Positions 1-64,000 of a stretch of DNA of 64,000 nucleotides are shown one piece after another. This DNA is from Acidobacteriota bacterium (GTDB taxonomy: Bacteria; Acidobacteriota; Blastocatellia; Pyrinomonadales; Pyrinomonadaceae). Location: assembly GCA_025463135.1 (NCBI GenBank), contig JAOAPY010000030.1:62001-126000 (forward strand). Direction: 5' to 3'. A program made the translations under genes and the position numbers. The notes beneath the pieces are model-generated. The model was not told the DNA's origin. It saw only the letters and a list, made by a program, of their open reading frames with translations, and searched no databases. How positions within the stretch are numbered: position 1 is the stretch's first letter; each line of letters begins with the position of its first letter.

Positions 1-1
1 A

Positions 2-3000
2 CAGAACTGTGAAAGCTTCTTTCACGAGATGGATTTTTCTTTCCTGCTGGATAAAGACCGCGAACTGTTCACGATTGGCTACAACGTCGGTGAGTTGCGA
101 CCTGACAATTCCTACTATGATTTGTTGGCGTCCGAGGCGCGCGTGGCGAGCTTTGTGGGTATCGCGAAGGGTGACGTCCCGCAGGATCATTGGTTTCGAC
201 TTGGCCGGCAACTGACCCTCGTTCATCGCGCCCGGGCACTCATTTCCTGGACGGGAACGATGTTCGAATACCTGATGCCGCTGCTTATCATGCGCAGTTA
301 TCCAGAGACGCTGCTGGAGCAAACTTTTCGCGCCGTAGTCACGCGCCAAATCGAATATGGTGAAGAACGGGGCGTGCCCTGGGGTATTTCCGAGTCAGCC
401 TACAACGCGCGCGACTTGCATTTGAATTATCAATACGCGCCGTTCGGTGTTCCGGGGTTGGGGTTAAAACGCGGTCTGGTTCAGGACCTGGTGGTGGCGC
501 CTTATGCGACTATGCTCGCGGCGTCTATTGATTCCACCGCCGCGATGGCTAATCTCGTTAAGCTGCGACAGGAAGGGGCGCTGGCGCGCTACGGTTTCTA
601 CGAGGCGATCGACTACACACCTGAACGCTTGCCCCAGAACCAAAGGCTGGTTTTGATCCGCGCTTTCATGGCTCATCATCAGGGCATGAGTCTGGTGGCC
701 CTCGACAATGCCTTGAATAACGGCCTCATGGAATCGCGTTTCCACGCGGACCCTCTGGTGCGGGCGACCGATCTCCTGTTGCAGGAACGAATTCCGCAAG
801 GTGTGCCCGCGACCCGCCCGCGCGCCGAAGAAGTGCTGATTGGGCGTGTGGCCCGCAGTATCCAGGGAAACGTTACGCGCGTCTATCGCAGCGCGGATCA
901 ATCCACACCGCGAACGCAGTTGCTTTCCAACGGCAACTACATGGTGATGATGACGGCCGCCGGTTCCGGATACTCGCAGTGTGGCGAACGGGCTGTAACT
1001 CGCTGGCGCGAAGATGCGACGCGCGATGACTGGGGTACGTTTATATATTTGCGCGAGGTTTTTAGCGGGACCGTGTGGTCCGCCGGACACCAACCGGTGC
1101 GGCGCCCGCCTCAGTCTTACGAAGTGTCCTTTGCCGAAGACAAGGCCGAATTCTGGCGCGCTGATTCCGGTATCGTCACGCATACGGAAATAGTTGTATC
1201 GCCGGAAGAAAATGCTGAAGTGCGTCAGGTGTCGCTGACCAACAATTCCACTCGCACCAGTGAAATCGAGTTGACCAGTTATGCCGAGATCGTACTGGCG
1301 CCCGCCCGCGCTGACGCCGCGCATCCGGCCTTTGGCAACTTGTTCATTGAAACGGAATTCTCTCCGGCTCAAAATGCGTTGTTGGCTCACCGTCGGCAAT
1401 ATTCAAGTGACGACACTCCGGTCTGGGGCGTGCACGTGGTCCTGGCCGAAGGTGCGATGATCGGCGGCGTGCAGTACGAAACTGATCGCGGTCGTTTTCT
1501 CGGTCGCGGTCATACCGTGTCGAATCCGGTTGCCGTGATGGAAGAACGTCCGTTATCAAATACAGTCGGCGCGGTACTTGATCCGGTCTTCAGCCTGCGC
1601 TGTCGAGTGCGCCTGCGACCGAACGAAACCGCACGCGTTACTTTCACCACGGCGGTGGCGAGTTCGCGAGAAGAAGCCCTGACCCTCGCTGATAAATATC
1701 ACGACCCCAATACCTTCGAACGCCAGTCGCGACTGGCCTGGACCAGGGCGCAGGTTGAGATGACCCATCTGAGCATTGGCCCGGAAGATGCGCACCTGTT
1801 TCAGAAACTCGCCGGCCGAGTGATGTACTGCGATGCCGCTTTGCGGCCCCGGCCCTACGTGCTGGCGCTAAATACGAAGGGCCAGTCTGGTCTTTGGCCC
1901 TACGGCATCAGCGGGGACTTGCCGATTATTCTGGTGCGCGTTGGTAGCGAAGAGGGGTTGCGCTCAGTGCGGCAGATTCTGCACGGCCACGAATATCTGC
2001 ATTACAAGGGGCTGAAGATCGATCTCGTAATTCTGAATGATCATCCACCCAGCTACATCCAATCGCTTCACGACGAGTTGCAGGCGATTGTGCGCACCAG
2101 CGGTTTGCAGGGATTGCAGGACAAACCCGGTGGTGTCTATCTGCGTCGATCGGACTTAATGCCTGATGAGGATCGAATCCTGTTGCATGCAGTGGCCCGC
2201 GTGGTGCTGGTCACGGAGCGGGGTTCGCTGGAGGAACAAATCGACCGGCGACCGGTGGAAGAGCCACTGCCGCCGGCGTTTACGCCGCGCTTGCCCGCGC
2301 GTCCCTATGTTTCGGACGCCGAAGTATTTCCGGAGCTCAGTTTCTTCAACGGCCTGGGAGGGTTTGTGCAGGACGGTCGCGAATATGTGACCGTGCTTGG
2401 TGAAGGACAGTGGACACCGGCGCCCTGGTCCAACGTGATAGCGCACAATCCGCACTTTGGATTTCAGGTGACCGAGAGCGGCGCCGGTTATACCTGGTCG
2501 GTTAACAGTCGCGAAAATCGCTTAACGCCCTGGTCCAATGACGCTGTCAGCGATCCGCCCGGCGAAATCTTTTACCTGCGCGATGAAGAGACGGGCGAGA
2601 TCTGGTCGCCCACGCCTTTGCCGATTCGCGAGGCCGAAACTTATACGATCCGTCATGGTCAGGGTTACAGTGTCTTTGAACACAACAGCCACGGTATTTC
2701 TCAGGAGTTGCTGCTTTTCACCCCACCGGAGGACCCGGTCAAGATTTCTCTGTTGCGGTTGCGCAATCGCAGCGACAGGCGACGCGTGCTGTCAGTAACC
2801 AGCTACAACGAGTTGGTGCTGGGCGTTTTGCGCAGCACGTCGGCGCCTTACATCATCACAGAGATCGACAAGACCGGTTCAGTTTTCGCGCGCAACCCAT
2901 ACAACAACGAGTTCGCCTCGCGAGTGACATTCGCAGCGACCAACGGACCGGTAAGCAGCGCCACCTGTGACCGTAAAGAATTTGTGGGACGCAATGGCTC

Positions 3001-4792
3001 GATCGGGCGACCCGCGGCACTGCGACGCAGCAAGCTGAGTGGACGCGATGGGGCCGGCCTGGATCCATGTATTGCCATCCAGACAACTGTCGAGCTTCAG
3101 CCCGGCGAAGCGCGGGAGATCGTCTTTCTGCTCGGCGAGGCGGAATCGAAAGAGAAGGCCGGCGACCTGGTGGCGCGCTACCGTCAGGGTGCACTGGTTA
3201 ATCAGGCGTTCGACGACATTCTCAATTCCTGGGACAAACTTTTGGGAGCGGTACAAGTGCGCACGCCTGATGCGGCCATGGATCTGATGATGAATCGCTG
3301 GCTGGTTTACCAGACGCTTTCCTGCCGCATCCAGGCCCGCACGGCCTTTTATCAATCGGGGGGCGCCTATGGTTTCCGCGATCAATTGCAGGATGTGATG
3401 GCCCTGGTCTATGGCGATCCGCAAACCGCGCGCGCGCAGATCGTGCGGGCAGCTCATCATCAATTCAAGGAAGGCGATGTGCAGCATTGGTGGCATCCAC
3501 CGACCGGGCGCGGCGTGCGCACCAAATTTTCTGACGACCTGCTGTGGCTGCCATTGGTTGCCGCGTTCTATGTCAGCGTTACCGGAGACAAATCCGTACT
3601 CGATGAAGTCGTGCCTTTTCTTGAAGCGCCTCTGCTTGGTCCCGACGAGCATGAAACGTATTTGCAGCCCACCATCTCAGCCGACTCAGCTCCCGTCTTT
3701 GATCATTGCGTGCGCGCGTTGAATCGCAGCCTGGGTGTCGGACAACACGGACTGCCGCTGATGGGCGCGGGCGACTGGAACGACGGGATGAACCGCGTCG
3801 GCTATCTCGGCAAAGGCGAAAGTGTCTGGCTTGGTTGGTTCCTCTACACCACTCTCGATGGGTTTGTGCCGTTTTGCGAACAACGAGGCGAGACTGAACT
3901 CGCCGATCGATACCGCACGCACATGGACAATTTGCAGAAGGCTTTGAATCAGAACGCCTGGGATGGTGATTGGTATCGTCGCGCTTATTTTGATGACGGC
4001 ACGCCGCTCGGCTCGGCCCAGAATGAGGAATGCCGCATCGATTCCATTGCGCAATCGTGGGGAGTGATCTCGGGCGCGGCCGAACCGCATCGCGCCGTGC
4101 GCGCCATGGCGGCCGTCGATGAATATCTGATAAGGCGGGGCGATGGACTGGTGTTGCTTTTCACGCCGCCGTTCGACAAGAGCAATTTGAACCCTGGCTA
4201 CATCAAGGGCTATGCGCCGGGTGTGCGTGAAAACGGTGGTCAGTACACACATGGCGCCATATGGACCATGATCGCTTTTGCGCTGCTAGGTCAGGGCGAT
4301 CGCAGCGGAGAATTGTTTTCCCTGCTCAATCCCATCAACCACGCGTCGACGAGGGCGGGCTTGCACAAATACAAAGTCGAGCCATACGTAGCCGCCGGCG
4401 ATGTCTATGCCGTGCCGCCCCACACCGGTCGCGGAGGCTGGACCTGGTATACGGGTTCAGCCGGCTGGATGTATCGGGCCGGGCTCGAGTCGATTCTCGG
4501 ATTCCATTTGCGCGCTGATCGTTTGCGCCTTGAGCCCTGCATCCCGCGTTGGTGGCGTGAATTCGAAATCACTTACCGGCGCGGTCATACGACCTGGCGC
4601 ATCATGGTAGAGAATCCCACGGCCGTCAGCCGGGGCGTCGTCTCGGTTGAGCTTGATGGCAAGATGCTTCCTGACCGCGAGATTCAATTGGTGGATGACC
4701 GGGCCGTGCACAACGTGCGCGTGGTGCTGGGCGAAGTACCAGTGAAAGAAGAGGTACAGCAGCCTGGGACCGCACGCTTCCAGCGTGCTTAG
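2..4792 (+). CDS. ndvB: Cyclic beta-glucan synthase NdvB-like, C-terminal part (5' truncated by window edge)
   Basis: The frame is open to the first base of the window, so this is the 3' portion of a longer gene; the first ATG is at position 29. The visible part starts in the glucoamylase-like domain (LDNSYYDLLASEAR-type stretch, then MAHHQGMSLVAL). It continues with two GH94/GT36-type beta-sandwich domains (about residues 280-540 and 730-1060 counting from the ATG at 29) and a C-terminal GH94 (alpha/alpha)6 catalytic domain with the GDWNDGMNRVG motif (Asp near 1249-1252). In NdvB/ChvB proteins this half sets the length of cyclic beta-1,2-glucan by phosphorolysis, while the missing N-terminal half carries the membrane segments and GT84 transferase. 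The last eleven residues (QQPGTARFQRA) are encoded by the left arm of an intergenic repeat, so the native tail has been replaced or extended. Exact glucan linkage cannot be told from sequence. Confidence 0.9.
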   Translation, partial: QNCESFFHEMDFSFLLDKDRELFTIGYNVGELRPDNSYYDLLASEARVASFVGIAKGDVPQDHWFRLGRQLTLVHRARALISWTGTMFEYLMPLLIMRSYPETLLEQTFRAVVTRQIEYGEERGVPWGISESAYNARDLHLNYQYAPFGVPGLGLKRGLVQDLVVAPYATMLAASIDSTAAMANLVKLRQEGALARYGFYEAIDYTPERLPQNQRLVLIRAFMAHHQGMSLVALDNALNNGLMESRFHADPLVRATDLLLQERIPQGVPATRPRAEEVLIGRVARSIQGNVTRVYRSADQSTPRTQLLSNGNYMVMMTAAGSGYSQCGERAVTRWREDATRDDWGTFIYLREVFSGTVWSAGHQPVRRPPQSYEVSFAEDKAEFWRADSGIVTHTEIVVSPEENAEVRQVSLTNNSTRTSEIELTSYAEIVLAPARADAAHPAFGNLFIETEFSPAQNALLAHRRQYSSDDTPVWGVHVVLAEGAMIGGVQYETDRGRFLGRGHTVSNPVAVMEERPLSNTVGAVLDPVFSLRCRVRLRPNETARVTFTTAVASSREEALTLADKYHDPNTFERQSRLAWTRAQVEMTHLSIGPEDAHLFQKLAGRVMYCDAALRPRPYVLALNTKGQSGLWPYGISGDLPIILVRVGSEEGLRSVRQILHGHEYLHYKGLKIDLVILNDHPPSYIQSLHDELQAIVRTSGLQGLQDKPGGVYLRRSDLMPDEDRILLHAVARVVLVTERGSLEEQIDRRPVEEPLPPAFTPRLPARPYVSDAEVFPELSFFNGLGGFVQDGREYVTVLGEGQWTPAPWSNVIAHNPHFGFQVTESGAGYTWSVNSRENRLTPWSNDAVSDPPGEIFYLRDEETGEIWSPTPLPIREAETYTIRHGQGYSVFEHNSHGISQELLLFTPPEDPVKISLLRLRNRSDRRRVLSVTSYNELVLGVLRSTSAPYIITEIDKTGSVFARNPYNNEFASRVTFAATNGPVSSATCDRKEFVGRNGSIGRPAALRRSKLSGRDGAGLDPCIAIQTTVELQPGEAREIVFLLGEAESKEKAGDLVARYRQGALVNQAFDDILNSWDKLLGAVQVRTPDAAMDLMMNRWLVYQTLSCRIQARTAFYQSGGAYGFRDQLQDVMALVYGDPQTARAQIVRAAHHQFKEGDVQHWWHPPTGRGVRTKFSDDLLWLPLVAAFYVSVTGDKSVLDEVVPFLEAPLLGPDEHETYLQPTISADSAPVFDHCVRALNRSLGVGQHGLPLMGAGDWNDGMNRVGYLGKGESVWLGWFLYTTLDGFVPFCEQRGETELADRYRTHMDNLQKALNQNAWDGDWYRRAYFDDGTPLGSAQNEECRIDSIAQSWGVISGAAEPHRAVRAMAAVDEYLIRRGDGLVLLFTPPFDKSNLNPGYIKGYAPGVRENGGQYTHGAIWTMIAFALLGQGDRSGELFSLLNPINHASTRAGLHKYKVEPYVAAGDVYAVPPHTGRGGWTWYTGSAGWMYRAGLESILGFHLRADRLRLEPCIPRWWREFEITYRRGHTTWRIMVENPTAVSRGVVSVELDGKMLPDREIQLVDDRAVHNVRVVLGEVPVKEEVQQPGTARFQRA

Positions 4793-4883
4793 TGTCTGCT
4801 AAGCTGTCCCGTTCCCGAAACCGATCTTCTGCCGGATAGAAGCCTCAAACGCCGCCGCAGGCGCACTGGAAGCGTGCGGTCCC
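4763..4883. repeat. Inverted-repeat element family A, copy 1
   Basis: The left arm, 4763-4789, reads out of the end of the glucan synthase gene; the right arm, 4864-4883, is its reverse complement over 20 perfect bases. Internal sequence is about 75 nt. It is the same arm as at 6195-6300, 31654-31679 and 36221-36323. The rest of the spacer to 5100 has no gene that I can support; a minus-strand frame at 4799-5089 looks like chance. Confidence 0.85.
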
Positions 4884-5115
4884 AGCAGGCGCAAAGCGTG
4901 CCCTATAACAAAACGCGACGAGAGCCCGGGTGTACGGAATTTGCATTGCCCGACTGCTGCTAACTCTTTCTGCCAGTCTGCCCGTTCAAAATCACGTGTG
5001 GTACAAAAATTGACTTGTTTCGCTTGAATCCTCGGAGGTTTGATCAAATCACTATGGAGACAAGCCAGTTTGGAAACTTTCCCAGGCAAACATCAGGCTT
5101 GAAAGGGAGGGAATT

Positions 5116-6192
5116 TTGAATCCCACAAAGGTCTTGCGGAATTTTTTTGTTGAGCATCTGGCCGTGGATCTAGGCACTGTAAACACGCTCATCTATGTTC
5201 CTGGTCAGGGCATAATTCTGAACGAGCCATCGGTCGTGGCGCTCGAAAAACACTCGAAGGAAGTCGTGGCCGTCGGCCTGCCTGCACAGAAGCTTTTGGG
5301 TCGCGAACCTCGGGACATTGAAGTGCACCGGCCCATCCGCGGCGGCACCATCGACAACTTTGAAGTCGCGCAAAAGATGCTCAAAGCGTTTCTCAGGATC
5401 GCGCGTCAGGGGCGGCATCGCCGCAGCCACCTCGTGATCGGAGTACCAGGCTCATCAACAACGATAGAGCAGCGTTCTGTGAGGGAGGCTGCCCGCGATG
5501 CCCGGGCCGGCCGGGTCGATCTAGTCGATGAAGGTCTGGCCGCAGCTGCGGGCGCGGGGATCGATTTTGAGGATGAGCACGCGCACCTGATCGTCGACGT
5601 GGGCGGCGGCACGACTAATATCGCCTTGATCGCCTCCGGAGGTGTGGTTGCCTCGCGCAGTCTGCCGACGGCCGGCAACGCGATGGACGAAGCGATCCGC
5701 GATTATGTGCGGACCAGTCATTCCATCCAGATTGGTGAATGCACTGCCGAAAGAATTAAGACGCAATTGGGCACGGCCACCGACTCGTTCGCGCCGGAGT
5801 TGGAGATGGCGATCGTGGGTAAGCAGTTATCGAATGGCTCTGGCCTGGAGGTCGTCATAACTTCCGCGGAAGTGCGTGAAGCGTTGCAGCCTGCGCTTTC
5901 AGAAATCTTTGAGACCATTCGCGGGGTTATCGAGGCCGCCCCGCCGGAGGTGACGGCGGACATCTATTACTCCCAACTAATCCTGACCGGCGGCGGCGCC
6001 TTGCTGAAAGGTATGTCTGAGCGCTTGCGGCAGGAACTGAATCTTCAGGTGGCGCTCGCCGACGATCCCCTGGCAGCCGTGGCGATGGGGGCCGGACGAT
6101 TACTGGAAGAACCAGAAAAACTGGCGCGCGCCGTGATTCGACGGGATGTGCACGTGTGGGAAGGATCTCAGGAACTGGTCGTCAACTGGTAG
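5116..6192 (+). CDS. mreB: MreB-type rod-shape actin homologue
   Basis: This bacterial actin polymerises under the inner membrane and guides lateral wall synthesis. Actin-fold signatures are present: phosphate-1 loop DLGTVNT near residue 18, phosphate-2 loop DVGGGTTNIA near 161, and the adenosine motif LTGGGALLKG near 293. Length (358) is normal for MreB (about 345). The TTG start is chosen because a strong Shine-Dalgarno (AGGGAGGG at 5104-5111) lies five to six bases upstream and the N-terminus aligns with the family; no ATG is better placed. No mreC, mreD or pbp2 follows, so this may be a stand-alone second paralogue instead of the main mreBCD operon copy. The segment GRHRRSHLVIGVPGSST differs from the usual PRVVVCVPSGIT form, which also hints at a divergent paralogue. 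Confidence 0.88.
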   Translation: MNPTKVLRNFFVEHLAVDLGTVNTLIYVPGQGIILNEPSVVALEKHSKEVVAVGLPAQKLLGREPRDIEVHRPIRGGTIDNFEVAQKMLKAFLRIARQGRHRRSHLVIGVPGSSTTIEQRSVREAARDARAGRVDLVDEGLAAAAGAGIDFEDEHAHLIVDVGGGTTNIALIASGGVVASRSLPTAGNAMDEAIRDYVRTSHSIQIGECTAERIKTQLGTATDSFAPELEMAIVGKQLSNGSGLEVVITSAEVREALQPALSEIFETIRGVIEAAPPEVTADIYYSQLILTGGGALLKGMSERLRQELNLQVALADDPLAAVAMGAGRLLEEPEKLARAVIRRDVHVWEGSQELVVNW

Positions 6193-6194
6193 CC

Positions 6195-6300
6195 CCTGGG
6201 ACCGCACGCTTCCAGCGTGCTGAGGTTGCGGCGAAGAAATTGTTCGGGTCAAATAGTCTCTTGGCTGACGTCAAGCACGCTGGAAGCGTGCGGTCCCAGG
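6195..6300. repeat. Inverted-repeat element family A, copy 2
   Basis: This is a perfect 27-bp inverted repeat (6195-6221 and 6274-6300) enclosing 52 nt. It fills almost the whole spacer between the mreB stop (6192) and the polX start (6305). Confidence 0.92.
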
Positions 6301-6304
6301 GTCA

Positions 6305-8059
6305 ATGAAACCTCTTTCTAAATCGGACAAGTTCAAAATAGCAGCTACGTTTCTGGAAATCGGCCAACTGCTCGAGGCCAGGGGCCGCGATCAGTTTCGC
6401 GCCCGGGCCTATCGCAACGCGGCGCGATCGCTCGCCGAGTATCCGGGCGACCTTGGCGGGCTCGCTGAGCAGGATCGGCTCACCGAAATCAAAGGCATTG
6501 GATCCGCGATCGCAGCGCAGGTCAAAGAAATTTTCACCACCGGTCGTTCGTCATATCTGGAACGCCTGCGCGCTGAACTGCCGCCTGGGGTGATTGAGCT
6601 TTCGCGCATCCTCAGCCTGAAAAAGATTGAAAAGCTTCATCAGGCCCTCGGCATACGCAGCCTCGCCGACCTGAAAGCAGCAATCGCCGCGGGCCGGGTC
6701 AGCGAAGTGCCGGGCTTCGGCGCTAAATCCGAGGAACAGTTGCTGGCTGCAATCACGCGTTATGAAAATCGCGGAGAGCGCATCTTGCTGCTGCACGCCT
6801 CGCGCCTGGGCCGGCGCATTCTCGGATACATGAAAACGTGCGCCGAGGTCCGTGATATCGAAGTTGCCGGCGCCATTCGTCGCTGGAAAGAAACGGTCGG
6901 GACGATTCGCATTGTGGCCGAGTCCAAACGCGCGCCGGCGTTGCTGGTCGAGCACTTCCTTCAGTTTCCATCGATTACCGATGTTAATGAACGCAGCGAG
7001 AGCGCCTGCCTGGTGACTCTTGCTGAGAACGTGCGGGTGTCTTTCACCGCCGTGCCGTTGAAACAATATGCGGTGGCCCTGCATCACGAAACCGGGGCCA
7101 AAGCGCATGTTGAGAAAATGCAGAGTGTGGCGCGCAGGAAAGGCTATGAACTCACCGGCACCGCGTTGTTGCGCGCAGGCTCGAAGCGGGCAGACTCGGG
7201 CAAGGAAATATCTTTGAAGAATGAGGGCGATCTCTTCAAGCAGCTTGGTATGCAATACATCCCGCCCGAGTTGCGCGAGGATGACGGCGAAATCGAACTG
7301 GCCCTGGCCGGCAAGCTTCCCGCGGACCTACTAACCATCGCGGACATCAAAGGCATGGTCCATTGCCACACGACTTATTCAGACGGTCGCAATAGCGTTG
7401 CTGAAATGGCGCAAGCCGCTGAGGCTATGGGAATGCAATACATCACCATCACCGATCATTCGCCGACCGCGTTCTATGCAAACGGCGTCAAGGTCGATCG
7501 ACTGATGCGGCAATGGGATGAGATCAGCCGGGTGCAGGAGAGCGTGAAAGTGAAGCTGCTGCGCGGCACCGAGTCGGACATTCTCAAGGAAGGCGCGTTG
7601 GACTATCCCGATCGCATCCTCGAACAGTTCGATGTAATCATCGCCAGCATTCACAATCGCTACAAACTGGACGAAGCAGGCATGACTCGCCGCCTGTTGA
7701 CGGCGATGAAAAATCCGCTGTTCAAGATCTGGGGCCATCCGCTTGGCCGCCTGGTCCAACGTCGACCACCGATTGCCTGTCGAGTCGAGGAAATTCTCGA
7801 CGCGATCGCGGCCTCGCGCGCCGCCATTGAGATCAATGGCGATCCGCACCGGCTGGATCTGGAGCCGCGCTGGTTGAAAGAAGCACGCAAGCGCGGAATT
7901 AAGTTTGTAGTTTCAACCGATGCGCACTCGATAACGGATCTTCAGCATCTGCCGTTTGGTATTGGCCTGGCGCGCCGCGCCGGCATCCGACGTGGTGAAG
8001 TGCTCAATACGCTCGGGGTCGCGGCGTTCCGCCGCCGCGTGTCGCCGACGCACTCCTGA
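6305..8059 (+). CDS. polX: PolX-family protein: degenerate polymerase module plus PHP phosphoesterase
   Basis: Domain order is that of bacterial PolX: N-terminal 8-kDa/HhH region (residues 1-95), second HhH (about 100-150), palm/thumb-like region (about 160-315), and C-terminal PHP domain (about 345-580). The PHP metal-ligand motifs are all visible: VHCHTTYSDG, ITDHS, GTESDI, ASIH, GHPLG, EINGD and STDAHS. This domain is a 3'-5' exonuclease/AP-endonuclease in characterised PolX proteins. The polymerase site is not intact: where the family has GDxD (two Mg-binding aspartates), this protein reads ETVGTIRIV, with Thr200 and Arg202 in place of the aspartates. I infer that nucleotide transfer is lost and the protein is a PHP nuclease with DNA-binding helix-hairpin-helix modules. 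It sits next to topoisomerase and ligase genes, consistent with a repair role. Confidence 0.9.
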   Translation: MKPLSKSDKFKIAATFLEIGQLLEARGRDQFRARAYRNAARSLAEYPGDLGGLAEQDRLTEIKGIGSAIAAQVKEIFTTGRSSYLERLRAELPPGVIELSRILSLKKIEKLHQALGIRSLADLKAAIAAGRVSEVPGFGAKSEEQLLAAITRYENRGERILLLHASRLGRRILGYMKTCAEVRDIEVAGAIRRWKETVGTIRIVAESKRAPALLVEHFLQFPSITDVNERSESACLVTLAENVRVSFTAVPLKQYAVALHHETGAKAHVEKMQSVARRKGYELTGTALLRAGSKRADSGKEISLKNEGDLFKQLGMQYIPPELREDDGEIELALAGKLPADLLTIADIKGMVHCHTTYSDGRNSVAEMAQAAEAMGMQYITITDHSPTAFYANGVKVDRLMRQWDEISRVQESVKVKLLRGTESDILKEGALDYPDRILEQFDVIIASIHNRYKLDEAGMTRRLLTAMKNPLFKIWGHPLGRLVQRRPPIACRVEEILDAIAASRAAIEINGDPHRLDLEPRWLKEARKRGIKFVVSTDAHSITDLQHLPFGIGLARRAGIRRGEVLNTLGVAAFRRRVSPTHS

Positions 8060-8060
8060 T

Positions 8061-8153
8061 GTCCGACAAACTTCAAGTTTGTCGTGTGGGCTGTTGAGTT
8101 TCTTCCCTGAATACAATGGTCCCGCCAGCGACAAACTGAAGTTTGTCGGACTT
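8061..8153. repeat. Inverted-repeat element family C, copy 1
   Basis: The arms 8061-8084 and 8131-8153 are near-perfect reverse complements, and each arm is itself a small palindrome (GACAAACTT-AAGTTTGTC type). It begins one base after the polX stop. Related copies are at 25431-25533 and 58304-58358. Confidence 0.85.
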
Positions 8154-8278
8154 CTACTTGCTCGCTATCCATACAGAGACTCAGGCCAACGTCCCCTAAT
8201 GATTCAGGCTCGACTTCTATTGGACCAAAGCGAGCCTGAATTCTTTGCTGCTCGATATTTGCGTTACTAACCTGGTCA

Positions 8279-9373
8279 ATGCCCAAGTCCGATCCAAACA
8301 ACCTGGTTAACGAGCCGGTGCCCTCAACTCCGCAGGAGCGTAAAGCTGAAGTCGCGGAACTCAAGCAGCAAAGCGACATTCAAAAAGCGCTCAAGCAAAC
8401 AGCGGGGCAGCCCCAGCCCAGCCCCAGCGTAGAGAAAAAACAAAAAGCATTCATCGGCACCTATGTGGTGATTCTGTTGTTGCTGGGGGGCCTCTACTAC
8501 ATTCTAAAACTCTATGTACTGCGCCTCGGAACATTTCTGCCGCGCGCTGTCCTGGGCGCCATCGCGATCGCGACGGTGATCACTGCCGTTAAGAGCATCG
8601 ACGTCTATTTGATCGATCGCGTAGATGATCCGGCGGCTGAATACAACCTCCGCCGCGTGCTGAAATTGTTGGCCTCGTTCGTGATCGCTCTGATTGTTAT
8701 CTCGGTAGTGTTTGTAAACTGGTACACCGCCGTGGTTTCGCTCGGCGTATTTTCGGTGATTGTCGGGCTGGCGCTGCAAACAACCTTTACCAGCTTTATT
8801 GGCTGGATCTATATCCTGGTGCGCACGCCTTTTCGCGTGGGTGATCGCATTAAGATCGGCGACGCCACCGGCGATGTCATTGATGTTGGATACCTGGATA
8901 CGACGTTGTGGGAATTTGGCGGCGAGTATCTGTCCACCGATCATCCCAGCGGTCGCGTGATCAAGTTTCCCAATGCGAAAGTACTCAGCTCGGCCGTGTA
9001 CAATTACAGTTGGCCCTTGTTTCCTTATATCTGGAACGAGATCAAATTCAACGTGGCTTATGAAAGCGATTTGGATTTCGTGGCTCAAACGATGCAAGAC
9101 ATCGCCCAGGAAGAATTGGGTGAAGCAATGCTCGAACGGGTACGCGTCTTCAAGGATTTGCTGGCAGGAACTCCGGTCGATGAGTTACAGGTCAATGAGA
9201 GGCCAAACGTGATCTTTCGAGTGAGCGAAAACACCTGGCTCCAGGCGATCGTTCGTTACCTGGTGCCGCCACGGGAAGCCGGCCGCATCAAGACGCGGTT
9301 GATTAAGAAAATGTTGGCCCGGCTGAACAGTGAACCGGACCGCACCCTGTTTCCAAAATCGAATGCCAGATAG
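8279..9373 (+). CDS. MscS-family mechanosensitive ion channel
   Basis: The protein has a cytoplasmic N-terminus (about 60 residues, charged), then roughly four hydrophobic segments between residues 58 and 180. These are followed by the conserved MscS pore-lining/beta-domain junction (LGVFSVIVGLALQTTFTSFIGW, then RTPFRVGDRIKIGDATGDVIDVGYLDT) and a C-terminal alpha/beta domain. Members open under membrane tension to release osmolytes. At 364 residues it is slightly longer than E. coli MscS (286) because of the N-terminal extension and an additional helix pair. It lies alone, flanked by repeat-filled spacers, so it is probably monocistronic. Confidence 0.88.
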   Translation: MPKSDPNNLVNEPVPSTPQERKAEVAELKQQSDIQKALKQTAGQPQPSPSVEKKQKAFIGTYVVILLLLGGLYYILKLYVLRLGTFLPRAVLGAIAIATVITAVKSIDVYLIDRVDDPAAEYNLRRVLKLLASFVIALIVISVVFVNWYTAVVSLGVFSVIVGLALQTTFTSFIGWIYILVRTPFRVGDRIKIGDATGDVIDVGYLDTTLWEFGGEYLSTDHPSGRVIKFPNAKVLSSAVYNYSWPLFPYIWNEIKFNVAYESDLDFVAQTMQDIAQEELGEAMLERVRVFKDLLAGTPVDELQVNERPNVIFRVSENTWLQAIVRYLVPPREAGRIKTRLIKKMLARLNSEPDRTLFPKSNAR

Positions 9374-9375
9374 AT

Positions 9376-9431
9376 GTAACGCAGGCTGCCAGCCCATGCC
9401 GCGATCGCTACAGGCTGGCAGCCTGTAGTAC
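9376..9431. repeat. Short inverted repeat, family L (GGCTGCCAG/CTGGCAGCC)
   Basis: GGCTGCCAGCC at 9383-9393 pairs with GGCTGGCAGCC at 9413-9423. It occupies the mscS-topoisomerase spacer. Similar words recur at 51360 and 51448-51490. Confidence 0.7.
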
Positions 9432-9439
9432 AAATACTC

Positions 9440-10453
9440 ATGACCCGACTCGAACGACTGCAGAAGAATGGCCTCCGCCGGCTCGGCACACCGAAGCGAG
9501 GGTTTCGTTATGTTACCGCTGATGGGGCCAGGGTCTCTCGCGCTGACCGGAAGCGCATTGATGCCCTGCGTATTCCTCCGGCCTGGACCAGCGTGGCCAT
9601 CAACCCCTCCGCGGGTGGCGCGATCCAGGTGGTCGGCATGGATGCGGCCGGACGTTGGCAATATCTCTACCATGAGAACCAGATCAAGCGTCGCGAGCGT
9701 AAGAAACTCGAGCGGCTGCTGAAGTTTTCCGAGCAATTGCCGCACATGCGCAAGATTGTCGCGCGTGATCTGCGCAAGACGGATCTGGGCCGCGAACGGG
9801 TCATGGCCTCAATCCTGCGCATACTCTCAACGTGTTTTATCCGGCCGGGCAGTCATATCTATGCCAACGAGAATGGCAGTTATGGATTGGCTACGCTTCG
9901 GACCCGACATGTGCGCGTACGCGGCGATTTGATTGAGTTCAATTTCCGCGGCAAGAGCGGCGTCGAGCAGCATAGCGAGTTAAAGGATCGCCAGGTGGCA
10001 AAAATTGTGCGCGCACTTCTACGCGCGCCCGGCTGGGAAGTCTTCAAGTACCAGAATGGCGATAGTCAATTCGTCAATGTGACCCGCTCACACATCAACA
10101 ACTATATTAAAGAGGTTATGGGTGGGAATTTCAGCGCCAAGGACTTTCGCACCTGGGCAGGCACTTTCGTGTGCGCTTGTGCTCTGGCCCGAGTCGATCC
10201 GGAAATGCCCGACACCAGGACCGGGCGAAAGCGAAGAGTGGTCCAGGCGATCAAAGAGACCGCAAAGGTCCTCGGCAACACGCCGGCGGTTTGTCGCTCG
10301 GCATATATTTCTCCCGAGGTGCTGGAGAGTTTCGAACGCGGTAAAGTAATGGGGACGTATTTTGAAACGGTTGAACAACTGGTCAATCATCGCGGCAAGC
10401 AGATGCACGCAGCTGAGCGGGCGCTGCTGCGACTGCTTAAAGGGAAAGCCTGA
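9440..10453 (+). CDS. DNA topoisomerase IB (poxvirus/eukaryote type)
   Basis: The enzyme relaxes supercoils by nicking one strand through a 3'-phosphotyrosyl link. The N-terminal beta-barrel domain (about 1-90) has the RYVTADGARV and RIPPAWTSVAI motifs typical of bacterial TopIB. The catalytic domain shows RPGSHIYANENGSYGLATL, the strand with FRGKSG (catalytic Lys), a KDFRTWAGT block (Arg/His-type pentad region) and CRSAYISPEV with the likely nucleophile Tyr289. At 337 residues it matches bacterial TopIB (about 320-350). The neighbours PolX and DNA ligase suggest a DNA-repair or maintenance setting, but each gene is separated by repeat-rich spacers, so an operon is not proven. Confidence 0.93.
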   Translation: MTRLERLQKNGLRRLGTPKRGFRYVTADGARVSRADRKRIDALRIPPAWTSVAINPSAGGAIQVVGMDAAGRWQYLYHENQIKRRERKKLERLLKFSEQLPHMRKIVARDLRKTDLGRERVMASILRILSTCFIRPGSHIYANENGSYGLATLRTRHVRVRGDLIEFNFRGKSGVEQHSELKDRQVAKIVRALLRAPGWEVFKYQNGDSQFVNVTRSHINNYIKEVMGGNFSAKDFRTWAGTFVCACALARVDPEMPDTRTGRKRRVVQAIKETAKVLGNTPAVCRSAYISPEVLESFERGKVMGTYFETVEQLVNHRGKQMHAAERALLRLLKGKA

Positions 10454-10530
10454 GCATTTTCCATTTGAGATTTGGCATTCTCATTTGGTCATCGTCTAGC
10501 TCACTCGAGAATACAGAGTTTTTTGCCGGC

Positions 10531-10557
10531 AATGAAAAATGAGAAATGAGAAATGAT
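10531..10557. repeat. Heptanucleotide array (AAATGAG)n
   Basis: Short degenerate array of 7-nt units, about four copies, in the topoisomerase-ligase spacer. Confidence 0.65.
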
Positions 10558-10569
10558 GAATTCAATTTT

Positions 10570-10715
10570 GAAGTGCAACAGTTGCATTCGTCGTCGCTCC
10601 ACAGGAGCGAGATGTTTATAGCCACGAGCGCACGCTCAAAGATTATCGGTCCGTTAAGAGCGAAACCCGGTGGGGGAAGCAAAAGCGGTTGCGTTCCTAC
10701 GGAGAGCCTCGGTGA
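10570..10715. repeat. Element family D, copy 1 (GCTCC-GGAGC ... GATGTTTATAG)
   Basis: The hairpin CGCTCC-ACA-GGAGCG at about 10594-10609 is followed by AGATGTTTATAG. The remaining 100 nt keep word-by-word similarity to 27118-27300, including the AAAGCGGTTGCGTTCCT/AAAGCGATTGCGCTCCT stretch. A plus-strand frame at 10546-10782 runs through it but has no ribosome site or protein-like composition. This element and the adjacent array account for most of the 336-nt gene-free spacer. Confidence 0.75.
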
Positions 10716-10789
10716 GCCAATTACTCAGGCTGGCATGAAAGATTCTGAAATGCGACTCAGCCGCCGATACGGATCGCTCTGATAAAGCC

Positions 10790-11803
10790 ATGCCTAAGCA
10801 ACTCCCAATCAAGCAGCCATATCCGCCGATGGAAGCGCAATTGGTCGAGAAGATCCCTGCCGGCGCAGACTGGCAGTACGAGCCCAAGTGGGACGGCTTT
10901 CGCTGTCTGGCATTTCGCAATGAGGCCCAGCTCGAGCTCCAATCAAAATCAGGGCAGTCGCTCACACGCTATTTTCCGGAACTGGTCGACTCTCTTTTGA
11001 AATTGAAGGCCAAACAATTTGTCCTTGATGGTGAAATCATCATTCCCACAAAGGGTGGCTCCTCGTTCGATGATCTGCTGCTCAGAATTCATCCGGCAAA
11101 AAGCCGGGTTGAGAAGCTGGCTCTCGAAACGCCGGCACGATTTTTGGTTTTCGATCTTCTGGTGGATGCGGCCGGCAAATCACTTGCCGGTGAGCCGCTT
11201 AAGATTCGTCGCCGCGAATTGGAAGGCTTCACCAAACAATACTTCCAGGAGAAAGAGCGCCTGCAGCTTTCGCCGCGCACACGCACCCTGGCCACCGCGC
11301 AAAAGTGGCTCAACTCCGCGCGGATTGGTTTTGACGGCGTGGTTGCCAAGCGCTTGGATCTTCCTTATGCCTCGGGCGAGCGGACTGCCATGCAGAAGAT
11401 CAAGCGCATGCGCACCGCCGATTGCGTGGTGGGCGGCTTTCGCTACGCGTCGAATGCCAAAGTCGTGGGCTCGCTGTTGCTTGGCTTGTATGACAGCGAT
11501 GGTTTGCTGCACCACGTCGGTTTTACTTCCAGCTTTAACGCAGCGGAAAAGAAAGAGCTAACTACAATTCTGAAGCCGCTGATCAAACCACCTGGCTTTA
11601 CCGGCAATGCGCCGGGTGGGCCGAGCCGTTGGAGCACCAAGCGCTCTGCTGAATGGGAGCCCTTGGAGACAAAGCTGGTGATCGAGGTCCAATACGATCA
11701 TTTCAGCGGCGGCCGTTTTCGTCACGGCACTCGTTTACTGCGCTGGCGCTTCGATAAAAAGCCGCGGCAGTGCGACTTCAAACAAATCCCCGCCGCGAAG
11801 TAG
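10790..11803 (+). CDS. ligC: ATP-dependent DNA ligase, LigC-like
   Basis: This is a nucleotidyltransferase plus OB-fold ligase that seals nicks via a lysyl-AMP intermediate. Motif I is EPKWDGFR with Lys33; motif III is FLVFDLL near residue 122; motif IV is FDGVVAKR near 181; motif V is MQKIKRMRTADCVVGG near 200-215. The OB domain follows to about residue 330. At 337 residues it matches the minimal LigC class (for example M. tuberculosis LigC, 358). There is no N-terminal DNA-binding domain, and the polymerase and 3'-phosphoesterase parts of LigD are absent. No ku gene is visible nearby. The stop codon TAG is the first three bases of a family-B repeat. Confidence 0.92.
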   Translation: MPKQLPIKQPYPPMEAQLVEKIPAGADWQYEPKWDGFRCLAFRNEAQLELQSKSGQSLTRYFPELVDSLLKLKAKQFVLDGEIIIPTKGGSSFDDLLLRIHPAKSRVEKLALETPARFLVFDLLVDAAGKSLAGEPLKIRRRELEGFTKQYFQEKERLQLSPRTRTLATAQKWLNSARIGFDGVVAKRLDLPYASGERTAMQKIKRMRTADCVVGGFRYASNAKVVGSLLLGLYDSDGLLHHVGFTSSFNAAEKKELTTILKPLIKPPGFTGNAPGGPSRWSTKRSAEWEPLETKLVIEVQYDHFSGGRFRHGTRLLRWRFDKKPRQCDFKQIPAAK

Positions 11804-11865
11804 CACAGACTTCAGAAACCGGTGATCAGCTCTTCGCGAGAGACACAGACTGAAGTTTGTGCTAC
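11801..11865. repeat. Inverted-repeat element family B, copy 1
   Basis: The left arm TAGCACAGACTTCAG starts on the ligase stop codon; the right arm at 11844-11864 carries CACAGACTGAAGTTTGTGCTA. Other copies are at 40960, 45839 and 49669. Confidence 0.85.
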
Positions 11866-11938
11866 TCATCCCCAATCCCAGCGCTTTCGTGTATCATTTT
11901 CCGGCTCATAAATTTTCGCGCGGATCTCTCTTAAAAAC

Positions 11939-14224
11939 ATGAAACGAAATATTCTGCTGGTCTCTGGACTCCTTCTGTTACTGGTTCCGGTCGCGCTCCA
12001 GGCGCAACAGTCGGATCTCATCCGCCTGACTGTCGATTCCGTTTTTAGTTACGGATCCAAATCACTTGGTCCGGTGCGATGGAGCGCGGATGGCGGCGGC
12101 TATCTGGCCCTGGAACCTTCAACGAGCAAGCCCGGGTCGCTCGACATTGTCCGTTACGACGCCAACAGCGGCGAGCGTTCGATCAAAGTGGCAGCCGAAA
12201 AACTTGTGCCGACCCAAGCCTCAGTGCCGCTGTCGATTGAAGAGTTCGATCTCAGTCCGGACGACCAGCAGTTGCTCATCTTTACGAATTCAGCGCGGGT
12301 CTGGCGCAGCAATACACGCGGCGATTATTGGGTGCTCGATCTCAAGAGCTGGAAACTGCGAAAGCTCGGCGGCGAGGCAGCCAAACCCGCGACGTTAATG
12401 TTCGCGAAGTTCTCGCCGGATGGAACACGCGTGGGCTTTGTGCGGGAAAATAATATCTACGTTGAAAGTCCGGGAGACAATTCCATTACGCAACTGACCA
12501 CGGATGGTTCGCGCTATTTGGTCAACGGCACGTTTGATTGGGTTTATGAAGAGGAGTTGTTCTGTCGCGATGGTTGGCGCTGGAGCCCTGATGGCAAGCA
12601 GATCGCCTACTGGCAACTGAATTCCGAAGGTGTGAAAGAGATGCAGCTCATCAATAACACTGCCGGTCTGTATCCCGCTATTGTTTCATTCCCTTATCCG
12701 AAAGCCGGCGAGATGAATTCCGCCGCACGCGTAGGCGTGGTCGCGGCAACTGGCGGTACCACGCGCTGGTTTGATATTGCCGGCGACCCGCGCAATAACT
12801 ACCTGCCGCGTATGGAATGGGCGGCAAGTTCAGACGAAGTCATCATCCAGCAACTCAACCGGCTCCAAAACACCAACGTGGTTATGCTGGGCGACACGCA
12901 CAGCGGCAAAGTGCGTCCTGTACTTACTGAAAAGGACGATGCGTGGGTGGACATTGCCTGGGGCGATATCGATTGGGACAAGACCGGACTGGCGCGCGGC
13001 GATGCCGAGTGGATCGATGGCGGCAAACATTTTCTTTGGGCCAGCGAACGCGACGGCTGGCGTCATATCTATTCCATTTCACGCGACGGCAAGGACGTGA
13101 AATGCATTACGCCGGGAAATTTCGATATCACCAGTGTGGAAAGAGTTGATGACGCCCACGGCTTCGTCTATTTCGAAGCGTCCCCAGACAATGCCGGACA
13201 GCGTTACCTCTTTCGCGAGCGTTTGGATGGCAATGGCCGAGCGGAACAGTTGACGCCGGCCAGTGAGGCCGGCACTCATGGATACAACATTTCTCCGCGG
13301 GGCGATCTGGCGCTGCACACCTTCTCGACGTTCAACAGGGTACCGGTCACGAACATCGTGCGGCTGCCGCAGCACGCAGTAGTCCGTACCTTGATCGATA
13401 ACCACGTTCTCCAGGAACGCCTGGCAAAGTTACAGCCCACGCCCTCCGAATTTTTCAAAGTAGATATCGGAGATGGAGTACAACTGGATGGCTGGATGAT
13501 CAAGCCGCCCGACTTCGATCCGCATAAGCATTACCCCGTACTCTTTTATGTCTACGGTGAACCCTGGGGCCAAACCGTGCAGGATGCCTGGGGCGGAGCG
13601 ACGCGTATGTGGCATACGATGCTGGCACAGCAGGGCTATATCATCATGAGCGTCGATAATCGCGGCACGCCGGCGCCGCGCGGCCGCGCCTGGCGCAAGA
13701 TCATCTATCGCAAGATGGGTATCGTTAACTCTTTGGACCAGGCGAACGCGGCGCGGGCCATAGCCAAATGGCCTTTTGTCGATGCGACGCGCATCGGCAT
13801 CTGGGGCTGGAGCGGCGGGGGCTCTTCTACTTTGAATGCGATGTTTCGCTATCCGGATGTCTATCAGGTGGGTTTGTCCGTGGCTCCGGTGCCCGACCTG
13901 CGTTACTACGACACGATCTATCAGGAGCGCTACTGCGCCTTGCCACAAGATCATCCCGACGAATGGAAACAAAGTTCGCCCATTACTTTTGCCGCGCAAC
14001 TAAAAGGACAGCTGATGGTTGTTCACGGGACGGGCGATGACAACGTTCACTATCAGGGGACTGAGGAGTTGATCAACGCGCTGGTCGCGGCAAACAAGCC
14101 GTTCTCGATGATGGCTTATCCGAACCGCTCGCATGGCATTTTTGAAGGTCCCGGCACCACGAAGCATCTTTACAATCTGTTTACTCGCTACATCAACGAG
14201 AAACTGCCGCCGGGGGGAAGGTAA
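11939..14224 (+). CDS. Exported dipeptidyl-peptidase IV (family S9B)
   Basis: The protein has a signal peptide (residues 1-22, ending VALQAQ), an N-terminal eight-bladed propeller domain (DPPIV_N, about 40-480) and a C-terminal alpha/beta-hydrolase domain. The catalytic triad is visible: Ser625 in GWSGGG, Asp near 701 in GTGDDNVH, His near 732 in NRSHGI. The VYEEEL glutamate motif near residue 201-206 binds the substrate N-terminus in this family. The enzyme removes Xaa-Pro (or Xaa-Ala) dipeptides from peptides outside the cytoplasmic membrane. Length (761) is normal. The nucleophile elbow has Gly where most members have Tyr (GWSGGG rather than GWSYGG), a small deviation near the oxyanion hole; because that tyrosine neighbours the nucleophile, kinetics may differ. 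Confidence 0.93.
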   Translation: MKRNILLVSGLLLLLVPVALQAQQSDLIRLTVDSVFSYGSKSLGPVRWSADGGGYLALEPSTSKPGSLDIVRYDANSGERSIKVAAEKLVPTQASVPLSIEEFDLSPDDQQLLIFTNSARVWRSNTRGDYWVLDLKSWKLRKLGGEAAKPATLMFAKFSPDGTRVGFVRENNIYVESPGDNSITQLTTDGSRYLVNGTFDWVYEEELFCRDGWRWSPDGKQIAYWQLNSEGVKEMQLINNTAGLYPAIVSFPYPKAGEMNSAARVGVVAATGGTTRWFDIAGDPRNNYLPRMEWAASSDEVIIQQLNRLQNTNVVMLGDTHSGKVRPVLTEKDDAWVDIAWGDIDWDKTGLARGDAEWIDGGKHFLWASERDGWRHIYSISRDGKDVKCITPGNFDITSVERVDDAHGFVYFEASPDNAGQRYLFRERLDGNGRAEQLTPASEAGTHGYNISPRGDLALHTFSTFNRVPVTNIVRLPQHAVVRTLIDNHVLQERLAKLQPTPSEFFKVDIGDGVQLDGWMIKPPDFDPHKHYPVLFYVYGEPWGQTVQDAWGGATRMWHTMLAQQGYIIMSVDNRGTPAPRGRAWRKIIYRKMGIVNSLDQANAARAIAKWPFVDATRIGIWGWSGGGSSTLNAMFRYPDVYQVGLSVAPVPDLRYYDTIYQERYCALPQDHPDEWKQSSPITFAAQLKGQLMVVHGTGDDNVHYQGTEELINALVAANKPFSMMAYPNRSHGIFEGPGTTKHLYNLFTRYINEKLPPGGR

Positions 14225-14622
14225 GGGGAAGGCGGGAGGCGGTAGGCAGGAGGCGGAAGTTAGGAGGCAGGAGCAGGAGGCAGGAGCAGGGGGCAGACCC
14301 GTCAGTACCGCCTGCGTTGGCGGGTGGGTGGCGGTAAGACAGACAATCCGCAGATTCCACCGATTACACGGATTCAAAAAGCCAATACCGAAAACCGCAA
14401 GCCAGGAAAACAAAAACCAAAAACAAAGATCGAAGATCGAACATCAAAGATCAAAGATCAAGGTTCCAAAGTTCAAAGTTCAAAGTTCAAAGTTCAAAGA
14501 CCAAAGTTCAAAGACCAAAGACCAAAGACCAAAGACCAAGACCAAAGACCAAAGACCAAAGACCAAAGGGTACTGGTGCAGTTTGATGGAACGCTCCCGG
14601 TTCTGTAACGATGGTTTCAGCG
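14225..14622. repeat. Gene-free spacer made of heptanucleotide arrays
   Basis: 14228-14295 is an array of GGAGGCA/GGAGGCG-type 7-nt units. 14405-14575 holds successive 7-nt arrays that shift from GATCGAA and GATCAAA to GTTCAAA and then GACCAAA units. The transition units differ by single bases, as if each array evolved from its neighbour. Frames crossing it (14133-14633, 14324-14608) give KDQRPKTKDQ-like low-complexity translations and are rejected as genes. Confidence 0.85.
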
Positions 14623-16089
14623 CTATTGAATGAAGAATTTCGGCGCTAGCATTTGATCGCCGCATGACGTGTCGAGCTTGATTGGATCGGGCTCACCTAA
14701 AAACTTCATAATCACACCATCGAAGCACTCAAAGTTTGTGAGGCCCATCGGAACATGCGCGTGGTTGCGTATGATCCAGAGTCTGCTGTTTGGCAGGTGA
14801 GAAGCGACTTCCGCCGCCCAATCAGGCGCAGTTACCGGATCCATATAGCCGGAAATAATCAACACCGGCGCCTTCGCGACCACGGGTTCCTGGTAATCTG
14901 CCGGCAGACTGCCTCGGGGCCAATACTTGCAGGCGCGCACCTGTTGTTCGACGCGATAGTTGCCAAAGAAAGTCTTGCTGTTCATCTGCTCCGCGGCCCG
15001 CGTGTCGATAAATGGCACGTCCTCAGTGCAGGTAACTGAGAGATACATGCCATCGGCGATAGACGCCGCGACTTTCATTGCCGGATTGTCGGGGATAGCT
15101 ACTTTTAGAAAAGGCGTGAAGTTGCCCTTGGCTGCTTGATGGATAATGAAAGGCACTCGGCGTGCGCTCGGCGGAGCGTAGAGCTGACTGCGTAACTCCT
15201 CCGCGAATTGTTCGCGGCGAATCTCCAACTCAATTTCCGGACCGGCCGAATGCTCGCTCCCAATTGCCGGAAAAGGAGTTGCCGTTCGCCGATATTTGAC
15301 TCGGGCGGGATTCCGCCCGAGCGCTGCAAGCAGCTCGTTGAACTCCTCTCGCAATCGCGGATACTCCCTGTTGCAGTCAACGTCCGCCTCGCAATCAGCA
15401 AAGAGCAGGTCCATCCCCCGCTGCCCGTTTCGAGCGTGATACATCGGCACTCTGGCATTGGTGGGTACTACTCCCATCAACACTACGCTTCGTACGCGGT
15501 CCGGATGCTGGCGCAAGTAGACGAGTGCGGCACGTGTCCCGTAAGAGAGACCGATGAGATTTATGCGTTCGTAGCCAAGCCACGCGCGTACGTCGTCCAG
15601 ATCATCCATCGCTATTGACGTGGTATATTGCGTGAGATCCGCAAGTCGCTCTAATTTCGCGCGGCAGGCTTCGACATATTTCACCGGGTACGTTTCATCT
15701 AGATAATCCTCTTCGATCTTGTCGCAACGCAGCGGGTTGGACTCGCCGGTGCCTCTTTGATCAACCAGAACAACGTCGCTGTGACGGCGATATTCTCTTA
15801 AAGCAGTCGTGTAGTACCAGGCGCCGGAAGTCGTATCCAGGCCCGGGCCGCCAGCGAGATCAAACAGCGGCGCCTGCTTGTTCTTCGACTCCAGTGCCGG
15901 GAGCACAACCACGTTGAGACTAATCTTGCGGCCTTTGTGCGTCCGCCGATTTTCAAAGACGGAGAGCTTGCCGCATAGTAATTCCTCGTCCACTCCGGAT
16001 AGCTTGCACGGCTTTAGTGGGCCGTTTGCGCTGGCAGTCAGGAAAGAAACCGCCATGATGACGGCCGCTAATGCGAGTTGCTTCAGCAT
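14623..16089 (-). CDS. Exported alpha/beta hydrolase (TAP/proline-iminopeptidase-like)
   Basis: The signal peptide is at 1-21 (ends ASANG). The alpha/beta-hydrolase core follows: oxyanion region LAGGPG near residue 79, DQRGTGES near 112, nucleophile elbow GLSYGT near 179, catalytic Asp in SGYMDPVTAP near 420 and His in RNHAHVPMG near 446. The split architecture with a long lid and a C-terminal TAP-like region is that of secreted tri/tetrapeptidyl-aminopeptidase-like hydrolases; substrate is probably peptides, but an esterase role is possible. Two extra cysteines (CKLSG, LLCGKL) near the mature N-terminus fit an exported disulfide. It is transcribed alone, tail-to-tail with the peptidase gene. 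Confidence 0.85.
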   Translation of the reverse strand: MLKQLALAAVIMAVSFLTASANGPLKPCKLSGVDEELLCGKLSVFENRRTHKGRKISLNVVVLPALESKNKQAPLFDLAGGPGLDTTSGAWYYTTALREYRRHSDVVLVDQRGTGESNPLRCDKIEEDYLDETYPVKYVEACRAKLERLADLTQYTTSIAMDDLDDVRAWLGYERINLIGLSYGTRAALVYLRQHPDRVRSVVLMGVVPTNARVPMYHARNGQRGMDLLFADCEADVDCNREYPRLREEFNELLAALGRNPARVKYRRTATPFPAIGSEHSAGPEIELEIRREQFAEELRSQLYAPPSARRVPFIIHQAAKGNFTPFLKVAIPDNPAMKVAASIADGMYLSVTCTEDVPFIDTRAAEQMNSKTFFGNYRVEQQVRACKYWPRGSLPADYQEPVVAKAPVLIISGYMDPVTAPDWAAEVASHLPNSRLWIIRNHAHVPMGLTNFECFDGVIMKFLGEPDPIKLDTSCGDQMLAPKFFIQ

Positions 16090-16493
16090 GCGACGGCATC
16101 ATAACAGGTAAGAATGGCCTCTGAGACTTGAAGTAGCTAAGGGTCGCATGGACCTCGTAGAATTCTATTCCTCTCCGCCCGTCGCGTTTTTCGCACAGCG
16201 CTTCCATCCGCGCCAGATCTTGGTGACCTCCGCGGGAGCGTGATCGGGTGCCTCGTGGTCCTTCCAGGTCGAATCTTCACAAAGAAGTCAACCACCGTTT
16301 CCAATACGACTACTATTCACCTGACAACAAAAAAACAACAAAAGGACTAGAACATTGTCTGGCGTGGAAACATCATAAGAATGCGAGTTGCACACGAATC
16401 GGTACGCAGGAGCTCTGACAAAAGCGACTCATAAGGATGAATGGTTGAGGGTTCTCAAGGTGGAAAACCCGAAGAACGAAAGGGAAGGAAATA
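16090..16493. other. Divergent promoter spacer, no gene seen
   Basis: 404 nt lie between two genes transcribed away from each other. It must hold both promoters, but I cannot assign -35/-10 boxes with confidence. An A-rich run (16328-16345) lies upstream of the BON gene. Confidence 0.4.
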
Positions 16494-17084
16494 ATGAAAA
16501 AGATTAATTTAGCAGCGATTACCGCGGGATTGATAATGGGCGTTTCGTTTTGTGGATTGACAGTGCAGACGGCGACGGCAACGCCGAACCGTCCGGTGAC
16601 TACGGTACCGAGCGACGGCCCCAGCCAATCTCGTTTGGCAAAACAGGTAAGGCACAAATTGTTAATGCTTCCTTACTACGGCGTGTTTGATAACTTGGCT
16701 TACAGCATCGACGGCAGCAGAGTAACTCTGCACGGACAGGTTGTGCGCCCTTCGACTCGCACGGACGCAGCTCGTAGCGTAGCCGGGATCGAGGGTGTGA
16801 GTCAGGTGGTCAACAAGATTGAGGTCTTACCACCGTCGGGCTTTGACGATTCGATTCGGACTCGGACTTATCGCGCTCTGGCCCGAACCGGCGGATTGTA
16901 TCGCTATTTCATGGGCTCCAATCCGTCGCTCCACATCGTCGTCAACCGCGGCCAGGTCACACTCACCGGTGTTGTGGGTAGTAAGTTGGATAAGCAACTC
17001 GCTTATATGACTGCGCGCCAGGTTTCGGGTGCGTTCTCAGTTACCAATGATTTGCAGGTCGAAGGCGAAGGCGAAGCGCGGTAA
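16494..17084 (+). CDS. Exported protein with two BON domains
   Basis: The N-terminal signal peptide (about 1-29, ending ATATP) is followed by two BON repeats (about 47-110 and 122-190). Each has the hydrophobic-glycine pattern of the fold (VTLHGQVVRPSTR...VAGIEGVSQVVNKIEV, and VTLTGVVGS...VSGAFSVTNDLQV). BON domains bind phospholipid or other envelope components, as in OsmY, and such proteins are often stress-induced. A purine-rich ribosome site (GGGAAGGAAATA at 16480-16491) precedes the ATG. A strong terminator follows at 17135. Function beyond periplasmic envelope maintenance is unknown. Confidence 0.85.
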   Translation: MKKINLAAITAGLIMGVSFCGLTVQTATATPNRPVTTVPSDGPSQSRLAKQVRHKLLMLPYYGVFDNLAYSIDGSRVTLHGQVVRPSTRTDAARSVAGIEGVSQVVNKIEVLPPSGFDDSIRTRTYRALARTGGLYRYFMGSNPSLHIVVNRGQVTLTGVVGSKLDKQLAYMTARQVSGAFSVTNDLQVEGEGEAR

Positions 17085-17134
17085 GGCAGGAGCAGTCGGC
17101 TGCAGAAGCGTAGTAGTTTGCCGACAAAAGTCAG

Positions 17135-17175
17135 CCGGCCGGGTTGGAGTGATTCCAGCCCGGCCGGTTTTGTTT
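17135..17175. terminator. Rho-independent terminator, probably bidirectional
   Basis: CCGGCCGGGTTGG (17135-17147) pairs with CCAGCCCGGCCGG (17155-17167) in a 13-bp stem with one G-U pair. It is followed by TTTTGTTT on the plus strand. It lies between convergent genes (BON protein and the small basic protein) and could serve both. Confidence 0.82.
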
Positions 17176-17190
17176 AGTGGGTGGCTTTGA

Positions 17191-17421
17191 TTAGTGCTTG
17201 TTGCCGTTTCCGGTCTTCATCTCGTTGTGTTTTCTGCCCCAGCGGCGATGTCGACGTACGCGGCGATGGCGGCGGCGGCCCATGTGCTTGCCGCTCATGT
17301 CCCCCATCTTGTTGGTGGTACTGCTATTGGTGTTTTGAGCGAATGACGAACTTTCAAACACCAAGCATCCGAAGGCCATGGTGGCAATCAGTGCTAACGC
17401 CATGATCAGTTTCTTTCTCAT
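17191..17421 (-). CDS. Small exported His/Arg-rich protein
   Basis: This is a 76-residue protein with a clear signal peptide (MRKKLIMALALIATMAFG..., cleavage likely after SSSFAQ) and a mature part rich in Arg, His, Lys and Met (GKHMGRRRHRRVRRHRRW). The start at 17421 is chosen over an upstream ATG at 17448 because AGGAG lies nine bases before it and the signal peptide begins there. The basic His/Met-rich mature peptide might bind metal or nucleic acid or anionic polymers in the periplasm; this is inference, and I recognise no named family. Confidence 0.65.
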   Translation of the reverse strand: MRKKLIMALALIATMAFGCLVFESSSFAQNTNSSTTNKMGDMSGKHMGRRRHRRVRRHRRWGRKHNEMKTGNGNKH

Positions 17422-17636
17422 CTTGTTAAGCTCCTTGGAAAACGTCATAGGATTTTGCGAGGGCAGAGCAATTTAGTCCGCGGCGACCGTTTAGTCAATA
17501 GAAAGCTCTTAAAGTCAGCGGCCCCGTTGTTGCAAATGTCTTTAACGTTGATACGTTTATACGGCGGTCCCGGCAGAGCGTGAGTAGTATCAAGACACGC
17601 TGACTGTAGGTTTGTACTGGAAAGGTGCAGATAGTG

Positions 17637-17743
17637 GGATCGCAGGCATCTTGCCCCTCGCTCGCCCTATCGGGCACTCAGGGCTTAATCGGCAAGTTTG
17701 TACTGGGGTACGTTTACAGCAGGCAGGACGCCTGCGGTCCAGG
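17637..17743. repeat. Inverted-repeat element (family A-like) that abuts a ribosome site
   Basis: GGGATCGCAGGCATCTTGCCC at the left is matched by a GGCAGGACGCCTGCGGTCC arm at 17721-17740. The AGGAGG Shine-Dalgarno of the next gene (17741-17746) directly follows the right arm. The rest of the 17422-17752 spacer shows nothing I can name. Confidence 0.6.
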
Positions 17744-17752
17744 AGGCACGTC

Positions 17753-18550
17753 ATGGAATCAGTCGTTGGCATTTTTCAATCAAGAACCGCTGCGGATGAG
17801 GCCGTCCGGCAGATCAAAGCAATCGGCGTCGGCGAAGAAGGCATCACGTTGCTGCGGCCGGGTACGCCTGATGAACAGGTTGAATCTTCTACCACCATCA
17901 GCGATACGGAGTCGCCCGGGATGGGCCAAGCGATGGGCGGCGCCGTCGGCGGCGCGTTAGGTGTGGCCGGGGGAGCATCTTTGGGTCTCGCCGTAGCCAG
18001 CCTGTTCATTCCGGGTGTTGGTCCTATCCTGGTTGCCGGCGCGTTAGGCGCCGCTTTGCTGGGAAGCGGCGGCGTCGTTGCTGGGATGGCTGCGGGCGAG
18101 GCGCTGGAGGAAGGACTGACCAAGGGTCTGCCGCACGACGAACTGTTTGTCTATGAACACGCCTTGCGACACGGCCATAGTGTTGTGATCGTCTCTGTAA
18201 ACAATGCTGATACTGCCGAGCGAGTGCGTCATGTTCTGGAGCGAGCAGGCGCGGAGAGCATTGATGCGGCGCGCGAGAGTTGGTGGCTCGGAGTGCGAGA
18301 TGCCGAGCAAGTCGAGTACGAGCGCAACGGTGGCAGCTTTCTGCAGGACGAAACAAGTTATCGGCGCGGGTTTGAAGCCGCCTTGCACCCGAGCATGCGT
18401 CGCAGGTCTTTCGACGATGCGGCGAGCGAGTTGAGAGAGCGTCATCAGGGCACGAGCGCCGAACGGCCTTTCCGCGCCGGTTATGAACGAGGCCAGGCGC
18501 TTCAGCGCAGCTGGGAGAAAGAGCAGGGACGCGCTACGGGGTTGAAGTAG
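17753..18550 (+). CDS. YflT-like (general stress 17M) domain protein with glycine-rich membrane hairpin
   Basis: The N-terminal 45 residues (ESVVGIFQSRTAADEAVRQIKAIGVGEEGITLL) match the heat-induced stress protein YflT domain. A Gly/Ala-rich hydrophobic segment (about 65-125, GGAVGGALGVAGGASLGLAVASLF... and VAGALGAALLGSGGVVAGMAAG) could form a membrane hairpin. A second half with YEHALRHGHSVVIVSV and a charged C-terminal region follows. The start is the ATG with AGGAGG at 17741-17746; the frame opens further upstream (17612), but that part is repeat sequence. Such proteins are linked to general stress; molecular role unknown. Confidence 0.8.
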   Translation: MESVVGIFQSRTAADEAVRQIKAIGVGEEGITLLRPGTPDEQVESSTTISDTESPGMGQAMGGAVGGALGVAGGASLGLAVASLFIPGVGPILVAGALGAALLGSGGVVAGMAAGEALEEGLTKGLPHDELFVYEHALRHGHSVVIVSVNNADTAERVRHVLERAGAESIDAARESWWLGVRDAEQVEYERNGGSFLQDETSYRRGFEAALHPSMRRRSFDDAASELRERHQGTSAERPFRAGYERGQALQRSWEKEQGRATGLK

Positions 18551-18552
18551 TA

Positions 18553-18630
18553 AAACCGGAGACACGGCGACACGGAGACACGGACACACGGGGAAGCGAG
18601 GACACGGCGACGCGGAGACACGGAGGGCAG
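18553..18630. repeat. Octanucleotide array (GACACGGM)n
   Basis: About nine 8-nt units (GACACGGC, GACACGGA, GACGCGGA and variants) just after the YflT-like gene. Confidence 0.75.
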
Positions 18631-18660
18631 CGTTGGATCTTATCCTCATGCCACGGAACA

Positions 18661-18716
18661 AAGAACAAAAACCAAAGGCCAAAGCCCAAAGGCCAAAGAC
18701 CTAAGACCAAAGAACA
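18661..18716. repeat. Heptanucleotide array (GACCAAA/GGCCAAA)n
   Basis: About eight 7-nt units of ACCAAAG, GCCAAAG and CCCAAAG type, ending just before the start of the proline-rich frame at 18725. Confidence 0.75.
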
Positions 18717-18724
18717 CTAAAACC

Positions 18725-18928
18725 ATGACCATAGAAGACATCGATCCACCGCCTCCCTCCGCGCCGCATGACCCGTCGAATCCTGATCCGGCCAATCCTC
18801 AACCGCTGCCTTTGCCGCCGGACTCCCAACCTCATCCGCCCGTGCGTGAGCCGGACGTGCCGCCCGATATTAAGCCCGAGCCGCAAGAACCCACGCGTAT
18901 TTTTGGGTTTGGCCTTTTGGAAGGCTAA
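18725..18928 (+). CDS. Small proline-rich acidic protein (hypothetical)
   Basis: A 67-residue frame reads MTIEDIDPPPPSAPHDPS... with repeated Asp/Asn-Pro and Pro-Pro units and a short C-terminal FGFGLLEG tail. Composition is unlike a random frame and resembles small Pro-rich proteins annotated in many soil bacteria, but there is no good ribosome site (the upstream is the heptamer array) and no domain. It may be a real intrinsically disordered peptide or a chance frame. Confidence 0.4.
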   Translation: MTIEDIDPPPPSAPHDPSNPDPANPQPLPLPPDSQPHPPVREPDVPPDIKPEPQEPTRIFGFGLLEG

Positions 18929-18957
18929 TGCTTCGGAGCCTTCAAGTTGTGTTGGTT

Positions 18958-19000
18958 ACCGGGTTCTATAAACATTTCTTTCCCACGGGACTGACAACCG
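18958..19000. repeat. Element family D, half copy
   Basis: GGGTTCTATAAACATTTCTTTCCC followed by GGGACTGACAACC matches the right end of the 47435-47607 copy. Confidence 0.65.
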
Positions 19001-19099
19001 TCATTCTGTTCTCCCGTGGCTTGGTCTTCCCATCGCGAATAATGCTCGACACCTTTTGCTGATTGAATAACGACTGACCTACTCGTCACCACCTATCCC

Positions 19100-19717
19100 T
19101 TGCTCAAAAATTTCCTGTTAACTTCATGGGCTTACGGTATCTTCCAATTCTTTCGGCGATTGGGACCGTTTGGATTGCTGATCCTCGGTTTGTTGGATTC
19201 ATCTTTTCTAATCCTGCCTTTTGGTAACGACCTGCTGCTGGTGGCTTTGCTCACTTCTATTCGTCCAGGACCAATCTGGATCCTTTATGTGGTCATGAGT
19301 GCGCTCGGTTCAGTGCTGGGCACCTTGATTGACGACATGCTGACACGCAAGACAGGCGAGAAGGGCTTGCGGAAATTCGTGAGTCCGAAACAAATCAGGA
19401 AACTCAAAAGCAAAATCGAAAAGCACGCTGGTCGAGTCGTCTTTGTGACCACGCTTCTGCCACCACCATTTCCTTTCACGGCAGTGATCATGACGGCAGC
19501 GGCCTTACAATACTCGCGCCGGAAAATGCTGTTATTGGTATTGGGCGGCAGGTTGATAAGGTTCACCCTGGTGGCCCTGCTCGCCCTCTACTTCGGCAAA
19601 AAATTGCTGGTATACGCAAGGCACTCCAACGCTTTCGAGTACTTGATGTATGCGATGCTTGCGATTGCCGTGGTGGGAGCGGGGTGGACGATTATGAAGT
19701 TAATAAAGAAGTCCTAA
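19100..19717 (+). CDS. VTT/DedA-family (YqaA-like) membrane protein
   Basis: The 205-residue protein has four to five hydrophobic segments (about 12-55, 58-80, 113-135, 142-168, 180-200). It carries the VTT-domain hallmarks: the early acidic site LGLLDSSFLILPFGND, and a re-entrant region with Pro/Phe run TTLLPPPFPFTAVIMTAAAL. DedA/VTT proteins act as lipid scramblases or flippases (for example for undecaprenyl phosphate). The TTG start is the only plausible initiator after an in-frame stop at 19064; the ribosome site is weak, so the start is uncertain. No operon partners. Confidence 0.78.
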   Translation: MLKNFLLTSWAYGIFQFFRRLGPFGLLILGLLDSSFLILPFGNDLLLVALLTSIRPGPIWILYVVMSALGSVLGTLIDDMLTRKTGEKGLRKFVSPKQIRKLKSKIEKHAGRVVFVTTLLPPPFPFTAVIMTAAALQYSRRKMLLLVLGGRLIRFTLVALLALYFGKKLLVYARHSNAFEYLMYAMLAIAVVGAGWTIMKLIKKS

Positions 19718-19796
19718 AGGTCTTGGGTCTTTGTGCTTTCGGACCTTTGGTTTTTGCGGGTCTGATTCCGACCGCAGCAAAGCCCAGACAACTTAG

Positions 19797-19944
19797 CACC
19801 GGGCAGTCAGGAAGGGGACCTTGTCCCCGCTGAACCTTGAATGCCTTCTCAAACTTTTCTGGTTAGATGAATGCTTAGGTTGAGATCAACTCTCTCTAAC
19901 CAGTGTAAGAGCGGGGACAGGGTCCCCTTCCTGACTGCCCGGTG
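19797..19944. repeat. Long inverted repeat, family G
   Basis: ACCGGGCAGTCAGGAAGGGG at the left (from 19797) and CCCCTTCCTGACTGCCCGGT at the right (to about 19944) pair over about 35 nt, continuing through the GACC/TGTCCCCGCT and AGCGGGGACA/GGTC stretches. About 80 nt lie between the arms. It is the main content of the 311-nt spacer between convergent genes. Confidence 0.85.
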
Positions 19945-19996
19945 TTTACTTGACCGTTCTTTCGCAGAAGTCGAAGTCAGACCGGCCTCAAAATTG

Positions 19997-20028
19997 AAGA
20001 CCAAAGACCAAAGCCCAAAACCAAAATA
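19997..20028. repeat. Heptanucleotide array (GACCAAA)n
   Basis: Four to five units GACCAAA/GCCCAAA directly before the stop codon of the UbiB-like gene. Confidence 0.6.
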
Positions 20029-21699
20029 TTATTCATCCGACGTCTTATCCTTAAATACAATCGCAAACACTAACCACAGTCCCATGCAGGCGGCGATGAG
20101 GAAAAAGATGATTGCCACGCCCGGGTAGCCGAGAATCTTGAAGGTGGTTTCCACGCGCGTCAGCAGCGCCGCGCCGACGATCAATGACGCTATGACCAAC
20201 CCCAGCGTGATGCGATTGGCGATCTTTTGAAAGGCCTCCAGCAAAAGATTTTCATCGATGGTATCCACCTTGATCCGGAGTTCATTGTTCGCCAGCAGGT
20301 GCAGGAACGTATTGACGCGCCCGGGCAGTTTCTCAAGCAATCCCTTCGCTTCGACGAGCAGGCGAAGTACGGCCGTGGGCGAAAAAGCTTTGGCCAGCCG
20401 CCGTTCCAGGATTTCCGTGGCATGACGCCGAATTGATTCCTTGGGATCGAATGAAGGATCGAGTATGTGGACGATCTGATCCAGGTTGAGCAGCGTTTTG
20501 GCAACCATCGTAAATTCAGACGGCATGCGAAAATTCGCTTGACCGGCAATGCGCGTAATTTCCAGGACCACGCGTCCGGCGTCAATGTCCTCCATGTTTG
20601 CGCCCTGGTGGCGTGCGACCAAATCGCTGACCTCGCGTCTGAACTTACTTTCGTCGAACCCGTTTTTGGCTTCACCCAACTTGATGGTGAATTGCGCGGC
20701 CTTGTCGCCAACTCCTTCACTGATGGCCATCAACAACTGCAACAACACGTCCTGATGCTCAGGCAGTACCTGGCCCACCATCCCCAGATCCAGCAGCGCG
20801 ATTTGTTGTTGATCAGTCAGAAACACATTGCCGGGATGCGGGTCGGCGTGAAAGAGGCCGTCAACCAGAATCTGCTGCAGGTATGCGCGAAACAGCTCTT
20901 CGGCGAGCATGGGCCCATCTAATTCAATATGGGCGAGGGGACTCAACGACGTGATCTTTTTACCGCGAATGTGCTCCATCGTAAGCACGCGCGAGGTGGT
21001 GTAGTCCTCGATGGGCGTAGGCACGACGATCGTTTCTATGTCCGCGAGGTTGTTTCCGACGGTGATCAGATTGCGAGCTTCGATGCGGTAATCGAGCTCT
21101 AATAAAAGGTTTTTGCGAAACTCGGCAAGGATGCGTTGGAACTCGTAACGCTTTCCCAGTTGCGTGTGGTTGTCCAGAAATTCAGCAATTTCTGAAAGAG
21201 CTTCAAAGTCTTTGCCAATCTGCGCCCGGATGTTGGGACGCTGCACCTTGACGACCACCACCCGACCGTCTCGCATGACGGCGCGATGCACCTGGCCCAG
21301 CGAGGCCGCGGCAATGGGTACCGGATCGAATTCAGCAAAGGCCTTGGACAAACGTACGCCCAACTCCGAAGTGACAAGTTCTTCAATTTCAGTGAAGGGG
21401 AACGGTTCGACATCGTCCTGCAGGCGCGCCAAAGCATCGAGGTAAGGCGCGGGTAACAGATCGGCGCGCGTGGAAAGCAGTTGGCCCAGCTTAATAAAAG
21501 TCGGGCCCATGGCCTCCAGATCTTTGGCCAACTCGTTCGCGCTGGGGACAATGCCAGTCTCAGCATCGGTCGACTCGTCCTGCAGAATCGCATCATCCAG
21601 ACTCGCGGAGTTGATTAGATCCGAGCGGCCGTACTTGATGAAGAGTCTGCCGATATCCTTGTATCGCTTCAGGTGATCAGGTTTTAAAGAGATTCCCAT
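20029..21699 (-). CDS. ubiB: ABC1/UbiB atypical kinase
   Basis: UbiB proteins are membrane-anchored ATPases needed for ubiquinone/isoprenoid lipid metabolism. Signatures: KxGQ motif FIKLGQLLSTR near residue 77, Ala-rich loop AAASLGQVH near 130, VKVQRP with the ATP-site Lys near 150, catalytic HADPHPGN near 285 and metal-binding LLDLGMVG near 305. Two C-terminal transmembrane helices (about 500-550) complete the usual architecture. The start at 21699 (MGISLKPDHLKRYKDIGRLF) is preferred because the family begins there; the frame extends 15 codons upstream without similarity. Lone gene; in an organism with menaquinone it could act on other prenyl lipids. Confidence 0.9.
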   Translation of the reverse strand: MGISLKPDHLKRYKDIGRLFIKYGRSDLINSASLDDAILQDESTDAETGIVPSANELAKDLEAMGPTFIKLGQLLSTRADLLPAPYLDALARLQDDVEPFPFTEIEELVTSELGVRLSKAFAEFDPVPIAAASLGQVHRAVMRDGRVVVVKVQRPNIRAQIGKDFEALSEIAEFLDNHTQLGKRYEFQRILAEFRKNLLLELDYRIEARNLITVGNNLADIETIVVPTPIEDYTTSRVLTMEHIRGKKITSLSPLAHIELDGPMLAEELFRAYLQQILVDGLFHADPHPGNVFLTDQQQIALLDLGMVGQVLPEHQDVLLQLLMAISEGVGDKAAQFTIKLGEAKNGFDESKFRREVSDLVARHQGANMEDIDAGRVVLEITRIAGQANFRMPSEFTMVAKTLLNLDQIVHILDPSFDPKESIRRHATEILERRLAKAFSPTAVLRLLVEAKGLLEKLPGRVNTFLHLLANNELRIKVDTIDENLLLEAFQKIANRITLGLVIASLIVGAALLTRVETTFKILGYPGVAIIFFLIAACMGLWLVFAIVFKDKTSDE

Positions 21700-22034
21700 T
21701 TTTCCGTCAGGCTCCAGCGGGCAGCAGTGATCGCGTCGGCGCACTTTGGCGCCGCAATTAACAGGCAGCAGCCTATGCTCTCAGCGAGAATCCTTCAAGT
21801 GCTGTTCCCTTAATGTTGGTTCGGCAAACTCGCAGTTGTAGACGGTCATTTGTTGGCATTCAATTTGCCCCCAGTGTGCTGAGCGGGGAATAAAGAGCGA
21901 CAAACACGCGAACCGAACCAGAAGAGAACGCACGGTTTAGACTTCGTGTATGGAAAATAACCAACGTGATAAGTGGCCCTTGAGTCACAGCTGTGATTAT
22001 GCGCGAGTCCAACCAACAGAGGAGATAATTATTT
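21700..22034. other. Divergent spacer, nothing recognised
   Basis: 335 nt lie between the UbiB-like gene and a small membrane-protein gene transcribed the other way. A minus-strand frame at 21860-22261 overlaps the small gene and is judged a shadow. Promoters must lie here but none is assignable. Confidence 0.35.
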
Positions 22035-22196
22035 ATGGCCGACAATGACAATGGTGGCGGCGGCAGCGCCGGAGTAGTGGCGATCGTCGCCGTTTTTGTG
22101 CTGGTGATTCTGGCGATTCTTTTTGTGTTCCGCGGTCGACTATTGAACCGCGGGGGCACACAAAAAATCGATGTGAACGTCACGACTCCGAAGTAG
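22035..22196 (+). CDS. 53-residue single-pass membrane protein
   Basis: An Asp/Gly-rich head ([13 protein letters not shown]) is followed by one hydrophobic helix (about residues 14-32), a basic stop-transfer ([10 protein letters not shown]) and a short polar tail ending TTPK. A good ribosome site (GAGGAG at 22018-22023) precedes the ATG by about eleven bases. Small size prevents family assignment. Its place at the head of a run of stress-type genes suggests an envelope stress role, by inference only. Confidence 0.7.
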
Positions 22197-22251
22197 AGTG
22201 CATCTTTCCCGGCAGAGCTCTCCAGGCCCTCGCTGGAAAGTTTATTTTTCG

Positions 22252-22962
22252 ATGGCACCACAAAATCTTAGACGGCGAAATCATGATCTACATGGCAATG
22301 CGCCTGACCACGCGGTGGCAGCGCTGCTTTTGATCGATGTTATCAACGATCTTGAATTCGACGGAGGAGCGGAACTCTTAACACACGTACTTGCAGCTGC
22401 CGAACAGATTGCCGCTCTAAAGAAGCGTTGCCGGCAGGCGCGCGTGCCCGTCATCTACGTCAACGATAATTTCGGCAAGTGGCAGTCTGATTTCAAAAAG
22501 ATCGTCGCCCATTGTCTCGAGGACGATGTTCGGGGCAAACCAATCGCGCAGTTGCTCGCTCCGGAAGACGACGATTACTTTGTCCTGAAGCCAAAGCATT
22601 CAGGGTTCTTTTCTACCACGTTGGATCTGCTGTTGCAGTATCTCGGTGTCGAGACGCTGATCCTGACGGGTATTGCGGGTAATAACTGTGTGCTGTTTAC
22701 GGCGAATGATGCGTACCTGCGGGACTTTAACCTGCTGGTACCAGCGGATTGCGTCGCCTCGATTCGGCAACAGGAAAATGAGTATGCGTTGAAACAGATG
22801 CGGCAGGTTTTGAAGGCCGATGTGCGGCGCTCAACCGAGATTGACTTCAAAGAACTAATGGCAGCCGCAGCGGAACAGGAGCAGCCACTTGAAAGGGAAA
22901 ATGACGATGGCAGTAAAGAACAGCGGAGAAAAGCGGCAACAGAAAGTGGGCATTCCAGCTAA
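22252..22962 (+). CDS. Isochorismatase-like cysteine hydrolase
   Basis: The fold and triad of the isochorismatase superfamily are visible: catalytic Asp in LLIDVINDLEF, Lys in VLKPKHSGFF, and nucleophile Cys in GIAGNNCVLFTA; the DAYLRDF block follows. Members hydrolyse amides or carbamoyl compounds (nicotinamidase, ureidoacrylate amidase, others), and the substrate here cannot be told. A GTG at 22198 in the same frame is an alternative start, but the ATG at 22252 fits the family better. The hydrophilic C-terminal 40 residues run beyond the domain and overlap the next gene by about 55 nt. Confidence 0.83.
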   Translation: MAPQNLRRRNHDLHGNAPDHAVAALLLIDVINDLEFDGGAELLTHVLAAAEQIAALKKRCRQARVPVIYVNDNFGKWQSDFKKIVAHCLEDDVRGKPIAQLLAPEDDDYFVLKPKHSGFFSTTLDLLLQYLGVETLILTGIAGNNCVLFTANDAYLRDFNLLVPADCVASIRQQENEYALKQMRQVLKADVRRSTEIDFKELMAAAAEQEQPLERENDDGSKEQRRKAATESGHSS

Positions 22963-23230
22963 ACGCCGGGGTCAGCAAATGGGTTTTGCGGGACAGCCGG
23001 ATCAGAATCGCGAAAGAGCAAGTGATACGCCGGCGCTGCGTGGACGTCTGAAGAGCGCCAACAAAATGTTTGGCGACCCCTCTTCTCAAGAGATTGGCAC
23101 CAGCCCGGCTTCTGCGCGCAGCAACTCGCCATCCGTTGGCGCGATGAATACCGGCGGCCATCCCGGCGAAACGACCGGAGAAAGAGTATTCAAACGGGCA
23201 CGTAAAACGCGACGGAAAGTAAGTAGCTAA
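22907..23230 (+). CDS. Small basic hydrophilic protein (hypothetical)
   Basis: This 107-residue, Lys/Arg/Gly/Ser-rich protein has no signal or membrane segment. It carries short stretches reminiscent of stress-associated disordered proteins (GIPAKRRGQQMGFAGQPDQNR, GAMNTGGHPGETTG). A ribosome site (GAAAGGG, 22891-22897) lies nine bases before the chosen ATG, within the end of the isochorismatase-like gene, implying coupled expression. No family recognised. Confidence 0.55.
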   Translation: MAVKNSGEKRQQKVGIPAKRRGQQMGFAGQPDQNRERASDTPALRGRLKSANKMFGDPSSQEIGTSPASARSNSPSVGAMNTGGHPGETTGERVFKRARKTRRKVSS

Positions 23231-23239
23231 GCCGAGCAT

Positions 23240-23350
23240 TCTTAGAACTCGACTTGTCCGTTTAGAAAGACTTGTCCGCCCGGTTTCGCAAGAAAAACTG
23301 TCAGTTACGGTTCGATGTGTCTCGCTCGCGGGCGGACACAATAAATCCGC
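23240..23350. repeat. Repeat with GTCCGCCC/GGGCGGAC arms
   Basis: CTTGTCCGCCCGG near 23270 and CGGGCGGACA near 23329 form inverted arms. Related words occur inside hypF at 30992-31018, and a TTTAGAAAG-GACTTG word recurs at 33788 and 48380-48500. Confidence 0.55.
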
Positions 23351-23453
23351 CCCTACTTCTTAGCACATCCCGGCATCCAGCTTGCCTATTGACCTAATAC
23401 CCGACTCTGATCATCCGAAAACGATACAAGCCATTAAATCAAGGAGGCAACAA

Positions 23454-23678
23454 GTGAATAAGAATCAACCTGGAAGCAAGCCTGAAGAGACGGACCGCGA
23501 TTCCCACACGACCGACGCTGAGTTGAATACAAACAAACAGGACCGCGCCGGAGATTTTGGTAATTCGGGGCAGTTCGCTCCCGGAGGTTATTACAACCAG
23601 CAGGGCGCGGCTAAACCGGATCGGGTCGACCTGGACGAAGAACTTGCGCCGCGGCGACAACTTGGCAACCGTCAGTAA
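23454..23678 (+). CDS. Small acidic hydrophilic protein (hypothetical)
   Basis: A 74-residue disordered-looking protein rich in Asn, Gln, Asp and Gly ends in ELAPRRQLGNRQ. The GTG start is chosen for the perfect AGGAGG at 23442-23447 six bases upstream; the frame opens earlier (23382) with no ribosome site. Composition resembles hydrophilin-type stress proteins; no family recognised. Confidence 0.6.
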   Translation: MNKNQPGSKPEETDRDSHTTDAELNTNKQDRAGDFGNSGQFAPGGYYNQQGAAKPDRVDLDEELAPRRQLGNRQ

Positions 23679-23732
23679 ACCGTCTCACGAGAAAATGAAT
23701 GGGGAGAGCGAACATCTGAAAGGAGATTGATC

Positions 23733-24314
23733 ATGGCAACGAACGCAGGGACGAATCTGGCCGGGAAATTAATTGCGATTCTCGTAACCGACGGATTTGA
23801 ACAAATCGAACTAACGGATCCGAAAGAGGCATTAGAGCACGCCGGCGCAATCACGCACATCGTTGCCCCTGACTCCGGTAAAGTGCAGGGTTGGAATCAT
23901 GACGACAAAGCGGACAAGTTCACCGTGGATGTGACGTTGGATGAAACCAAAGACCACAGTTACGACGCATTAGTACTGCCGGGCGGCGTCAGGAACCCCG
24001 ACGTGCTGCGAACAATTCCCGCTGCAGTCGAGTTCATAAAAAGCTTCTCCGGCAACGGCAAACCGATCGCCGCAATTTGTCATGGACCGTGGACGCTGAT
24101 TGAAGCCGATGCGGTGCGGGGACGAACCATGACCTCATGGCCTTCCTTGAAAACAGATCTCAGGAATGCCGGTGCTCGCTGGGTGGACGAAGAAGTGGTT
24201 GTGGATGACGGCTTAGTGACCAGTCGCAAACCTGATGACCTGCCGGAGTTCAATCGGAAGATGATTGAACTGTTCGCAAGCGGTTGGCAACCGAAAGCCA
24301 GGGCCGCCGGTTAA
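23733..24314 (+). CDS. DJ-1/PfpI family protein
   Basis: The class I glutamine-amidotransferase-like fold of the PfpI/YhbO group is present. The nucleophile Cys lies in AAICHGPW near residue 114, the acid residue Glu in TDGFEQIEL near 23, and ALVLPGGVRNPD precedes the elbow. Homologues such as YhbO and PfpI protect against carbonyl and oxidative stress (glyoxalase/deglycase or chaperone activity debated) or act as hexameric peptidases. The ATG at 23733 is preferred to a TTG six bases upstream because AGGAG (23721-23725) is correctly spaced. It follows two small stress-type genes on the same strand. Confidence 0.88.
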   Translation: MATNAGTNLAGKLIAILVTDGFEQIELTDPKEALEHAGAITHIVAPDSGKVQGWNHDDKADKFTVDVTLDETKDHSYDALVLPGGVRNPDVLRTIPAAVEFIKSFSGNGKPIAAICHGPWTLIEADAVRGRTMTSWPSLKTDLRNAGARWVDEEVVVDDGLVTSRKPDDLPEFNRKMIELFASGWQPKARAAG

Positions 24315-24708
24315 GCCGCTGGTTGAGGTGCACTTTCTAAATCTAAGTCCTAACGTTGCAAACCTATGAAGAGCGCACCTTCATAACAGTACAAACGGCA
24401 TAAAAGCGTACAGGGCAAACCCACTTTGGATTCAATAGAAAGAACCCCGTTTTGTTAAGAAACCTAAGCTCTTTAGTGTGAATCCAATTCAATCAATGTT
24501 ACGGAATAGCAGTTGCCATCCCCATTTAAGTCCGATGCTATTTATGTGAAGGATCTGGTGACGAAGCGATGCTCACCCTGGTTATGCCTCGCATGGCGAC
24601 GACGGCGCTTTCGATCGAAAGCAATCAGCGCCGCCCGCGATCATAGTAGATGGTTCGACCGCAAGGTCAGTGAGCGAATTCCATTTTGACGGTTGAGGAG
24701 AAAAAGAC
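24315..24708. other. Spacer without recognisable features
   Basis: 394 nt of moderately AT-rich DNA upstream of the BON-domain gene contain no element of the families seen elsewhere and no gene. It is likely promoter DNA. Confidence 0.4.
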
Positions 24709-25311
24709 ATGGCCTACGACGAACAGGAAACCAAACGCAGCAGAGTGGTGGTGGAAACGCCTAATACGCGCCGCGAAGTGACGCGGACGGAACGAGATTA
24801 CACTCCGGACCGTGGGGGGACTTCGACAGCGACTATTGCCGTCGTGGTAATCCTGGCCATCGGTGTGGTCGTCTTGTTATTGGTGCTGGTTATGAATCGG
24901 CAAACAAACGACAACGCGAACCTCGCAGCTCAGCAGCAACCAGCTCAGCAAGCGCCGGTAGTTGTGCAGCAGCCTGCGCCGCAACAACAGCCGCCGATCA
25001 TCGTGCAACAGCCCGCTGCCGCACCCGCGTCGCAGCCGCCCATTATCGTGAATCCGCCCGCATCAGGTGGTTCGACCGCTCCTGCAGCGGCCGTACCGGA
25101 CGACGGCAGCATTCAGTCTGAGGTAGACAAGCGGCTGCAAAAAGATTTTGCAGTAGCCGCGTTGGACATCACCGTGAGTGTGCAAAACGGAAAAGCCATG
25201 CTGGTGGGTACAGTGAAATCGGATCAATTGAAGAAACAGATCGAAAGAGCAGTGTCCGCGGTAAAGGGAGTGAAGGGAGTTGATAACCAGCTGGTGGTAA
25301 GCGCTGGATAA
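24709..25311 (+). CDS. Membrane-anchored BON-domain protein with Gln/Pro linker
   Basis: A cytoplasmic basic head (about 1-38) is followed by one transmembrane helix (about 42-64, IAVVVILAIGVVVLLLVLVM). A long Gln/Pro/Val linker (about 75-130, repeats of VVQQPAPQQQPP type) spans envelope space. A single C-terminal BON domain (about 135-200) ends VKGVKGVDNQLVV. A ribosome site GAGGAGAAA precedes the ATG. The layout suggests a periplasmic phospholipid- or wall-binding module tethered to the inner membrane. Confidence 0.82.
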   Translation: MAYDEQETKRSRVVVETPNTRREVTRTERDYTPDRGGTSTATIAVVVILAIGVVVLLLVLVMNRQTNDNANLAAQQQPAQQAPVVVQQPAPQQQPPIIVQQPAAAPASQPPIIVNPPASGGSTAPAAAVPDDGSIQSEVDKRLQKDFAVAALDITVSVQNGKAMLVGTVKSDQLKKQIERAVSAVKGVKGVDNQLVVSAG

Positions 25312-25365
25312 GTCAGCTACAAATTTGGCCCACCAAGTCCTGTGATCATTGGGGCAAAAAACCGG

Positions 25366-25405
25366 AGCCTGGAGTCGAGCGTAGCGCAACTCCAGGCTTC
25401 TTTCG
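25366..25405 (+). terminator. Probable rho-independent terminator
   Basis: AGCCTGGAGT (25366-25375) pairs with ACTCCAGGCT (25389-25398) and is followed by TCTTTC, 55 nt after the BON gene. The U tract is short, so strength is uncertain. Confidence 0.5.
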
Positions 25406-25430
25406 GAGTGCGAGGTTCGATGAGCTTTAT

Positions 25431-25533
25431 TTAGCTTGTCGTAACGCCGCGACAAACTAAATTAGCTTATCGTAACGCCGCGACAAACTAAATTAGCTTA
25501 TCGTAACGCGGCGACAAACTAAAGTTTGTCGGA
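25431..25533. repeat. Three 31-nt tandem units (family C relative)
   Basis: Units at 25431-25461, 25462-25492 and 25493-25523 differ at one or two bases (TTAGCTTRTCGTAACGCSGC...). The array ends with AGTTTGTCGGAC as in other family C copies. Each unit contains CGTAACGCCGCG and a GACAAACTAA word. The rest of the spacer to 25734 shows no gene. Confidence 0.9.
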
Positions 25534-25734
25534 CATTTGCGTCGAAAGTGACCCACTACCGAAGAAGCAGGCGCCGTTGACGAGGCGCGGCGGCGGGCCG
25601 CCGCGGACCAAAGCGGTGACCGGTCCCAGAATAGGGCGCTACGCAAAATCTTGCGGATTCAAGACAATGCGAGTACTCTGACATCACGTCCCCGCGAGCC
25701 CTTAAGAGTTCTTACAACTGAAGGCACGAAACCC

Positions 25735-27009
25735 GTGAAAGCGCTGCTTTGTTTTCTTGCAATTGTCGTCACCCTGGTGGCAGCAACCTATTCCACCGCG
25801 CAAACTACTAATTCCTGGCTGACTGAAGCTGAACGCGCCCGGTTCGAGCAGTTGCGCGATAGCGGGTTCGAGGCACTTTACAATCTGGAATATACGAAAG
25901 CGCGGGAAAGTTTTGCCGAGATGGAACGCTCGTTCCCGACGCATCCAGCCGGGTCCCAATTTCTCGCCAGCGCTCTCTGGATCGAAACTCTTCATAAGAC
26001 CCGTCGTCTGCAGTCCTCGCTTTTCACTTCCAGATCGTTTTATTCGAACAGCGACGAAAAGGTCGATCCAAAAGTCGTCGAGCAGTTTCGCAACTGGACC
26101 CGCGCGTCAAAGAAACTTTCCGAAGCGAGGTTGAAACAATACCCGCAGGATCTGGAGGCGCTCTATTTTCTCGGCTCTACTGAAGGGCTCAAAGCTTCGT
26201 TTGAAGAAGCGGTAGAGCGTCGTCACGTAGCTGCCTTGCGGGACGGCTCAGATGCTGTCGATCATCACCGCCAGATCATCAAGCTGGACCCGAACTATCG
26301 TGATGCGGAAATAACAATTGGTCTTTACGAGTACGTGGTTGGCTCGCTGCCTTTGCCGGCCAAGATCCTGGCGGGAATTACCGGCGCGCGTGGTTCAAAG
26401 AAAAAGGGCATCGCCAAAATTGAACGTGTTGCGCAGGAAGGTCGCATGGCCCGCGACCAGGCCAGGACCTTACTGATTGTTCTTTACACGCGCGAAAAGC
26501 GGTATAGCGATGCGGCGGCGACGGCGCGCGAGTTGTCGAACAAGTATCCCCGCAATTACATCTATCGATTAGAAGCTGCCGATGCCCTGGTCCTGCAAGC
26601 TGAGTGGAACAAAACAAATCACGCCGCGGCAAACTCCACCGCCGAAGAAGAAGCATTCGGCATTTTTGAGTCACTGTTGCATGACAAGGCCGTCGCCGAT
26701 ACCGCGGCGCGTTCATTTGATTTGATTCACTTCGCCTATGGCGAGGCGCTGATCAGGGCCGGCAAATTTGAGCAGGCTGCCGAAGAATTTATGGCGGCGA
26801 CGAAAGTTGAAAATGCCGATCAGGGGTTGGCGACCATGGCCCATCTTTTCGCCGGTCGCGCGCTCGATGCCGCCAACAAGCGGGAACAGGCTCTGGCCCA
26901 ATATCGGGTCGTGTTATCGCGGCCTGATGTTTTCGAAGCTCACGACGAAGCACACAAAGGCCTGCGCGATCCCTTCAAAGCCGATGCCGCCCGTTTGAAT
27001 CTACGCTGA
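25735..27009 (+). CDS. Exported tetratricopeptide-repeat protein
   Basis: The signal peptide (VKALLCFLAIVVTLVAATYSTAQ) gives a mature protein of about 400 residues built of helical repeats (for example FEALYNLEYTKARESFAEMERSFP and FEQAAEEFMAATKVENADQGLATMAHLFAGRALDAANKREQALAQYRVVL). TPR arrays mediate protein-protein contacts. The GTG at 25735 is taken as start because it opens the signal peptide; a TTG at 25651 in frame would add 28 residues. Partner unknown. Confidence 0.8.
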   Translation: MKALLCFLAIVVTLVAATYSTAQTTNSWLTEAERARFEQLRDSGFEALYNLEYTKARESFAEMERSFPTHPAGSQFLASALWIETLHKTRRLQSSLFTSRSFYSNSDEKVDPKVVEQFRNWTRASKKLSEARLKQYPQDLEALYFLGSTEGLKASFEEAVERRHVAALRDGSDAVDHHRQIIKLDPNYRDAEITIGLYEYVVGSLPLPAKILAGITGARGSKKKGIAKIERVAQEGRMARDQARTLLIVLYTREKRYSDAAATARELSNKYPRNYIYRLEAADALVLQAEWNKTNHAAANSTAEEEAFGIFESLLHDKAVADTAARSFDLIHFAYGEALIRAGKFEQAAEEFMAATKVENADQGLATMAHLFAGRALDAANKREQALAQYRVVLSRPDVFEAHDEAHKGLRDPFKADAARLNLR

Positions 27010-27077
27010 CTTCCGCTCGTTGGCTTATTCTTATATCGTTCATTTAGCGCTATCTAAACGGGTGAGTAATCAAGGCA

Positions 27078-27110
27078 AAGATCGAAGATCGAAGACCAAA
27101 GACCAAACGT
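27078..27110. repeat. Heptanucleotide array (GATCGAA then GACCAAA)
   Basis: Two GATCGAA and two GACCAAA units in direct continuation, the same two unit types as in the 14.4-kb array. Confidence 0.7.
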
Positions 27111-27117
27111 GGATTCA

Positions 27118-27330
27118 AATGACAAGTGCAACAGGTGTCTTCGTTTCGCTCCAGAGGAGCGAGATGTTTATAGGTAAGAACGTCCGTCCAAAGATCTTCG
27201 CTCCGCCAGGAGCGAAATCTGACAGCGAAATCTTCACCGGGGCAGGCAAAAGCGATTGCGCTCCTTCGGAGCTTAGGACTAAAGAAATGACCGCCAAGCT
27301 ATAAACATCTCGCCCCTCTGGGGCTAAGCA
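27118..27330. repeat. Element family D, copy 2
   Basis: The left hairpin CGCTCC-AGA-GGAGCG plus AGATGTTTATAGG (27148-27173) is mirrored by CTATAAACATCTCG with CCCC-TCT-GGGG at 27300-27327. The interior is similar to 10615-10710. It fills the 374-nt spacer before the glycosylase stop; a plus frame at 27020-27304 through it is rejected. Confidence 0.78.
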
Positions 27331-27383
27331 ACCACAACGTTTTGATGCACTTCCAAGTCGAATCCGCGAAAGACCATCTGTAC

Positions 27384-28022
27384 TTACTTTCCGATCATTC
27401 TCGCCAGTTTCTTCAAATCATCAACAAATTTTCGTCGTTCTTCCCGTCGGGTTTCATCATCAGGCGCTCGCAGAATTGATGAGGGATGAACCGTCGCCAT
27501 CACGTAAGGTGCGAACTCAGACTCCAGGAACTTGCCACGTTCTTTAGTCACACGAAACTTCGGACCCAGCAGAGCCTGGGCGGCAGTGGCCCCGAGCGCG
27601 ACGATCACTTTCGGCTTGATCAAAGCAATCTCGGCGCGTAACCAGGGTCGGCAAGCGGCGATCTCATGGGCATTGGGTTTCTTGTGAATGCGTCGTTTGC
27701 CGCGTGGTTCCCATTTGAAGTGCTTGACTACGTTGGTGACGTATACACGAGTGCGATCTATGCCGGCCTCCGTAAGCGCTGCGTCAAAGAGCCGGCCCGC
27801 CGGCCCAACAAAAGGCTTTCCGGTCAGATCCTCTTCATTGCCCGGCTGTTCACCGACGAAGAGAACTTCCGCACGTCGCGGTCCTTCACCAAAAACGGTT
27901 TGCGTCCCGAGTTTCCAAAGATCGCAGGCTCTGCAGTCTGCCGCCGCCGCTCGTAACGCCGGCAGAGTGCGTCTCTCTGGAATTAGTCCTTCCGCAGAGC
28001 TGTCACCTTTGGTTTTGCTCAT
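27384..28022 (-). CDS. udgX: UdgX-type uracil-DNA glycosylase (family 4-like, Fe-S)
   Basis: The 212-residue protein has motif A GEQPGNEEDLTGKPFVGPAG near residue 56, Cys pairs CRAC (near 30) and AC near 123 for the 4Fe-4S cluster, and C-terminal motif ATVHPSSILR near 176. The diagnostic UdgX insertion KRRIHKKPN is at about 108-116. In mycobacterial UdgX the His of the KRRIH loop attacks the sugar and leaves the protein covalently bound to the abasic DNA site. Presence of the whole loop with that His makes this assignment specific among family 4 glycosylases. The gene stands alone, divergent from the VWFA-related gene. Confidence 0.93.
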   Translation of the reverse strand: MSKTKGDSSAEGLIPERRTLPALRAAAADCRACDLWKLGTQTVFGEGPRRAEVLFVGEQPGNEEDLTGKPFVGPAGRLFDAALTEAGIDRTRVYVTNVVKHFKWEPRGKRRIHKKPNAHEIAACRPWLRAEIALIKPKVIVALGATAAQALLGPKFRVTKERGKFLESEFAPYVMATVHPSSILRAPDDETRREERRKFVDDLKKLARMIGK

Positions 28023-28168
28023 GCCAATTAAATCCTATGCTTGCAAACTGCGTGCGCGGCGGCCCGGTATTTAACTGAAGGCTTACGTCGGGCCGGCGAA
28101 GTGCCAACGGAAGCGCAAATGGGTCGCTGTTGATGCATACTTTGAACTCATGACTTAACATAGGGCCG

Positions 28169-30337
28169 ATGAAGAACACCTTACAAGCGCAAAACAAAGA
28201 CTTCTTCCACAGGTGGATTTGCATCGCCTGCGCAGCTTTCGTCGTCGGAGTCCTTCCTGGCAATGCTTTTTCTCAGAATCCCCCGGTTCATCGAACGGAT
28301 TCCGAGGACGATGTCGTCCGAGTGAGCACTAAGCTGGTCCAGACAAGCGTCACTGTTACCGACAAGAAGGGCAGATTCGTCGATAATCTCAGTCGCGATG
28401 ATTTCGAACTTCTCGTGGACGGAAAGACGCAACCCATATCTCTCTTTCACGTCGTCAGGACTGCCACTCCTCTCTTAACCTCCGGGTCCAACGGCAGCCC
28501 TGCAACGGCGAGCCCAGTTGAAGAGACCAGCGGCCGCACCGTGCTTATTTTCGTTGATGATCTGCACCTCTCCGCTGAGAGCATTGGACGAACTCGCAAG
28601 ATGCTCGATTACTACATCGAGCAGCAGATGGGCTATGGCGATCAAGTTCTGATCGCCTCGCCCAGCGGGCAGATCGGTTTCCTGCAACAGCTCACTGACA
28701 GCAAGGAAGCCCTGCACGCCGCGGTGGCCCGGCTAAAATTCCGCTCTACCACCGCGCGCGACGTCGATCGACCACCCATGAGTGAGTACCAGGCGTTGTC
28801 AATCGAGCGTGGTGACGAACAGCAGCTCGCTCACTTTGCGGCTATTGCCATTGCCGAGATTTTTAGTGGACTGCGAAGAACCAATGCAGCTGCCGCGCGC
28901 GATGCAGCCGAACGGTTGGTCCATACGCGAGCGCGCAGAATTCTCGCGCAGTCAAATAACATCGTCAGGGCCACACTCGCCACCCTCGAGAACGTGATGC
29001 GGTCGGTGATTCAGCTGCCGGGACGAAAATTGGTAGTGATGGTTTCCGACGGCTTTCTACTCAATAACCAGGGAGTAGAAGTTTCGGATAAGTTGCGCGA
29101 CATTTCCGATGCGGCATTGCGAGCGGGCGCGGTGATTTACAGCATTCAGGCCAGCGGTTTGAATACCAGTTTCGCCGACGCGGCCAGTACCGACACTATG
29201 GATGAAAATGGCGACACCGGACGCGCGCCGCTCGGTGAAGATTCGGCGCTGCAAGCGCCGCTTGCTGAGTTACCCGCAGCCACGGGCGGCCGTGCTTTGC
29301 TTAACGCCAATAATCTCAATCCTGCAATTGATCGGGCGCTGGACGAGACCGCTCAGTATTACCTGCTGGCATGGCGTCCCGATGAAGACTTGCTTCGCGA
29401 GCGCAGGTTTCACCGGGTAAAAGTGGTATTGAAAGACCACCGTGAATTGTCGGCGCGCGTCAATTCCGGTTTCTTCAGCGAAACATCTTCAACGTCAGCG
29501 GCCGCGGGCCAACCACCAGTCGTTACTGCGCCCCAGGAACAGTTACGCGCCGCGATCGCGAACGTTTTTTATATCAACTCGTTACAGACCAACCTGACAA
29601 CCAGCTACATGCAGGTCGCTGCCGGACCGCAGTTGACCATTCTGACGCAAGTTCCGCTCGAGGACGCCAACGAATCAGATCATAAGGAACGAGCCGCGGA
29701 CATTGTTGGTGTTGTGCTGGATGACAACGGCAAGACAGCCGGGAGCTTTGGCGATCACCTGTCGGCCAACGACAACAGGGTGACCACCTCGCTCACACAG
29801 CACCGCAGCATTACTTACCTCAGCCAAGTGATTGTGAAACCCGGCCTCTATGAAGTGCGCGTAGCAGCCCGAGACAGCACCACAGGCGAGATTGGACGCG
29901 CGACCCGCTGGATTCAAGTTCCCGATATCTCTTCCGGAAAGCTTTCGCTGAGCAGTTTGTTATTGGGCGAACGTGAGAGCGGAGCGGCCGGCACGGACTT
30001 GGCGAAGCTCCCGAAGGCGCAGCTAAAAGTTGATAATCACTTTAATCGGAAATCACGCCTGCGCGTTCTGACCTACGTTTACAATGCCGCAACACCGGGT
30101 GGCCCAACTCCGCGCATCGACATAGAAGTGCAACTGCGGCGTCAAAATAAATTATTGGTTTCCAGCCAACCACGAAGACTGGAGATTGTGACGCGCGAGG
30201 ACTTTCACGAATTCCCCTTTGCTGAAGAACTGTCACTCGCACAGTTGTCGAGCGGATGGTATGTGTTGCGCGTGATTGCGACGAATCGGTTGAACAAGGA
30301 AACTGTTTCGCGCGAGACTGGTTTCCGGGTGGAATGA
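28169..30337 (+). CDS. Exported VWFA-related domain protein (acidobacterial family)
   Basis: The N-terminal signal/anchor (about 14-36) precedes the VRVSTKLVQTSVTVTDKKGRFVDNLSRDDFELLVDG block that opens the acidobacterial VWFA-related family (TIGR03436-type). The VWA-like Rossmann region (about 125-410) has VLIFVDDLHLS where a canonical MIDAS DxSxS would be, so metal binding is doubtful, as is usual in this family. The C-terminal half (about 430-720) is beta-rich, with no named domain. These proteins are abundant and exported in Acidobacteria with unknown function. Strong lineage marker for the window. Confidence 0.87.
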   Translation: MKNTLQAQNKDFFHRWICIACAAFVVGVLPGNAFSQNPPVHRTDSEDDVVRVSTKLVQTSVTVTDKKGRFVDNLSRDDFELLVDGKTQPISLFHVVRTATPLLTSGSNGSPATASPVEETSGRTVLIFVDDLHLSAESIGRTRKMLDYYIEQQMGYGDQVLIASPSGQIGFLQQLTDSKEALHAAVARLKFRSTTARDVDRPPMSEYQALSIERGDEQQLAHFAAIAIAEIFSGLRRTNAAAARDAAERLVHTRARRILAQSNNIVRATLATLENVMRSVIQLPGRKLVVMVSDGFLLNNQGVEVSDKLRDISDAALRAGAVIYSIQASGLNTSFADAASTDTMDENGDTGRAPLGEDSALQAPLAELPAATGGRALLNANNLNPAIDRALDETAQYYLLAWRPDEDLLRERRFHRVKVVLKDHRELSARVNSGFFSETSSTSAAAGQPPVVTAPQEQLRAAIANVFYINSLQTNLTTSYMQVAAGPQLTILTQVPLEDANESDHKERAADIVGVVLDDNGKTAGSFGDHLSANDNRVTTSLTQHRSITYLSQVIVKPGLYEVRVAARDSTTGEIGRATRWIQVPDISSGKLSLSSLLLGERESGAAGTDLAKLPKAQLKVDNHFNRKSRLRVLTYVYNAATPGGPTPRIDIEVQLRRQNKLLVSSQPRRLEIVTREDFHEFPFAEELSLAQLSSGWYVLRVIATNRLNKETVSRETGFRVE

Positions 30338-30404
30338 TTCGCCGTTGACACGCGGTCATGGTTGAGCGCTCAGTCCACACACAAAATCCCTCTCTCTTGA
30401 TCGG

Positions 30405-32810
30405 ATGATCACTCGAGTTCAAATCCAGGTCCGGGGAATTGTTCAGGGTGTGGGGTTCCGGCCTTTTGTTTTTTCGTTGGCGCGGAAAAACTCACTCAAC
30501 GGCCGCGTTCTCAACAATGGATCCGGCGTTTTGATAGATGTCGAAGGTGAACGCGAAGCAATCGATCGCCTGCTCGTCGAGCTGAAAACAAATCCGCCGT
30601 CGCTGGCCCGCATCGAATCAATTGATGCCACGGAAATATTCGAGCGAGCGCAATATGACGACTTTCGTATTGAGGCCAGCGTTTCCAGCGAACAGAAATT
30701 CGTTCCCATCTCGCCCGATGTCGCCACTTGCGCTGATTGTGTGCGCGAACTGTTTGATCCGGATGATCGTCGCTTTCGCTACCCATTCATCAACTGCACC
30801 AACTGCGGACCACGGTTCACGATTGTCAAAGACGTTCCTTACGATCGTGAAAAGACCACGATGCGCGAGTTTGCGATGTGCGACGAGTGTCGCGCCGAAT
30901 ACGAGAATCCACTGGATCGAAGATTTCATGCCGAGCCGATTGCCTGCGCGAAGTGCGGCCCGCGCGTTTCGTTGTTTGCAGGTGCAGTTGAAGGGGCGGA
31001 CCTGAGTGTCCGCCCTCCTCCTTCCATTGGCCATGCCGCTAAAGAAAATCAGACCGCTTGCATAACGACTGGCAACGCTGCTATCTATCAGGCCGTTGCC
31101 TTGCTCAACGAGGGGAAAATCCTGGCTATCAAAGGCATCGGCGGCTTTCATTTGGCCTGTGACGCATTGAATGCAACCGCGGTGACTGAGCTCAGACGCA
31201 GAAAGTATCGCGAAGACAAACCATTCGCTTTGATGGCGCCGGATCCGGAGTTCATCAGAGAATACTGTTTGCTCTCGAGTACCGAAGCCGACCTTCTTTC
31301 ATCAGCGGCCCGACCCATTGTGCTGCTTCACGCAAAGCCTGGCGCACGCTTGCCCGATGGCGTGGCGCCGCGCGTAAGGTCACTGGGTTTCATGCTGCCG
31401 TACGCGCCGTTGCACCACCTGCTGTTTGAAAAGTTCAATCGGCCGCTGGTCATGACCAGCGCTAATATTTCCGACGAGCCGATTTGTTACGAGGATGAAG
31501 ACGCGCGCCAACGTTTGGGCCGGATTGCCGATTACTTTCTGGTGCATGATAGGCGAATTCATATGCGTATGGATGATTCGGTCGTGCGTGTGTGGGAAGA
31601 GGACGAGAGGGAAGAGATCGGTGGGACTGGAAAGCGAGTGGCAGGGAAGCGAGGCACGCTGGAAACGTGCGGTCCCAGGGTTTTGCGCCGGTCGAGGGGA
31701 TATGCGCCGGCGCCGTTGAAGACGGGAATGAAGTTTGAGAAGCAGATTCTGGCTTGCGGGGCCGAATTGAAAAATACCTTCTGCTTAGCCCGTGGAGATT
31801 CCGCTTTCATGAGTCACCACATCGGTGATCTGGAAAATCTGGAGACTCTCAGATCCTTCAGCGAAGGAATCGAGCACTACAAGCGTTTGTTCTATCTTGA
31901 ACCTGAGATCATTGCTTACGATCTTCATCCTGAATATCTTTCATCAAAGTATGCTCTGGCGCTCGACAGCGAAATAAAATTGGGAATCCAACATCACCAT
32001 GCGCACGTTGCCAGTTGCATGGCCGACAATCAAATTGATGGCGATGTCATCGGCGTAGCCATGGATGGTCTCGGGTTTGGCACGGATGGCCGGATGTGGG
32101 GCGGTGAGTTTTTGGTGGCGAACTTTGCCGTCGCCGAACGAATCTCGCACCTTGAATACATGCCGATGCCCGGCGGGGCGCGGGCGATTCGCGAGCCCTG
32201 GCGCATGGCTGCCGTCTACTTGCAACAAACTTTTGGCGACGACTTTCTAAAACTTGACCTTCCTTTTGTGAAGGAAATGGATGCTGCGGTATGGACCACT
32301 TTGAAAGGAATGATTGCTTCGCGGACTAATTGTCCAGAGACTTCCAGCATGGGCCGGCTGTTCGATGCGGTCTCCAGTTTGCTGCGCCTGCGGGACAAAA
32401 CCAACTATGAAGGTCAGGCAGCTATCGAGCTCGAGCAGATCGCCGACGTGACGAATCGAGAGAAATATGATCTTGTGGTTTCGGAAGATGGGAGTATCAT
32501 ACGGCCACAAAATGTGATTCGCAGGGCCGTAGAGGATCTGCTGAGCGGCGTTCCCCCCACAATAATCTCAGCCAGGTTTCACCTCGGAGTGGCTGATCTG
32601 ATTGCCGGCATCAGTCATAGAGTGAGAGATGAGCGGAAGCTCAATCGCGTAGTTCTCTCTGGCGGAGTCTTTCAAAATCTGTTTCTTTTGCGCGCGGCAT
32701 CAGGAATGTTAAGGGCCGCGGGCTTTGAAGTCTTCACGCATGCGAGGGTGCCGGCCAATGATGGCGGTATTTCGCTCGGACAGGTGGCGATCGCCAACGC
32801 GCGTCTCTAG
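30405..32810 (+). CDS. hypF: HypF carbamoyltransferase, with two repeat-derived insertions
   Basis: HypF converts carbamoyl phosphate and ATP to a carbamoyl adenylate and transfers the carbamoyl group to HypE, the source of the CN ligands of NiFe-hydrogenase. Domains in order: acylphosphatase (1-90, RGIVQGVGFRPF), paired zinc fingers (about 105-190, CADC, CTNC, CDEC, CAKC), YrdC-like (about 225-400, KGIGGFHLACDA, TSANISDEPI) and Kae1-like (about 430-801, HHHAHVAS, GLGFGTDGRMWGGEF, SGGVFQN). At 801 residues it is longer than usual (about 750). The extra length is two low-complexity stretches: EGADLSVRPPPS near 195-207, and a segment near 396-427 encoded partly by a family-A repeat arm (31654-31679). 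Both fall at domain junctions and the frame is kept, so activity is likely preserved. Confidence 0.95.
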   Translation: MITRVQIQVRGIVQGVGFRPFVFSLARKNSLNGRVLNNGSGVLIDVEGEREAIDRLLVELKTNPPSLARIESIDATEIFERAQYDDFRIEASVSSEQKFVPISPDVATCADCVRELFDPDDRRFRYPFINCTNCGPRFTIVKDVPYDREKTTMREFAMCDECRAEYENPLDRRFHAEPIACAKCGPRVSLFAGAVEGADLSVRPPPSIGHAAKENQTACITTGNAAIYQAVALLNEGKILAIKGIGGFHLACDALNATAVTELRRRKYREDKPFALMAPDPEFIREYCLLSSTEADLLSSAARPIVLLHAKPGARLPDGVAPRVRSLGFMLPYAPLHHLLFEKFNRPLVMTSANISDEPICYEDEDARQRLGRIADYFLVHDRRIHMRMDDSVVRVWEEDEREEIGGTGKRVAGKRGTLETCGPRVLRRSRGYAPAPLKTGMKFEKQILACGAELKNTFCLARGDSAFMSHHIGDLENLETLRSFSEGIEHYKRLFYLEPEIIAYDLHPEYLSSKYALALDSEIKLGIQHHHAHVASCMADNQIDGDVIGVAMDGLGFGTDGRMWGGEFLVANFAVAERISHLEYMPMPGGARAIREPWRMAAVYLQQTFGDDFLKLDLPFVKEMDAAVWTTLKGMIASRTNCPETSSMGRLFDAVSSLLRLRDKTNYEGQAAIELEQIADVTNREKYDLVVSEDGSIIRPQNVIRRAVEDLLSGVPPTIISARFHLGVADLIAGISHRVRDERKLNRVVLSGGVFQNLFLLRAASGMLRAAGFEVFTHARVPANDGGISLGQVAIANARL
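31654..31679. repeat. Family A repeat arm inside hypF
   Basis: GCACGCTGGAAACGTGCGGT plus CCCAGG matches the right arm of family A with one G-to-A change. It is read in frame as GTLETCGPR between the YrdC-like and Kae1-like domains. Confidence 0.85.
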
Positions 32811-33006
32811 CCGACGCATTTTGCGCGCCGCCTTGCCGCCCTACAGTGCGGTAAGGCTTGGCGTTACCGGGCAGCTTGTTAGAAATGGGTGAGGCTATGC
32901 CTCAGCAGAAACAGGGAGGCGTAGCCTCAAACGAATGAACGTGTTTGACGGTAAGGCTGAGCCGGCTGAGCCTTACCGCGCGGTGCGGCGGCAAAGCCGC
33001 AACTGA
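32811..33006. repeat. Inverted-repeat element family E, copy 1
   Basis: GCCGCCTTGCCGCCCTACAG...GCGGTAAGGCTTGG at the left is mirrored by GAGCCTTACCGC...GGCGGCAAAGCCGC at the right, with GAGGCTATGCCTC and GAGGCGTAGCCTC hairpins between. It shares words with 50995-51118 and fills the hypF-nickel permease spacer. Confidence 0.75.
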
Positions 33007-33007
33007 T

Positions 33008-33727
33008 ATGAACTCAGTTACCACATTTTCACTGCTGGCTTTCGGTTTCCTCCTGGGCCTGAAGCACGCGGTGGATGCTGATCACCTGGCCGCGGTCTCA
33101 ACGATTGCCGGCGAGCGCCGCAGTCTGCTTAGTTCTTCGTTGGTCGGTGCTCTTTGGGGTCTCGGGCACACCCTTTCTCTGCTCGTCGCCGGCGTCGCGG
33201 TGATCTTCCTGCACTTGCAAATCAGCGCCCGCACCACCCAGATCCTGGAGCTTTGCGTGGGGATCATGCTGGTCGCTTTGGGAATTAATGCTTTACGCAA
33301 ACTCGCACGTGGCGGACACGTCCACATTCACGTACATGATCATGGCGGGCATTTGCACGCGCATCCGCATATTCATGAAAAGGCGCAACGTGAGGAGCCG
33401 CACACGCATCATGGACTTAGCTTTGGAGCCAGACCTTTGTTCATCGGGATTGTGCATGGACTGGCCGGCAGCGCGGCCCTGATGCTTTTGGTACTAACAA
33501 CTATCTCGTCGCCGACAATTTCTCTTTTATACATCGTTGTGTTCGGAATCGGTTCGATTGGCGGCATGATGGCGATGAGCACCCTGTTTGCACTTCCGGC
33601 CCGCTTTACCGCCCGGCGTTTCCAGCGGGCGAATGTCGCCTTGCGCTGCCTCGCCGGACTCTTTAGTCTCAGCTTCGGCTTATTCATGGTTTACGAGATT
33701 GGTTTTGCCGGTCATCTGCTGCGGTGA
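33008..33727 (+). CDS. Nickel permease (NiCoT/UreH-like)
   Basis: The 240-residue, six-helix-type membrane protein has the nickel-transporter signature LGLKHAVDADHLAAVSTI (His-x4-Asp-His) in helix 2, and GLGHTLSLL. A histidine-rich cytoplasmic loop (about 103-140, HVHIHVHDHGGHLHAHPHIH) can bind Ni2+. Placed directly after hypF and upstream of the hydrogenase structural genes, it most likely supplies nickel for the active site. The start at 33008 is chosen because the upstream 21 codons of the frame are repeat sequence. Confidence 0.87.
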   Translation: MNSVTTFSLLAFGFLLGLKHAVDADHLAAVSTIAGERRSLLSSSLVGALWGLGHTLSLLVAGVAVIFLHLQISARTTQILELCVGIMLVALGINALRKLARGGHVHIHVHDHGGHLHAHPHIHEKAQREEPHTHHGLSFGARPLFIGIVHGLAGSAALMLLVLTTISSPTISLLYIVVFGIGSIGGMMAMSTLFALPARFTARRFQRANVALRCLAGLFSLSFGLFMVYEIGFAGHLLR

Positions 33728-33730
33728 GGG

Positions 33731-33766
33731 AGAGCAAAGGGCAAAGAGCAAAGAGCAAAGGGCAAG
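33731..33766. repeat. Heptanucleotide array (AGCAAAG/GGCAAAG)n
   Basis: Five 7-nt units immediately after the nickel permease stop. Confidence 0.75.
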
Positions 33767-33872
33767 GTGCCAGCAACCTTTTCAAGCGTTCGTTTAGAAG
33801 CGGACTTGGCCGTCGCCGGATTCCCGGGCACAAGTGCCCTGTCTAAACGAAACTCACATGCGCTAATGGCAA

Positions 33873-35552
33873 ATGCAAAATGACAAATGGAAAACCGAAT
33901 ATCCATTGCCGGAAAATCTGACCGAGCTCTCATCTCAAGCCTTCGAACTGGCCGCGGCCCAGGCCACCCTCGAAAATCTGGCCAGCGTATTCTTTCCCAC
34001 TAGTCTGGCAAACGGCCGCAATCCGCTTTTCGATACTCAAAAATCTCAGGAACAGTCAGAGCTGGACCTTCCCGGCGTCGAGGCGATCTATCGCACTCTG
34101 GTTGAGCAAATCCCCGCGGTTGTTTTTATGGCTGTACTCGATAAGGGAATAGGCGAGGCCTATGTCAGCCCGCAAATCGAAGAATTGCTGGGTTTCTCGC
34201 AGGCCGAATGGCTTAACGATCCCGTCCGCTGGTATCACCAAATCCATCCCGACGATAAGGATCGTTGGAGCGGGGACGCGGCCAGGCTTTTTCTCTCGGG
34301 CGATTCACTGCGGTCGGTCTACCGTGTAATGGCGCGGGATGGTCACGCGGTTTCGTTTCACTGTGAAGCAAAGATGGTGCGTCGCGATGATGGCCGGCCC
34401 TGGTTTATTCACGGCGTGGCGTTTGACATCAGCGATCTCAAACGTGCTGAAGAGGCTCAGCAAAAAAGTGAAGAGATGCTGCGTGGTCTCTTTGAATTCG
34501 CGCCGGACACGATTGTTGTTGTCAATCAACAAGGCAAAATTGCTCGGGCCAATACGCAGGTCGAAACGATGTTCGGGTACACCCGCACAGAACTGATTGG
34601 TGAAACAATCGAGACGTTGCTGCCGGAAAGATTCAGGGGCCGGCATATCGATGACCGTTCGACCTACATCGCTGAACCCCACACGCGGCCCATGGGCGCC
34701 GGTCTGAAACTCTATGGAAGACGTAAGAACGGCAGTGAGTTTCCCGTCGATATCATGTTGAGTCCGATGAAGTGGGATGATGGCGGAATGGTGATTGCCG
34801 TCATTCGAGACATTACCCGCCGCAGCCAGGCCGAGGAGTCTCTGAGTGATTACGCCGATCGTCTGAAGTTTCTTTCGCGGCGGTTGATGGAAGTTCAGGA
34901 AACGGAACGTCGCAATATTGCTCGCGAGTTGCACGACGAGATCGGACAGGCGCTGACCGGCCTCAAGCTGACACTTGAGATGGGAGCGCGCCTGCCCGCC
35001 GATGGCGCCCGCGCCAGTCTCGAACAGGCACAGGTGCTGGTCAACGAGCTGATGGCGCGCGCGCGAAGACTGTCGCTCGACCTGCGACCGGCAATGCTGG
35101 ATGACCTGGGATTGGTGCCGACGCTGTTATGGCATATCGAGCATTACACCGCGCAGACACGCGTGCGGGTTCACTTTAGACACAGCGGGCTGGAAACCCG
35201 GCGCTTCTCGGCGGAAGTTGAGACGGCGGCCTACCGCATAGTGCAGGAGGCGCTGACCAACGTGGCCCGCCATGCGCGCGTAGTCGAAGCGACGGTGCGG
35301 CTTTGGACTCACGAAGCATTACTCTCAATACAGGTCGAGGATTGCGGATCAGGCTTTGATAGCGAAGCAGCACTCGCCTCCAGCGACACCAGCGGCCTGG
35401 CCGGTATGCGAGAGCGGGCAGTATTGCTGGGAGGCCAGTTGACTGTGGAGTCAGCCCCGGGCGACGGCACGCGGTTGACCGCGGAACTCAGCATCGCTGA
35501 TAGTCCGGTTGCGAACTCAGGTGAAATCCTGCGAGAGGAGCAACCCGGGTGA
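33873..35552 (+). CDS. PAS sensor histidine kinase (NarL/LiaS type)
   Basis: This is a cytosolic two-PAS sensor. PAS1 spans about 75-195 (YVSPQIEELLGF, HPDDKDRW, typical PAS_3 fold). PAS2 spans about 205-320 (FEFAPDTIVVVNQQGKIARAN, FGYTRTELIGE). A HisKA_3 dimerisation domain has RRNIARELHDEIGQALTGLKL with phospho-acceptor His354, and the HATPase_c has EALTNVARHA (N box), DCGSGFD and GLAGMRERA (G boxes). No membrane segment, so the signal is probably internal (redox, gas or ligand bound by PAS). The first 11 codons come from an AAATG-rich repeat; a TTG at 33906 is an alternative start. It overlaps the next gene by four bases and lies just before the hydrogenase genes, so it is a candidate hydrogenase regulator. 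Confidence 0.9.
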   Translation: MQNDKWKTEYPLPENLTELSSQAFELAAAQATLENLASVFFPTSLANGRNPLFDTQKSQEQSELDLPGVEAIYRTLVEQIPAVVFMAVLDKGIGEAYVSPQIEELLGFSQAEWLNDPVRWYHQIHPDDKDRWSGDAARLFLSGDSLRSVYRVMARDGHAVSFHCEAKMVRRDDGRPWFIHGVAFDISDLKRAEEAQQKSEEMLRGLFEFAPDTIVVVNQQGKIARANTQVETMFGYTRTELIGETIETLLPERFRGRHIDDRSTYIAEPHTRPMGAGLKLYGRRKNGSEFPVDIMLSPMKWDDGGMVIAVIRDITRRSQAEESLSDYADRLKFLSRRLMEVQETERRNIARELHDEIGQALTGLKLTLEMGARLPADGARASLEQAQVLVNELMARARRLSLDLRPAMLDDLGLVPTLLWHIEHYTAQTRVRVHFRHSGLETRRFSAEVETAAYRIVQEALTNVARHARVVEATVRLWTHEALLSIQVEDCGSGFDSEAALASSDTSGLAGMRERAVLLGGQLTVESAPGDGTRLTAELSIADSPVANSGEILREEQPG

Positions 35553-36214
35553 CTGTGGAGAACACCATCACCGTAGTGCTGGCCGACGACCATCAGGTTG
35601 TGCGACAAGGTCTAAAGGCGTTGCTGGAAGCGGAGCCGGATCTCAAAGTGGTTGGCGAGGCCGGAGATGGCTTACAGGCGATTCGCTGGGTGGAGTTGCT
35701 CAGTCCGCGCATTCTCGTGCTCGACCTGATGATGCCCGGACTAAACGGACTCGACGTGGTGCGCCAGCTCAAGAAGGGCGTGCCTCATACGCAAGTCGTC
35801 ATTCTTTCAATGTATGCCAATGAAGCATACGTGCTGGAAGCCCTGAGCAATGGCGCCTCAGCATATGTTCTGAAGGACTCGAGTTCCGCGGACCTTGTTC
35901 ATGCCGTACGCGAGGCCGCCGCCGGTCGGCGGTATCTGAGTCCGCCTCTCTCTGATCGCGCCATTGAGGTCTACCAGGAGAAAGCGCGAGCCGCCACGCT
36001 CGATCGCTATGAAACACTGACGGCTCGCGAAAGAGCGGTGCTGCACCTCGCGGCTGAGGGCCATACCAATGCCGAAGTAGCCACGCGGCTGGGCATAAGC
36101 GCGCGCACGGCTGAGACTCACCGATCCAATCTGATGCACAAACTGGATCTGCACACGCAGGCTGAACTCATACGCTATGCGCTCCGACGCGGTATCGTAC
36201 AAATGGAAGACTAG
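35549..36214 (+). CDS. NarL/FixJ-family response regulator
   Basis: Receiver domain (1-125): VLADDHQ acidic pair near 11-13, phosphorylation Asp59 in LVLDLMMPG, Thr/Ser in ILSMYAN and Lys in AYVLKDSS. The LuxR-type HTH (about 155-215) reads LTARERAVLHLAAEGHTNAEVATRLGISARTAETHRSNLMHKL. The GTG start overlaps the kinase stop (GTGA), so translation is coupled. As the partner of the kinase, it probably regulates transcription of the hydrogenase operon that starts 480 nt downstream, or another regulon. Confidence 0.92.
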   Translation: MTVENTITVVLADDHQVVRQGLKALLEAEPDLKVVGEAGDGLQAIRWVELLSPRILVLDLMMPGLNGLDVVRQLKKGVPHTQVVILSMYANEAYVLEALSNGASAYVLKDSSSADLVHAVREAAAGRRYLSPPLSDRAIEVYQEKARAATLDRYETLTARERAVLHLAAEGHTNAEVATRLGISARTAETHRSNLMHKLDLHTQAELIRYALRRGIVQMED

Positions 36215-36220
36215 TCCGAT

Positions 36221-36323
36221 CTGGGACCGCAGGCTTCCAGCGTGCCTGGCGTTGCGTAAAAAGCCTTCTTCGATTAGTACCCATCTCCCCCACGCGTAGC
36301 ACGCAGGATGCGTGCGTCCCAGG
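36221..36323. repeat. Inverted-repeat element family A, copy 4
   Basis: Left arm CTGGGACCGCAGGCTTCCAG... (36221-36245) and right arm GCACGCAGGATGCGTGCGTC... (36299-36323) enclose 53 nt. Confidence 0.8.
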
Positions 36324-36376
36324 TTTCCTTATTACATTTCCGCCACACAAAATACGTAGGTTCGTCAAACTAATTA

Positions 36377-36388
36377 CGTAGATCTACG
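36377..36388. promoter_or_regulatory. 12-bp perfect palindrome upstream of hydrogenase genes (candidate operator)
   Basis: CGTAGATCTACG is a perfect palindrome, with a related half CGTAGG at 36354. It sits in the 476-nt spacer between the two-component genes and hhyS. A TTGACA at 36493 could be a -35 box, but no convincing -10 follows. It could be a binding site for a dimeric regulator such as the adjacent NarL-type protein. Confidence 0.25.
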
Positions 36389-36690
36389 AATAGACACTGT
36401 TCTAAAAAGCGCAGGATAATTCAGCTCTCGAAATACGGTCGGGGAAAGTGTCATTCGGGTTTGTGCGATGCCCCGGCCCGAGGTCTCCCCAGTTGACACG
36501 AGAGAACGGTTCTGCGGTTCAATTTGCGCTCGTTTGATCGCTAACATGGCGACTTTTTTCGCGTCTTTCTATACGAACTTGCCATGTCTTCGTCAGTTGG
36601 TTGCATTACTAAAGAAGAGGTGATGTGAGGCAGCTGTTCTCTAAATCGCTTAACACGTCAGCAAAAGATCCCGGTAAGGAGGAATAAATA

Positions 36691-37755
36691 ATGGCAGCCG
36701 AAACTGTCCCGTACGGCCGGAGCACACAAAAAGCACCGGCAATAAAGGATGTTCACATCCTTTGGATTACCGCCGGGCTGGGCTGTGACGGCGATTCTGT
36801 TTCCATCACCGCCGCGACTCAACCGAGTATTGAGGACGTCTTATTGGGAGCAATTCCCGGGCTTCCCAAAGTTCACCTGCACAACCCTGTGCTTGCTTAT
36901 GAAAATGGCGACGACTTTTTGAAGTTCTGGTATCAAGCCGAACAGGGTTTGATCGATCCTTTTGTCCTGGTCGTCGAAGGATCAATCCCTAACGAAAAAA
37001 TCAAGAAAGAGGGTTACTGGGCGGCACTGGGTGCGGATCCTATGACGGGCCAACCCATCCCGACCTGCGATTGGATCGATCGCCTGGCGCCTAAGGCAGT
37101 CGCCGTCGTAGCCATTGGGACATGCGCGACCTATGGCGGCATCCACGCGATGGAAGGCAATCCCACCGGCTGTATGGGATTGGCGGACTATCTCGGCTGG
37201 GACTGGAAATCGAAAGCCGGCTTGCCGGTGGTCAACGTGCCCGGCTGCCCGGTGCAGCCCGACAACTTTATGGAGACAGTCCTGTACTTGCTTTATCAAT
37301 TGTCAGGTCTGGCCCCGATGATTCCACTCGATCCTGAGCTTCGTCCGACGTGGTTATTTGGCAAGACTGTACACGAGGGTTGCGACCGCGCGGGCTATTA
37401 CGAGCAGGGTGATTTTGCCGAAGAATATGGATCACCCAAGTGCATTGTAAAGTTGGGTTGTTGGGGTCCGGTCGTCAACTGCAATGTGCCAAAGCGCGGT
37501 TGGATGGCCGGCATCGGAGGATGTCCGAATGTCGGTGGCATCTGCATTGGCTGTACGATGCCGGGCTTTCCCGATAAGTTCATGCCGTTCATGGATGAAC
37601 CGCCAGGCGCGCGAGTCTCAGCCGGCACCATCGGTGTGTACGGCAGGATGATCCGCAAACTCCGCGGCATCACCAACGCCACCGTCAATAAGGAACCGAA
37701 GTGGCGCCATTCGCGCTCTGCACTTACAACCGGCTACCAGCCGCGAGCTTTCTGA
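36691..37755 (+). CDS. hhyS: [NiFe]-hydrogenase small subunit, group 1h
   Basis: This Fe-S electron-transfer subunit belongs to a high-affinity uptake hydrogenase. The proximal-cluster motif is AGLGCDGDS: Cys32 followed by Asp35 where most small subunits have Cys (CxxC), the three-Cys-one-Asp ligation known from the Ralstonia actinobacterial-type hydrogenase. Further cluster cysteines are in GTCATYGG, VPGCPVQP, KTVHEGCDRAGYYEQG, KLGCWGP, CNVP and GGICIGCTMPGFPDKFMPF. No Tat signal, as expected for this group. An AAGGAGGAA ribosome site precedes the ATG. Ten bases separate it from hhyL. Likely role: oxidising trace H2 for maintenance energy. Confidence 0.95.
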   Translation: MAAETVPYGRSTQKAPAIKDVHILWITAGLGCDGDSVSITAATQPSIEDVLLGAIPGLPKVHLHNPVLAYENGDDFLKFWYQAEQGLIDPFVLVVEGSIPNEKIKKEGYWAALGADPMTGQPIPTCDWIDRLAPKAVAVVAIGTCATYGGIHAMEGNPTGCMGLADYLGWDWKSKAGLPVVNVPGCPVQPDNFMETVLYLLYQLSGLAPMIPLDPELRPTWLFGKTVHEGCDRAGYYEQGDFAEEYGSPKCIVKLGCWGPVVNCNVPKRGWMAGIGGCPNVGGICIGCTMPGFPDKFMPFMDEPPGARVSAGTIGVYGRMIRKLRGITNATVNKEPKWRHSRSALTTGYQPRAF

Positions 37756-37765
37756 GGAGGACACA

Positions 37766-39565
37766 ATGAGCACCCAAACCATTACCGCGGCTCCGGCGAA
37801 ACCAAGAACTCTGGTGGATATGAATTGGGATCCGATCACCAGAATTGTCGGTAGCCTGGGTATCTATACCAAGATCGATTTTGCCAACAAAGAAGTCGCG
37901 GAATGCTACAGCACATCATCAATCTTTCGCGGCTATAGCATTTTCATGAAAGGGAAAGATCCGCGTGATGCGCACTTTATCACCAGCCGCATCTGCGGCA
38001 TCTGTGGTGATAACCACGCGACTTGCGCCATGTACGCGCAGAATATGGCCTTTGGCATCCGGCCACCGAACATGGCGGAATGGATCGTCAACCTCGGCGA
38101 GGCCGCCGAGTACATGTTTGACCACAACATTTTTCAGGACAACCTGGTTGGTGTGGATTTTTGCGAACAGATGGTAAAGGAAACAAACCCAGGTGTTTGG
38201 GATAAAGCGCAGCGAACTGAAGCACCCCATGCGAAGGACCATGGTTACAAGACCATCGCCGACATCATGACGGCGCTGAATCCTTTTACGGGTGAGTTCT
38301 ATCGCGAGACGCTGCAAGTCAGCCGTTATACGCGGGAAATGTTCTGTCTGATGGAAGGCCGTCACGTTCATCCCTCCACGCTTTATCCGGGTGGGGTGGG
38401 CACGGTGCCGACTGTTCAGCTCTTTACGGATTATCTTGTGCGGTTGATGCGCTATGTCGAATTCATGAAGAAGGTCGTGCCGCTGCATGATGACCTGTTC
38501 GACTTTTTCTATGAAGCGTTGCCGGGGTACGAAAAGGTAGGACAGCGACGCATCCTGCTCGGCTGTTGGGGTTCATTCAACGATCCGTACGCCTGCGATT
38601 ACAAGTACGAGAACATGAACGCCTGGGGTAACAAAATGTTTGTGACGCCGGGCGTTGTGGTTGACGGCAAGCTGGTTACCACGGATCTCGTCGATATCAA
38701 TCTTGGTATACGCATTCTCCTGGGCTCTTCGTACTATGACGACTGGCAGAACGAGCCGAAATTTGTGGACAAGGATCCCCTGGGAAATCCGGTCGACCAA
38801 AGACATCCCTGGAATCAAACCACTGTGCCACGGCCGCAAAAACGGGACTTTAACGGCAACTACACCTGGGTGATGTCGCCGCGCTGGTATCACGAAGGCG
38901 AACCGGGCGACAAAAAGTATTTGGCGCTGGATACGGGCGGTGGTCCGATTGCTCGTTTCTGGGCAACGGCGCTGGCGGGTAAGGTTGACATTGGCTATGT
39001 CAAAGCGACTGGCCACAGCGTAAAGATTTATCTACCGCAGACCGCAATGAAGCCCGAAGTCGAATTCGAATGGAAGATTCCCAAATGGAGTAACGCCATC
39101 GAACGCGATCGCGCTCGCACTTACTTCCAGGCATACGCCGCTGCCTGCGCCCTATATTTTTGTGAACAGGCTTTGAAAGAGCTGCACGCCGGCAATACAA
39201 AGACCTGGACCGAGTTCAAAGTGCCGGATGAAGCCATTGGTTGCGGTTTCCACGAGGCAGTGCGCGGTGTGCTGTCGCATCACGTTGTGATCCGGGAGGG
39301 CAAGATCGCAAATTATCATCCGTATCCGCCGACACCCTGGAACGCCAACCCGCGTGATATTTATGGTACACCCGGTCCCTATGAAGATGCCGTGCAGAAC
39401 ACACCGATCTTTGAAGAGAATGGACCAGACAAGTTCAAGGGCATCGACATCATGCGCGCGGTGAGGAGTTTCGATCCCTGTCTGCCCTGCGGCGTACACA
39501 TGTATTTGGGCAACGGCAAAGTGCTCGAGACGAATCATTCGCCGATGTTCGGCATGATGAAGTAA
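37766..39565 (+). CDS. hhyL: [NiFe]-hydrogenase large subunit, group 1h
   Basis: The catalytic subunit holds the NiFe(CN)2CO centre. The L1 motif RICGICGDNHATC gives Cys77 and Cys80; the L2 motif DPCLPCGVH gives Cys572 and Cys575 with His578. Processing should cut after His578 and release a 21-residue tail (MYLGNGKV... to MFGMMK). Length 599 fits group 1h. An AGGAGG lies immediately before the ATG. It forms the structural pair with hhyS; the cognate endopeptidase lies at 44113-44634. Confidence 0.96.
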   Translation: MSTQTITAAPAKPRTLVDMNWDPITRIVGSLGIYTKIDFANKEVAECYSTSSIFRGYSIFMKGKDPRDAHFITSRICGICGDNHATCAMYAQNMAFGIRPPNMAEWIVNLGEAAEYMFDHNIFQDNLVGVDFCEQMVKETNPGVWDKAQRTEAPHAKDHGYKTIADIMTALNPFTGEFYRETLQVSRYTREMFCLMEGRHVHPSTLYPGGVGTVPTVQLFTDYLVRLMRYVEFMKKVVPLHDDLFDFFYEALPGYEKVGQRRILLGCWGSFNDPYACDYKYENMNAWGNKMFVTPGVVVDGKLVTTDLVDINLGIRILLGSSYYDDWQNEPKFVDKDPLGNPVDQRHPWNQTTVPRPQKRDFNGNYTWVMSPRWYHEGEPGDKKYLALDTGGGPIARFWATALAGKVDIGYVKATGHSVKIYLPQTAMKPEVEFEWKIPKWSNAIERDRARTYFQAYAAACALYFCEQALKELHAGNTKTWTEFKVPDEAIGCGFHEAVRGVLSHHVVIREGKIANYHPYPPTPWNANPRDIYGTPGPYEDAVQNTPIFEENGPDKFKGIDIMRAVRSFDPCLPCGVHMYLGNGKVLETNHSPMFGMMK

Positions 39566-39566
39566 C

Positions 39567-39663
39567 GGGGCACGGGTCCCGCCCGTGATGCTGCATGAAT
39601 TGGAGTGAAAGGAGCCTGGAAGTTTAGCGCGCGGGGTCATGGGCAGGATGCCCATGCCACGTG
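39567..39663. repeat. Inverted-repeat element family F, copy 1
   Basis: GGGGCACGGGTCCCGCCCGTG and GCGGGGTCATGGGCAGGATG...CCATGCCAC recur at 41672-41766 with a different middle. The remaining spacer to 39802 has no gene. Confidence 0.75.
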
Positions 39664-39802
39664 ATCCACGCGTTGGCAGCCTTGTCCGAGTAACAGCATT
39701 TTTTCCGTAGGAGCTTAATGTACATCGCGTGGCGGTTACAGGCATTAGGCTTCTACGGAGTGGTGTCTAAAACGCAAGTTCGCTGGAAGGCGGCAACCTC
39801 TT

Positions 39803-40684
39803 ATGACCCAAGACGCAACATCGCGACAGCGCATTCAAAAAATCGAAACCCTAATCCACAAGGTCGAAGGGCTGGCTGACGCGGAGGCCCGCGTGACCAC
39901 TATCGAGCTTATGCAGGCGCTGATGGATCTGCACGGCGAAGGTCTCAATCGCCTGCTCGAGATTGTCGCAGACGATCCCGCCGGGCTATCGATCATTGAA
40001 AAGCTGGGTGAAGAGGAACTTGTCTCCGGGCTTTTAATGCTTTACGGACTGCACCCAATGGAACTGGAAACCCGTGTGGTCAAAGCGCTCGACAAGGTGC
40101 GACCGTATTTGAAATCGCACGGAGGCAATGTCGCGTTGTTGGGTATAGATGATGGAGTCGTGCGGCTGCAGATGGAAGGAACTTGCAATGGTTGTGCGTC
40201 GTCGGCGGTGACCATGAAGCTGGCCATTGAAGAAGCCATCTACGAGGTGGCTCCCGATGTCACAGAACTGCTCGTCGAAGGCGTGGTGGAAGAGCAAAAG
40301 CCGCCTGCACTGGTACCGCTGCAAATCACTCGCAACCAGAAGGATTCGGCGCCTGACACTGAAGGAGGCTGGAAGGAAGTGGTGGGCATTGCTTCGCTGG
40401 CCCAGGGCTCGACCCAGGCCATTGACGTCAACGGCCGCCAGGTCTTGTTCTGCCGTTTGAATGGGGACTATTACGCTTACACCTGCGCCTGTTCCAATTG
40501 TGGCGAGACGATGAGTGGCGCGCAACTGCAAGCTGAGGCTCTGGCCTGTCCGAATTGCGGCGAGCGTTTTGACGTCCTGCGCGCCGGCCGTGGCCTGGAT
40601 CGTTCCGATCTACAACTCCAGCCTTTTCCCCTGTTGATGGAAAATGGTCAGGCAAAAATCGCTTTGCCGCAATACCTGGGATAA
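39803..40684 (+). CDS. NifU-like / four-Cys (Rieske-like) fusion, hydrogenase electron relay candidate
   Basis: A helical N-terminal region (1-85) precedes a NifU C-terminal-type Fe-S domain (about 90-160, VRPYLKSHGGNVALL and MEGTCNGCASSAVT with the CxxC). The C-terminal module (about 200-290) is laid out like a Rieske fold but has CSNCGETM...ACPNCGERFDVLRAGRG: CxxC pairs in both positions where a Rieske protein has CxH and CxxH. That suggests a rubredoxin-like Fe or Zn site or a 4-Cys cluster. Related NifU/Rieske-type proteins (HhyE/HucE) are encoded with actinobacterial group 1h and 2a hydrogenases and are proposed to pass electrons toward the quinone pool. Location right after hhyL supports that role here. 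Confidence 0.85.
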   Translation: MTQDATSRQRIQKIETLIHKVEGLADAEARVTTIELMQALMDLHGEGLNRLLEIVADDPAGLSIIEKLGEEELVSGLLMLYGLHPMELETRVVKALDKVRPYLKSHGGNVALLGIDDGVVRLQMEGTCNGCASSAVTMKLAIEEAIYEVAPDVTELLVEGVVEEQKPPALVPLQITRNQKDSAPDTEGGWKEVVGIASLAQGSTQAIDVNGRQVLFCRLNGDYYAYTCACSNCGETMSGAQLQAEALACPNCGERFDVLRAGRGLDRSDLQLQPFPLLMENGQAKIALPQYLG

Positions 40685-40740
40685 GACGTTAAAAATTTGG
40701 GTGCACACAATCACTGCGAACAAAGGGAGGACATCTCGAG

Positions 40741-40950
40741 ATGGATAACGAATTCGATCAGGACAACGCAGCGCACAGCGCGGGCACTCGTAAGGGCGAA
40801 GAGTTGGGCGGCAACGAGGCAGGAAGACACTCCGGTCCCGGTCATCCGGATGATCAGTCACCGGGACGAACGGCGCGTGATGCAACGGGCGTAAATCCGG
40901 ACAATGCCGAGCCGATCGATCCGGCAATGCCACACATGCCACCCAATTAG
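40741..40950 (+). CDS. Small acidic hydrophilic protein in hydrogenase locus (hypothetical)
   Basis: This 69-residue, Asp/Asn/Gly/Pro-rich protein has no membrane or cofactor motif. AGGGAGGA (40726-40733) is a good ribosome site. It lies between the NifU fusion and DUF5947 on the same strand, so it is probably co-transcribed. Similar in style to the hydrophilic proteins at 23.4 kb. No family recognised. Confidence 0.55.
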   Translation: MDNEFDQDNAAHSAGTRKGEELGGNEAGRHSGPGHPDDQSPGRTARDATGVNPDNAEPIDPAMPHMPPN

Positions 40951-40959
40951 ATGCGCGAG

Positions 40960-41038
40960 TAGCGCAGACTTCAGGCCGCGATTTAGGTTTGCATGATGGG
41001 GAGAAATCAGAAGAGCCACAGACTGAAGTCTGGGCTAC
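40960..41038. repeat. Inverted-repeat element family B, copy 2
   Basis: TAGCGCAGACTTCAG (40960-40974) is mirrored by CACAGACTGAAGTCTGGGCTA (41017-41037). Here the element lies nine bases after the stop codon. Confidence 0.8.
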
Positions 41039-41047
41039 TGAAATGAT

Positions 41048-41659
41048 ATGAGCGCAACTTCCAATCCCCGGAACGAATTCGCCGCTTTACGGCGTTTCAT
41101 TCCGCAGCGGGCGCCGACTGAGCGATGCGATCTCTGCAGCGCGCCGGTCGGCGTCGAGCACGATCATCTGGTCGAACCGGCGAGCCGGAAAATTAATTGT
41201 GCCTGCCAGGCGTGTGCTCTACTTTTCAGTGGACAGGCCGGAACAAAATATAAGCGGGTGCCGCGCCGAGCGCGCTTTCTTGCTGATTTTCAATTGACTG
41301 ATCTGCAGTGGGAAAGTTTGATGGTGCCGATCAGCATGGCTTTCTTTTTTTTCAGCACGCCGGCCGGCAAGGTCGTAGCGCTTTATCCCAGTCCGGCCGG
41401 GCCCACGGAATCGCTTCTAACGCTGGATTCCTGGCATGAGATTGTGGCCGGCAATCCGGTATTGCAGCACATGGAAACCGACGTCGAGGCGTTGTTGGTG
41501 AATCGCGTCGGGCCGGCGCGCGAATATTATCTGGCGCCCATCGACGAGTGTTACAAGTTGGTGGGGCTGATTCGCGCTCACTGGCGCGGACTTTCGGGTG
41601 GCACGGAAGTTTGGGCTGAGATTAATAATTTCTTTAGCGCGCTGAAGAAGAAATCGTAG
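41048..41659 (+). CDS. DUF5947 family hydrogenase-associated protein
   Basis: The 203-residue protein opens with a zinc-type motif (ERCDLCSAPV then DHLVEP and INCACQACALLF), a Cys-rich pattern that could bind metal or a cluster. A mixed alpha/beta body carries MAFFFFSTPAGKVVALYPSPAGPTES and REYYLAPIDECYKLVGLIR. Proteins of this family are found in group 1h hydrogenase loci of actinobacteria and acidobacteria; role unknown, with assembly or Fe-S handling plausible. Confidence 0.82.
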   Translation: MSATSNPRNEFAALRRFIPQRAPTERCDLCSAPVGVEHDHLVEPASRKINCACQACALLFSGQAGTKYKRVPRRARFLADFQLTDLQWESLMVPISMAFFFFSTPAGKVVALYPSPAGPTESLLTLDSWHEIVAGNPVLQHMETDVEALLVNRVGPAREYYLAPIDECYKLVGLIRAHWRGLSGGTEVWAEINNFFSALKKKS

Positions 41660-41671
41660 CGATGCGACGTG

Positions 41672-41766
41672 GCACGGGTGTCTCGCCCGTGAACCGGCGC
41701 TGGCAGAGAGTGAAACGGAAGGCGGAAATTCGCGCGCGGGGTCATGGGCAGGATGCCTATGCCACA
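41672..41766. repeat. Inverted-repeat element family F, copy 2
   Basis: GGCACGGGTGTCTCGCCCGTG followed by GCGCGGGGTCATGGGCAGGA...TGCCAC. It is the same two ends as at 39567-39663. Confidence 0.75.
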
Positions 41767-41783
41767 CGGATTTGAAAGAGTTT

Positions 41784-42530
41784 ATGCCGGATCTCAATTT
41801 CACAGTCGAAGGCGCCGAGCCGGTTCTATTTGCCGCCTCGCCTATCCTGGCGCTCAAGCTGCGCGTCAGCAGCACTGATCCGGAAGAGCACATTCACACC
41901 ATCACTCTGCGTTGCCAAATTCAGATAGAAGTCGCGCGGCGGACCTACAATACGGGCGAGCAGGAACGGCTGCTTGATCTTTTCGGTCAACCCGAGCGTT
42001 GGAGCCAGACATTGCGCAGCATGCTCTGGAACAATGTCATCGTGGTTGTGCCGCCTTTTAAAGGCACCACCCTGGTCGATCTTCAAGTGCCTTGTACCTT
42101 CGACTTCAACGTCGCCGCGGCGAAATACTTTGCCGGTCTGGAAAACGGAGAGGTACCGCTTTGTCTCCTGTTCAGTGGCAGCATCTTTTATGAGGCGAGT
42201 GAGGGGCAGTTGCAGGTAAGCCAGATTCCCTGGGATCGCGAAACGACTTATCGGCTGCCCGTGCGTGTTTGGCAGGAGATGATAGAGATTTACTATCCCA
42301 ACACGGCCTGGCTGTGTTTGCGACGCGATGTATTTGATCGTCTCAATCTTTACAAGATGCAGCAGGGCATTCCCACCTGGGAGCAAACGCTGGACAGCAT
42401 CTTGCCCCGGTCTCCCGCGCCTGTGGAGACAGAGGAGCTGCTGTTGGAACAACCTGCGTCGACGCGCGTCCCGGGTGGCACAGTTTCCAATCACGATGAC
42501 ATCGAACTGGCGGCGGACACCCTATCATGA
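41784..42530 (+). CDS. DUF6084 family hydrogenase-associated protein
   Basis: The roughly 248-residue soluble protein opens MPDLNFTVEGAEP and shows blocks typical of the family: LKLRVSS...IHTITLRCQIQIE, WSQTLRSMLW, PCTFDFNVAAAKYF, and FSGSIFYEASEGQLQVSQIPWDRET. It is predicted beta-rich. The ATG at 41784 is preferred over a TTG four codons upstream. The stop overlaps the start of the next gene (ATGA), so translation is coupled. Found next to group 1h hydrogenases; function not established. Confidence 0.8.
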   Translation: MPDLNFTVEGAEPVLFAASPILALKLRVSSTDPEEHIHTITLRCQIQIEVARRTYNTGEQERLLDLFGQPERWSQTLRSMLWNNVIVVVPPFKGTTLVDLQVPCTFDFNVAAAKYFAGLENGEVPLCLLFSGSIFYEASEGQLQVSQIPWDRETTYRLPVRVWQEMIEIYYPNTAWLCLRRDVFDRLNLYKMQQGIPTWEQTLDSILPRSPAPVETEELLLEQPASTRVPGGTVSNHDDIELAADTLS

Positions 42531-43609
42531 ACCTCGACGTAGTCGACAAGATCGTGAACGCCGTGCTCTACGAAGGGTACATGTTGTATCCGTATCGTCC
42601 GACTGCGGTGAAGAACCAGCAGCGTTGGAATTTTGGCGTCCTTTATCCGCAGAGCTACAGTCTTAATCAGGGTGGCAGCGAAGCCATAAGTATGCAGACA
42701 GAGTGTCTGATGCTGGTCAATGACACGACCGTGCTCGAAGTCCGCATTCGGTTTTTGCATCTGCTGCAGCGTCAGGTTGGCAAAGTCTACGATAGCGAAG
42801 AGAAAAGCACTTCCGCTAACACGCCCGCGTCCCAACCGGTAGAGTCCCTTGAAGTAGATGGCCGGCTCTTTCAATCATGGCAGGAAGCTGTTGAGCGAGA
42901 GGTCGTAGTTCCGGTTGCGCTGCTACGGGACTTGGAACGCGAATCGCAAAATCTCAACTTCAGCTTTCCCGCTGAAACTCATTACGAACAATTACGTGAG
43001 AAGAGTGGGCGTCCGGTGGGCGCAATTGAGCGCCGCCAGGAAAACGTCTCCGGTGAAATCAGCCTGACTGCGAACCGAGAAGCCAGGGGCGTGGCCAGAC
43101 TCACCGTGAAGATTTCGAACCTAACCAGTCTCGAAATATCGGGCAAGGTTTCAGACCACACTCAATTCAGAAATGATCGCGATGAGGCTTTACTGCGGGC
43201 GACAGTTTCGACGCACACAATCCTCGGCGTTAGTCAGGGAGAGTTCGTCTCGCAGCTTGATCCGCCCGACCATTTGCGGGCCGCGGCAGCAACCTGCAAG
43301 AACCTTGGCACCTGGCCGGTGCTGGTTGGGGAGGAAGGCGCGACGGACACAATGCTCTCGTCGCCGATCATTCTTTATGACTATCCGCAGATTGCTCCTG
43401 AGAGCGCGGGCAATCTTTTTGATGGCACGGAGATCGACGAGATTCTCACGCTGCGCATTATGACCATGACTGAAGAAGAAAAGCGCGAGATGCGTGGGGC
43501 CGACGAGCGGGCCCGCCAGATTTTGGAACGTACTGAAACCCTACCCATCGAACAGCTCATGAAGATGCATGGCGCCGTGCGGGGACTAAAAGCGATAAGT
43601 AAAAAGTAA
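42527..43609 (+). CDS. Conserved hydrogenase-locus protein of unknown function (360 aa)
   Basis: It begins MNLDVVDKIVNAVLYEGYMLYPYRPTAVKNQQRWNFGVLYP, a stretch I associate with proteins encoded beside group 1h hydrogenases. A mixed domain follows with VRFLHLLQRQVGKVYD and ISLTANREARGVARLTVKISNLT. A C-terminal region carries FDGTEIDEILTLRIMTMTEEEKREMRGADERARQILERTE, likely a helical hairpin. No cofactor motif or membrane segment. Overlaps the DUF6084 gene by four bases, so the two products probably act together in assembly or as an adaptor. Confidence 0.75.
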   Translation: MNLDVVDKIVNAVLYEGYMLYPYRPTAVKNQQRWNFGVLYPQSYSLNQGGSEAISMQTECLMLVNDTTVLEVRIRFLHLLQRQVGKVYDSEEKSTSANTPASQPVESLEVDGRLFQSWQEAVEREVVVPVALLRDLERESQNLNFSFPAETHYEQLREKSGRPVGAIERRQENVSGEISLTANREARGVARLTVKISNLTSLEISGKVSDHTQFRNDRDEALLRATVSTHTILGVSQGEFVSQLDPPDHLRAAAATCKNLGTWPVLVGEEGATDTMLSSPIILYDYPQIAPESAGNLFDGTEIDEILTLRIMTMTEEEKREMRGADERARQILERTETLPIEQLMKMHGAVRGLKAISKK

Positions 43610-43722
43610 GAAGGAGTAAGGAAAAGGTAAGAAGAAAAACAAAAAACATGAAGGGAACGAAACCGATTTTGCGCGCTTGGTTCGGTTTACTTTTGCATCT
43701 TTACTTTACCTTTTTCCTTTCG
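43606..43722. repeat. Purine/pyrimidine inverted repeat with 7-nt periodicity
   Basis: AAAGTAAGAAGGAGTAAGGA...(43599-43632) is mirrored by TTTACTTTACCTTTTTCC at about 43701-43719. Units are near 7 nt. It fills the short spacer before the 99-residue gene. Confidence 0.6.
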
Positions 43723-43729
43723 CGAAGCG

Positions 43730-44029
43730 ATGAACGAGTGGGAATGGCAATTGCTTGAAGAGAAAACGCAACTGGAATCAGTGTGCGTTTTTGGTGTCGA
43801 TCTCAAGCTGGGTGATCGGGTGCGCCTGTGGCCGCGCGCGGGTGGCGACATCTTCGATTTGGCCTTGGCCGGGAAGGTGGCAGTCATTGAGTCGATCGAA
43901 CAGGATTACGAAGACAAGGTCCACTTTGCCGTGGTCGTTGACGACGATCCCGGCAAAGACATGGGGATGTTGAGACAACCGGGTCATCGATTTTTCTTTT
44001 CGCCGGAAGAGGTCGAGCCGCTGGTGTAG
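43730..44029 (+). CDS. Conserved small hydrogenase-locus protein (99 aa)
   Basis: The acidic soluble protein has a central block LKLGDRVRLWPRAGGDIFDLALAGKVAVIESIEQDYEDKVHFAVVVDDDPG and C-terminal RQPGHRFFFSPEEVEPLV. The pattern of short beta strands suggests a small beta-barrel. I recognise it as recurring next to group 1h hydrogenase genes in other phyla, but no function is assigned. No cysteine pair or histidine cluster for metal binding. Confidence 0.72.
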   Translation: MNEWEWQLLEEKTQLESVCVFGVDLKLGDRVRLWPRAGGDIFDLALAGKVAVIESIEQDYEDKVHFAVVVDDDPGKDMGMLRQPGHRFFFSPEEVEPLV

Positions 44030-44030
44030 A

Positions 44031-44105
44031 GCAAGCTGCCGGCTTGCGTCGCCATTCTACTTTTAAGTTGATCTGTTCCACGGTACGCAACCCGGCAGGT
44101 TGCTT
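44031..44105. repeat. Short inverted repeat, family H
   Basis: AGCAAGCTGCCGGCTTGCG (44031-44049) is mirrored by CGCAACCCGGCAGGTTGCTT (44087-44106), in the spacer before the maturation protease. Confidence 0.7.
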
Positions 44106-44112
44106 TACAAAA

Positions 44113-44634
44113 ATGGAAATAACGAAGCCACGCATTCTGGTCGCCGGTATCGGCAACATCTTTCTGGGTGACGACGCTTTTGGCAGCGAAGTCGCCCGCA
44201 GGCTGCAGCAACGTCAGCTACCCGCAGACGTCAGCGTGGTGGATTTTGGTATCCGCGGATTTGATCTCGCGTACGCGTTACTCGATGGCCATGAAGTAAC
44301 GATTCTGGTTGATGCCGCTCCGCGTGGTGAGGCGCCCGGAACTCTCTATACGATTGAGCCGGACGTGAGCGAGTTGGATGAACTGAATACCGAGAGTCTG
44401 GTGGTGGAAACGCACGGCATGAATCCGATGAAGGTGCTGGCCATGGTCAAATCAATGGGCGGCGTTTTTCGACGCATCTTGCTGATTGGCTGCGAGCCGG
44501 CGCCACTGGAGTCGGAAGAGGGAAAGATGGGGATGAGCGAGCCGGTACAGCACGCTGTTGAGGAAGCGGTAAGAATAGTCGAGTCTCTGCTGGAAAAAAT
44601 ACTCGCAGAGCATCGAAGTGAAGCGACGGTCTAG
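44113..44634 (+). CDS. Hydrogenase maturation endopeptidase (HybD/HyaD family)
   Basis: The peptidase removes the C-terminal extension of the large subunit after nickel insertion. Family motifs are visible: GIGNIFLGDDAFGSEVA with the metal-binding Asp/Glu near residue 17, DFGIRGFDLAYALLDG with the second acidic site near 61, and the THGMNP histidine near 97. Length about 173 is usual. The ATG at 44113 is chosen as start; the 23 upstream codons of the frame are repeat DNA. Substrate is almost certainly HhyL with its 21-residue tail. Confidence 0.9.
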   Translation: MEITKPRILVAGIGNIFLGDDAFGSEVARRLQQRQLPADVSVVDFGIRGFDLAYALLDGHEVTILVDAAPRGEAPGTLYTIEPDVSELDELNTESLVVETHGMNPMKVLAMVKSMGGVFRRILLIGCEPAPLESEEGKMGMSEPVQHAVEEAVRIVESLLEKILAEHRSEATV

Positions 44635-44650
44635 AAAAGGGGAGTACACA

Positions 44651-44836
44651 ATGAGTGAATCGAGACTTGAACAATCGTTGGCCAGACGTAATGAATCCGT
44701 AAAGAGAACCAATCACAAGTCAGGTGGCTTGAGTGTTTGGTCCCTATTCGGCGGCGCGGCACTGGTCTTGATGGCTGCCGCAGTGCTGGTGAATCTGCCG
44801 GACATCAAGCGCTACATCAAGATCAGCACCATGTAG
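44651..44836 (+). CDS. Small single-pass protein, DUF6893-like (twin 1)
   Basis: The 61-residue protein has a basic head, one hydrophobic helix (about 28-48, WSLFGGAALVLMAAAVLV), then NLPDIKRYIKISTM. GGGGAG precedes the ATG. The C-terminal PDIxRYxKxxxM motif matches the small proteins found beside group 1h hydrogenases and is shared with the gene 56 nt downstream. A membrane-tethering or anchoring role for the hydrogenase is an inference. Confidence 0.75.
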   Translation: MSESRLEQSLARRNESVKRTNHKSGGLSVWSLFGGAALVLMAAAVLVNLPDIKRYIKISTM

Positions 44837-44891
44837 TGATCTACGCGGCTCGAGTCGGTCGTCAAAATTCGGTAAGCATCGGAGGACAGCT

Positions 44892-45122
44892 ATGGACAAC
44901 AATGACGGGCACGACAGCTCGAAAGACTTTTTGTATTTTGCCGGCGGGCTGGCATTGATGGTCCTGGGCGCGGGCTTGATTGCTTCGCATCCGGCGATCC
45001 GCAAAAGCCTGAAATCGGGTCTGGAGTCGGTGCTGCCGGACGTGCAGAACCGGCTGGGCCTGGGGACCGTTAGTGCGCTGGTGCCGGACATTCAGCGGTA
45101 CCTGAAGCTCAGGTCAATGTAA
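44892..45122 (+). CDS. Small single-pass protein, DUF6893-like (twin 2)
   Basis: The 76-residue protein has an acidic head (MDNNDGHDSSKDF), one hydrophobic helix (about 13-33), an amphipathic linker with SLKSGLESVLPDVQNRLGL and the C-terminal VPDIQRYLKLRSM. It shares the PDIxRYxK..SM ending with twin 1 but is otherwise different. GGAGGAC (44880-44886) lies before the ATG. The conserved ends suggest both dock on the same partner. Confidence 0.75.
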   Translation: MDNNDGHDSSKDFLYFAGGLALMVLGAGLIASHPAIRKSLKSGLESVLPDVQNRLGLGTVSALVPDIQRYLKLRSM

Positions 45123-45125
45123 CGC

Positions 45126-45240
45126 CTGGGAGCGCAGGCATCCCGGCCTGCTCTACTGCCCAACGGTTGCATCGTTGGGAGTGGTTACTCAACAGACCAT
45201 ACCGATAGGTTCAGCACGCAGGATGCGTGCGGTCGCGGGA
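45126..45240. repeat. Family A-like inverted-repeat element
   Basis: CTGGGAGCGCAGGCATCCCG at the left and GCACGCAGGATGCGTGCGGT at the right, around 70 nt of interior. Confidence 0.65.
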
Positions 45241-45250
45241 TGAGGAATCT

Positions 45251-45841
45251 ATGCAGGGAGACTCGGCGGCAAACGTGGCGACTACGGCAGAAGAGCCGGC
45301 AGTTTATCGGGTGAACTCTCGCGAGAGTCGTTTTACCGTGCAGGCTTTTGCGGAAGGACTGTTTTCTGCTTTTGGTCACAATCCAAAGTTGAAAGCCGGC
45401 GATTTCTCGGGCGAGGTGCAGTTTCACCCGGATAGGCTGGAAGCATCTTCCCTGCAGTTCTCCGTCAAGGCCGATTCGCTTTCGGTGAGCGATGATGTGA
45501 GCGAGAAGGACCGCCGCGAGATCGAGCGAATGATGAAAGAGGACGTGTTGGAGATTTCAAAGTATCCCGACATCATTTTCCAGAGCAAGTCGGTTACCGC
45601 GGATCGCATCTATGAAGGGTTTTACCGCGTGAAGATTAGCGGCCGGCTTTCGCTGCACGGTAACACCCGCAATCAATTGATCGACAGCCAGGTGCGGTTG
45701 GTGGAAAATGGTTTACGCGCGGAAGGCGAAGCAACCTTGGGCCAGAGCGATTTCGGGATCAAGCGAGTCTCAGTTGCGGGCGGTACGCTGAAGGTCAAGG
45801 ACGAGGTCAAGATCTCGTTCTTAATCGTAGCGGAAAAGTAG
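45251..45841 (+). CDS. YceI-like isoprenoid-binding family protein, without signal peptide
   Basis: This is a lipocalin-like beta-barrel: YRVNSRESRFTVQAFAEGLFSAFGHNPKLKAGDFSGEV, the FHPDRLEASSLQFSV strand pair, MMKEDVLEISKYPDIIFQS and the C-terminal GTLKVKDEVKISFLI. YceI family proteins bind long-chain polyprenyl lipids (polyprenyl phosphates or quinones). Most YceI proteins are periplasmic; this one has no signal peptide, so it should be cytosolic. Its place in the hydrogenase operon suggests a quinone- or lipid-handling role for the enzyme (inference). The ATG at 45251 follows GATGAGGAA and is preferred to an upstream GTG. The stop TAG is shared with a family-B repeat. Confidence 0.85.
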   Translation: MQGDSAANVATTAEEPAVYRVNSRESRFTVQAFAEGLFSAFGHNPKLKAGDFSGEVQFHPDRLEASSLQFSVKADSLSVSDDVSEKDRREIERMMKEDVLEISKYPDIIFQSKSVTADRIYEGFYRVKISGRLSLHGNTRNQLIDSQVRLVENGLRAEGEATLGQSDFGIKRVSVAGGTLKVKDEVKISFLIVAEK

Positions 45842-45925
45842 GACAGACCTGAGTCTGTGTGACTTGCGATACCACCCCAGCGGCATCTGACGAGCCGCAA
45901 ATCGCAGATTGAAGTCTGAGCTACT
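45839..45925. repeat. Inverted-repeat element family B, copy 3
   Basis: TAGGACAGACCTGAGTCTGT begins on the yceI stop codon; the right arm GCAGATTGAAGTCTGAGCTA ends at 45923. Confidence 0.78.
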
Positions 45926-45929
45926 TCTT

Positions 45930-46373
45930 ATGCACGAGCTGTCCATCGCCATGAGCATGATCGAGATGGCCACTGAAGAGGCCGCTGGCCGGGGAGACAC
46001 GCGTGTGAGCGCACTCCATCTAAAGCTGGGACCACTCTCAGGCGTCGTAAAGGACGCCCTCTTATTTTCCTACGAGGTAGCCAGCCAGGGTACGCCGCTC
46101 GAAGGCTCGCGGTTGGTGATCGAAGAAGTGCCGGTGATTGTTTATTGTCCTGAGTGTGACCAGGAACGCATCATTGATTCAATTCAACGATTCTGTTGTC
46201 CCGTTTGCGAAACGTTGACACCAACCGTAGTGCAGGGTAAAGAGCTGCTGGTCGTGGCCCTGGAGCTCGAGCCCTGGCCCGTTAATAGCGCAGGCATCGC
46301 AGGCGATCAGCCTACCTGGGTTACCGAACTCCCTGCCGCCGCCGGCTCAATGGAAACCGAGATAACATCATGA
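45930..46373 (+). CDS. hypA: HypA nickel metallochaperone
   Basis: HypA delivers nickel with HypB to the hydrogenase large subunit. The mature N-terminus MHELSIAMS places His2, a nickel ligand; the structural zinc site is CPECD (near residue 73) and CPVCE (near 87). The start at 45930 is fixed by this MHE motif (an in-frame start 21 nt upstream is ignored). The 147-residue length is slightly longer than typical (about 115), with a C-terminal tail. It overlaps hypB by four bases. Confidence 0.94.
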   Translation: MHELSIAMSMIEMATEEAAGRGDTRVSALHLKLGPLSGVVKDALLFSYEVASQGTPLEGSRLVIEEVPVIVYCPECDQERIIDSIQRFCCPVCETLTPTVVQGKELLVVALELEPWPVNSAGIAGDQPTWVTELPAAAGSMETEITS

Positions 46374-47089
46374 GCACACAACCCCGTCTGGTCGAAGTAC
46401 GACAGAACGTGCTGAAGCAAAATGATCTGCTGGCGCGCAGTTTACGACAACAATTTAAGGATGCCGGAGTTCAGGTTATTAGTCTTGTTTCCAGCCCCGG
46501 GGCGGGCAAGACCATGCTGCTGGAAAAAATGTTGACGTTGCTGCGGCCTCAATGGCGCGTCGCGGCGCTGGTGGGCGACCTGGCAACCGAAAACGATGCT
46601 GCAAGGCTCGCGCGCAGCCAGGCTCCAGTCAAACAAATCACCACCGGCACTGTTTGCCATCTCGATGCGGAGATGGTCCAGCGCGCGCTCACTGATTGGG
46701 ACCTGGCCGATCTCGACTGCCTGTTCATCGAAAATGTCGGCAACCTGGTTTGTCCTTCCAGTTATGATCTCGGCGAAGAGTTGCGCCTGGTGCTAATGTC
46801 TGTGACTGAAGGCGAAGACAAGCCGCTGAAGTACCCGACGATATTCAACACCGCGGACGTGGCTGTGATTACGAAAATGGATTTAGCGGCGGCGACGGAA
46901 TTTGATTCGGCTACCGCTCACGCTAATATTCAATCAGTGCGACCCGGGATGATCGTTTTCGAAGTGTCCGGAAAGACCGGCACGGGGCTGCCGGAGTTGT
47001 TGCAGTATCTTAATCCGCGGCTCGTGCCTGCGGCAATATTCAGTAGTGAATCTCAACTGGCAAACAGTGGCATCCCAGAGGGAGTCTAA
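46370..47089 (+). CDS. hypB: HypB GTPase
   Basis: This SIMIBI-class GTPase drives nickel transfer from HypA. P-loop SSPGAGKT near 42, GDLATENDA near 70, TTGTVCHLDAEMV near 95 with the conserved Cys-His metal site, IENVGNLVCPSSYDLGE near 125 and NTADVAVITKMDL near 163 are all present. The N-terminal His-rich nickel-storage stretch found in some HypB proteins is absent, which fits the separate His-rich permease and HypA. Overlaps hypA (ATGA) and is six bases from hypC. Confidence 0.95.
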   Translation: MSTQPRLVEVRQNVLKQNDLLARSLRQQFKDAGVQVISLVSSPGAGKTMLLEKMLTLLRPQWRVAALVGDLATENDAARLARSQAPVKQITTGTVCHLDAEMVQRALTDWDLADLDCLFIENVGNLVCPSSYDLGEELRLVLMSVTEGEDKPLKYPTIFNTADVAVITKMDLAAATEFDSATAHANIQSVRPGMIVFEVSGKTGTGLPELLQYLNPRLVPAAIFSSESQLANSGIPEGV

Positions 47090-47094
47090 CTTTT

Positions 47095-47361
47095 ATGTGC
47101 CTCGCCATTCCCGGAAAAATCGTCGAGATTGTTGACGTGGAAAACTGCATCGCCAAGGTTGAAGTAGGCGGCGTCAAGCGCAACGTCAATATTGGCATGC
47201 TGGACAAGGACGAGGCGCGCATCGGCGATTACGTCTTGATTCATGTGGGCTTTGCCATGAGCAAAGTCGATGAGAAAGAAGCTGAAGAAACCCTGCGAAC
47301 GCTGCAGGAGTTAGGGCAGTATCAGGAAGAGTTTGAGCAGTTTAGTAGTTCAGACAACTGA
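47095..47361 (+). CDS. hypC: HypC chaperone
   Basis: This 88-residue small chaperone ferries the Fe(CN)2CO unit with HypD. The N-terminal MCLAIPGKIVEI with the essential Cys2 is canonical; MLDKDEARIGDYVLIHVGFAMSKVDEKEAEETL follows. The ribosome site is in the hypB end. Complete and typical. Confidence 0.95.
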   Translation: MCLAIPGKIVEIVDVENCIAKVEVGGVKRNVNIGMLDKDEARIGDYVLIHVGFAMSKVDEKEAEETLRTLQELGQYQEEFEQFSSSDN

Positions 47362-47371
47362 ACTTGTTCTT

Positions 47372-47396
47372 TGATCTTTGTACTTTGCTGTTCTGT
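47372..47396. repeat. Heptanucleotide array (ATCTTTG/TACTTTG)n
   Basis: Three to four 7-nt units right after the hypC stop, in the opposite orientation to the CAAAG-type arrays. Confidence 0.6.
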
Positions 47397-47434
47397 TATT
47401 AAAGTTCTCGTAACAAGAGCGGCTGTCTACTGGA

Positions 47435-47607
47435 CATTTTGGTTTTCGTCCCGCAGAGACGAAATGTTTTTAGGGGCGAAATCGCAATAGCTATCTCAGC
47501 TACGCAGGCGCGCAATACGCGTTGCCATCATTTCGCTCCTTCGGAGCTTTAAGTTCTTTAGGATTGCCGGTTCTATAAACATTTCGTCCCTCCGGGGCTG
47601 AAAACCA
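47435..47607. repeat. Element family D, copy 3
   Basis: GGTTTTCGTCCCGC-AGAGACGAAATGTTTTTAGG at the left mirrors CTATAAACATTTCGTCCCTC-GGGGCTGAAAACC at the right; TTTCGCTCCTTCGGAGC lies inside as in the other copies. Confidence 0.8.
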
Positions 47608-47633
47608 GGAGCTAAGAACTAAAGACGGTTCTT

Positions 47634-48359
47634 ATGACCAAGGCCTCAGAAGACTTTTCGCGAGCGTTTTATCCCTTCCTTCACGGCAACGAGAAGGAGC
47701 CGGGAGAGTTGCGGGAGGAATTGCGCTTTTCACTGCTGACCAAAGCACGCGAGAGTATCGAGGTCAAACAGTCGTTCTTTGAAGAGAATAAGGACAGGAT
47801 CCTGGATGCGGCGATAGCCATCGCGCGATCCTATCAGCGTGGCAGAAAACTTTTGGTTTGTGGGAACGGCGGGTCGGCGACGGATGCGCAACACGTGGCG
47901 GTCGAATTCATGCACCCGATTACCGTGGGCCGAAAAGCGCTGCCGGCTATTTGCCTCAGCAATGACATGGCGATGGTGACCGCGGTCTCAAACGATGTCG
48001 GATTCGCGGATGTCTATGTGCGCCAGATAATTGCGCTGGGTCAGGAGGGCGACGTGCTGTTGGGCATCTCGACCAGCGGCAATTCCGAAAACCTTTTGCA
48101 TGCCTTTGCCACCGGCCGGCGCATGGGCCTGACGACCATCGGCTTTGCGGGAAATGATGGTGGCAAGATGGAAGAATTGGCCGCCGCAGGCCTGCTCGAC
48201 TTTTGCTTGAGTGTGCCTACGGCGAGCATTCATCGCATACAGGAAACGCATGTCACGCTTTACCACATAATCTGGGACCTGGTGCATACGCTGTTGCAGT
48301 CGCCCGCGCTGCTGTCCGAACCGGTTGCGGTGACGAGTGAATCAAATGGCAATGGATGA
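47634..48359 (+). CDS. SIS-domain isomerase (GmhA-like)
   Basis: The 241-residue sugar isomerase domain protein has LLVCGNGGSATDAQHVAVEF (phosphosugar site) near 77, GISTSGNSENLL near 143 and QETHVTLYHIIWDLVH near 203, all hallmarks of sedoheptulose-7-phosphate isomerases. GmhA makes ADP-heptose precursors, but here it lies between hypC and hypD, and no other heptose genes are near. Similar SIS genes occur inside group 1h hydrogenase loci elsewhere, so its role may be linked to hydrogenase. An extended N-terminus (about 30 residues) is unusual for GmhA (about 190). Confidence 0.85.
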   Translation: MTKASEDFSRAFYPFLHGNEKEPGELREELRFSLLTKARESIEVKQSFFEENKDRILDAAIAIARSYQRGRKLLVCGNGGSATDAQHVAVEFMHPITVGRKALPAICLSNDMAMVTAVSNDVGFADVYVRQIIALGQEGDVLLGISTSGNSENLLHAFATGRRMGLTTIGFAGNDGGKMEELAAAGLLDFCLSVPTASIHRIQETHVTLYHIIWDLVHTLLQSPALLSEPVAVTSESNGNG

Positions 48360-48369
48360 GGATTGCTCT

Positions 48370-48500
48370 GATCGTAAATTGACGATTGTTTAGAAAGGCC
48401 ACTTTTGCTTTGCGATCTTTTAGAAAGGCACCTGGGCTTTGGCGATCGTTTAGAGAGGCACTTGTGCCCCCACGTGAGGCGGACAAGTTCGCTTTCTAAA
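48370..48500. repeat. Imperfect direct repeats (GATCGTTTAGAAAGGCACTTG)n
   Basis: Three units of about 33 nt start at 48381, 48412 and 48443, sharing TTTAGARAGGCAC and GGCTTTG words. GCGGACAAGTTCGCTTTCTAAA closes it in reverse. Related words lie at 23250 and 33788. Confidence 0.7.
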
Positions 48501-48546
48501 TGACTCATCACGACAAAATCGAGAACCAACCACGAAGAGCAAATTC

Positions 48547-49671
48547 ATGAAATACATCGACGAGTACCGACAGGGTGACATTGCGGCCAGGTTGGCAGAG
48601 CAGATTGCCGCTCTGACTGATCGGCCCTTGAAGCTGATGGAAGTCTGTGGCGGCCACACGCACAGCATCTTCAAGTACGGCATCGAAGATTTGCTGCCGC
48701 CCAACATAGAAATGATCCATGGACCGGGCTGCCCTGTTTGCGTGATACCGCTGGGTCGAGTCGATGATTCAATGTCCATAGCGCAAACGCCGGGAGTGAT
48801 CTTCACAACCTTTGGCGACGCGATGCGCGTGCCCGGCTCAAAGACGAGTTTGTTGGGAGCCAAAGCGGCCGGCGCTGACGTGCGCATGGTTTACTCGCCC
48901 CTCGACGCGCTAAAGATTGCCAAAAAGAACCCGGACAGGGACGTAGTCTTCTTCGCCCTCGGCTTTGAAACCACCGCGCCTTCAACGGCGATGACCTTGT
49001 TGCAGGCGGCGAAGGACGACGTGCCGAACTTTACGGTCTTCTGCAATCACATCATGATCGTACCCGCGCTCAAGGCCCTGCTCGACTCGCCTGATCTGAA
49101 GCTCGACGGCTTTGTAGGTCCCGGTCATGTGAGCACCGTCATTGGCACGCGTCCTTACGATTTTGTGCCCAACGAATACGGCAAGCCGGTGGTGGTCGCG
49201 GGTTTTGAACCGCTCGACGTGCTGCAATCGGTATACATGCTGGTCAAGCAAATTGTCGAAGGGCGGGCAGAGATTGAAAACCAATACGCGCGCGTGGTCT
49301 TCCGCGACGGAAACCGCCGAGCACTCGAGGCCATCTTTGAGGTCTTCGAACCGCGGGAATATTTTGAGTGGCGCGGACTGGGGTCGATCGCCCATAGCGG
49401 AATGAAGCTGAACGCAAAGTATTCGCGTTTCGATGCAGAGCTGAAGTTCAGCGTGCCCGGGTTGCGCATCGCCGATCCCAAAGCCTGCCAGTGTGGCGAG
49501 ATATTAAAGGGAGTCAAGAAACCCTGGGAGTGCAAAGTCTTCGGCACCGCTTGCACGCCGGAAACGCCGATTGGATCCTGCATGGTTTCTTCCGAAGGAG
49601 CCTGTGCCGCTTATTACAACTTTGGTCGCCTGTCGAAAGTCGCCGAGCGCTCGACGGGGCACACTGGGTAG
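48547..49671 (+). CDS. hypD: HypD Fe-S scaffold
   Basis: HypD with HypC assembles the Fe(CN)2CO group. Motifs: MEVCGGHTHSIFKYGI near 32, GPGCPVCVIP near 59, TFGDAMRVPGS near 85, ALGFETTAPSTA near 138, FVGPGHVSTVIG near 184, and C-terminal cluster cysteines in KACQCGEILKGVKKPWECKVFGTACTPETPIGSCMVSSEGACAAYY. Length 374 is normal. The stop TAG is the start of a family-B repeat. Confidence 0.96.
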   Translation: MKYIDEYRQGDIAARLAEQIAALTDRPLKLMEVCGGHTHSIFKYGIEDLLPPNIEMIHGPGCPVCVIPLGRVDDSMSIAQTPGVIFTTFGDAMRVPGSKTSLLGAKAAGADVRMVYSPLDALKIAKKNPDRDVVFFALGFETTAPSTAMTLLQAAKDDVPNFTVFCNHIMIVPALKALLDSPDLKLDGFVGPGHVSTVIGTRPYDFVPNEYGKPVVVAGFEPLDVLQSVYMLVKQIVEGRAEIENQYARVVFRDGNRRALEAIFEVFEPREYFEWRGLGSIAHSGMKLNAKYSRFDAELKFSVPGLRIADPKACQCGEILKGVKKPWECKVFGTACTPETPIGSCMVSSEGACAAYYNFGRLSKVAERSTGHTG

Positions 49672-49754
49672 CATTAGATTTCAGTCTGTGTCGCGTTAAG
49701 GTGTCACTCAAGCAGAATCTACTGCCGCGAGCCACAGACTGAAGTCTGTGCTAC
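49669..49754. repeat. Inverted-repeat element family B, copy 4
   Basis: TAGCATTAGATTTCAGTCTG begins on the hypD stop; the right arm CACAGACTGAAGTCTGTGCT (49733-49752) lies just before hypE. Confidence 0.85.
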
Positions 49755-49764
49755 CACAACAGCA

Positions 49765-50874
49765 ATGGCCACTATATTCACACCATCGCCGCTGTTCGAA
49801 CGCGTGGAACGCGCGCGGCGCCGCAAGCATAAGCTGCGCGATGAATACATCACGCTTGCCCATGGCAGCGGCGGCAAGGCCATGCACGAGCTGGTCGAAG
49901 GACTCTTCCTCGAATACCTTCGCAACCCCATGCTCGAATTGCTCGAGGATCAGGCCGTATTCGACGTAGGCAACGGCAACGGCGCCGCACGCCTGGCCTT
50001 TACGACCGATTCGTACGTGGTCACACCGATCTTTTTTCCCGGCGGCGACATTGGCAAACTCGCCGTGCATGGCACCGTCAACGACATCGCGATGAGTGGC
50101 GCGCGGCCGCTCTATCTTTCCGCCGGTTTTATCCTCGAGGAAGGATTTCCCATTGCGGACCTAAAACGCGTGCTCGAATCAATGCGCGACGCGGCCGCCG
50201 AAGCCGGCGTGGCGGTGGTTACCGGCGACACAAAAGTTGTCGAGAAGGGGACGGCTGATAAGATTTTTATCAACACCTCGGGCATTGGCTTGATCGAAAC
50301 CCCAGTCAAGCTCTCGGCTGCGAATGCCCGGCCCGGCGATAAAGTGATCTTGAGCGGCACGATTGGCGATCACGGCACCACCATCATGATTGCGCGCGGC
50401 GAGTTGGAGTTGGAAACTGAGATCGAGAGCGACAGCGCGCCTCTCCATTCGCTGGTGCAGGAAATGCTGGATGAAGCCGCGCGTGTGTCCACGGTCGAGG
50501 CGATTCATTGCCTGCGCGATCCGACGCGCGGCGGTGTAGCCACGACACTGAATGAGATAGCGCTGACTTCGGAGGTTTGTATTCAGATTTCCGAGGATCG
50601 CATCCCGGTCCGCGAAGAGGTGCACGGCGCCTGTGAAATTCTCGGGCTCGATCCACTTTATGTTGCCAATGAGGGCAAGCTCGTGGCGATAGTGGCCCCT
50701 GAAGTTGCCGAAGCGCTGGTGGCCCGCATGCGACAGCATCGCCACGGTCTGAAAGCCTGCATCATCGGGGAAGTAAAGGAAGATCCACGCGGCATTGTGG
50801 CCATGGTCACCGGTTTTGGCGGCACGCGCATAGTCGACATGCTTGCCGGTGAGCAGTTGCCGCGGATATGCTGA
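49765..50874 (+). CDS. hypE: HypE cyanide-ligand synthase
   Basis: HypE receives the carbamoyl group from HypF on its C-terminal Cys and dehydrates it to thiocyanate. The C-terminus ends PRIC, the required motif. AIR-synthase-type ATP motifs are present (HGSGGKAMHELVEGLF near 33, VHGTVNDIAMSGARPLYLSAGF near 101, VVTGDTKVVEKG near 153, IHCLRDPTRGGVATTLNEIA near 252). It completes the hypABCDE set; hypF is 17 kb upstream on the same strand. Start ATG 49765 lies just after the family-B repeat. Confidence 0.96.
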   Translation: MATIFTPSPLFERVERARRRKHKLRDEYITLAHGSGGKAMHELVEGLFLEYLRNPMLELLEDQAVFDVGNGNGAARLAFTTDSYVVTPIFFPGGDIGKLAVHGTVNDIAMSGARPLYLSAGFILEEGFPIADLKRVLESMRDAAAEAGVAVVTGDTKVVEKGTADKIFINTSGIGLIETPVKLSAANARPGDKVILSGTIGDHGTTIMIARGELELETEIESDSAPLHSLVQEMLDEAARVSTVEAIHCLRDPTRGGVATTLNEIALTSEVCIQISEDRIPVREEVHGACEILGLDPLYVANEGKLVAIVAPEVAEALVARMRQHRHGLKACIIGEVKEDPRGIVAMVTGFGGTRIVDMLAGEQLPRIC

Positions 50875-50885
50875 GGGCAAAGCTG

Positions 50886-50922
50886 GACTTTGGTCTTTGG
50901 ACTTTGGTCTTTGTGCTTCTGC
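50886..50922. repeat. Heptanucleotide array (GACTTTG/GTCTTTG)n
   Basis: Five 7-nt units after hypE; same unit class as CAAAGAC arrays, inverted. Confidence 0.75.
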
Positions 50923-50994
50923 GTTATTCTTCGAGGTTCTTCTCCAGGCCTTTTTCTTCATCCACTAGTAGTCTATTTCCTGGTCCGCTTGGGA

Positions 50995-51300
50995 GCGCAC
51001 TCTTCGCGGCTTTACCGCCGCACAGTGCGATAAGGCTCCGCCTTACCGAGCAGTCTCTCATTAAATCTTGAGGCTATGCCTCGATGCTGGAAGCTGAGGC
51101 ATAGCCTTACCGAAGCTGCGGTTCGCCTTCCTCTCTCATTCTCACCCGGTTTCAACCGGGTGAGAGATGGCCTCTTCCAAATTTGTCTGTCAACCGTTTC
51201 AACGGTTTCCCCACTCCTGAGTTACAGACTTGTGGGGATAGACTTGAATGACGAAAGAGGAAACCGTTGAAACCGGGTGAGAATGAGATGAAGCCAAAAC
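50995..51300. repeat. Element family E copy 2 and family J inverted repeat
   Basis: 50995-51118 repeats the family E words (GCACAGTGCGATAAGGCTCC, TTGAGGCTATGCCTCGATG, GAGGCATAGCCTTACCG). 51139-51292 is a second inverted repeat: TCTCATTCTCACCCGGTTTC and AACCGGGTGAGA, with AACCGTTTCAACGGTTT in the middle and GAAACCGTTGAAACCGGGTG reversed at 51258-51280. 51340-51535 holds family B and L words (GCCAGTCTGTAATAC, GACAGACTGAAAAGTCTGTG). No gene supported between 50875 and 51631. Confidence 0.75.
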
Positions 51301-51631
51301 TGATGTACGCGTTGAGACACTTGATCAAGGCTTTCTTCAGTGTGTGGATCCACGTACAAAGGCTGCCAGTCTGTAATACAACTCGGCGACAGACTGAAAA
51401 GTCTGTGCTACGTGCGGGCCAGGTATTGCGACTGTTATGTACTGCAGGATGCCAGCCTGCAGAGCCCTCGGCAGCGGCATGCCAGCCAGACAGTCGAACT
51501 TGAAGAGGCTTCGAACTTCCAACTCTTGACGGACCTTGTTGACGGCTTCGAAGTTTGAAGTTTACGCGAATCTGACTATAGTCAAACCGCTTGTTTGCCT
51601 ACATAATCACGAACGAGCCAAAAGAAATGCT

Positions 51632-52339
51632 ATGGAAGAAGTTCGAAGGGTAAGCCGTCGCGGCGCCGATTTGTATGGCAAGCTGAGAGCCGGCCGAAAA
51701 ATTAATCCTGAACCTCGTTGGCCCGCATTGGTGGCGCTGTTGGCTGTCGGTGGATTGCACGCAGCCTTGCCATCATCCCTGGGGTTCGGCGGACCGCGCT
51801 GGCTGGTCCTGGGCGTTCTGGGAGGGTTGGTCATCCCCGCGCTCCTCTTTCATCGTAGCGGTCAACATCACCTCCACCACGGCGCGGGCTATGTTCTGAA
51901 CACGATTGTCACCGTCGTCTTGATCTGGTCGCTTGCGCTCCTGCTGAGGGCCCTCGCCGAACATCAGCTTACGCCGTCTGAGATCCTGCGCTCGGCAGGC
52001 GCGCTTTGGCTCTCAAACATTCTGGTCTTCGCGTCGTGGTACTGGCATTTGGATGGAGGCGGACCACATATTCGAGAGTTAACTCCCGGGCATACTGATG
52101 GAGCATTTCTGTTTCCGCAGATGACCATGGCTCCGGACATCAAGATCGCTGCCGGCGAACACGAGTGGGAACCGAACTTCGTTGACTATTTGTTCCTGGC
52201 CTTCAACACCAGCAGTGCTTTCTCGCCGACCGACGTTCCCGTGCTCTCGCGCTGGGCCAAGCTGCTGATGATGGTCCAGTCACTGATTTCGCTGTTGGTA
52301 ATAGCCCTACTCGCCGCCCGCGCCGTGAATATTCTTTAG
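51632..52339 (+). CDS. DUF1345-like integral membrane protein
   Basis: The 235-residue protein has about five hydrophobic segments after a basic N-terminus (around 30-50, 55-75, 88-112, 128-146, 208-232). The C-terminal part DYLFLAFNTSSAFSPTDVPVLSRWAKLLMMVQSLISLLVIALL resembles DUF1345 proteins and, more loosely, the last pore helix/transmembrane pair of two-helix channels. A start at 51632 is chosen (frame opens earlier in repeat DNA at 51536). Transport substrate unknown. Confidence 0.7.
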   Translation: MEEVRRVSRRGADLYGKLRAGRKINPEPRWPALVALLAVGGLHAALPSSLGFGGPRWLVLGVLGGLVIPALLFHRSGQHHLHHGAGYVLNTIVTVVLIWSLALLLRALAEHQLTPSEILRSAGALWLSNILVFASWYWHLDGGGPHIRELTPGHTDGAFLFPQMTMAPDIKIAAGEHEWEPNFVDYLFLAFNTSSAFSPTDVPVLSRWAKLLMMVQSLISLLVIALLAARAVNIL

Positions 52340-52346
52340 GAGGGAA

Positions 52347-52398
52347 GGGACGATAGACGTTGGACCATGGACGATGGCGGATGGATCACAGATGATAG
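52347..52398. repeat. Heptanucleotide array (GACGATG-type)
   Basis: Six to seven degenerate 7-nt units (GACGATA, GACGTTG, GACCATG, GACGATG, GCGGATG). Confidence 0.65.
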
Positions 52399-52446
52399 CT
52401 CGCATCTCTCCACTTAGATTCCACAGTTTATTCGTCTAAGGTCTGC

Positions 52447-53190
52447 ATGAGAATGACAGAGATGGTGGGCCACGCTTCACAATTGCGAAAGTTGGCGCTG
52501 CGAAAAGCGGTGGACTCGGTTGATCAAATATCATCTGAGCACCAATTGATTGCCCCTGACGACGTCGCCGAGTTTCTCGCCGCTGGTTTGCCATCAAAGT
52601 CGGCTGAGTTGAACGACATCCTGGAGCGGGCGATTGGTCTTGCCCTGCAGTCTCGCCGGCAGAGTCTGGAAGTAGCCTTCATCAGTTTATCCGCGGCCCT
52701 GGAGTCGGTACTGACTTTTTTCCGTCGCCAGGATGAATATGAAATCCTGCCGTCAGCGGACTTCAGCGAGTTGGAACGTGATTTGAAAAAATGGCTGAAG
52801 CAACACCCGCTCCTGGCGAGTGAGCCTGCCAGGCGCGGCATGATCTACGAAAAGGTTCCCGAGCTAAACCGTTTCCCGTTCTCGTACGTTTTCCGAAAAT
52901 TCTGCGACTATCATTCGTTGGATCTAACGGATCTTTGGCCGGTAGTGGGGAAACACGCAGAATGGCCGTTGACGGAGATCCGGCATCGCCTGGTGCATGG
53001 CGATCCTTTCCAAAGTCGTCCCGTCGAGGCCCTGACTTGCGCGCACGCTCACTTAACCTGGGTGGTAGAAAGAATGTTACTCTCCGTATTGGGGTGGCCG
53101 ATTGCCCGCTCAAATGTCAGCCGCGACAACCTCAATCGCCTTGGCTACAATCATCAACGATGGCAAGCTGAGCGCGCAAAGTTTGCGTGA
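52447..53190 (+). CDS. HEPN-like domain protein (hypothetical)
   Basis: This all-helical 247-residue protein has a C-terminal EIRHRLVHGDPF block (near residue 179-190), the Arg-x4-His arrangement of HEPN nucleases (R-H-R-L-V-H) followed by Gly-Asp. Upstream helices (SRRQSLEVAFISLSAALESVLTFFRRQDEYEIL) fit the N-terminal bundle of such proteins. Many HEPN proteins are RNases in toxin-antitoxin or defence loci, but non-catalytic members exist. No adjacent nucleotidyltransferase (MNT) partner is visible. It converges on the WD40 gene with only 14 bases between stops, so 3' transcripts may overlap. Confidence 0.6.
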   Translation: MRMTEMVGHASQLRKLALRKAVDSVDQISSEHQLIAPDDVAEFLAAGLPSKSAELNDILERAIGLALQSRRQSLEVAFISLSAALESVLTFFRRQDEYEILPSADFSELERDLKKWLKQHPLLASEPARRGMIYEKVPELNRFPFSYVFRKFCDYHSLDLTDLWPVVGKHAEWPLTEIRHRLVHGDPFQSRPVEALTCAHAHLTWVVERMLLSVLGWPIARSNVSRDNLNRLGYNHQRWQAERAKFA

Positions 53191-53204
53191 TGCTTTTGGA
53201 GCCG

Positions 53205-55067
53205 TCACTTACCCGCCGCTATTTCTGCGCGGTGAGCGGTCCACCACTGGTCCAGATATTTGCTGCCTTCGCGACCGGCTTCGCTCAGCCAACCGTAGCC
53301 GGCATGACCGAGAGTTTCGTCAATATTCCAGTTCAGATGCCAGACGCGATGCCAATCGTTTTTCTTCAATGGCGCGTGCCAGGCGGTCCATGATGGGCCC
53401 TGTCGGTGGAGAGAGTTCTTTATCTCTTCCTCTGTCATGTCAACGGACGTGCTCAACTTTCCGTCCCAGGCGCCATTGGCATGCAAAAGAATTTCCATGT
53501 AGGGCCTGGCGCCCTCATCCCATGCGGCGATATCGTGGGGTTCAAGCCGCCATACCAGTTCCCAAACTTTTGTTCCCTCGTAGCTGCTCGAGACCAAATA
53601 TTTTCCGTCCGCAGTCATGTCCACGGATGTGACCCAATCAGAGTGCTCCAACGATTTCATGCAAGATCCGTCATTTAGATTCCACAGTTTGACGGTTTTG
53701 TCCCAGCTGCCTGAGGCCGCGAATCTACCATCCATGGTCAGATGCAGTCCGGAGACGCTTTGGCTGTGGGCCTGAATTGTTCGCAGGCACTGGCCGGTCT
53801 TGCTGTCCCAAAGCTTTATGACGCCGTCGCGATCGGCGGACAGAATCTTCGTCGCGTCAAGGCTGATACACACTGCGGTGATTGCACTCTCATGGCCCAC
53901 AAACGTTTGCACACACTCCGCAGTGATCGGCTTCCATAACTTTAGAGTTCTGTCCTCGCTGCCTGATAAAGCGAAACTCACGTCGACGCTAAGGCACAGG
54001 CAAGTGACGCGATCGGTGTGGCCCTCGAATTCGCGCAGACGATCGCCGGTCCAGACATTCCAGATTCCAAAGGTATTGCCGTTGCCATTGCGCAAGGCCA
54101 GGGTGCCATCCGAGCTGAGACACAGGGAACTTATGGGAGTCGTAGGCGTGAAGCCATACATACCCCGCAAACCACGACCCGGTCCGATCATTGATCGAAT
54201 CCATCTTTCATCATCTTCCACGGCGAGCGTCGCGTTAATCTGATCGCCGGACCGCAGATCATCAACCTGCGGACCGTAGTACTCGTTGCTTCTAGCTGTA
54301 AAAGTTGTAGTTCCGGCCGGCAGGTAACCCATGATCTCTTCGTGCTTGATGGTGACTTCGTGTTCGATATCCTCGCGTCTTCCGCCCACGCTAACCATGT
54401 TCTCAATCTCGCCCCTAAGCCTGTAGGTTTTAACGTTCTCATAGTGAGACTTCTCACGGGTGCCGGCCGGAGGACAAAAGATTTGCCGCAGCGTTTCTCT
54501 GAAACTTGCGGACCAACACAAATCCCCGGTGGACATGCTAAAAGGTTGAGCAAACAAAACGTGAGTGGTGTCTCGGCCGATGAACGAAGCGATTAATTCC
54601 AACGAGTGCTCGGTCGCGTAAATCACTTCACCCGTTTCCACATCCCAAAGCTTCAGCCAATGCCTGCCCCGCGAGAGCGCGACCGGCTGCCCTGGTCCAA
54701 TGCCGAACCCAACCGAACGCGCAGCCAGTTGCACTGATTCCGCGCCGCTGACCACATAAGGATCAGATGGCGGTTCGGGAAAACTATGTTTGAGGATCGC
54801 TTCCTCGAGATAAAGCTTGGGCCAAAGCGAATACAGCTCAAACAATAATTTAAGTTGCTGCGGATCCCAGCGAGGGTTTTCCTGGGTCAGAGGCGAGGCC
54901 CACTCGTACATTTCCCGCAGCAGCTTAATTCGCTCCGGATCTTTGGCGTAGCGCCATTTCCAGCGCGCGGAAATAACGCCATCGACGGCTCTCTGAGGGT
55001 TTCCCGCTTCGAAGTCGCGGCGGGCCTCATCCAGATCGGCTTTGAACTCTTCGTGATTCGGCTCCAA
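53205..55067 (-). CDS. WD40 beta-propeller protein
   Basis: The 620-residue protein has an N-terminal helical region (1-95) and about six to seven WD40-type repeats. Two lie in the first half (around 115-165, LKLWDVETGEVIYATEHS). Five are clear from about 330 to 520 (FGIWNVWTGDRLREFEGHTDRVTCLCLS, LKLWKPITAECVQTFVGHESAITAVCIS, IKLWDSKTGQCLRTIQAHSQSVSGLHLT, VKLWNLNDGSCMKSLEHSDWVTSVDMT). The C-terminal 100 residues are unlike WD40 and rich in Trp (WTAWHAPLKKNDWHRVWHLNW). Propellers are interaction platforms. It lies 3' of the TPR gene (228-nt spacer) at the end of the signalling/chaperone block. Separate promoter possible. Confidence 0.88.
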   Translation of the reverse strand: MEPNHEEFKADLDEARRDFEAGNPQRAVDGVISARWKWRYAKDPERIKLLREMYEWASPLTQENPRWDPQQLKLLFELYSLWPKLYLEEAILKHSFPEPPSDPYVVSGAESVQLAARSVGFGIGPGQPVALSRGRHWLKLWDVETGEVIYATEHSLELIASFIGRDTTHVLFAQPFSMSTGDLCWSASFRETLRQIFCPPAGTREKSHYENVKTYRLRGEIENMVSVGGRREDIEHEVTIKHEEIMGYLPAGTTTFTARSNEYYGPQVDDLRSGDQINATLAVEDDERWIRSMIGPGRGLRGMYGFTPTTPISSLCLSSDGTLALRNGNGNTFGIWNVWTGDRLREFEGHTDRVTCLCLSVDVSFALSGSEDRTLKLWKPITAECVQTFVGHESAITAVCISLDATKILSADRDGVIKLWDSKTGQCLRTIQAHSQSVSGLHLTMDGRFAASGSWDKTVKLWNLNDGSCMKSLEHSDWVTSVDMTADGKYLVSSSYEGTKVWELVWRLEPHDIAAWDEGARPYMEILLHANGAWDGKLSTSVDMTEEEIKNSLHRQGPSWTAWHAPLKKNDWHRVWHLNWNIDETLGHAGYGWLSEAGREGSKYLDQWWTAHRAEIAAGK

Positions 55068-55210
55068 TCCAGGAACCCCCTATGCTTTCAATTTGTTCGA
55101 CTCGGCGAATATTCTGGTGCGGCTTGAGCGTCCTGCAAGGCTGCTGAAAAAGTAAGAATTCGATTTTGACTTTTAATTCGCGAATTCAATTGAAGGGGCC
55201 AACCGAACAT

Positions 55211-55262
55211 TAGTTGTCGCCCCTCTGGAGCGAAAACGAATTCACCTGTTGCACTTGTTGAG
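55211..55262. repeat. Element family D fragment
   Basis: GCCCCTCTGGAGCGAAAACG and CACCTGTTGCACTTGTTG match the reversed left end of the 27118 copy; located between the TPR and WD40 genes. Confidence 0.65.
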
Positions 55263-55295
55263 TTCGCCATTCTCTATTGCGCAGCCGGAAAAGGC

Positions 55296-56429
55296 TTACC
55301 ACTCAGACTCAACGATTGCAAAAGGCGCGCATAGCGCTTTCAATGCCGGTGTTTCGGCGAGTGTCTGCGCAAAGAAACTGTTCTCGTTGCGCCGATCGAA
55401 GCGTCGGCCAAGCTCTTCTGCCCGAAGTTTGAACCAGGCCGCCAGCTTGACCGCGTGATAGCGTCCCTCATCGACAAAGGGTGGGAAAGAGCGTGGCAAC
55501 CGGAGCCGCGGCTCCGCCAAAGACTTGTCCGCGTGCTCCGCGAGTATCTCAAACATCAACCATGCTGCGCGTGAGAAACGGAAATGATAGAAGGCATCGT
55601 GGTTCTTCTCCATCCAGGGATAATGCCTTTCAAAAACTTCGAGGGCTCTCGTAAAATTTTCGGTCAAGGTCAAAAAGATCAGATGATCGGCAATCTTATC
55701 AAGGAAGCTCTTGTTGCCGGCGACCAGTTCATAGCCTCGGCGGTGATAAGCCAGCGCGTCATGCTGTCGCCCCAGACGCAACAGCGGCAGCAGAACATTC
55801 GCGTAAGTTCTGTGCGGCACAGTGGCGCATTTCTCTTCGCCGTTCAAAAGCGGTCGAGCAAGCTCAAGCGCGCGCTCATCATGGCCGCGATAAATGGAGA
55901 AGCCGACCTCGTCATCCAGCTCACACACTGAACAGTTGCTCAATTCATCTTTCGGTTCCGCTTCCATCCTGTGAAAGTACTCGATCGCCTGTTCCCTATT
56001 ATTCCAGAACCGCTCTGCACGATAGCGATGCATGTGTACGGCGCGCAGGCCATAGCCCGCTCTCAGCGAACGGTCGGCCAGATCATCGAGCATTTGGTAA
56101 ATTCGTGGTTTTGGGATCTGCGGAAAGTTGCAGATCACACCGACGATCCACTTGTACTTCCAGAGGATCGCCCATTCCGAAAACTGCCCGGGATGCTGAT
56201 CGAACTGTGCCAGGCACCAGGAGAAAGTTACGAGTCCTTTGTCCGTGGCGCCGCCGAATACACAGGCACGCACCAACAGTTCGCGAATCTCATATTGGAG
56301 TTCCAGATCGCGGAGGCCGTCAGCCAACCGCACGGCGGCCTCCAGCATGGAAATCTGCTCGTCACCCTCTTCCAGTTCGAAAGCATCTGTCAGCAGATCA
56401 TAAATTTCCTGCTCTATAATCTCGCTCAT
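55296..56429 (-). CDS. TPR-type helical protein, partner of HSP90-like gene
   Basis: The 377-residue all-helical protein has repeated helix pairs (for example EEGDEQISMLEAAVRLADGLRDLELQYEIRELLVRA, GYGLRAVHMHRYRAERFWNNREQAIEYFHRMEA, HRTYANVLLPLLRLGRQHDALAYHRRGYELV). A Cys pair CSVCELDDEVGF sits near 168. Its start overlaps the stop of the HSP90-like gene by four bases (ATGA on the minus strand), so translation is coupled. TPR proteins are classic HSP90 co-chaperones, so a physical pair is a reasonable inference. No signal peptide. Confidence 0.82.
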   Translation of the reverse strand: MSEIIEQEIYDLLTDAFELEEGDEQISMLEAAVRLADGLRDLELQYEIRELLVRACVFGGATDKGLVTFSWCLAQFDQHPGQFSEWAILWKYKWIVGVICNFPQIPKPRIYQMLDDLADRSLRAGYGLRAVHMHRYRAERFWNNREQAIEYFHRMEAEPKDELSNCSVCELDDEVGFSIYRGHDERALELARPLLNGEEKCATVPHRTYANVLLPLLRLGRQHDALAYHRRGYELVAGNKSFLDKIADHLIFLTLTENFTRALEVFERHYPWMEKNHDAFYHFRFSRAAWLMFEILAEHADKSLAEPRLRLPRSFPPFVDEGRYHAVKLAAWFKLRAEELGRRFDRRNENSFFAQTLAETPALKALCAPFAIVESEW

Positions 56430-58243
56430 TGAATCCAGCCTTCGAAGGCATCAACCCCCCATTCAATGAAACCCAACAAACCTTCGTTCAATAAAGCCAT
56501 CTCCCTGGCGTTGAGTGGGCGGTGGCTGAGCAGGATTGCCTGAACGTACAACATTTGCAGCGAAAGGCGCAGCAGCGTCTCGTCCTTTATTTTCGTAATT
56601 TTGTAAACAACGGAATTGCGATAGTTGAAACAAAGCTGGGCGCCAGAGTCCGGATCCAACCCTGACTCGACATCATTGAGCACCGCTGACCAAAACGTAT
56701 CGGTAACTTCTTTGGTCGTTTCAATCGAACGTTTGAACTGTGCGTCGCCGCCGGCAATATACAGGGCCGGCAGCTCGGCGGGGGCAAACGTTCTAATCTC
56801 AACGGCACACTTGAAAGGAAGCAGCACCTGATTAGCCACGGCAATAAATTGCGCCACCTCATCCTGTTCATCCAGGGTCAGGTATTCAAAGCTGTGAGTC
56901 AGACTGTTGCTGTCAATCGCCTCGATACTGACCTCTGGAAAGACATCGTTGACTCTCTCAATGAGTCTGGCGTCGTAAGTATAGGCGGCGTTGATGACAC
57001 ACAGCGATTGCGATGCAGCTATACGCGCCGTCTGGCGAAACTGATCCAGGTTTTGTACATAGTAAATAACGTCATGGTCCTTAATATATTCGGTCAGGGT
57101 CATGGTTCCCATGTTGGTTTCAAACGGCAACCACTTGATAAAGATGCGAAAGAATTCTTCGTCATCAACCGCCAGCGCTTTGATCGAGAGATAGTGCAGT
57201 TGAATCAACTGCCGCAAACGATGGGGACTTTCCCGGGCCAGGTCGATCAGGTAGTGCCTCAGCTGCTGGCCCAGGGCGATGCGGGTCGCGGCGAGTTTCG
57301 CGTCTTCATAGAATGACTCGCGCGAAGCAGTCGGACGCAGGTCGTTGGCATTTACCACGCACTTCACAAAGAAAGCCCAGTCGGGCAACAGTCCTTCAGT
57401 CTGTTCAGAGAGGAGCATGTTCTTCAAATAGACGCGGTGAGTTTTTCTATTCGCCAGGCTGGGCGAAAAAGGAAGCACAAAAGCCACGCCGGCCACGTCG
57501 CCGATGCTGGAACGCAGCGGGATATAGTCGAAGAATTCAATCGCAAAGGTTGCCCGCCCGTATTCAAGATAATGCTCGCGCTCCAGTTCGGCATCAGCGA
57601 ACTGCTCCAGCCAGGGCGGCCGCGCTTCATTAATTACCGTGGTCCCTTCGCCATCTGAAAGGTTAATCGGAAAGGGCAACAAGCTGCCGTAATGAGAAGC
57701 GAGTCTGGTCACCGTCTCTGACAGGAAATAATCCTCGGCGCTTTTTTTGCAGAGCAGGCGAACCTCAGTGCCCGGCTCCATCTGCCGGTCCAGGACCGCC
57801 AGCGAGTATGTCCCATCAGCGCGCCCGCACCACTCGATGGTTTTCGCATCGCCCTTCGCGGACCGGGTGTTTACCAACACCTCATCGCTCACTACAAAAC
57901 AGGAAAGCAGGCCCACGCCAAACTGCCCGATAAAGCCGTTTCGCTGCAGCAGATCATTATCGCGCTTAGACGTCTGTCCGATAGTGGCGAGAAAAAGGTG
58001 GATCTCTTCTTCAGTCAGACCAATGCCGTTGTCCCTGAATACCAGCGCCGGGTGTTCGCCAAATTGAGCTGGAAGTTCGATATGCATTTCACCGCGATAT
58101 TCAGGGTCGAGATAACTACGCGCGACAATTGCGTCAACGCCGTTCTGGAGCAGTTCGCGAATGAAGACTTGCGGACTGCTGTAGGTGTGGTTTGAAAGGA
58201 GATCAATGATGCCGCCGAGGTTAACCTGAAACCGGTACTCCAT
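56426..58243 (-). CDS. HSP90-family ATPase (GHKL), HtpG-related
   Basis: The 605-residue protein starts MEYRFQVNLGGIIDLLSNHTYSS. The GHKL ATP site is intact: N box IRELLQNGVDAI (Glu/Asn/Asp), G1 DNGIGLT near 83, and lid GQFGVGLLSCFVVSDEV near 118. The middle domain includes the Arg-containing NANDLRPTASRESFYED, typical of HtpG. The C-terminal dimer region is divergent and short. It is distinct from housekeeping HtpG and closest to the stand-alone HSP90 family proteins of actinobacteria that are encoded next to TPR genes. Start at 58243 chosen over 58279 by family alignment. Confidence 0.9.
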   Translation of the reverse strand: MEYRFQVNLGGIIDLLSNHTYSSPQVFIRELLQNGVDAIVARSYLDPEYRGEMHIELPAQFGEHPALVFRDNGIGLTEEEIHLFLATIGQTSKRDNDLLQRNGFIGQFGVGLLSCFVVSDEVLVNTRSAKGDAKTIEWCGRADGTYSLAVLDRQMEPGTEVRLLCKKSAEDYFLSETVTRLASHYGSLLPFPINLSDGEGTTVINEARPPWLEQFADAELEREHYLEYGRATFAIEFFDYIPLRSSIGDVAGVAFVLPFSPSLANRKTHRVYLKNMLLSEQTEGLLPDWAFFVKCVVNANDLRPTASRESFYEDAKLAATRIALGQQLRHYLIDLARESPHRLRQLIQLHYLSIKALAVDDEEFFRIFIKWLPFETNMGTMTLTEYIKDHDVIYYVQNLDQFRQTARIAASQSLCVINAAYTYDARLIERVNDVFPEVSIEAIDSNSLTHSFEYLTLDEQDEVAQFIAVANQVLLPFKCAVEIRTFAPAELPALYIAGGDAQFKRSIETTKEVTDTFWSAVLNDVESGLDPDSGAQLCFNYRNSVVYKITKIKDETLLRLSLQMLYVQAILLSHRPLNAREMALLNEGLLGFIEWGVDAFEGWIQ

Positions 58244-58303
58244 AGATCCGATTTGAACCGTTGAGTTCCGACGTGTCAAGCAAGGGTACTGGTTCAGTTT
58301 GAT

Positions 58304-58358
58304 GTCCGATAAGCTTCAGCTTGTCGTAACGCCGCGACAAACTAAAAGTTTGTCGGAC
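58304..58358. repeat. Inverted-repeat element family C, copy 3
   Basis: GTCCGATAAGCTTCAGCTTG...CGTAACGCCGCGACAAACTA...GTTTGTCGGAC. It contains one 31-nt unit of the kind tandemly repeated at 25431. Confidence 0.82.
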
Positions 58359-58464
58359 ATTTGCTGCGAAACTGAGGTTTCATGGGTGACCAGAGCGCGG
58401 GCGGCTAAGCCGTGGCGCAGGCAATTTATTTAGCTCAAGAGGGTAGAGTCACCACCTCGACCTC

Positions 58465-58932
58465 TCAGGCCCTGGGCTGGATCCGTGTGGCGTACTTCAC
58501 CGGCAGCAGATAGTCCAGCAGCTGTTCGAGATGTTGATAGTCAGGCATTCTGGTTATGTACTCGTTGCGCCGCACGCCAACCTCTAACATTGGAGCGGGA
58601 TCCAACGCCTCGTCATGAGTAACGATCACCACCGGCATGATCTCGAGCTTCGCGTTCTTCAGAATCTGACGGGCCGCCACAATTTCATAGAGTAAGGGCA
58701 CATCCAAATCCACCAGCAGCAGGTTGGGATGTTCGTACTGCGCGCGTTTGGCTGCATCCTGGCCATTATCGGTATCAATCACCCGATAGCCGCTTAGTTT
58801 CAGGACTTGCCGCAACTCGGCTCCCAGGTCCTGGTGATCGCTTACCACCAGCACGACGTGGTCTTCAACTGAAGTAGATACCGGGACGGCAAATTGGTTG
58901 GGGGGCTCGGTCCGATACAGATTTAGAGACAT
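58465..58932 (-). CDS. Stand-alone response-regulator receiver protein
   Basis: A receiver domain is the only module of this 155-residue protein: VVLVVSDHQDLG, phospho-acceptor in LLLVDLDVPLL, PVVIVTHDEA, and EYITRMPDYQHLEQLLDYL. The conserved Lys of the fifth strand (usually LxKP) is Arg here (ITRMP), and only one of the two N-terminal acidic residues is present (SDH), so phosphorylation chemistry may be altered. The start at 58932 follows AGAGGTG; the frame extends upstream without similarity. It lies between the kinase and the HSP90-like gene on the same strand. Confidence 0.82.
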   Translation of the reverse strand: MSLNLYRTEPPNQFAVPVSTSVEDHVVLVVSDHQDLGAELRQVLKLSGYRVIDTDNGQDAAKRAQYEHPNLLLVDLDVPLLYEIVAARQILKNAKLEIMPVVIVTHDEALDPAPMLEVGVRRNEYITRMPDYQHLEQLLDYLLPVKYATRIQPRA

Positions 58933-59265
58933 AAAACACCTCTTTGAAGGTTGTTGGCCTTGCTTCTGTGGACTGGGCGAAATTATTGAGGGGGCTAGTC
59001 TAGGATAAACGCATTGGCTTGGTCTGTGCGGTTGCACACATTGGGCGATTTCTTTGGCATCAATATACCCGGGACATCAAAACCTGGCGAACACTTTCAG
59101 TGTAATTGCCTGGTTATGGTGACTGTAACCCAGGGCGATGCCCTGGGCTGGAATTGGAGGACGCCTTCGGCGTCAGAGCCGCCTTTCTATTCAACATTAC
59201 AGGAGCATGCCGAACGAACACTTGATGCGTCATGTATATTGTTGCCTTTTCGGCCCAGTCTGATT
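58933..59265. repeat. Spacer with CCCAGGGC/GCCCTGGG and GACGCC/GGCGTC hairpins
   Basis: ACCCAGGGCGATGCCCTGGG at about 59128-59147 and GACGCCTTCGGCGTC at 59160-59174 form hairpins; GGTTATGGTGACTGTAACC at 59110-59128 is a third. It is probably another family of mobile palindromes. Nothing else is recognised between the receiver and kinase genes. Confidence 0.6.
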
Positions 59266-60870
59266 TCAAGGCGAGCACACGCGGCACGACTTGAATCCCG
59301 CCGCGAGGGCTTCGGCAGACGAGGCGAAGCTCACCCGGTTTCTCTGTGAGATTTGCTTCACCCAGCCACAGTTTTGCTGGTGATAAATATTAAGTGCCAG
59401 GTTGCCGATAATAGGATCATTTGCCGTAATACTCGCGGGCGGAAAACCAGCGGCTGAAGCCGTTATGCGAGGGAACGAAGTCGCCGTACCCGCGGTTCCA
59501 CCGAGCAAGTTGAGGGGCGATGAATTTCCCTGCAAGGCGGTCTGAGCCAAACCTCGGGCGCGCACAAATCCGTAGGTCAGGCTGAAGAGGGCCAGGCACA
59601 ACAGCGCCACCAGGAGTGAGTAGAAAAAGTCCAGCCCGATGAATTTGAAACACAGATAGACTCCCCAATACCACCAGATAAAGGTTTTCCTCAGGAACTC
59701 CCTGGCAAAGATTCCGGTATTTCTGAAAACTTCGTCGGGATCCCGTATGCCTGAAGGCGCGGTCGCAATCGCGGCGGGCCCGCTAAAAATCGTTTGAAAG
59801 GTTGGCGAAGGGGTGCTAATCGGCAGAGTAGATTTCGCGAGCCTGGCCTGCCACGGTTTCCACTGCGAACCTCCGTTCGTCTGGGCGGGTATGACTTCGA
59901 CGGCTTCGCGAGTTTTTGTCTTTGGCTCCATTTCCGGCGGGGCCGTCATCCAGGCAGGAAGCCCGGATTTTACGTCCACAAGATCAGCCAAAGAGGGCAC
60001 CGCCGGCGGCTCTCCGGTTGCCGCTGTTGCCAGGATGTCCGCCAGTCTGCGGTGCTCGGGACCCAGCTCTCTGATTTTTGCAAAGAGGCCCGAGGACGCC
60101 GGATCGATGAAATCCGTTTTTGTGAAGAGCAGGTTTTCGTCATGATACTCGGCCCAAAGGGCGGGCTGTGCGGCCAGCGAGAGCAGCGAAAGATAAATCA
60201 CCAGCGCGGAAAAATTATCCAGCGGGGCATCGAAGAAGCGCGCATCTCGACGCGGGTGCTGATAGTGCTGATGGCCCAACTCACTCGAAGACCAGCCCAT
60301 CATCGCCGGCACAAAGATGCCGTCGTGATCAACTAATCGAAACCTGCCACGTTCGAGAATTATGTTTCCGTGTTGCAGATCGCCATGGGCGATGCGGGCC
60401 TTGCGTAGAGTCGCAACCAGTTTGACCCACTCGGCCGCCAGATGCAGCAGCACGTCGCGCCGACCAATCATTTCGTCGAGGTAAAGGTCGAGCGTTGGTC
60501 CCTCGATCCATTTCATGAAGAGAATGGGGAATCTGCTTCCTTCGACCAGAATCCCCTCCGGCGCATAGGTAAAGTCAGATAGAAACGGGACCTGATGAGT
60601 TTGGATCTGGCGCTGTATTTCCCGATACCTTTGATCGCGATCTCTCAGATAGCCGCGAAAGCAGCGAACAGCAAAGTCGCCTCCGGCGCCGATAGATTTC
60701 ACCTTATAGACATAGGCGAACTGCCCTGAGGTCACGAGCGGCATACCCAGGCGGTCGACGGCGGGTTGCGTTTGCCTTAACACCGGGTGCGCGAAACAGA
60801 CACTGGGGCATTGAATCGCCTCGGTGAAGTGCCTTGCTGACGGCCAGTATTTGTGGTTAGTCTCAGGCAT
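59266..60870 (-). CDS. YegI/TerY-P-type Ser/Thr protein kinase with membrane helices and C-terminal Cys motif
   Basis: The 534-residue protein has an N-terminal kinase domain (about 20-290): nucleotide-binding region SGQFAYVYKV, VAIK-type Lys replaced by the FAVRCFRG context (Arg preceding Cys), catalytic loop IAHGDLQHGNIILE, and metal motif LVDHDGIFVPAM in place of DFG, the form seen in YegI-like kinases. Proline-rich linker (about 310-400), two hydrophobic segments (about 405-450) and a C-terminal region follow. The last 50 residues hold YHQQNCGWVKQI...GFKSCRVCSP, an Ada-like Zn-binding pattern (CxxC at the end). The start at 60870 (MPETNHKYWPSARHF) fits this family; a longer frame exists. 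Directly downstream of PP2C and VWA genes as in the E. coli yegIKL set. Confidence 0.88.
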   Translation of the reverse strand: MPETNHKYWPSARHFTEAIQCPSVCFAHPVLRQTQPAVDRLGMPLVTSGQFAYVYKVKSIGAGGDFAVRCFRGYLRDRDQRYREIQRQIQTHQVPFLSDFTYAPEGILVEGSRFPILFMKWIEGPTLDLYLDEMIGRRDVLLHLAAEWVKLVATLRKARIAHGDLQHGNIILERGRFRLVDHDGIFVPAMMGWSSSELGHQHYQHPRRDARFFDAPLDNFSALVIYLSLLSLAAQPALWAEYHDENLLFTKTDFIDPASSGLFAKIRELGPEHRRLADILATAATGEPPAVPSLADLVDVKSGLPAWMTAPPEMEPKTKTREAVEVIPAQTNGGSQWKPWQARLAKSTLPISTPSPTFQTIFSGPAAIATAPSGIRDPDEVFRNTGIFAREFLRKTFIWWYWGVYLCFKFIGLDFFYSLLVALLCLALFSLTYGFVRARGLAQTALQGNSSPLNLLGGTAGTATSFPRITASAAGFPPASITANDPIIGNLALNIYHQQNCGWVKQISQRNRVSFASSAEALAAGFKSCRVCSP

Positions 60871-60929
60871 TGTAGCTACCGGCAACCAAAGTCGCTCTGT
60901 CAGTCCGCGGCAGCGGACGAATGACAATA

Positions 60930-61125
60930 GCCCAGCAGTTTACTGCTGGGATGACGAGCCAGGTGATTGAAGTCCGTTAAGCGGACGGCCGAAGTCGTCC
61001 CCTTCGATACCTGCTGTTTTTCAGTCGTCCGCTTCACGGACTTGGTCTCACAATCGATGCGATCCCAGCAGTAAACTGCTGGGCTACTTTCAGTCGTCCG
61101 CCAACGCGGACGGAGGCGCTTAGTA
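60930..61125. repeat. Inverted-repeat cluster, family I
   Basis: CCCAGCAGTTTACTGCTGGG (60933-60952) recurs as CCCAGCAGTAAACTGCTGGG (61063-61082), with GTCCGTTAAGCGGAC and GTCCGCTTCACGGAC and CGTCCGCCAACGCGGACG between and after. This accounts for most of the 305-nt kinase-PP2C spacer. Confidence 0.85.
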
Positions 61126-61175
61126 CTTTTTGTGCAAGCCGGTAATAGCGCACTCCAATGCGAAATCAGCGAGGA

Positions 61176-61934
61176 TCACTCCGGCGACACTTCAATTCTG
61201 ATCACGGCGATGTCGTCATCCTTGATTCTGCCGTTAAGACGATCTTTTTCAAAGAGTAGCTGCAGCTCGCTCTCTTGTCTGGTCTTCAGCAGGAGGTCGA
61301 AGCGCAAACGCGCCTGCTCGTCTTTTTCCGCCATCATTAAATACCACGCAGCGACGGCGTCCGAAAAAAGCAGCAGCACATCTCCGTGCTCGATCGTGCC
61401 GGCTGCGATCACAACCTTCTCCAGCGCCGCCGCTTGCATTGATGGGTGCGAAGGCATGAGCGGCGGCGTCGCATTGAAGTCCTGGTAACGCGAGAGTGGC
61501 AGCGCGGACACGATTTTGTTGTGACGACATTGAACCAGACAGGAATCGCCCACTGCGATGGCCCTCCAGCCGTGCGCCGCTCCCTCCAGCTTCTCAAACT
61601 GCACGCCAACGAAAGCAGCAAACGATCCCGTGGCGGCTTTTTCTTCGGCGTACCATGACAGGCGGAGTCCGCTCCAGGAATCATGCAGCGACTGGCCCAC
61701 TCGGGCCAACCACGCGCGGAATTCATCGATAGTTTGATCGACCGGCCCCTGCAGCACCCAATCATGGGCCAACAGCTGTGCCCAGCTTTGAGAGTCAAAT
61801 GCTTCAGTGGCGCCGTCGGCGACGGCAAAGCGGCCCGCGGGTAGATTTATGCCGATGGCATCTTCGCATTCGGATAATTGATGACCGCTTTTCGGCAGCA
61901 GGAACTCTTGCGTCTGAAATTGCCAGGTTGACAT
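61176..61934 (-). CDS. PP2C-family protein phosphatase (YegK/TerY-P type)
   Basis: The 252-residue protein has the PP2C metal-site motifs: SECEDAIGINLPAGRFAVADGATEAF (Glu/Asp and the DG pair), GDSCLV near 130, LLLFSDAVAAWYL near 186 (Asp-Ala instead of Asp-Gly), and KDDDIAVIRI near 240. It should dephosphorylate Ser/Thr, most likely reversing the adjacent kinase. GAAGGAC directly precedes the ATG and lies in the end of the VWA gene; the VWA stop is five bases upstream, so the two are one operon. Confidence 0.88.
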   Translation of the reverse strand: MSTWQFQTQEFLLPKSGHQLSECEDAIGINLPAGRFAVADGATEAFDSQSWAQLLAHDWVLQGPVDQTIDEFRAWLARVGQSLHDSWSGLRLSWYAEEKAATGSFAAFVGVQFEKLEGAAHGWRAIAVGDSCLVQCRHNKIVSALPLSRYQDFNATPPLMPSHPSMQAAALEKVVIAAGTIEHGDVLLLFSDAVAAWYLMMAEKDEQARLRFDLLLKTRQESELQLLFEKDRLNGRIKDDDIAVIRIEVSPE

Positions 61935-61939
61935 GTCCT

Positions 61940-62815
61940 TCAGGACTCAACGGACTCAGTGCGATCGTCCATCCATTTGTAGGGAGTCATCCCGGTGAGG
62001 CTCGTTCCTATCTCATAGAATTGAACGATGGAAGATGGATCGCCATTAAGGACGAAACCCCGGGAGCCGGCAGCAGCCTGCACGCCGAGTTGTGCGGCCG
62101 CGGCGAGAAAGTTTTCGGGTAGTTGACTCGAGATTCCGAACAGCGCGCGAGCAAAGCCATCCGGCAGGGAGGCCTCGTCCGCAGGGTACTCGAGCTTGGG
62201 ATTGCGGCGCGATGAGATGTGGCAGTTGAATAAAAGGACCGAACCATCATCGGTCTTTAGCGACATGAGCTCCTGGCCGATCGCGGTGGGATCGCCATCG
62301 CTGGATTCGCCATCCGTGAGATGAAGCACGGTTGGTGGGAAGCCGCTCGGATGCTCTGCCAACCATGATTCCAGGATGGATCTGACCTGGGCCAGAGCTT
62401 CACACATCGGCGTCTTGCCCTCGGCCGCCGGCAACAACCAGACGGGAAAGCGCACGGGGATTTCGACCCAGCCACCGGCGCCGTCCGGGACCTTCTTGTA
62501 ACTGGTCTTGACCTGCAAGGGGTAATCAGCTATTTCAGCGATGGGCGCCAGCCGCCGTTGTTCCAATGGACCACCAAAGGCAGTGCCGACCCGGCGACCA
62601 TAGCCGATTACGGCAAGATAATAGTAATTACGGACCTCTTCAGTCTTGGTGCAGCGAATTACCAGATCATGAAGAGTGTGATTGACTACCTCGGCGACAA
62701 ACTCGGATTTCTTTAATGAGGCATCACCCTGAAACGGATCCGACATGGAGCCGGACTGATCGATCAGAAGAACGATGCAGGTTGGCTTAGCGCGCGTAAT
62801 CTGGGCCGAATACAT
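61940..62815 (-). CDS. von Willebrand factor A protein (YegL/TerY type)
   Basis: The 291-residue cytosolic VWA protein has an intact MIDAS: IDQSGSMSD (DxSxS) near 18-26, Thr in EGKTPMCEAL near 132-136 and Asp in LHLTDGESSDGD near 164-171. The family is the adaptor of the YegI/YegK/YegL triad and is thought to present ligands or scaffold phosphorylation. No signal peptide or membrane segment. First gene of the triad in transcription order, five bases before PP2C. Confidence 0.9.
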   Translation of the reverse strand: MYSAQITRAKPTCIVLLIDQSGSMSDPFQGDASLKKSEFVAEVVNHTLHDLVIRCTKTEEVRNYYYLAVIGYGRRVGTAFGGPLEQRRLAPIAEIADYPLQVKTSYKKVPDGAGGWVEIPVRFPVWLLPAAEGKTPMCEALAQVRSILESWLAEHPSGFPPTVLHLTDGESSDGDPTAIGQELMSLKTDDGSVLLFNCHISSRRNPKLEYPADEASLPDGFARALFGISSQLPENFLAAAAQLGVQAAAGSRGFVLNGDPSSIVQFYEIGTSLTGMTPYKWMDDRTESVES

Positions 62816-62889
62816 GTTTTGATTTCTATCTCTTGAAGGATGATTGTATCTCTGAATTCCTGACGGGCCGCTTGCTCTTCGTGATGCTG

Positions 62890-63822
62890 TTACTCAAACG
62901 CCGGAGGCGGCGGCGGTCCGTTACTCTCAATGAACGAACCTGGGCCTCTGGCCTTAAGAATACTTAAATAGATAACCAGCGAAAGGACGGTTGTTGATTC
63001 ATTGAAGATGTCGGTGGTCATTCCCAGCAAGGCTTGCAACGGCCAAAAAGTAACTCCACTCGCAATCAACATAGTCGAGACGAAGCCGGCGGGAAGGGCG
63101 ACAACCAACAAAAGTAAGCCGAACACGAAACGCACTCCGAAAATATTTCCTTTATAGCCCTTGGTCAAGCTATAGCTACGCTTGAGAATTTCGATCGGCC
63201 CAAGATCCTCCAGCGCTGCCAGCGGATAAATCACTTCAAAACCGAGAGTAAGAATAACGCCCGGGACAATCAAACATATATAACCCAACGTTTGAAGAAT
63301 TGTGGCCAGCAGCGCGACGACAGCTACTTTGCCGATCCTGCTCAGACCCCAGCGATAAGTTTCATTGAGGCTTGGCGCCACTCCTGTGCGCATAACTGTT
63401 ATTAGAGCAAAGATGAGCGAGGGCGATACGAGTGCCTTACAGAATCCTGCGAGCAATATGATGCCCACTCCGACCTGCCAGTCGGTCTGTTTGGTTCCCA
63501 AACTCAAGGCCTTAAAGATTTCAAAAGGCGCAAAAATGACGACGACTATTTTTGTGATGAGCCAGATATTGTCTTTGAACAACGTGATGGTGGGGCTGAG
63601 TGCGGTGCTGATTCCGTCAAACGGAGGGACAACAGGTGAAAATGGTAGTTCTTCCGGGTGCTCAGGCTCGCTACTTTCCAGATCGATGGACGGGAGCAAG
63701 TACTCAGCGGTAGAGGTATCGGGGCTTGGCACTGTCGCACTTAGTTCTGCTCCGCAGCTTTCGCACTTTTCGTCGGCCAGGCGATTTATCAACCCGCACT
63801 GCCGGCATTTGACATTAGTCAT
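62890..63822 (-). CDS. Zinc-ribbon multi-pass membrane protein
   Basis: The N-terminal zinc ribbon (CRQCGLINRLADEKCESCGAE, two CxxC) is followed by an acidic/proline linker (about 30-70). Then come five to six hydrophobic segments (about 84-102, 120-150, 165-190, 195-215, 225-260, 270-290), in a layout like YciC/DUF975-type or glycerophosphoryl-diester-family membrane domains (SYSLTKGYKGNIFGVRFVFGLLLLVV). 74 nt upstream of the VWA gene on the same strand, it may be the membrane receptor or anchor of the triad. Family name not certain. Confidence 0.75.
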   Translation of the reverse strand: MTNVKCRQCGLINRLADEKCESCGAELSATVPSPDTSTAEYLLPSIDLESSEPEHPEELPFSPVVPPFDGISTALSPTITLFKDNIWLITKIVVVIFAPFEIFKALSLGTKQTDWQVGVGIILLAGFCKALVSPSLIFALITVMRTGVAPSLNETYRWGLSRIGKVAVVALLATILQTLGYICLIVPGVILTLGFEVIYPLAALEDLGPIEILKRSYSLTKGYKGNIFGVRFVFGLLLLVVALPAGFVSTMLIASGVTFWPLQALLGMTTDIFNESTTVLSLVIYLSILKARGPGSFIESNGPPPPPAFE

Positions 63823-64000
63823 CGTGGGCTCCTGGCTGCGGCAAAGGTCGGCAGGGTTTGCGGACGTTTTGAGTGGTCGTTGTTAGAGTTCAAGTTCATT
63901 TCGCGACCAGCACTGACCTAACGGTGATTGAAAGAGAAGTACGTTCGGATACCCATGAAGCAAATGCGGGGCGAGTCGCATCGTGCAAGGAAACGCAAAT
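63823..64000. other. Probable upstream region of the signalling block, no gene seen
   Basis: The last 178 bases of the window contain no supported frame and presumably hold the promoter for the minus-strand block. Confidence 0.35.

Follow-up and report, generated by a model that had tools for sequence, protein, structure and literature searches.

hypF and its two extra segments

The window, which is the whole 64,000-nucleotide stretch of DNA that was analysed (G000:C15:62001-126000, from a genome of 6.48 Mb in 56 contigs), carries an intact hypF gene whose product has its closest named relatives in Pyrinomonadaceae and other Acidobacteriota (Table 1). The protein scores 761 bits against the TIGR00143 cut-off of 466, possesses the Pfam domains acylphosphatase, zf-HYPF, Sua5/YrdC and both HypF C-terminal subdomains, and shows the domain order that defines HypF, namely acylphosphatase, zinc fingers, YrdC-like and Kae1-like, with the conserved residues present. 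The paired zinc-finger cysteines (109, 112, 131, 134, 159, 162, 181 and 184) are kept and are invariant across the alignment. The AlphaFold model, built from a 60-row alignment, is a confident fold with a mean pLDDT of 91.2 and lies within 1.5 A of the full-length HypF structure 3vth; pLDDT falls below 50 over at least three residues only at 197-216 and 401-422, and these are the two extra segments.

Table 1. Features discussed in the text; bare positions are those of the window.
Feature	Position	Strand	Basis
hypF, carbamoyltransferase HypF, 801 aa, intact	30405..32810	+	TIGR00143, Pfam, AlphaFold vs 3vth
Site 1 extra segment, residues 196-216, disordered loop between zinc fingers and YrdC-like domain	30990..31052	+	Gaps in relatives; pLDDT <50
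Family-B REP copy GAAGGGGCGGACCTGAGTGTCCGCC (consensus GTAGGGGCGGACCTGTGTGTCCGCC)	30990..31014	+	59 genomic matches, control 0
Site 2 extra segment, residues 402-424, disordered tip of last YrdC beta-hairpin	31608..31676	+	Gaps in relatives; pLDDT <50
Family-A arm GCACGCTGGAAACGTGCGGTCCCAGG, 1 mismatch to consensus	about 31653-31679	+	125 genomic matches, control 0
Complete inverted family-A pair, intergenic reference copy	6195..6301	.	Arms 100% complementary over 28 nt, 52 nt apart
truB with in-frame family-A arm EQEQHAGCVRSQGL	G000:C37:21169-22113 (L263)		Pfam
ETF-QO (ETF-ubiquinone oxidoreductase) with in-frame family-A arm LGPQASGVP	G000:C24:168150-169958 (L161:8150-9958), minus strand		
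egtB-like gene (DinB + FGE) with in-frame family-B copy RADTQVRPY	L194:1141-2625, minus strand		
bchH-like (Mg-chelatase H) ORF with family-B copy	G000:C24:203129-205432, minus strand		

In the alignment, the residues gapped in at least 80% of 26 relatives are 194-195, 205-220 and 402-424. From anchor to anchor, site 1 measures 65 residues in the window's protein against 42-48 in most of 95 HypF proteins, and site 2 measures 56 against 33. In the model, site 1 is flanked by strands 188-192 and 219-222 and comes ahead of the YrdC-like domain, while site 2 forms the tip of the last YrdC-like beta-hairpin (strands 393-398 and 425-430), just before the Kae1-like domain. An earlier note, made from the letters of the window, had placed both segments at domain borders; this is right for site 1, but site 2 is a hairpin tip rather than a true inter-domain linker, and, as a further correction, EGADLSVRPPPS starts at residue 196.

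Each segment holds a dispersed repeat, at the place given in the earlier note, and preserves the reading frame, as that note had claimed. The sequence GGCGGACCTGAGTGTCCGCC is found exactly at 30995-31014, where 0.01 matches would be expected at up to three mismatches in shuffled windows, and for the family-A arm pattern the window has 6 matches where 0.00 would be expected; the copy in hypF lies on the strand opposite to that of the search pattern. When positions 30900-31750 were compared with the source genome, 36 matches besides the region itself were found, all of them at 30984-31021 or 31646-31688. The family-B copy in hypF reads GAAG in place of the GTAG tag, and both copies are recognisable as single arms only, with no inverted pair; at site 2 the possible left-arm position has only the 6 bases TGGGAC, too little to claim a complete pair. 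The internal palindromes of the two segments are not longer than those of control segments, and the evidence for these segments is copy number. Short hairpins in a draft genome could arise by chance resemblance or assembly error, but such an origin is extremely improbable here, since the matches of 25-27 bases to high-copy families stand against 0.00-0.01 expected, hypF is uninterrupted inside a 342-kb contig, and independent cases are present in other assemblies.

Of the extra residues, which number roughly 18-20 at site 1 and 23 at site 2, only about 9 in each case belong to the recognisable repeat, and the remainder of both segments has no match elsewhere in the genome. The earlier identification of the segments as repeats thus stands in so far as both contain repeat copies, but not for their full length. 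With the extra DNA roughly double the length of the repeat that can be recognised, the borders are not the precise ones that the earlier note had in mind, and neither an empty site nor a target duplication is readable at a protein identity of about 65%. The comparison with orthologues that the earlier note had suggested, under which distant HypF proteins sharing the segments by descent would count against insertion, was run, and insertion withstood it, neither segment being present in any of the 94 other HypF proteins.

Two dispersed repeat families and their copies in genes

The family-B consensus, GTAG-GGGCGGAC-CTGTGT-GTCCGCC, consists of a GTAG tag and a hairpin with 7-bp arms. Its pattern GTAGGGGCGGACCTGTGTGTCCGCC has 59 genome-wide matches at up to three mismatches, while the reversed control pattern has none, and 14 head-to-head pairs, mostly spaced 21-26 nt, were found among 45 copies examined. 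As a palindrome of 20-40 nt whose consensus has an unpaired GTAG at one end, dispersed in many copies and frequently in head-to-head dimers, family B has the features of GTAG REPs. Family A (TGGGACCGCACGCTTCCAGCGTGC) has 125 genome-wide matches under the same mismatch limit, against none for its reversed control, and often occurs in inverted pairs with 51-54 nt between arms; its consensus has neither a GTAG nor a CGTC tag and it is therefore named REP-like only. The genome encodes two RAYT genes above the NCBIfam cut-off and a third just short of it. No family-A or family-B copy lies beside them in the 3-kb Y1_Tnp loci examined, and family B is for this reason called GTAG-type and not RAYT-linked; RAYT association is not required of every REP copy or genome (PMC3733652). 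The earlier statement that these elements can move goes further than this, as no mechanism was seen.

Among 36 same-family genomes, family B has 1 match and family A has 5 diverged matches; elsewhere in the class, a B variant is abundant in one genome (G049) and diverged A forms occur in several. Because both families are nearly absent from same-family genomes, they have expanded in this lineage, and since no other HypF examined carries either segment, the repeats in hypF were gained in it. In this respect the proposal of in-frame insertion by intergenic repeats is well supported: the repeats are genome-wide, absent from the orthologues and, within the family, nearly confined to this genome. 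The window contains other repeats as well, including intergenic-looking arrays of the heptamer CAAAGAC/CAAAGTT and variants (14403-14579, 18631-18730, 19997-20025 and 27055-27120) and a 31-nt unit, TTTAGCTTGTCGTAACGCCGCGACAAACTAAA, present three times in tandem at 25430-25523 with a fourth copy 33 kb away at 58315-58346.

For the copies within genes, 862 kb of genome stretches together with 3-kb contexts were used. With the threshold of the frame test set to include both hypF copies, a coding-like open frame on both sides was found for 7 of the 100 distinct A/B copies with context, compared with 62% of random positions, and A/B copies are thus depleted in genes. Of six candidate copies inside genes, four were accepted because a Pfam hit extends across the repeat site, while a YfhO-like candidate is weak, falling below the Pfam cut-off. 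Frame preservation among these genes is partly by construction, because frame-breaking copies escape the test. Special frame-openness of the elements was also considered as an explanation; family B is stop-free in 5 of 6 frames and family A in all 6, yet 5 or more frames are open in about 61% of random 26-mers, and the property therefore explains little.

In truB, the repeat sits in a loop of variable length among relatives, where it substitutes for sequence of similar length rather than being added; in some relatives the same loop holds other repeat-like peptides, NYELR and ETQRAQS. The family-A arm of the ETF-QO gene, whose frame score is just under the threshold, lies directly before the 4Fe-4S cysteine motif NCVHCKTC. 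The egtB-like gene also has a second repeat-like stretch, DSGMGVPPM...AQDAHATAQ, at another position. The bchH-like ORF ends about half-way through the CobN/Mg-chelatase profile and, being truncated, was left out of the count of intact genes; Rieske-like and cytochrome b-like frames lie downstream, and the region is possibly a relic of phototrophy.

Recurrent insertion in the same two loops of HypF

Every gap between conserved columns of the 95 HypF proteins was ranked by how many sequences carry 8 or more extra residues in it. The most insertion-rich gap is that after residue 401, which is site 2 (16 sequences), followed by that after residue 202, which is site 1 (9 sequences), and the next has 6. 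On a tree built without those columns, which is a quick tree with several open forks, the minimum number of changes in insert presence is 7 at site 2 and 9 at site 1, and the inserts at both sites differ in sequence across lineages.

Several of these inserts are themselves repeats. At site 2, the HypF gene of L047 contains a whole inverted pair, AGAACCGCCTGCGTGAGCGGGCGG...CCGCCCGCTCACGCAGGCGGTTCT, and that of L051 a similar pair with a third copy, while site 1 of L022 contains a relative of the L047 hairpin. This hairpin has 112 matches in the genome of L047 (G060), 44 in that of L051 (G061) and 24 in that of L022 (G007), and 29 in the genome of the window. Another element occupies site 2 of L023, with 50 matches in its own genome (G027); a motif of this element is matched 15 times in the genome of L045, whose site-2 insert holds a similar stretch. 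The inverted arms in L022, L023, L047 and L051 comprise 20-30 matched bases, compared with a maximum of 10-13 in 49-57 control segments of the same genes. Site 2 of L010 contains a short heptamer array, which was seen in hypF itself. In L051 (G061:C498), six copies of one hairpin lie within about 2 kb, one at hypF site 1, three at site 2 and two just downstream. A Chloroflexota insert (L108, L094 and L099) was rejected as a dispersed repeat, as the L108 insert was found only in the hypF of relatives and nowhere else in three genomes. For the control gene leuS, no clear repeat insert was found in 30 genomes, leaving aside one 24-residue insert of a single genome; seven sequences share one conserved insertion and two have short insertions. 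As judged by these sequence comparisons, the same two HypF loops have been used repeatedly by unrelated repeats, which is the new part and goes beyond the earlier note.

The loops might have been lengthened first, by slippage or old insertions, with the repeats as late passengers copied into longer permissive loops, and both the non-repetitive half or so of each extra segment and the replacement of similar-length loop sequence in truB would fit such an order. This is quite unlikely, however, as whole inverted pairs make up most of the site-2 extra segment in L047 and L051, and the nearest relatives have the short form. True domestication, in which the added peptides were recruited to serve as functional linkers or contact surfaces and then maintained by selection, would agree with the location of the segments at or near domain borders and with the same two loops being hit in several lineages. 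It is nevertheless judged very unlikely, because the peptides are wholly different between lineages and predicted to be disordered, and most HypF proteins do without them. The term domesticated, which the earlier note had used and which implies function, is not supported: in the model, disorder is limited to these segments, and they lie at positions accepting many unrelated sequences.

Proposed explanation and comparison with known systems

The account that probably holds is that of lineage-expanded repeats, selection against genic copies, and survival in two tolerant HypF loops. Two small dispersed palindromic families, a GTAG-type REP (B) and a REP-like hairpin often present as an inverted pair (A), would have expanded; fresh copies would appear across the genome, and selection would purge nearly all of those falling within genes. 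In the HypF surface loops, namely the one separating the zinc fingers from the YrdC-like domain and the one at the last YrdC hairpin tip, extra residues would cause little harm, and it is for this reason that in-frame copies might survive there, adding disordered peptide that would later drift. The same filter acting on the relatives' own repeats would then lead to the same two loops being filled repeatedly. The added peptides are thus presumed to be nearly neutral, and the copies may have been made by RAYT-type transposition or by replication-based copying; the analysis turned up neither a clean empty site nor a target duplication nor a dedicated transposase. Since the extra DNA exceeds the recognisable repeat at both sites, part of it would be of other origin or decayed. 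That the loops act as a trap beyond tolerance, taking up in several lineages whichever repeat family is active, either because longer loops usefully modulate HypF or because loop DNA attracts insertion, is unlikely; were it so, one conserved gene would record the repeat history of each lineage.

Cases of mobile repeats turning into protein sequence have mostly been reported singly, whereas in hypF at least three unrelated repeat families, from several genera, have inserted in parallel into two defined loops. Because these insertions lie in one conserved gene, they could be used to measure the tolerance, timing and decay of repeat-derived peptides. They also call for caution in annotation, as lineage-specific HypF loops can be translated repeats rather than domains.

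Intragenic GTAG and CGTC REPs in frame within genes of known function were described by Di Nocera and colleagues in 2013, with TruB as a recurrent target and recB carrying one at nearly the same site in two species of Xanthomonas, and flexible linkers or loops were proposed as tolerant places for them (PMC3733652). As in-frame intragenic REPs, those in truB included, have already been published, the kind of event is known. A literature search covering few subscription papers yielded nothing that, by title and abstract, deals with such insertions in HypF. The Rickettsia palindromic elements (RPE), which are in-frame palindromic repeats in many, probably still functional, genes (PMC3733652), are alike in being palindromic and inserted in frame; however, their sequences are unrelated, and those of R. 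conorii have CGTC at the end (PMC3733652), whereas families A and B do not. Families A and B resemble paired REPs of the REPIN/BIME type (PMC3116915 for REPINs) in often occurring as two inverted copies with set spacing, and whole pairs are held by hypF of relatives, while they differ in that the window's hypF has only single arms and no RAYT gene is linked to A or B. The insertions resemble the REPs of PMC3733652 in that small tagged palindromes lie in frame and truB is also hit, but HypF is absent from the main text of that paper, the host here belongs to the Pyrinomonadaceae, and the same two loops of one protein are used by unrelated repeat families from several genera. What is new is families A and B, hypF as a host gene, and the recurrent use of its two loops by unrelated repeats.
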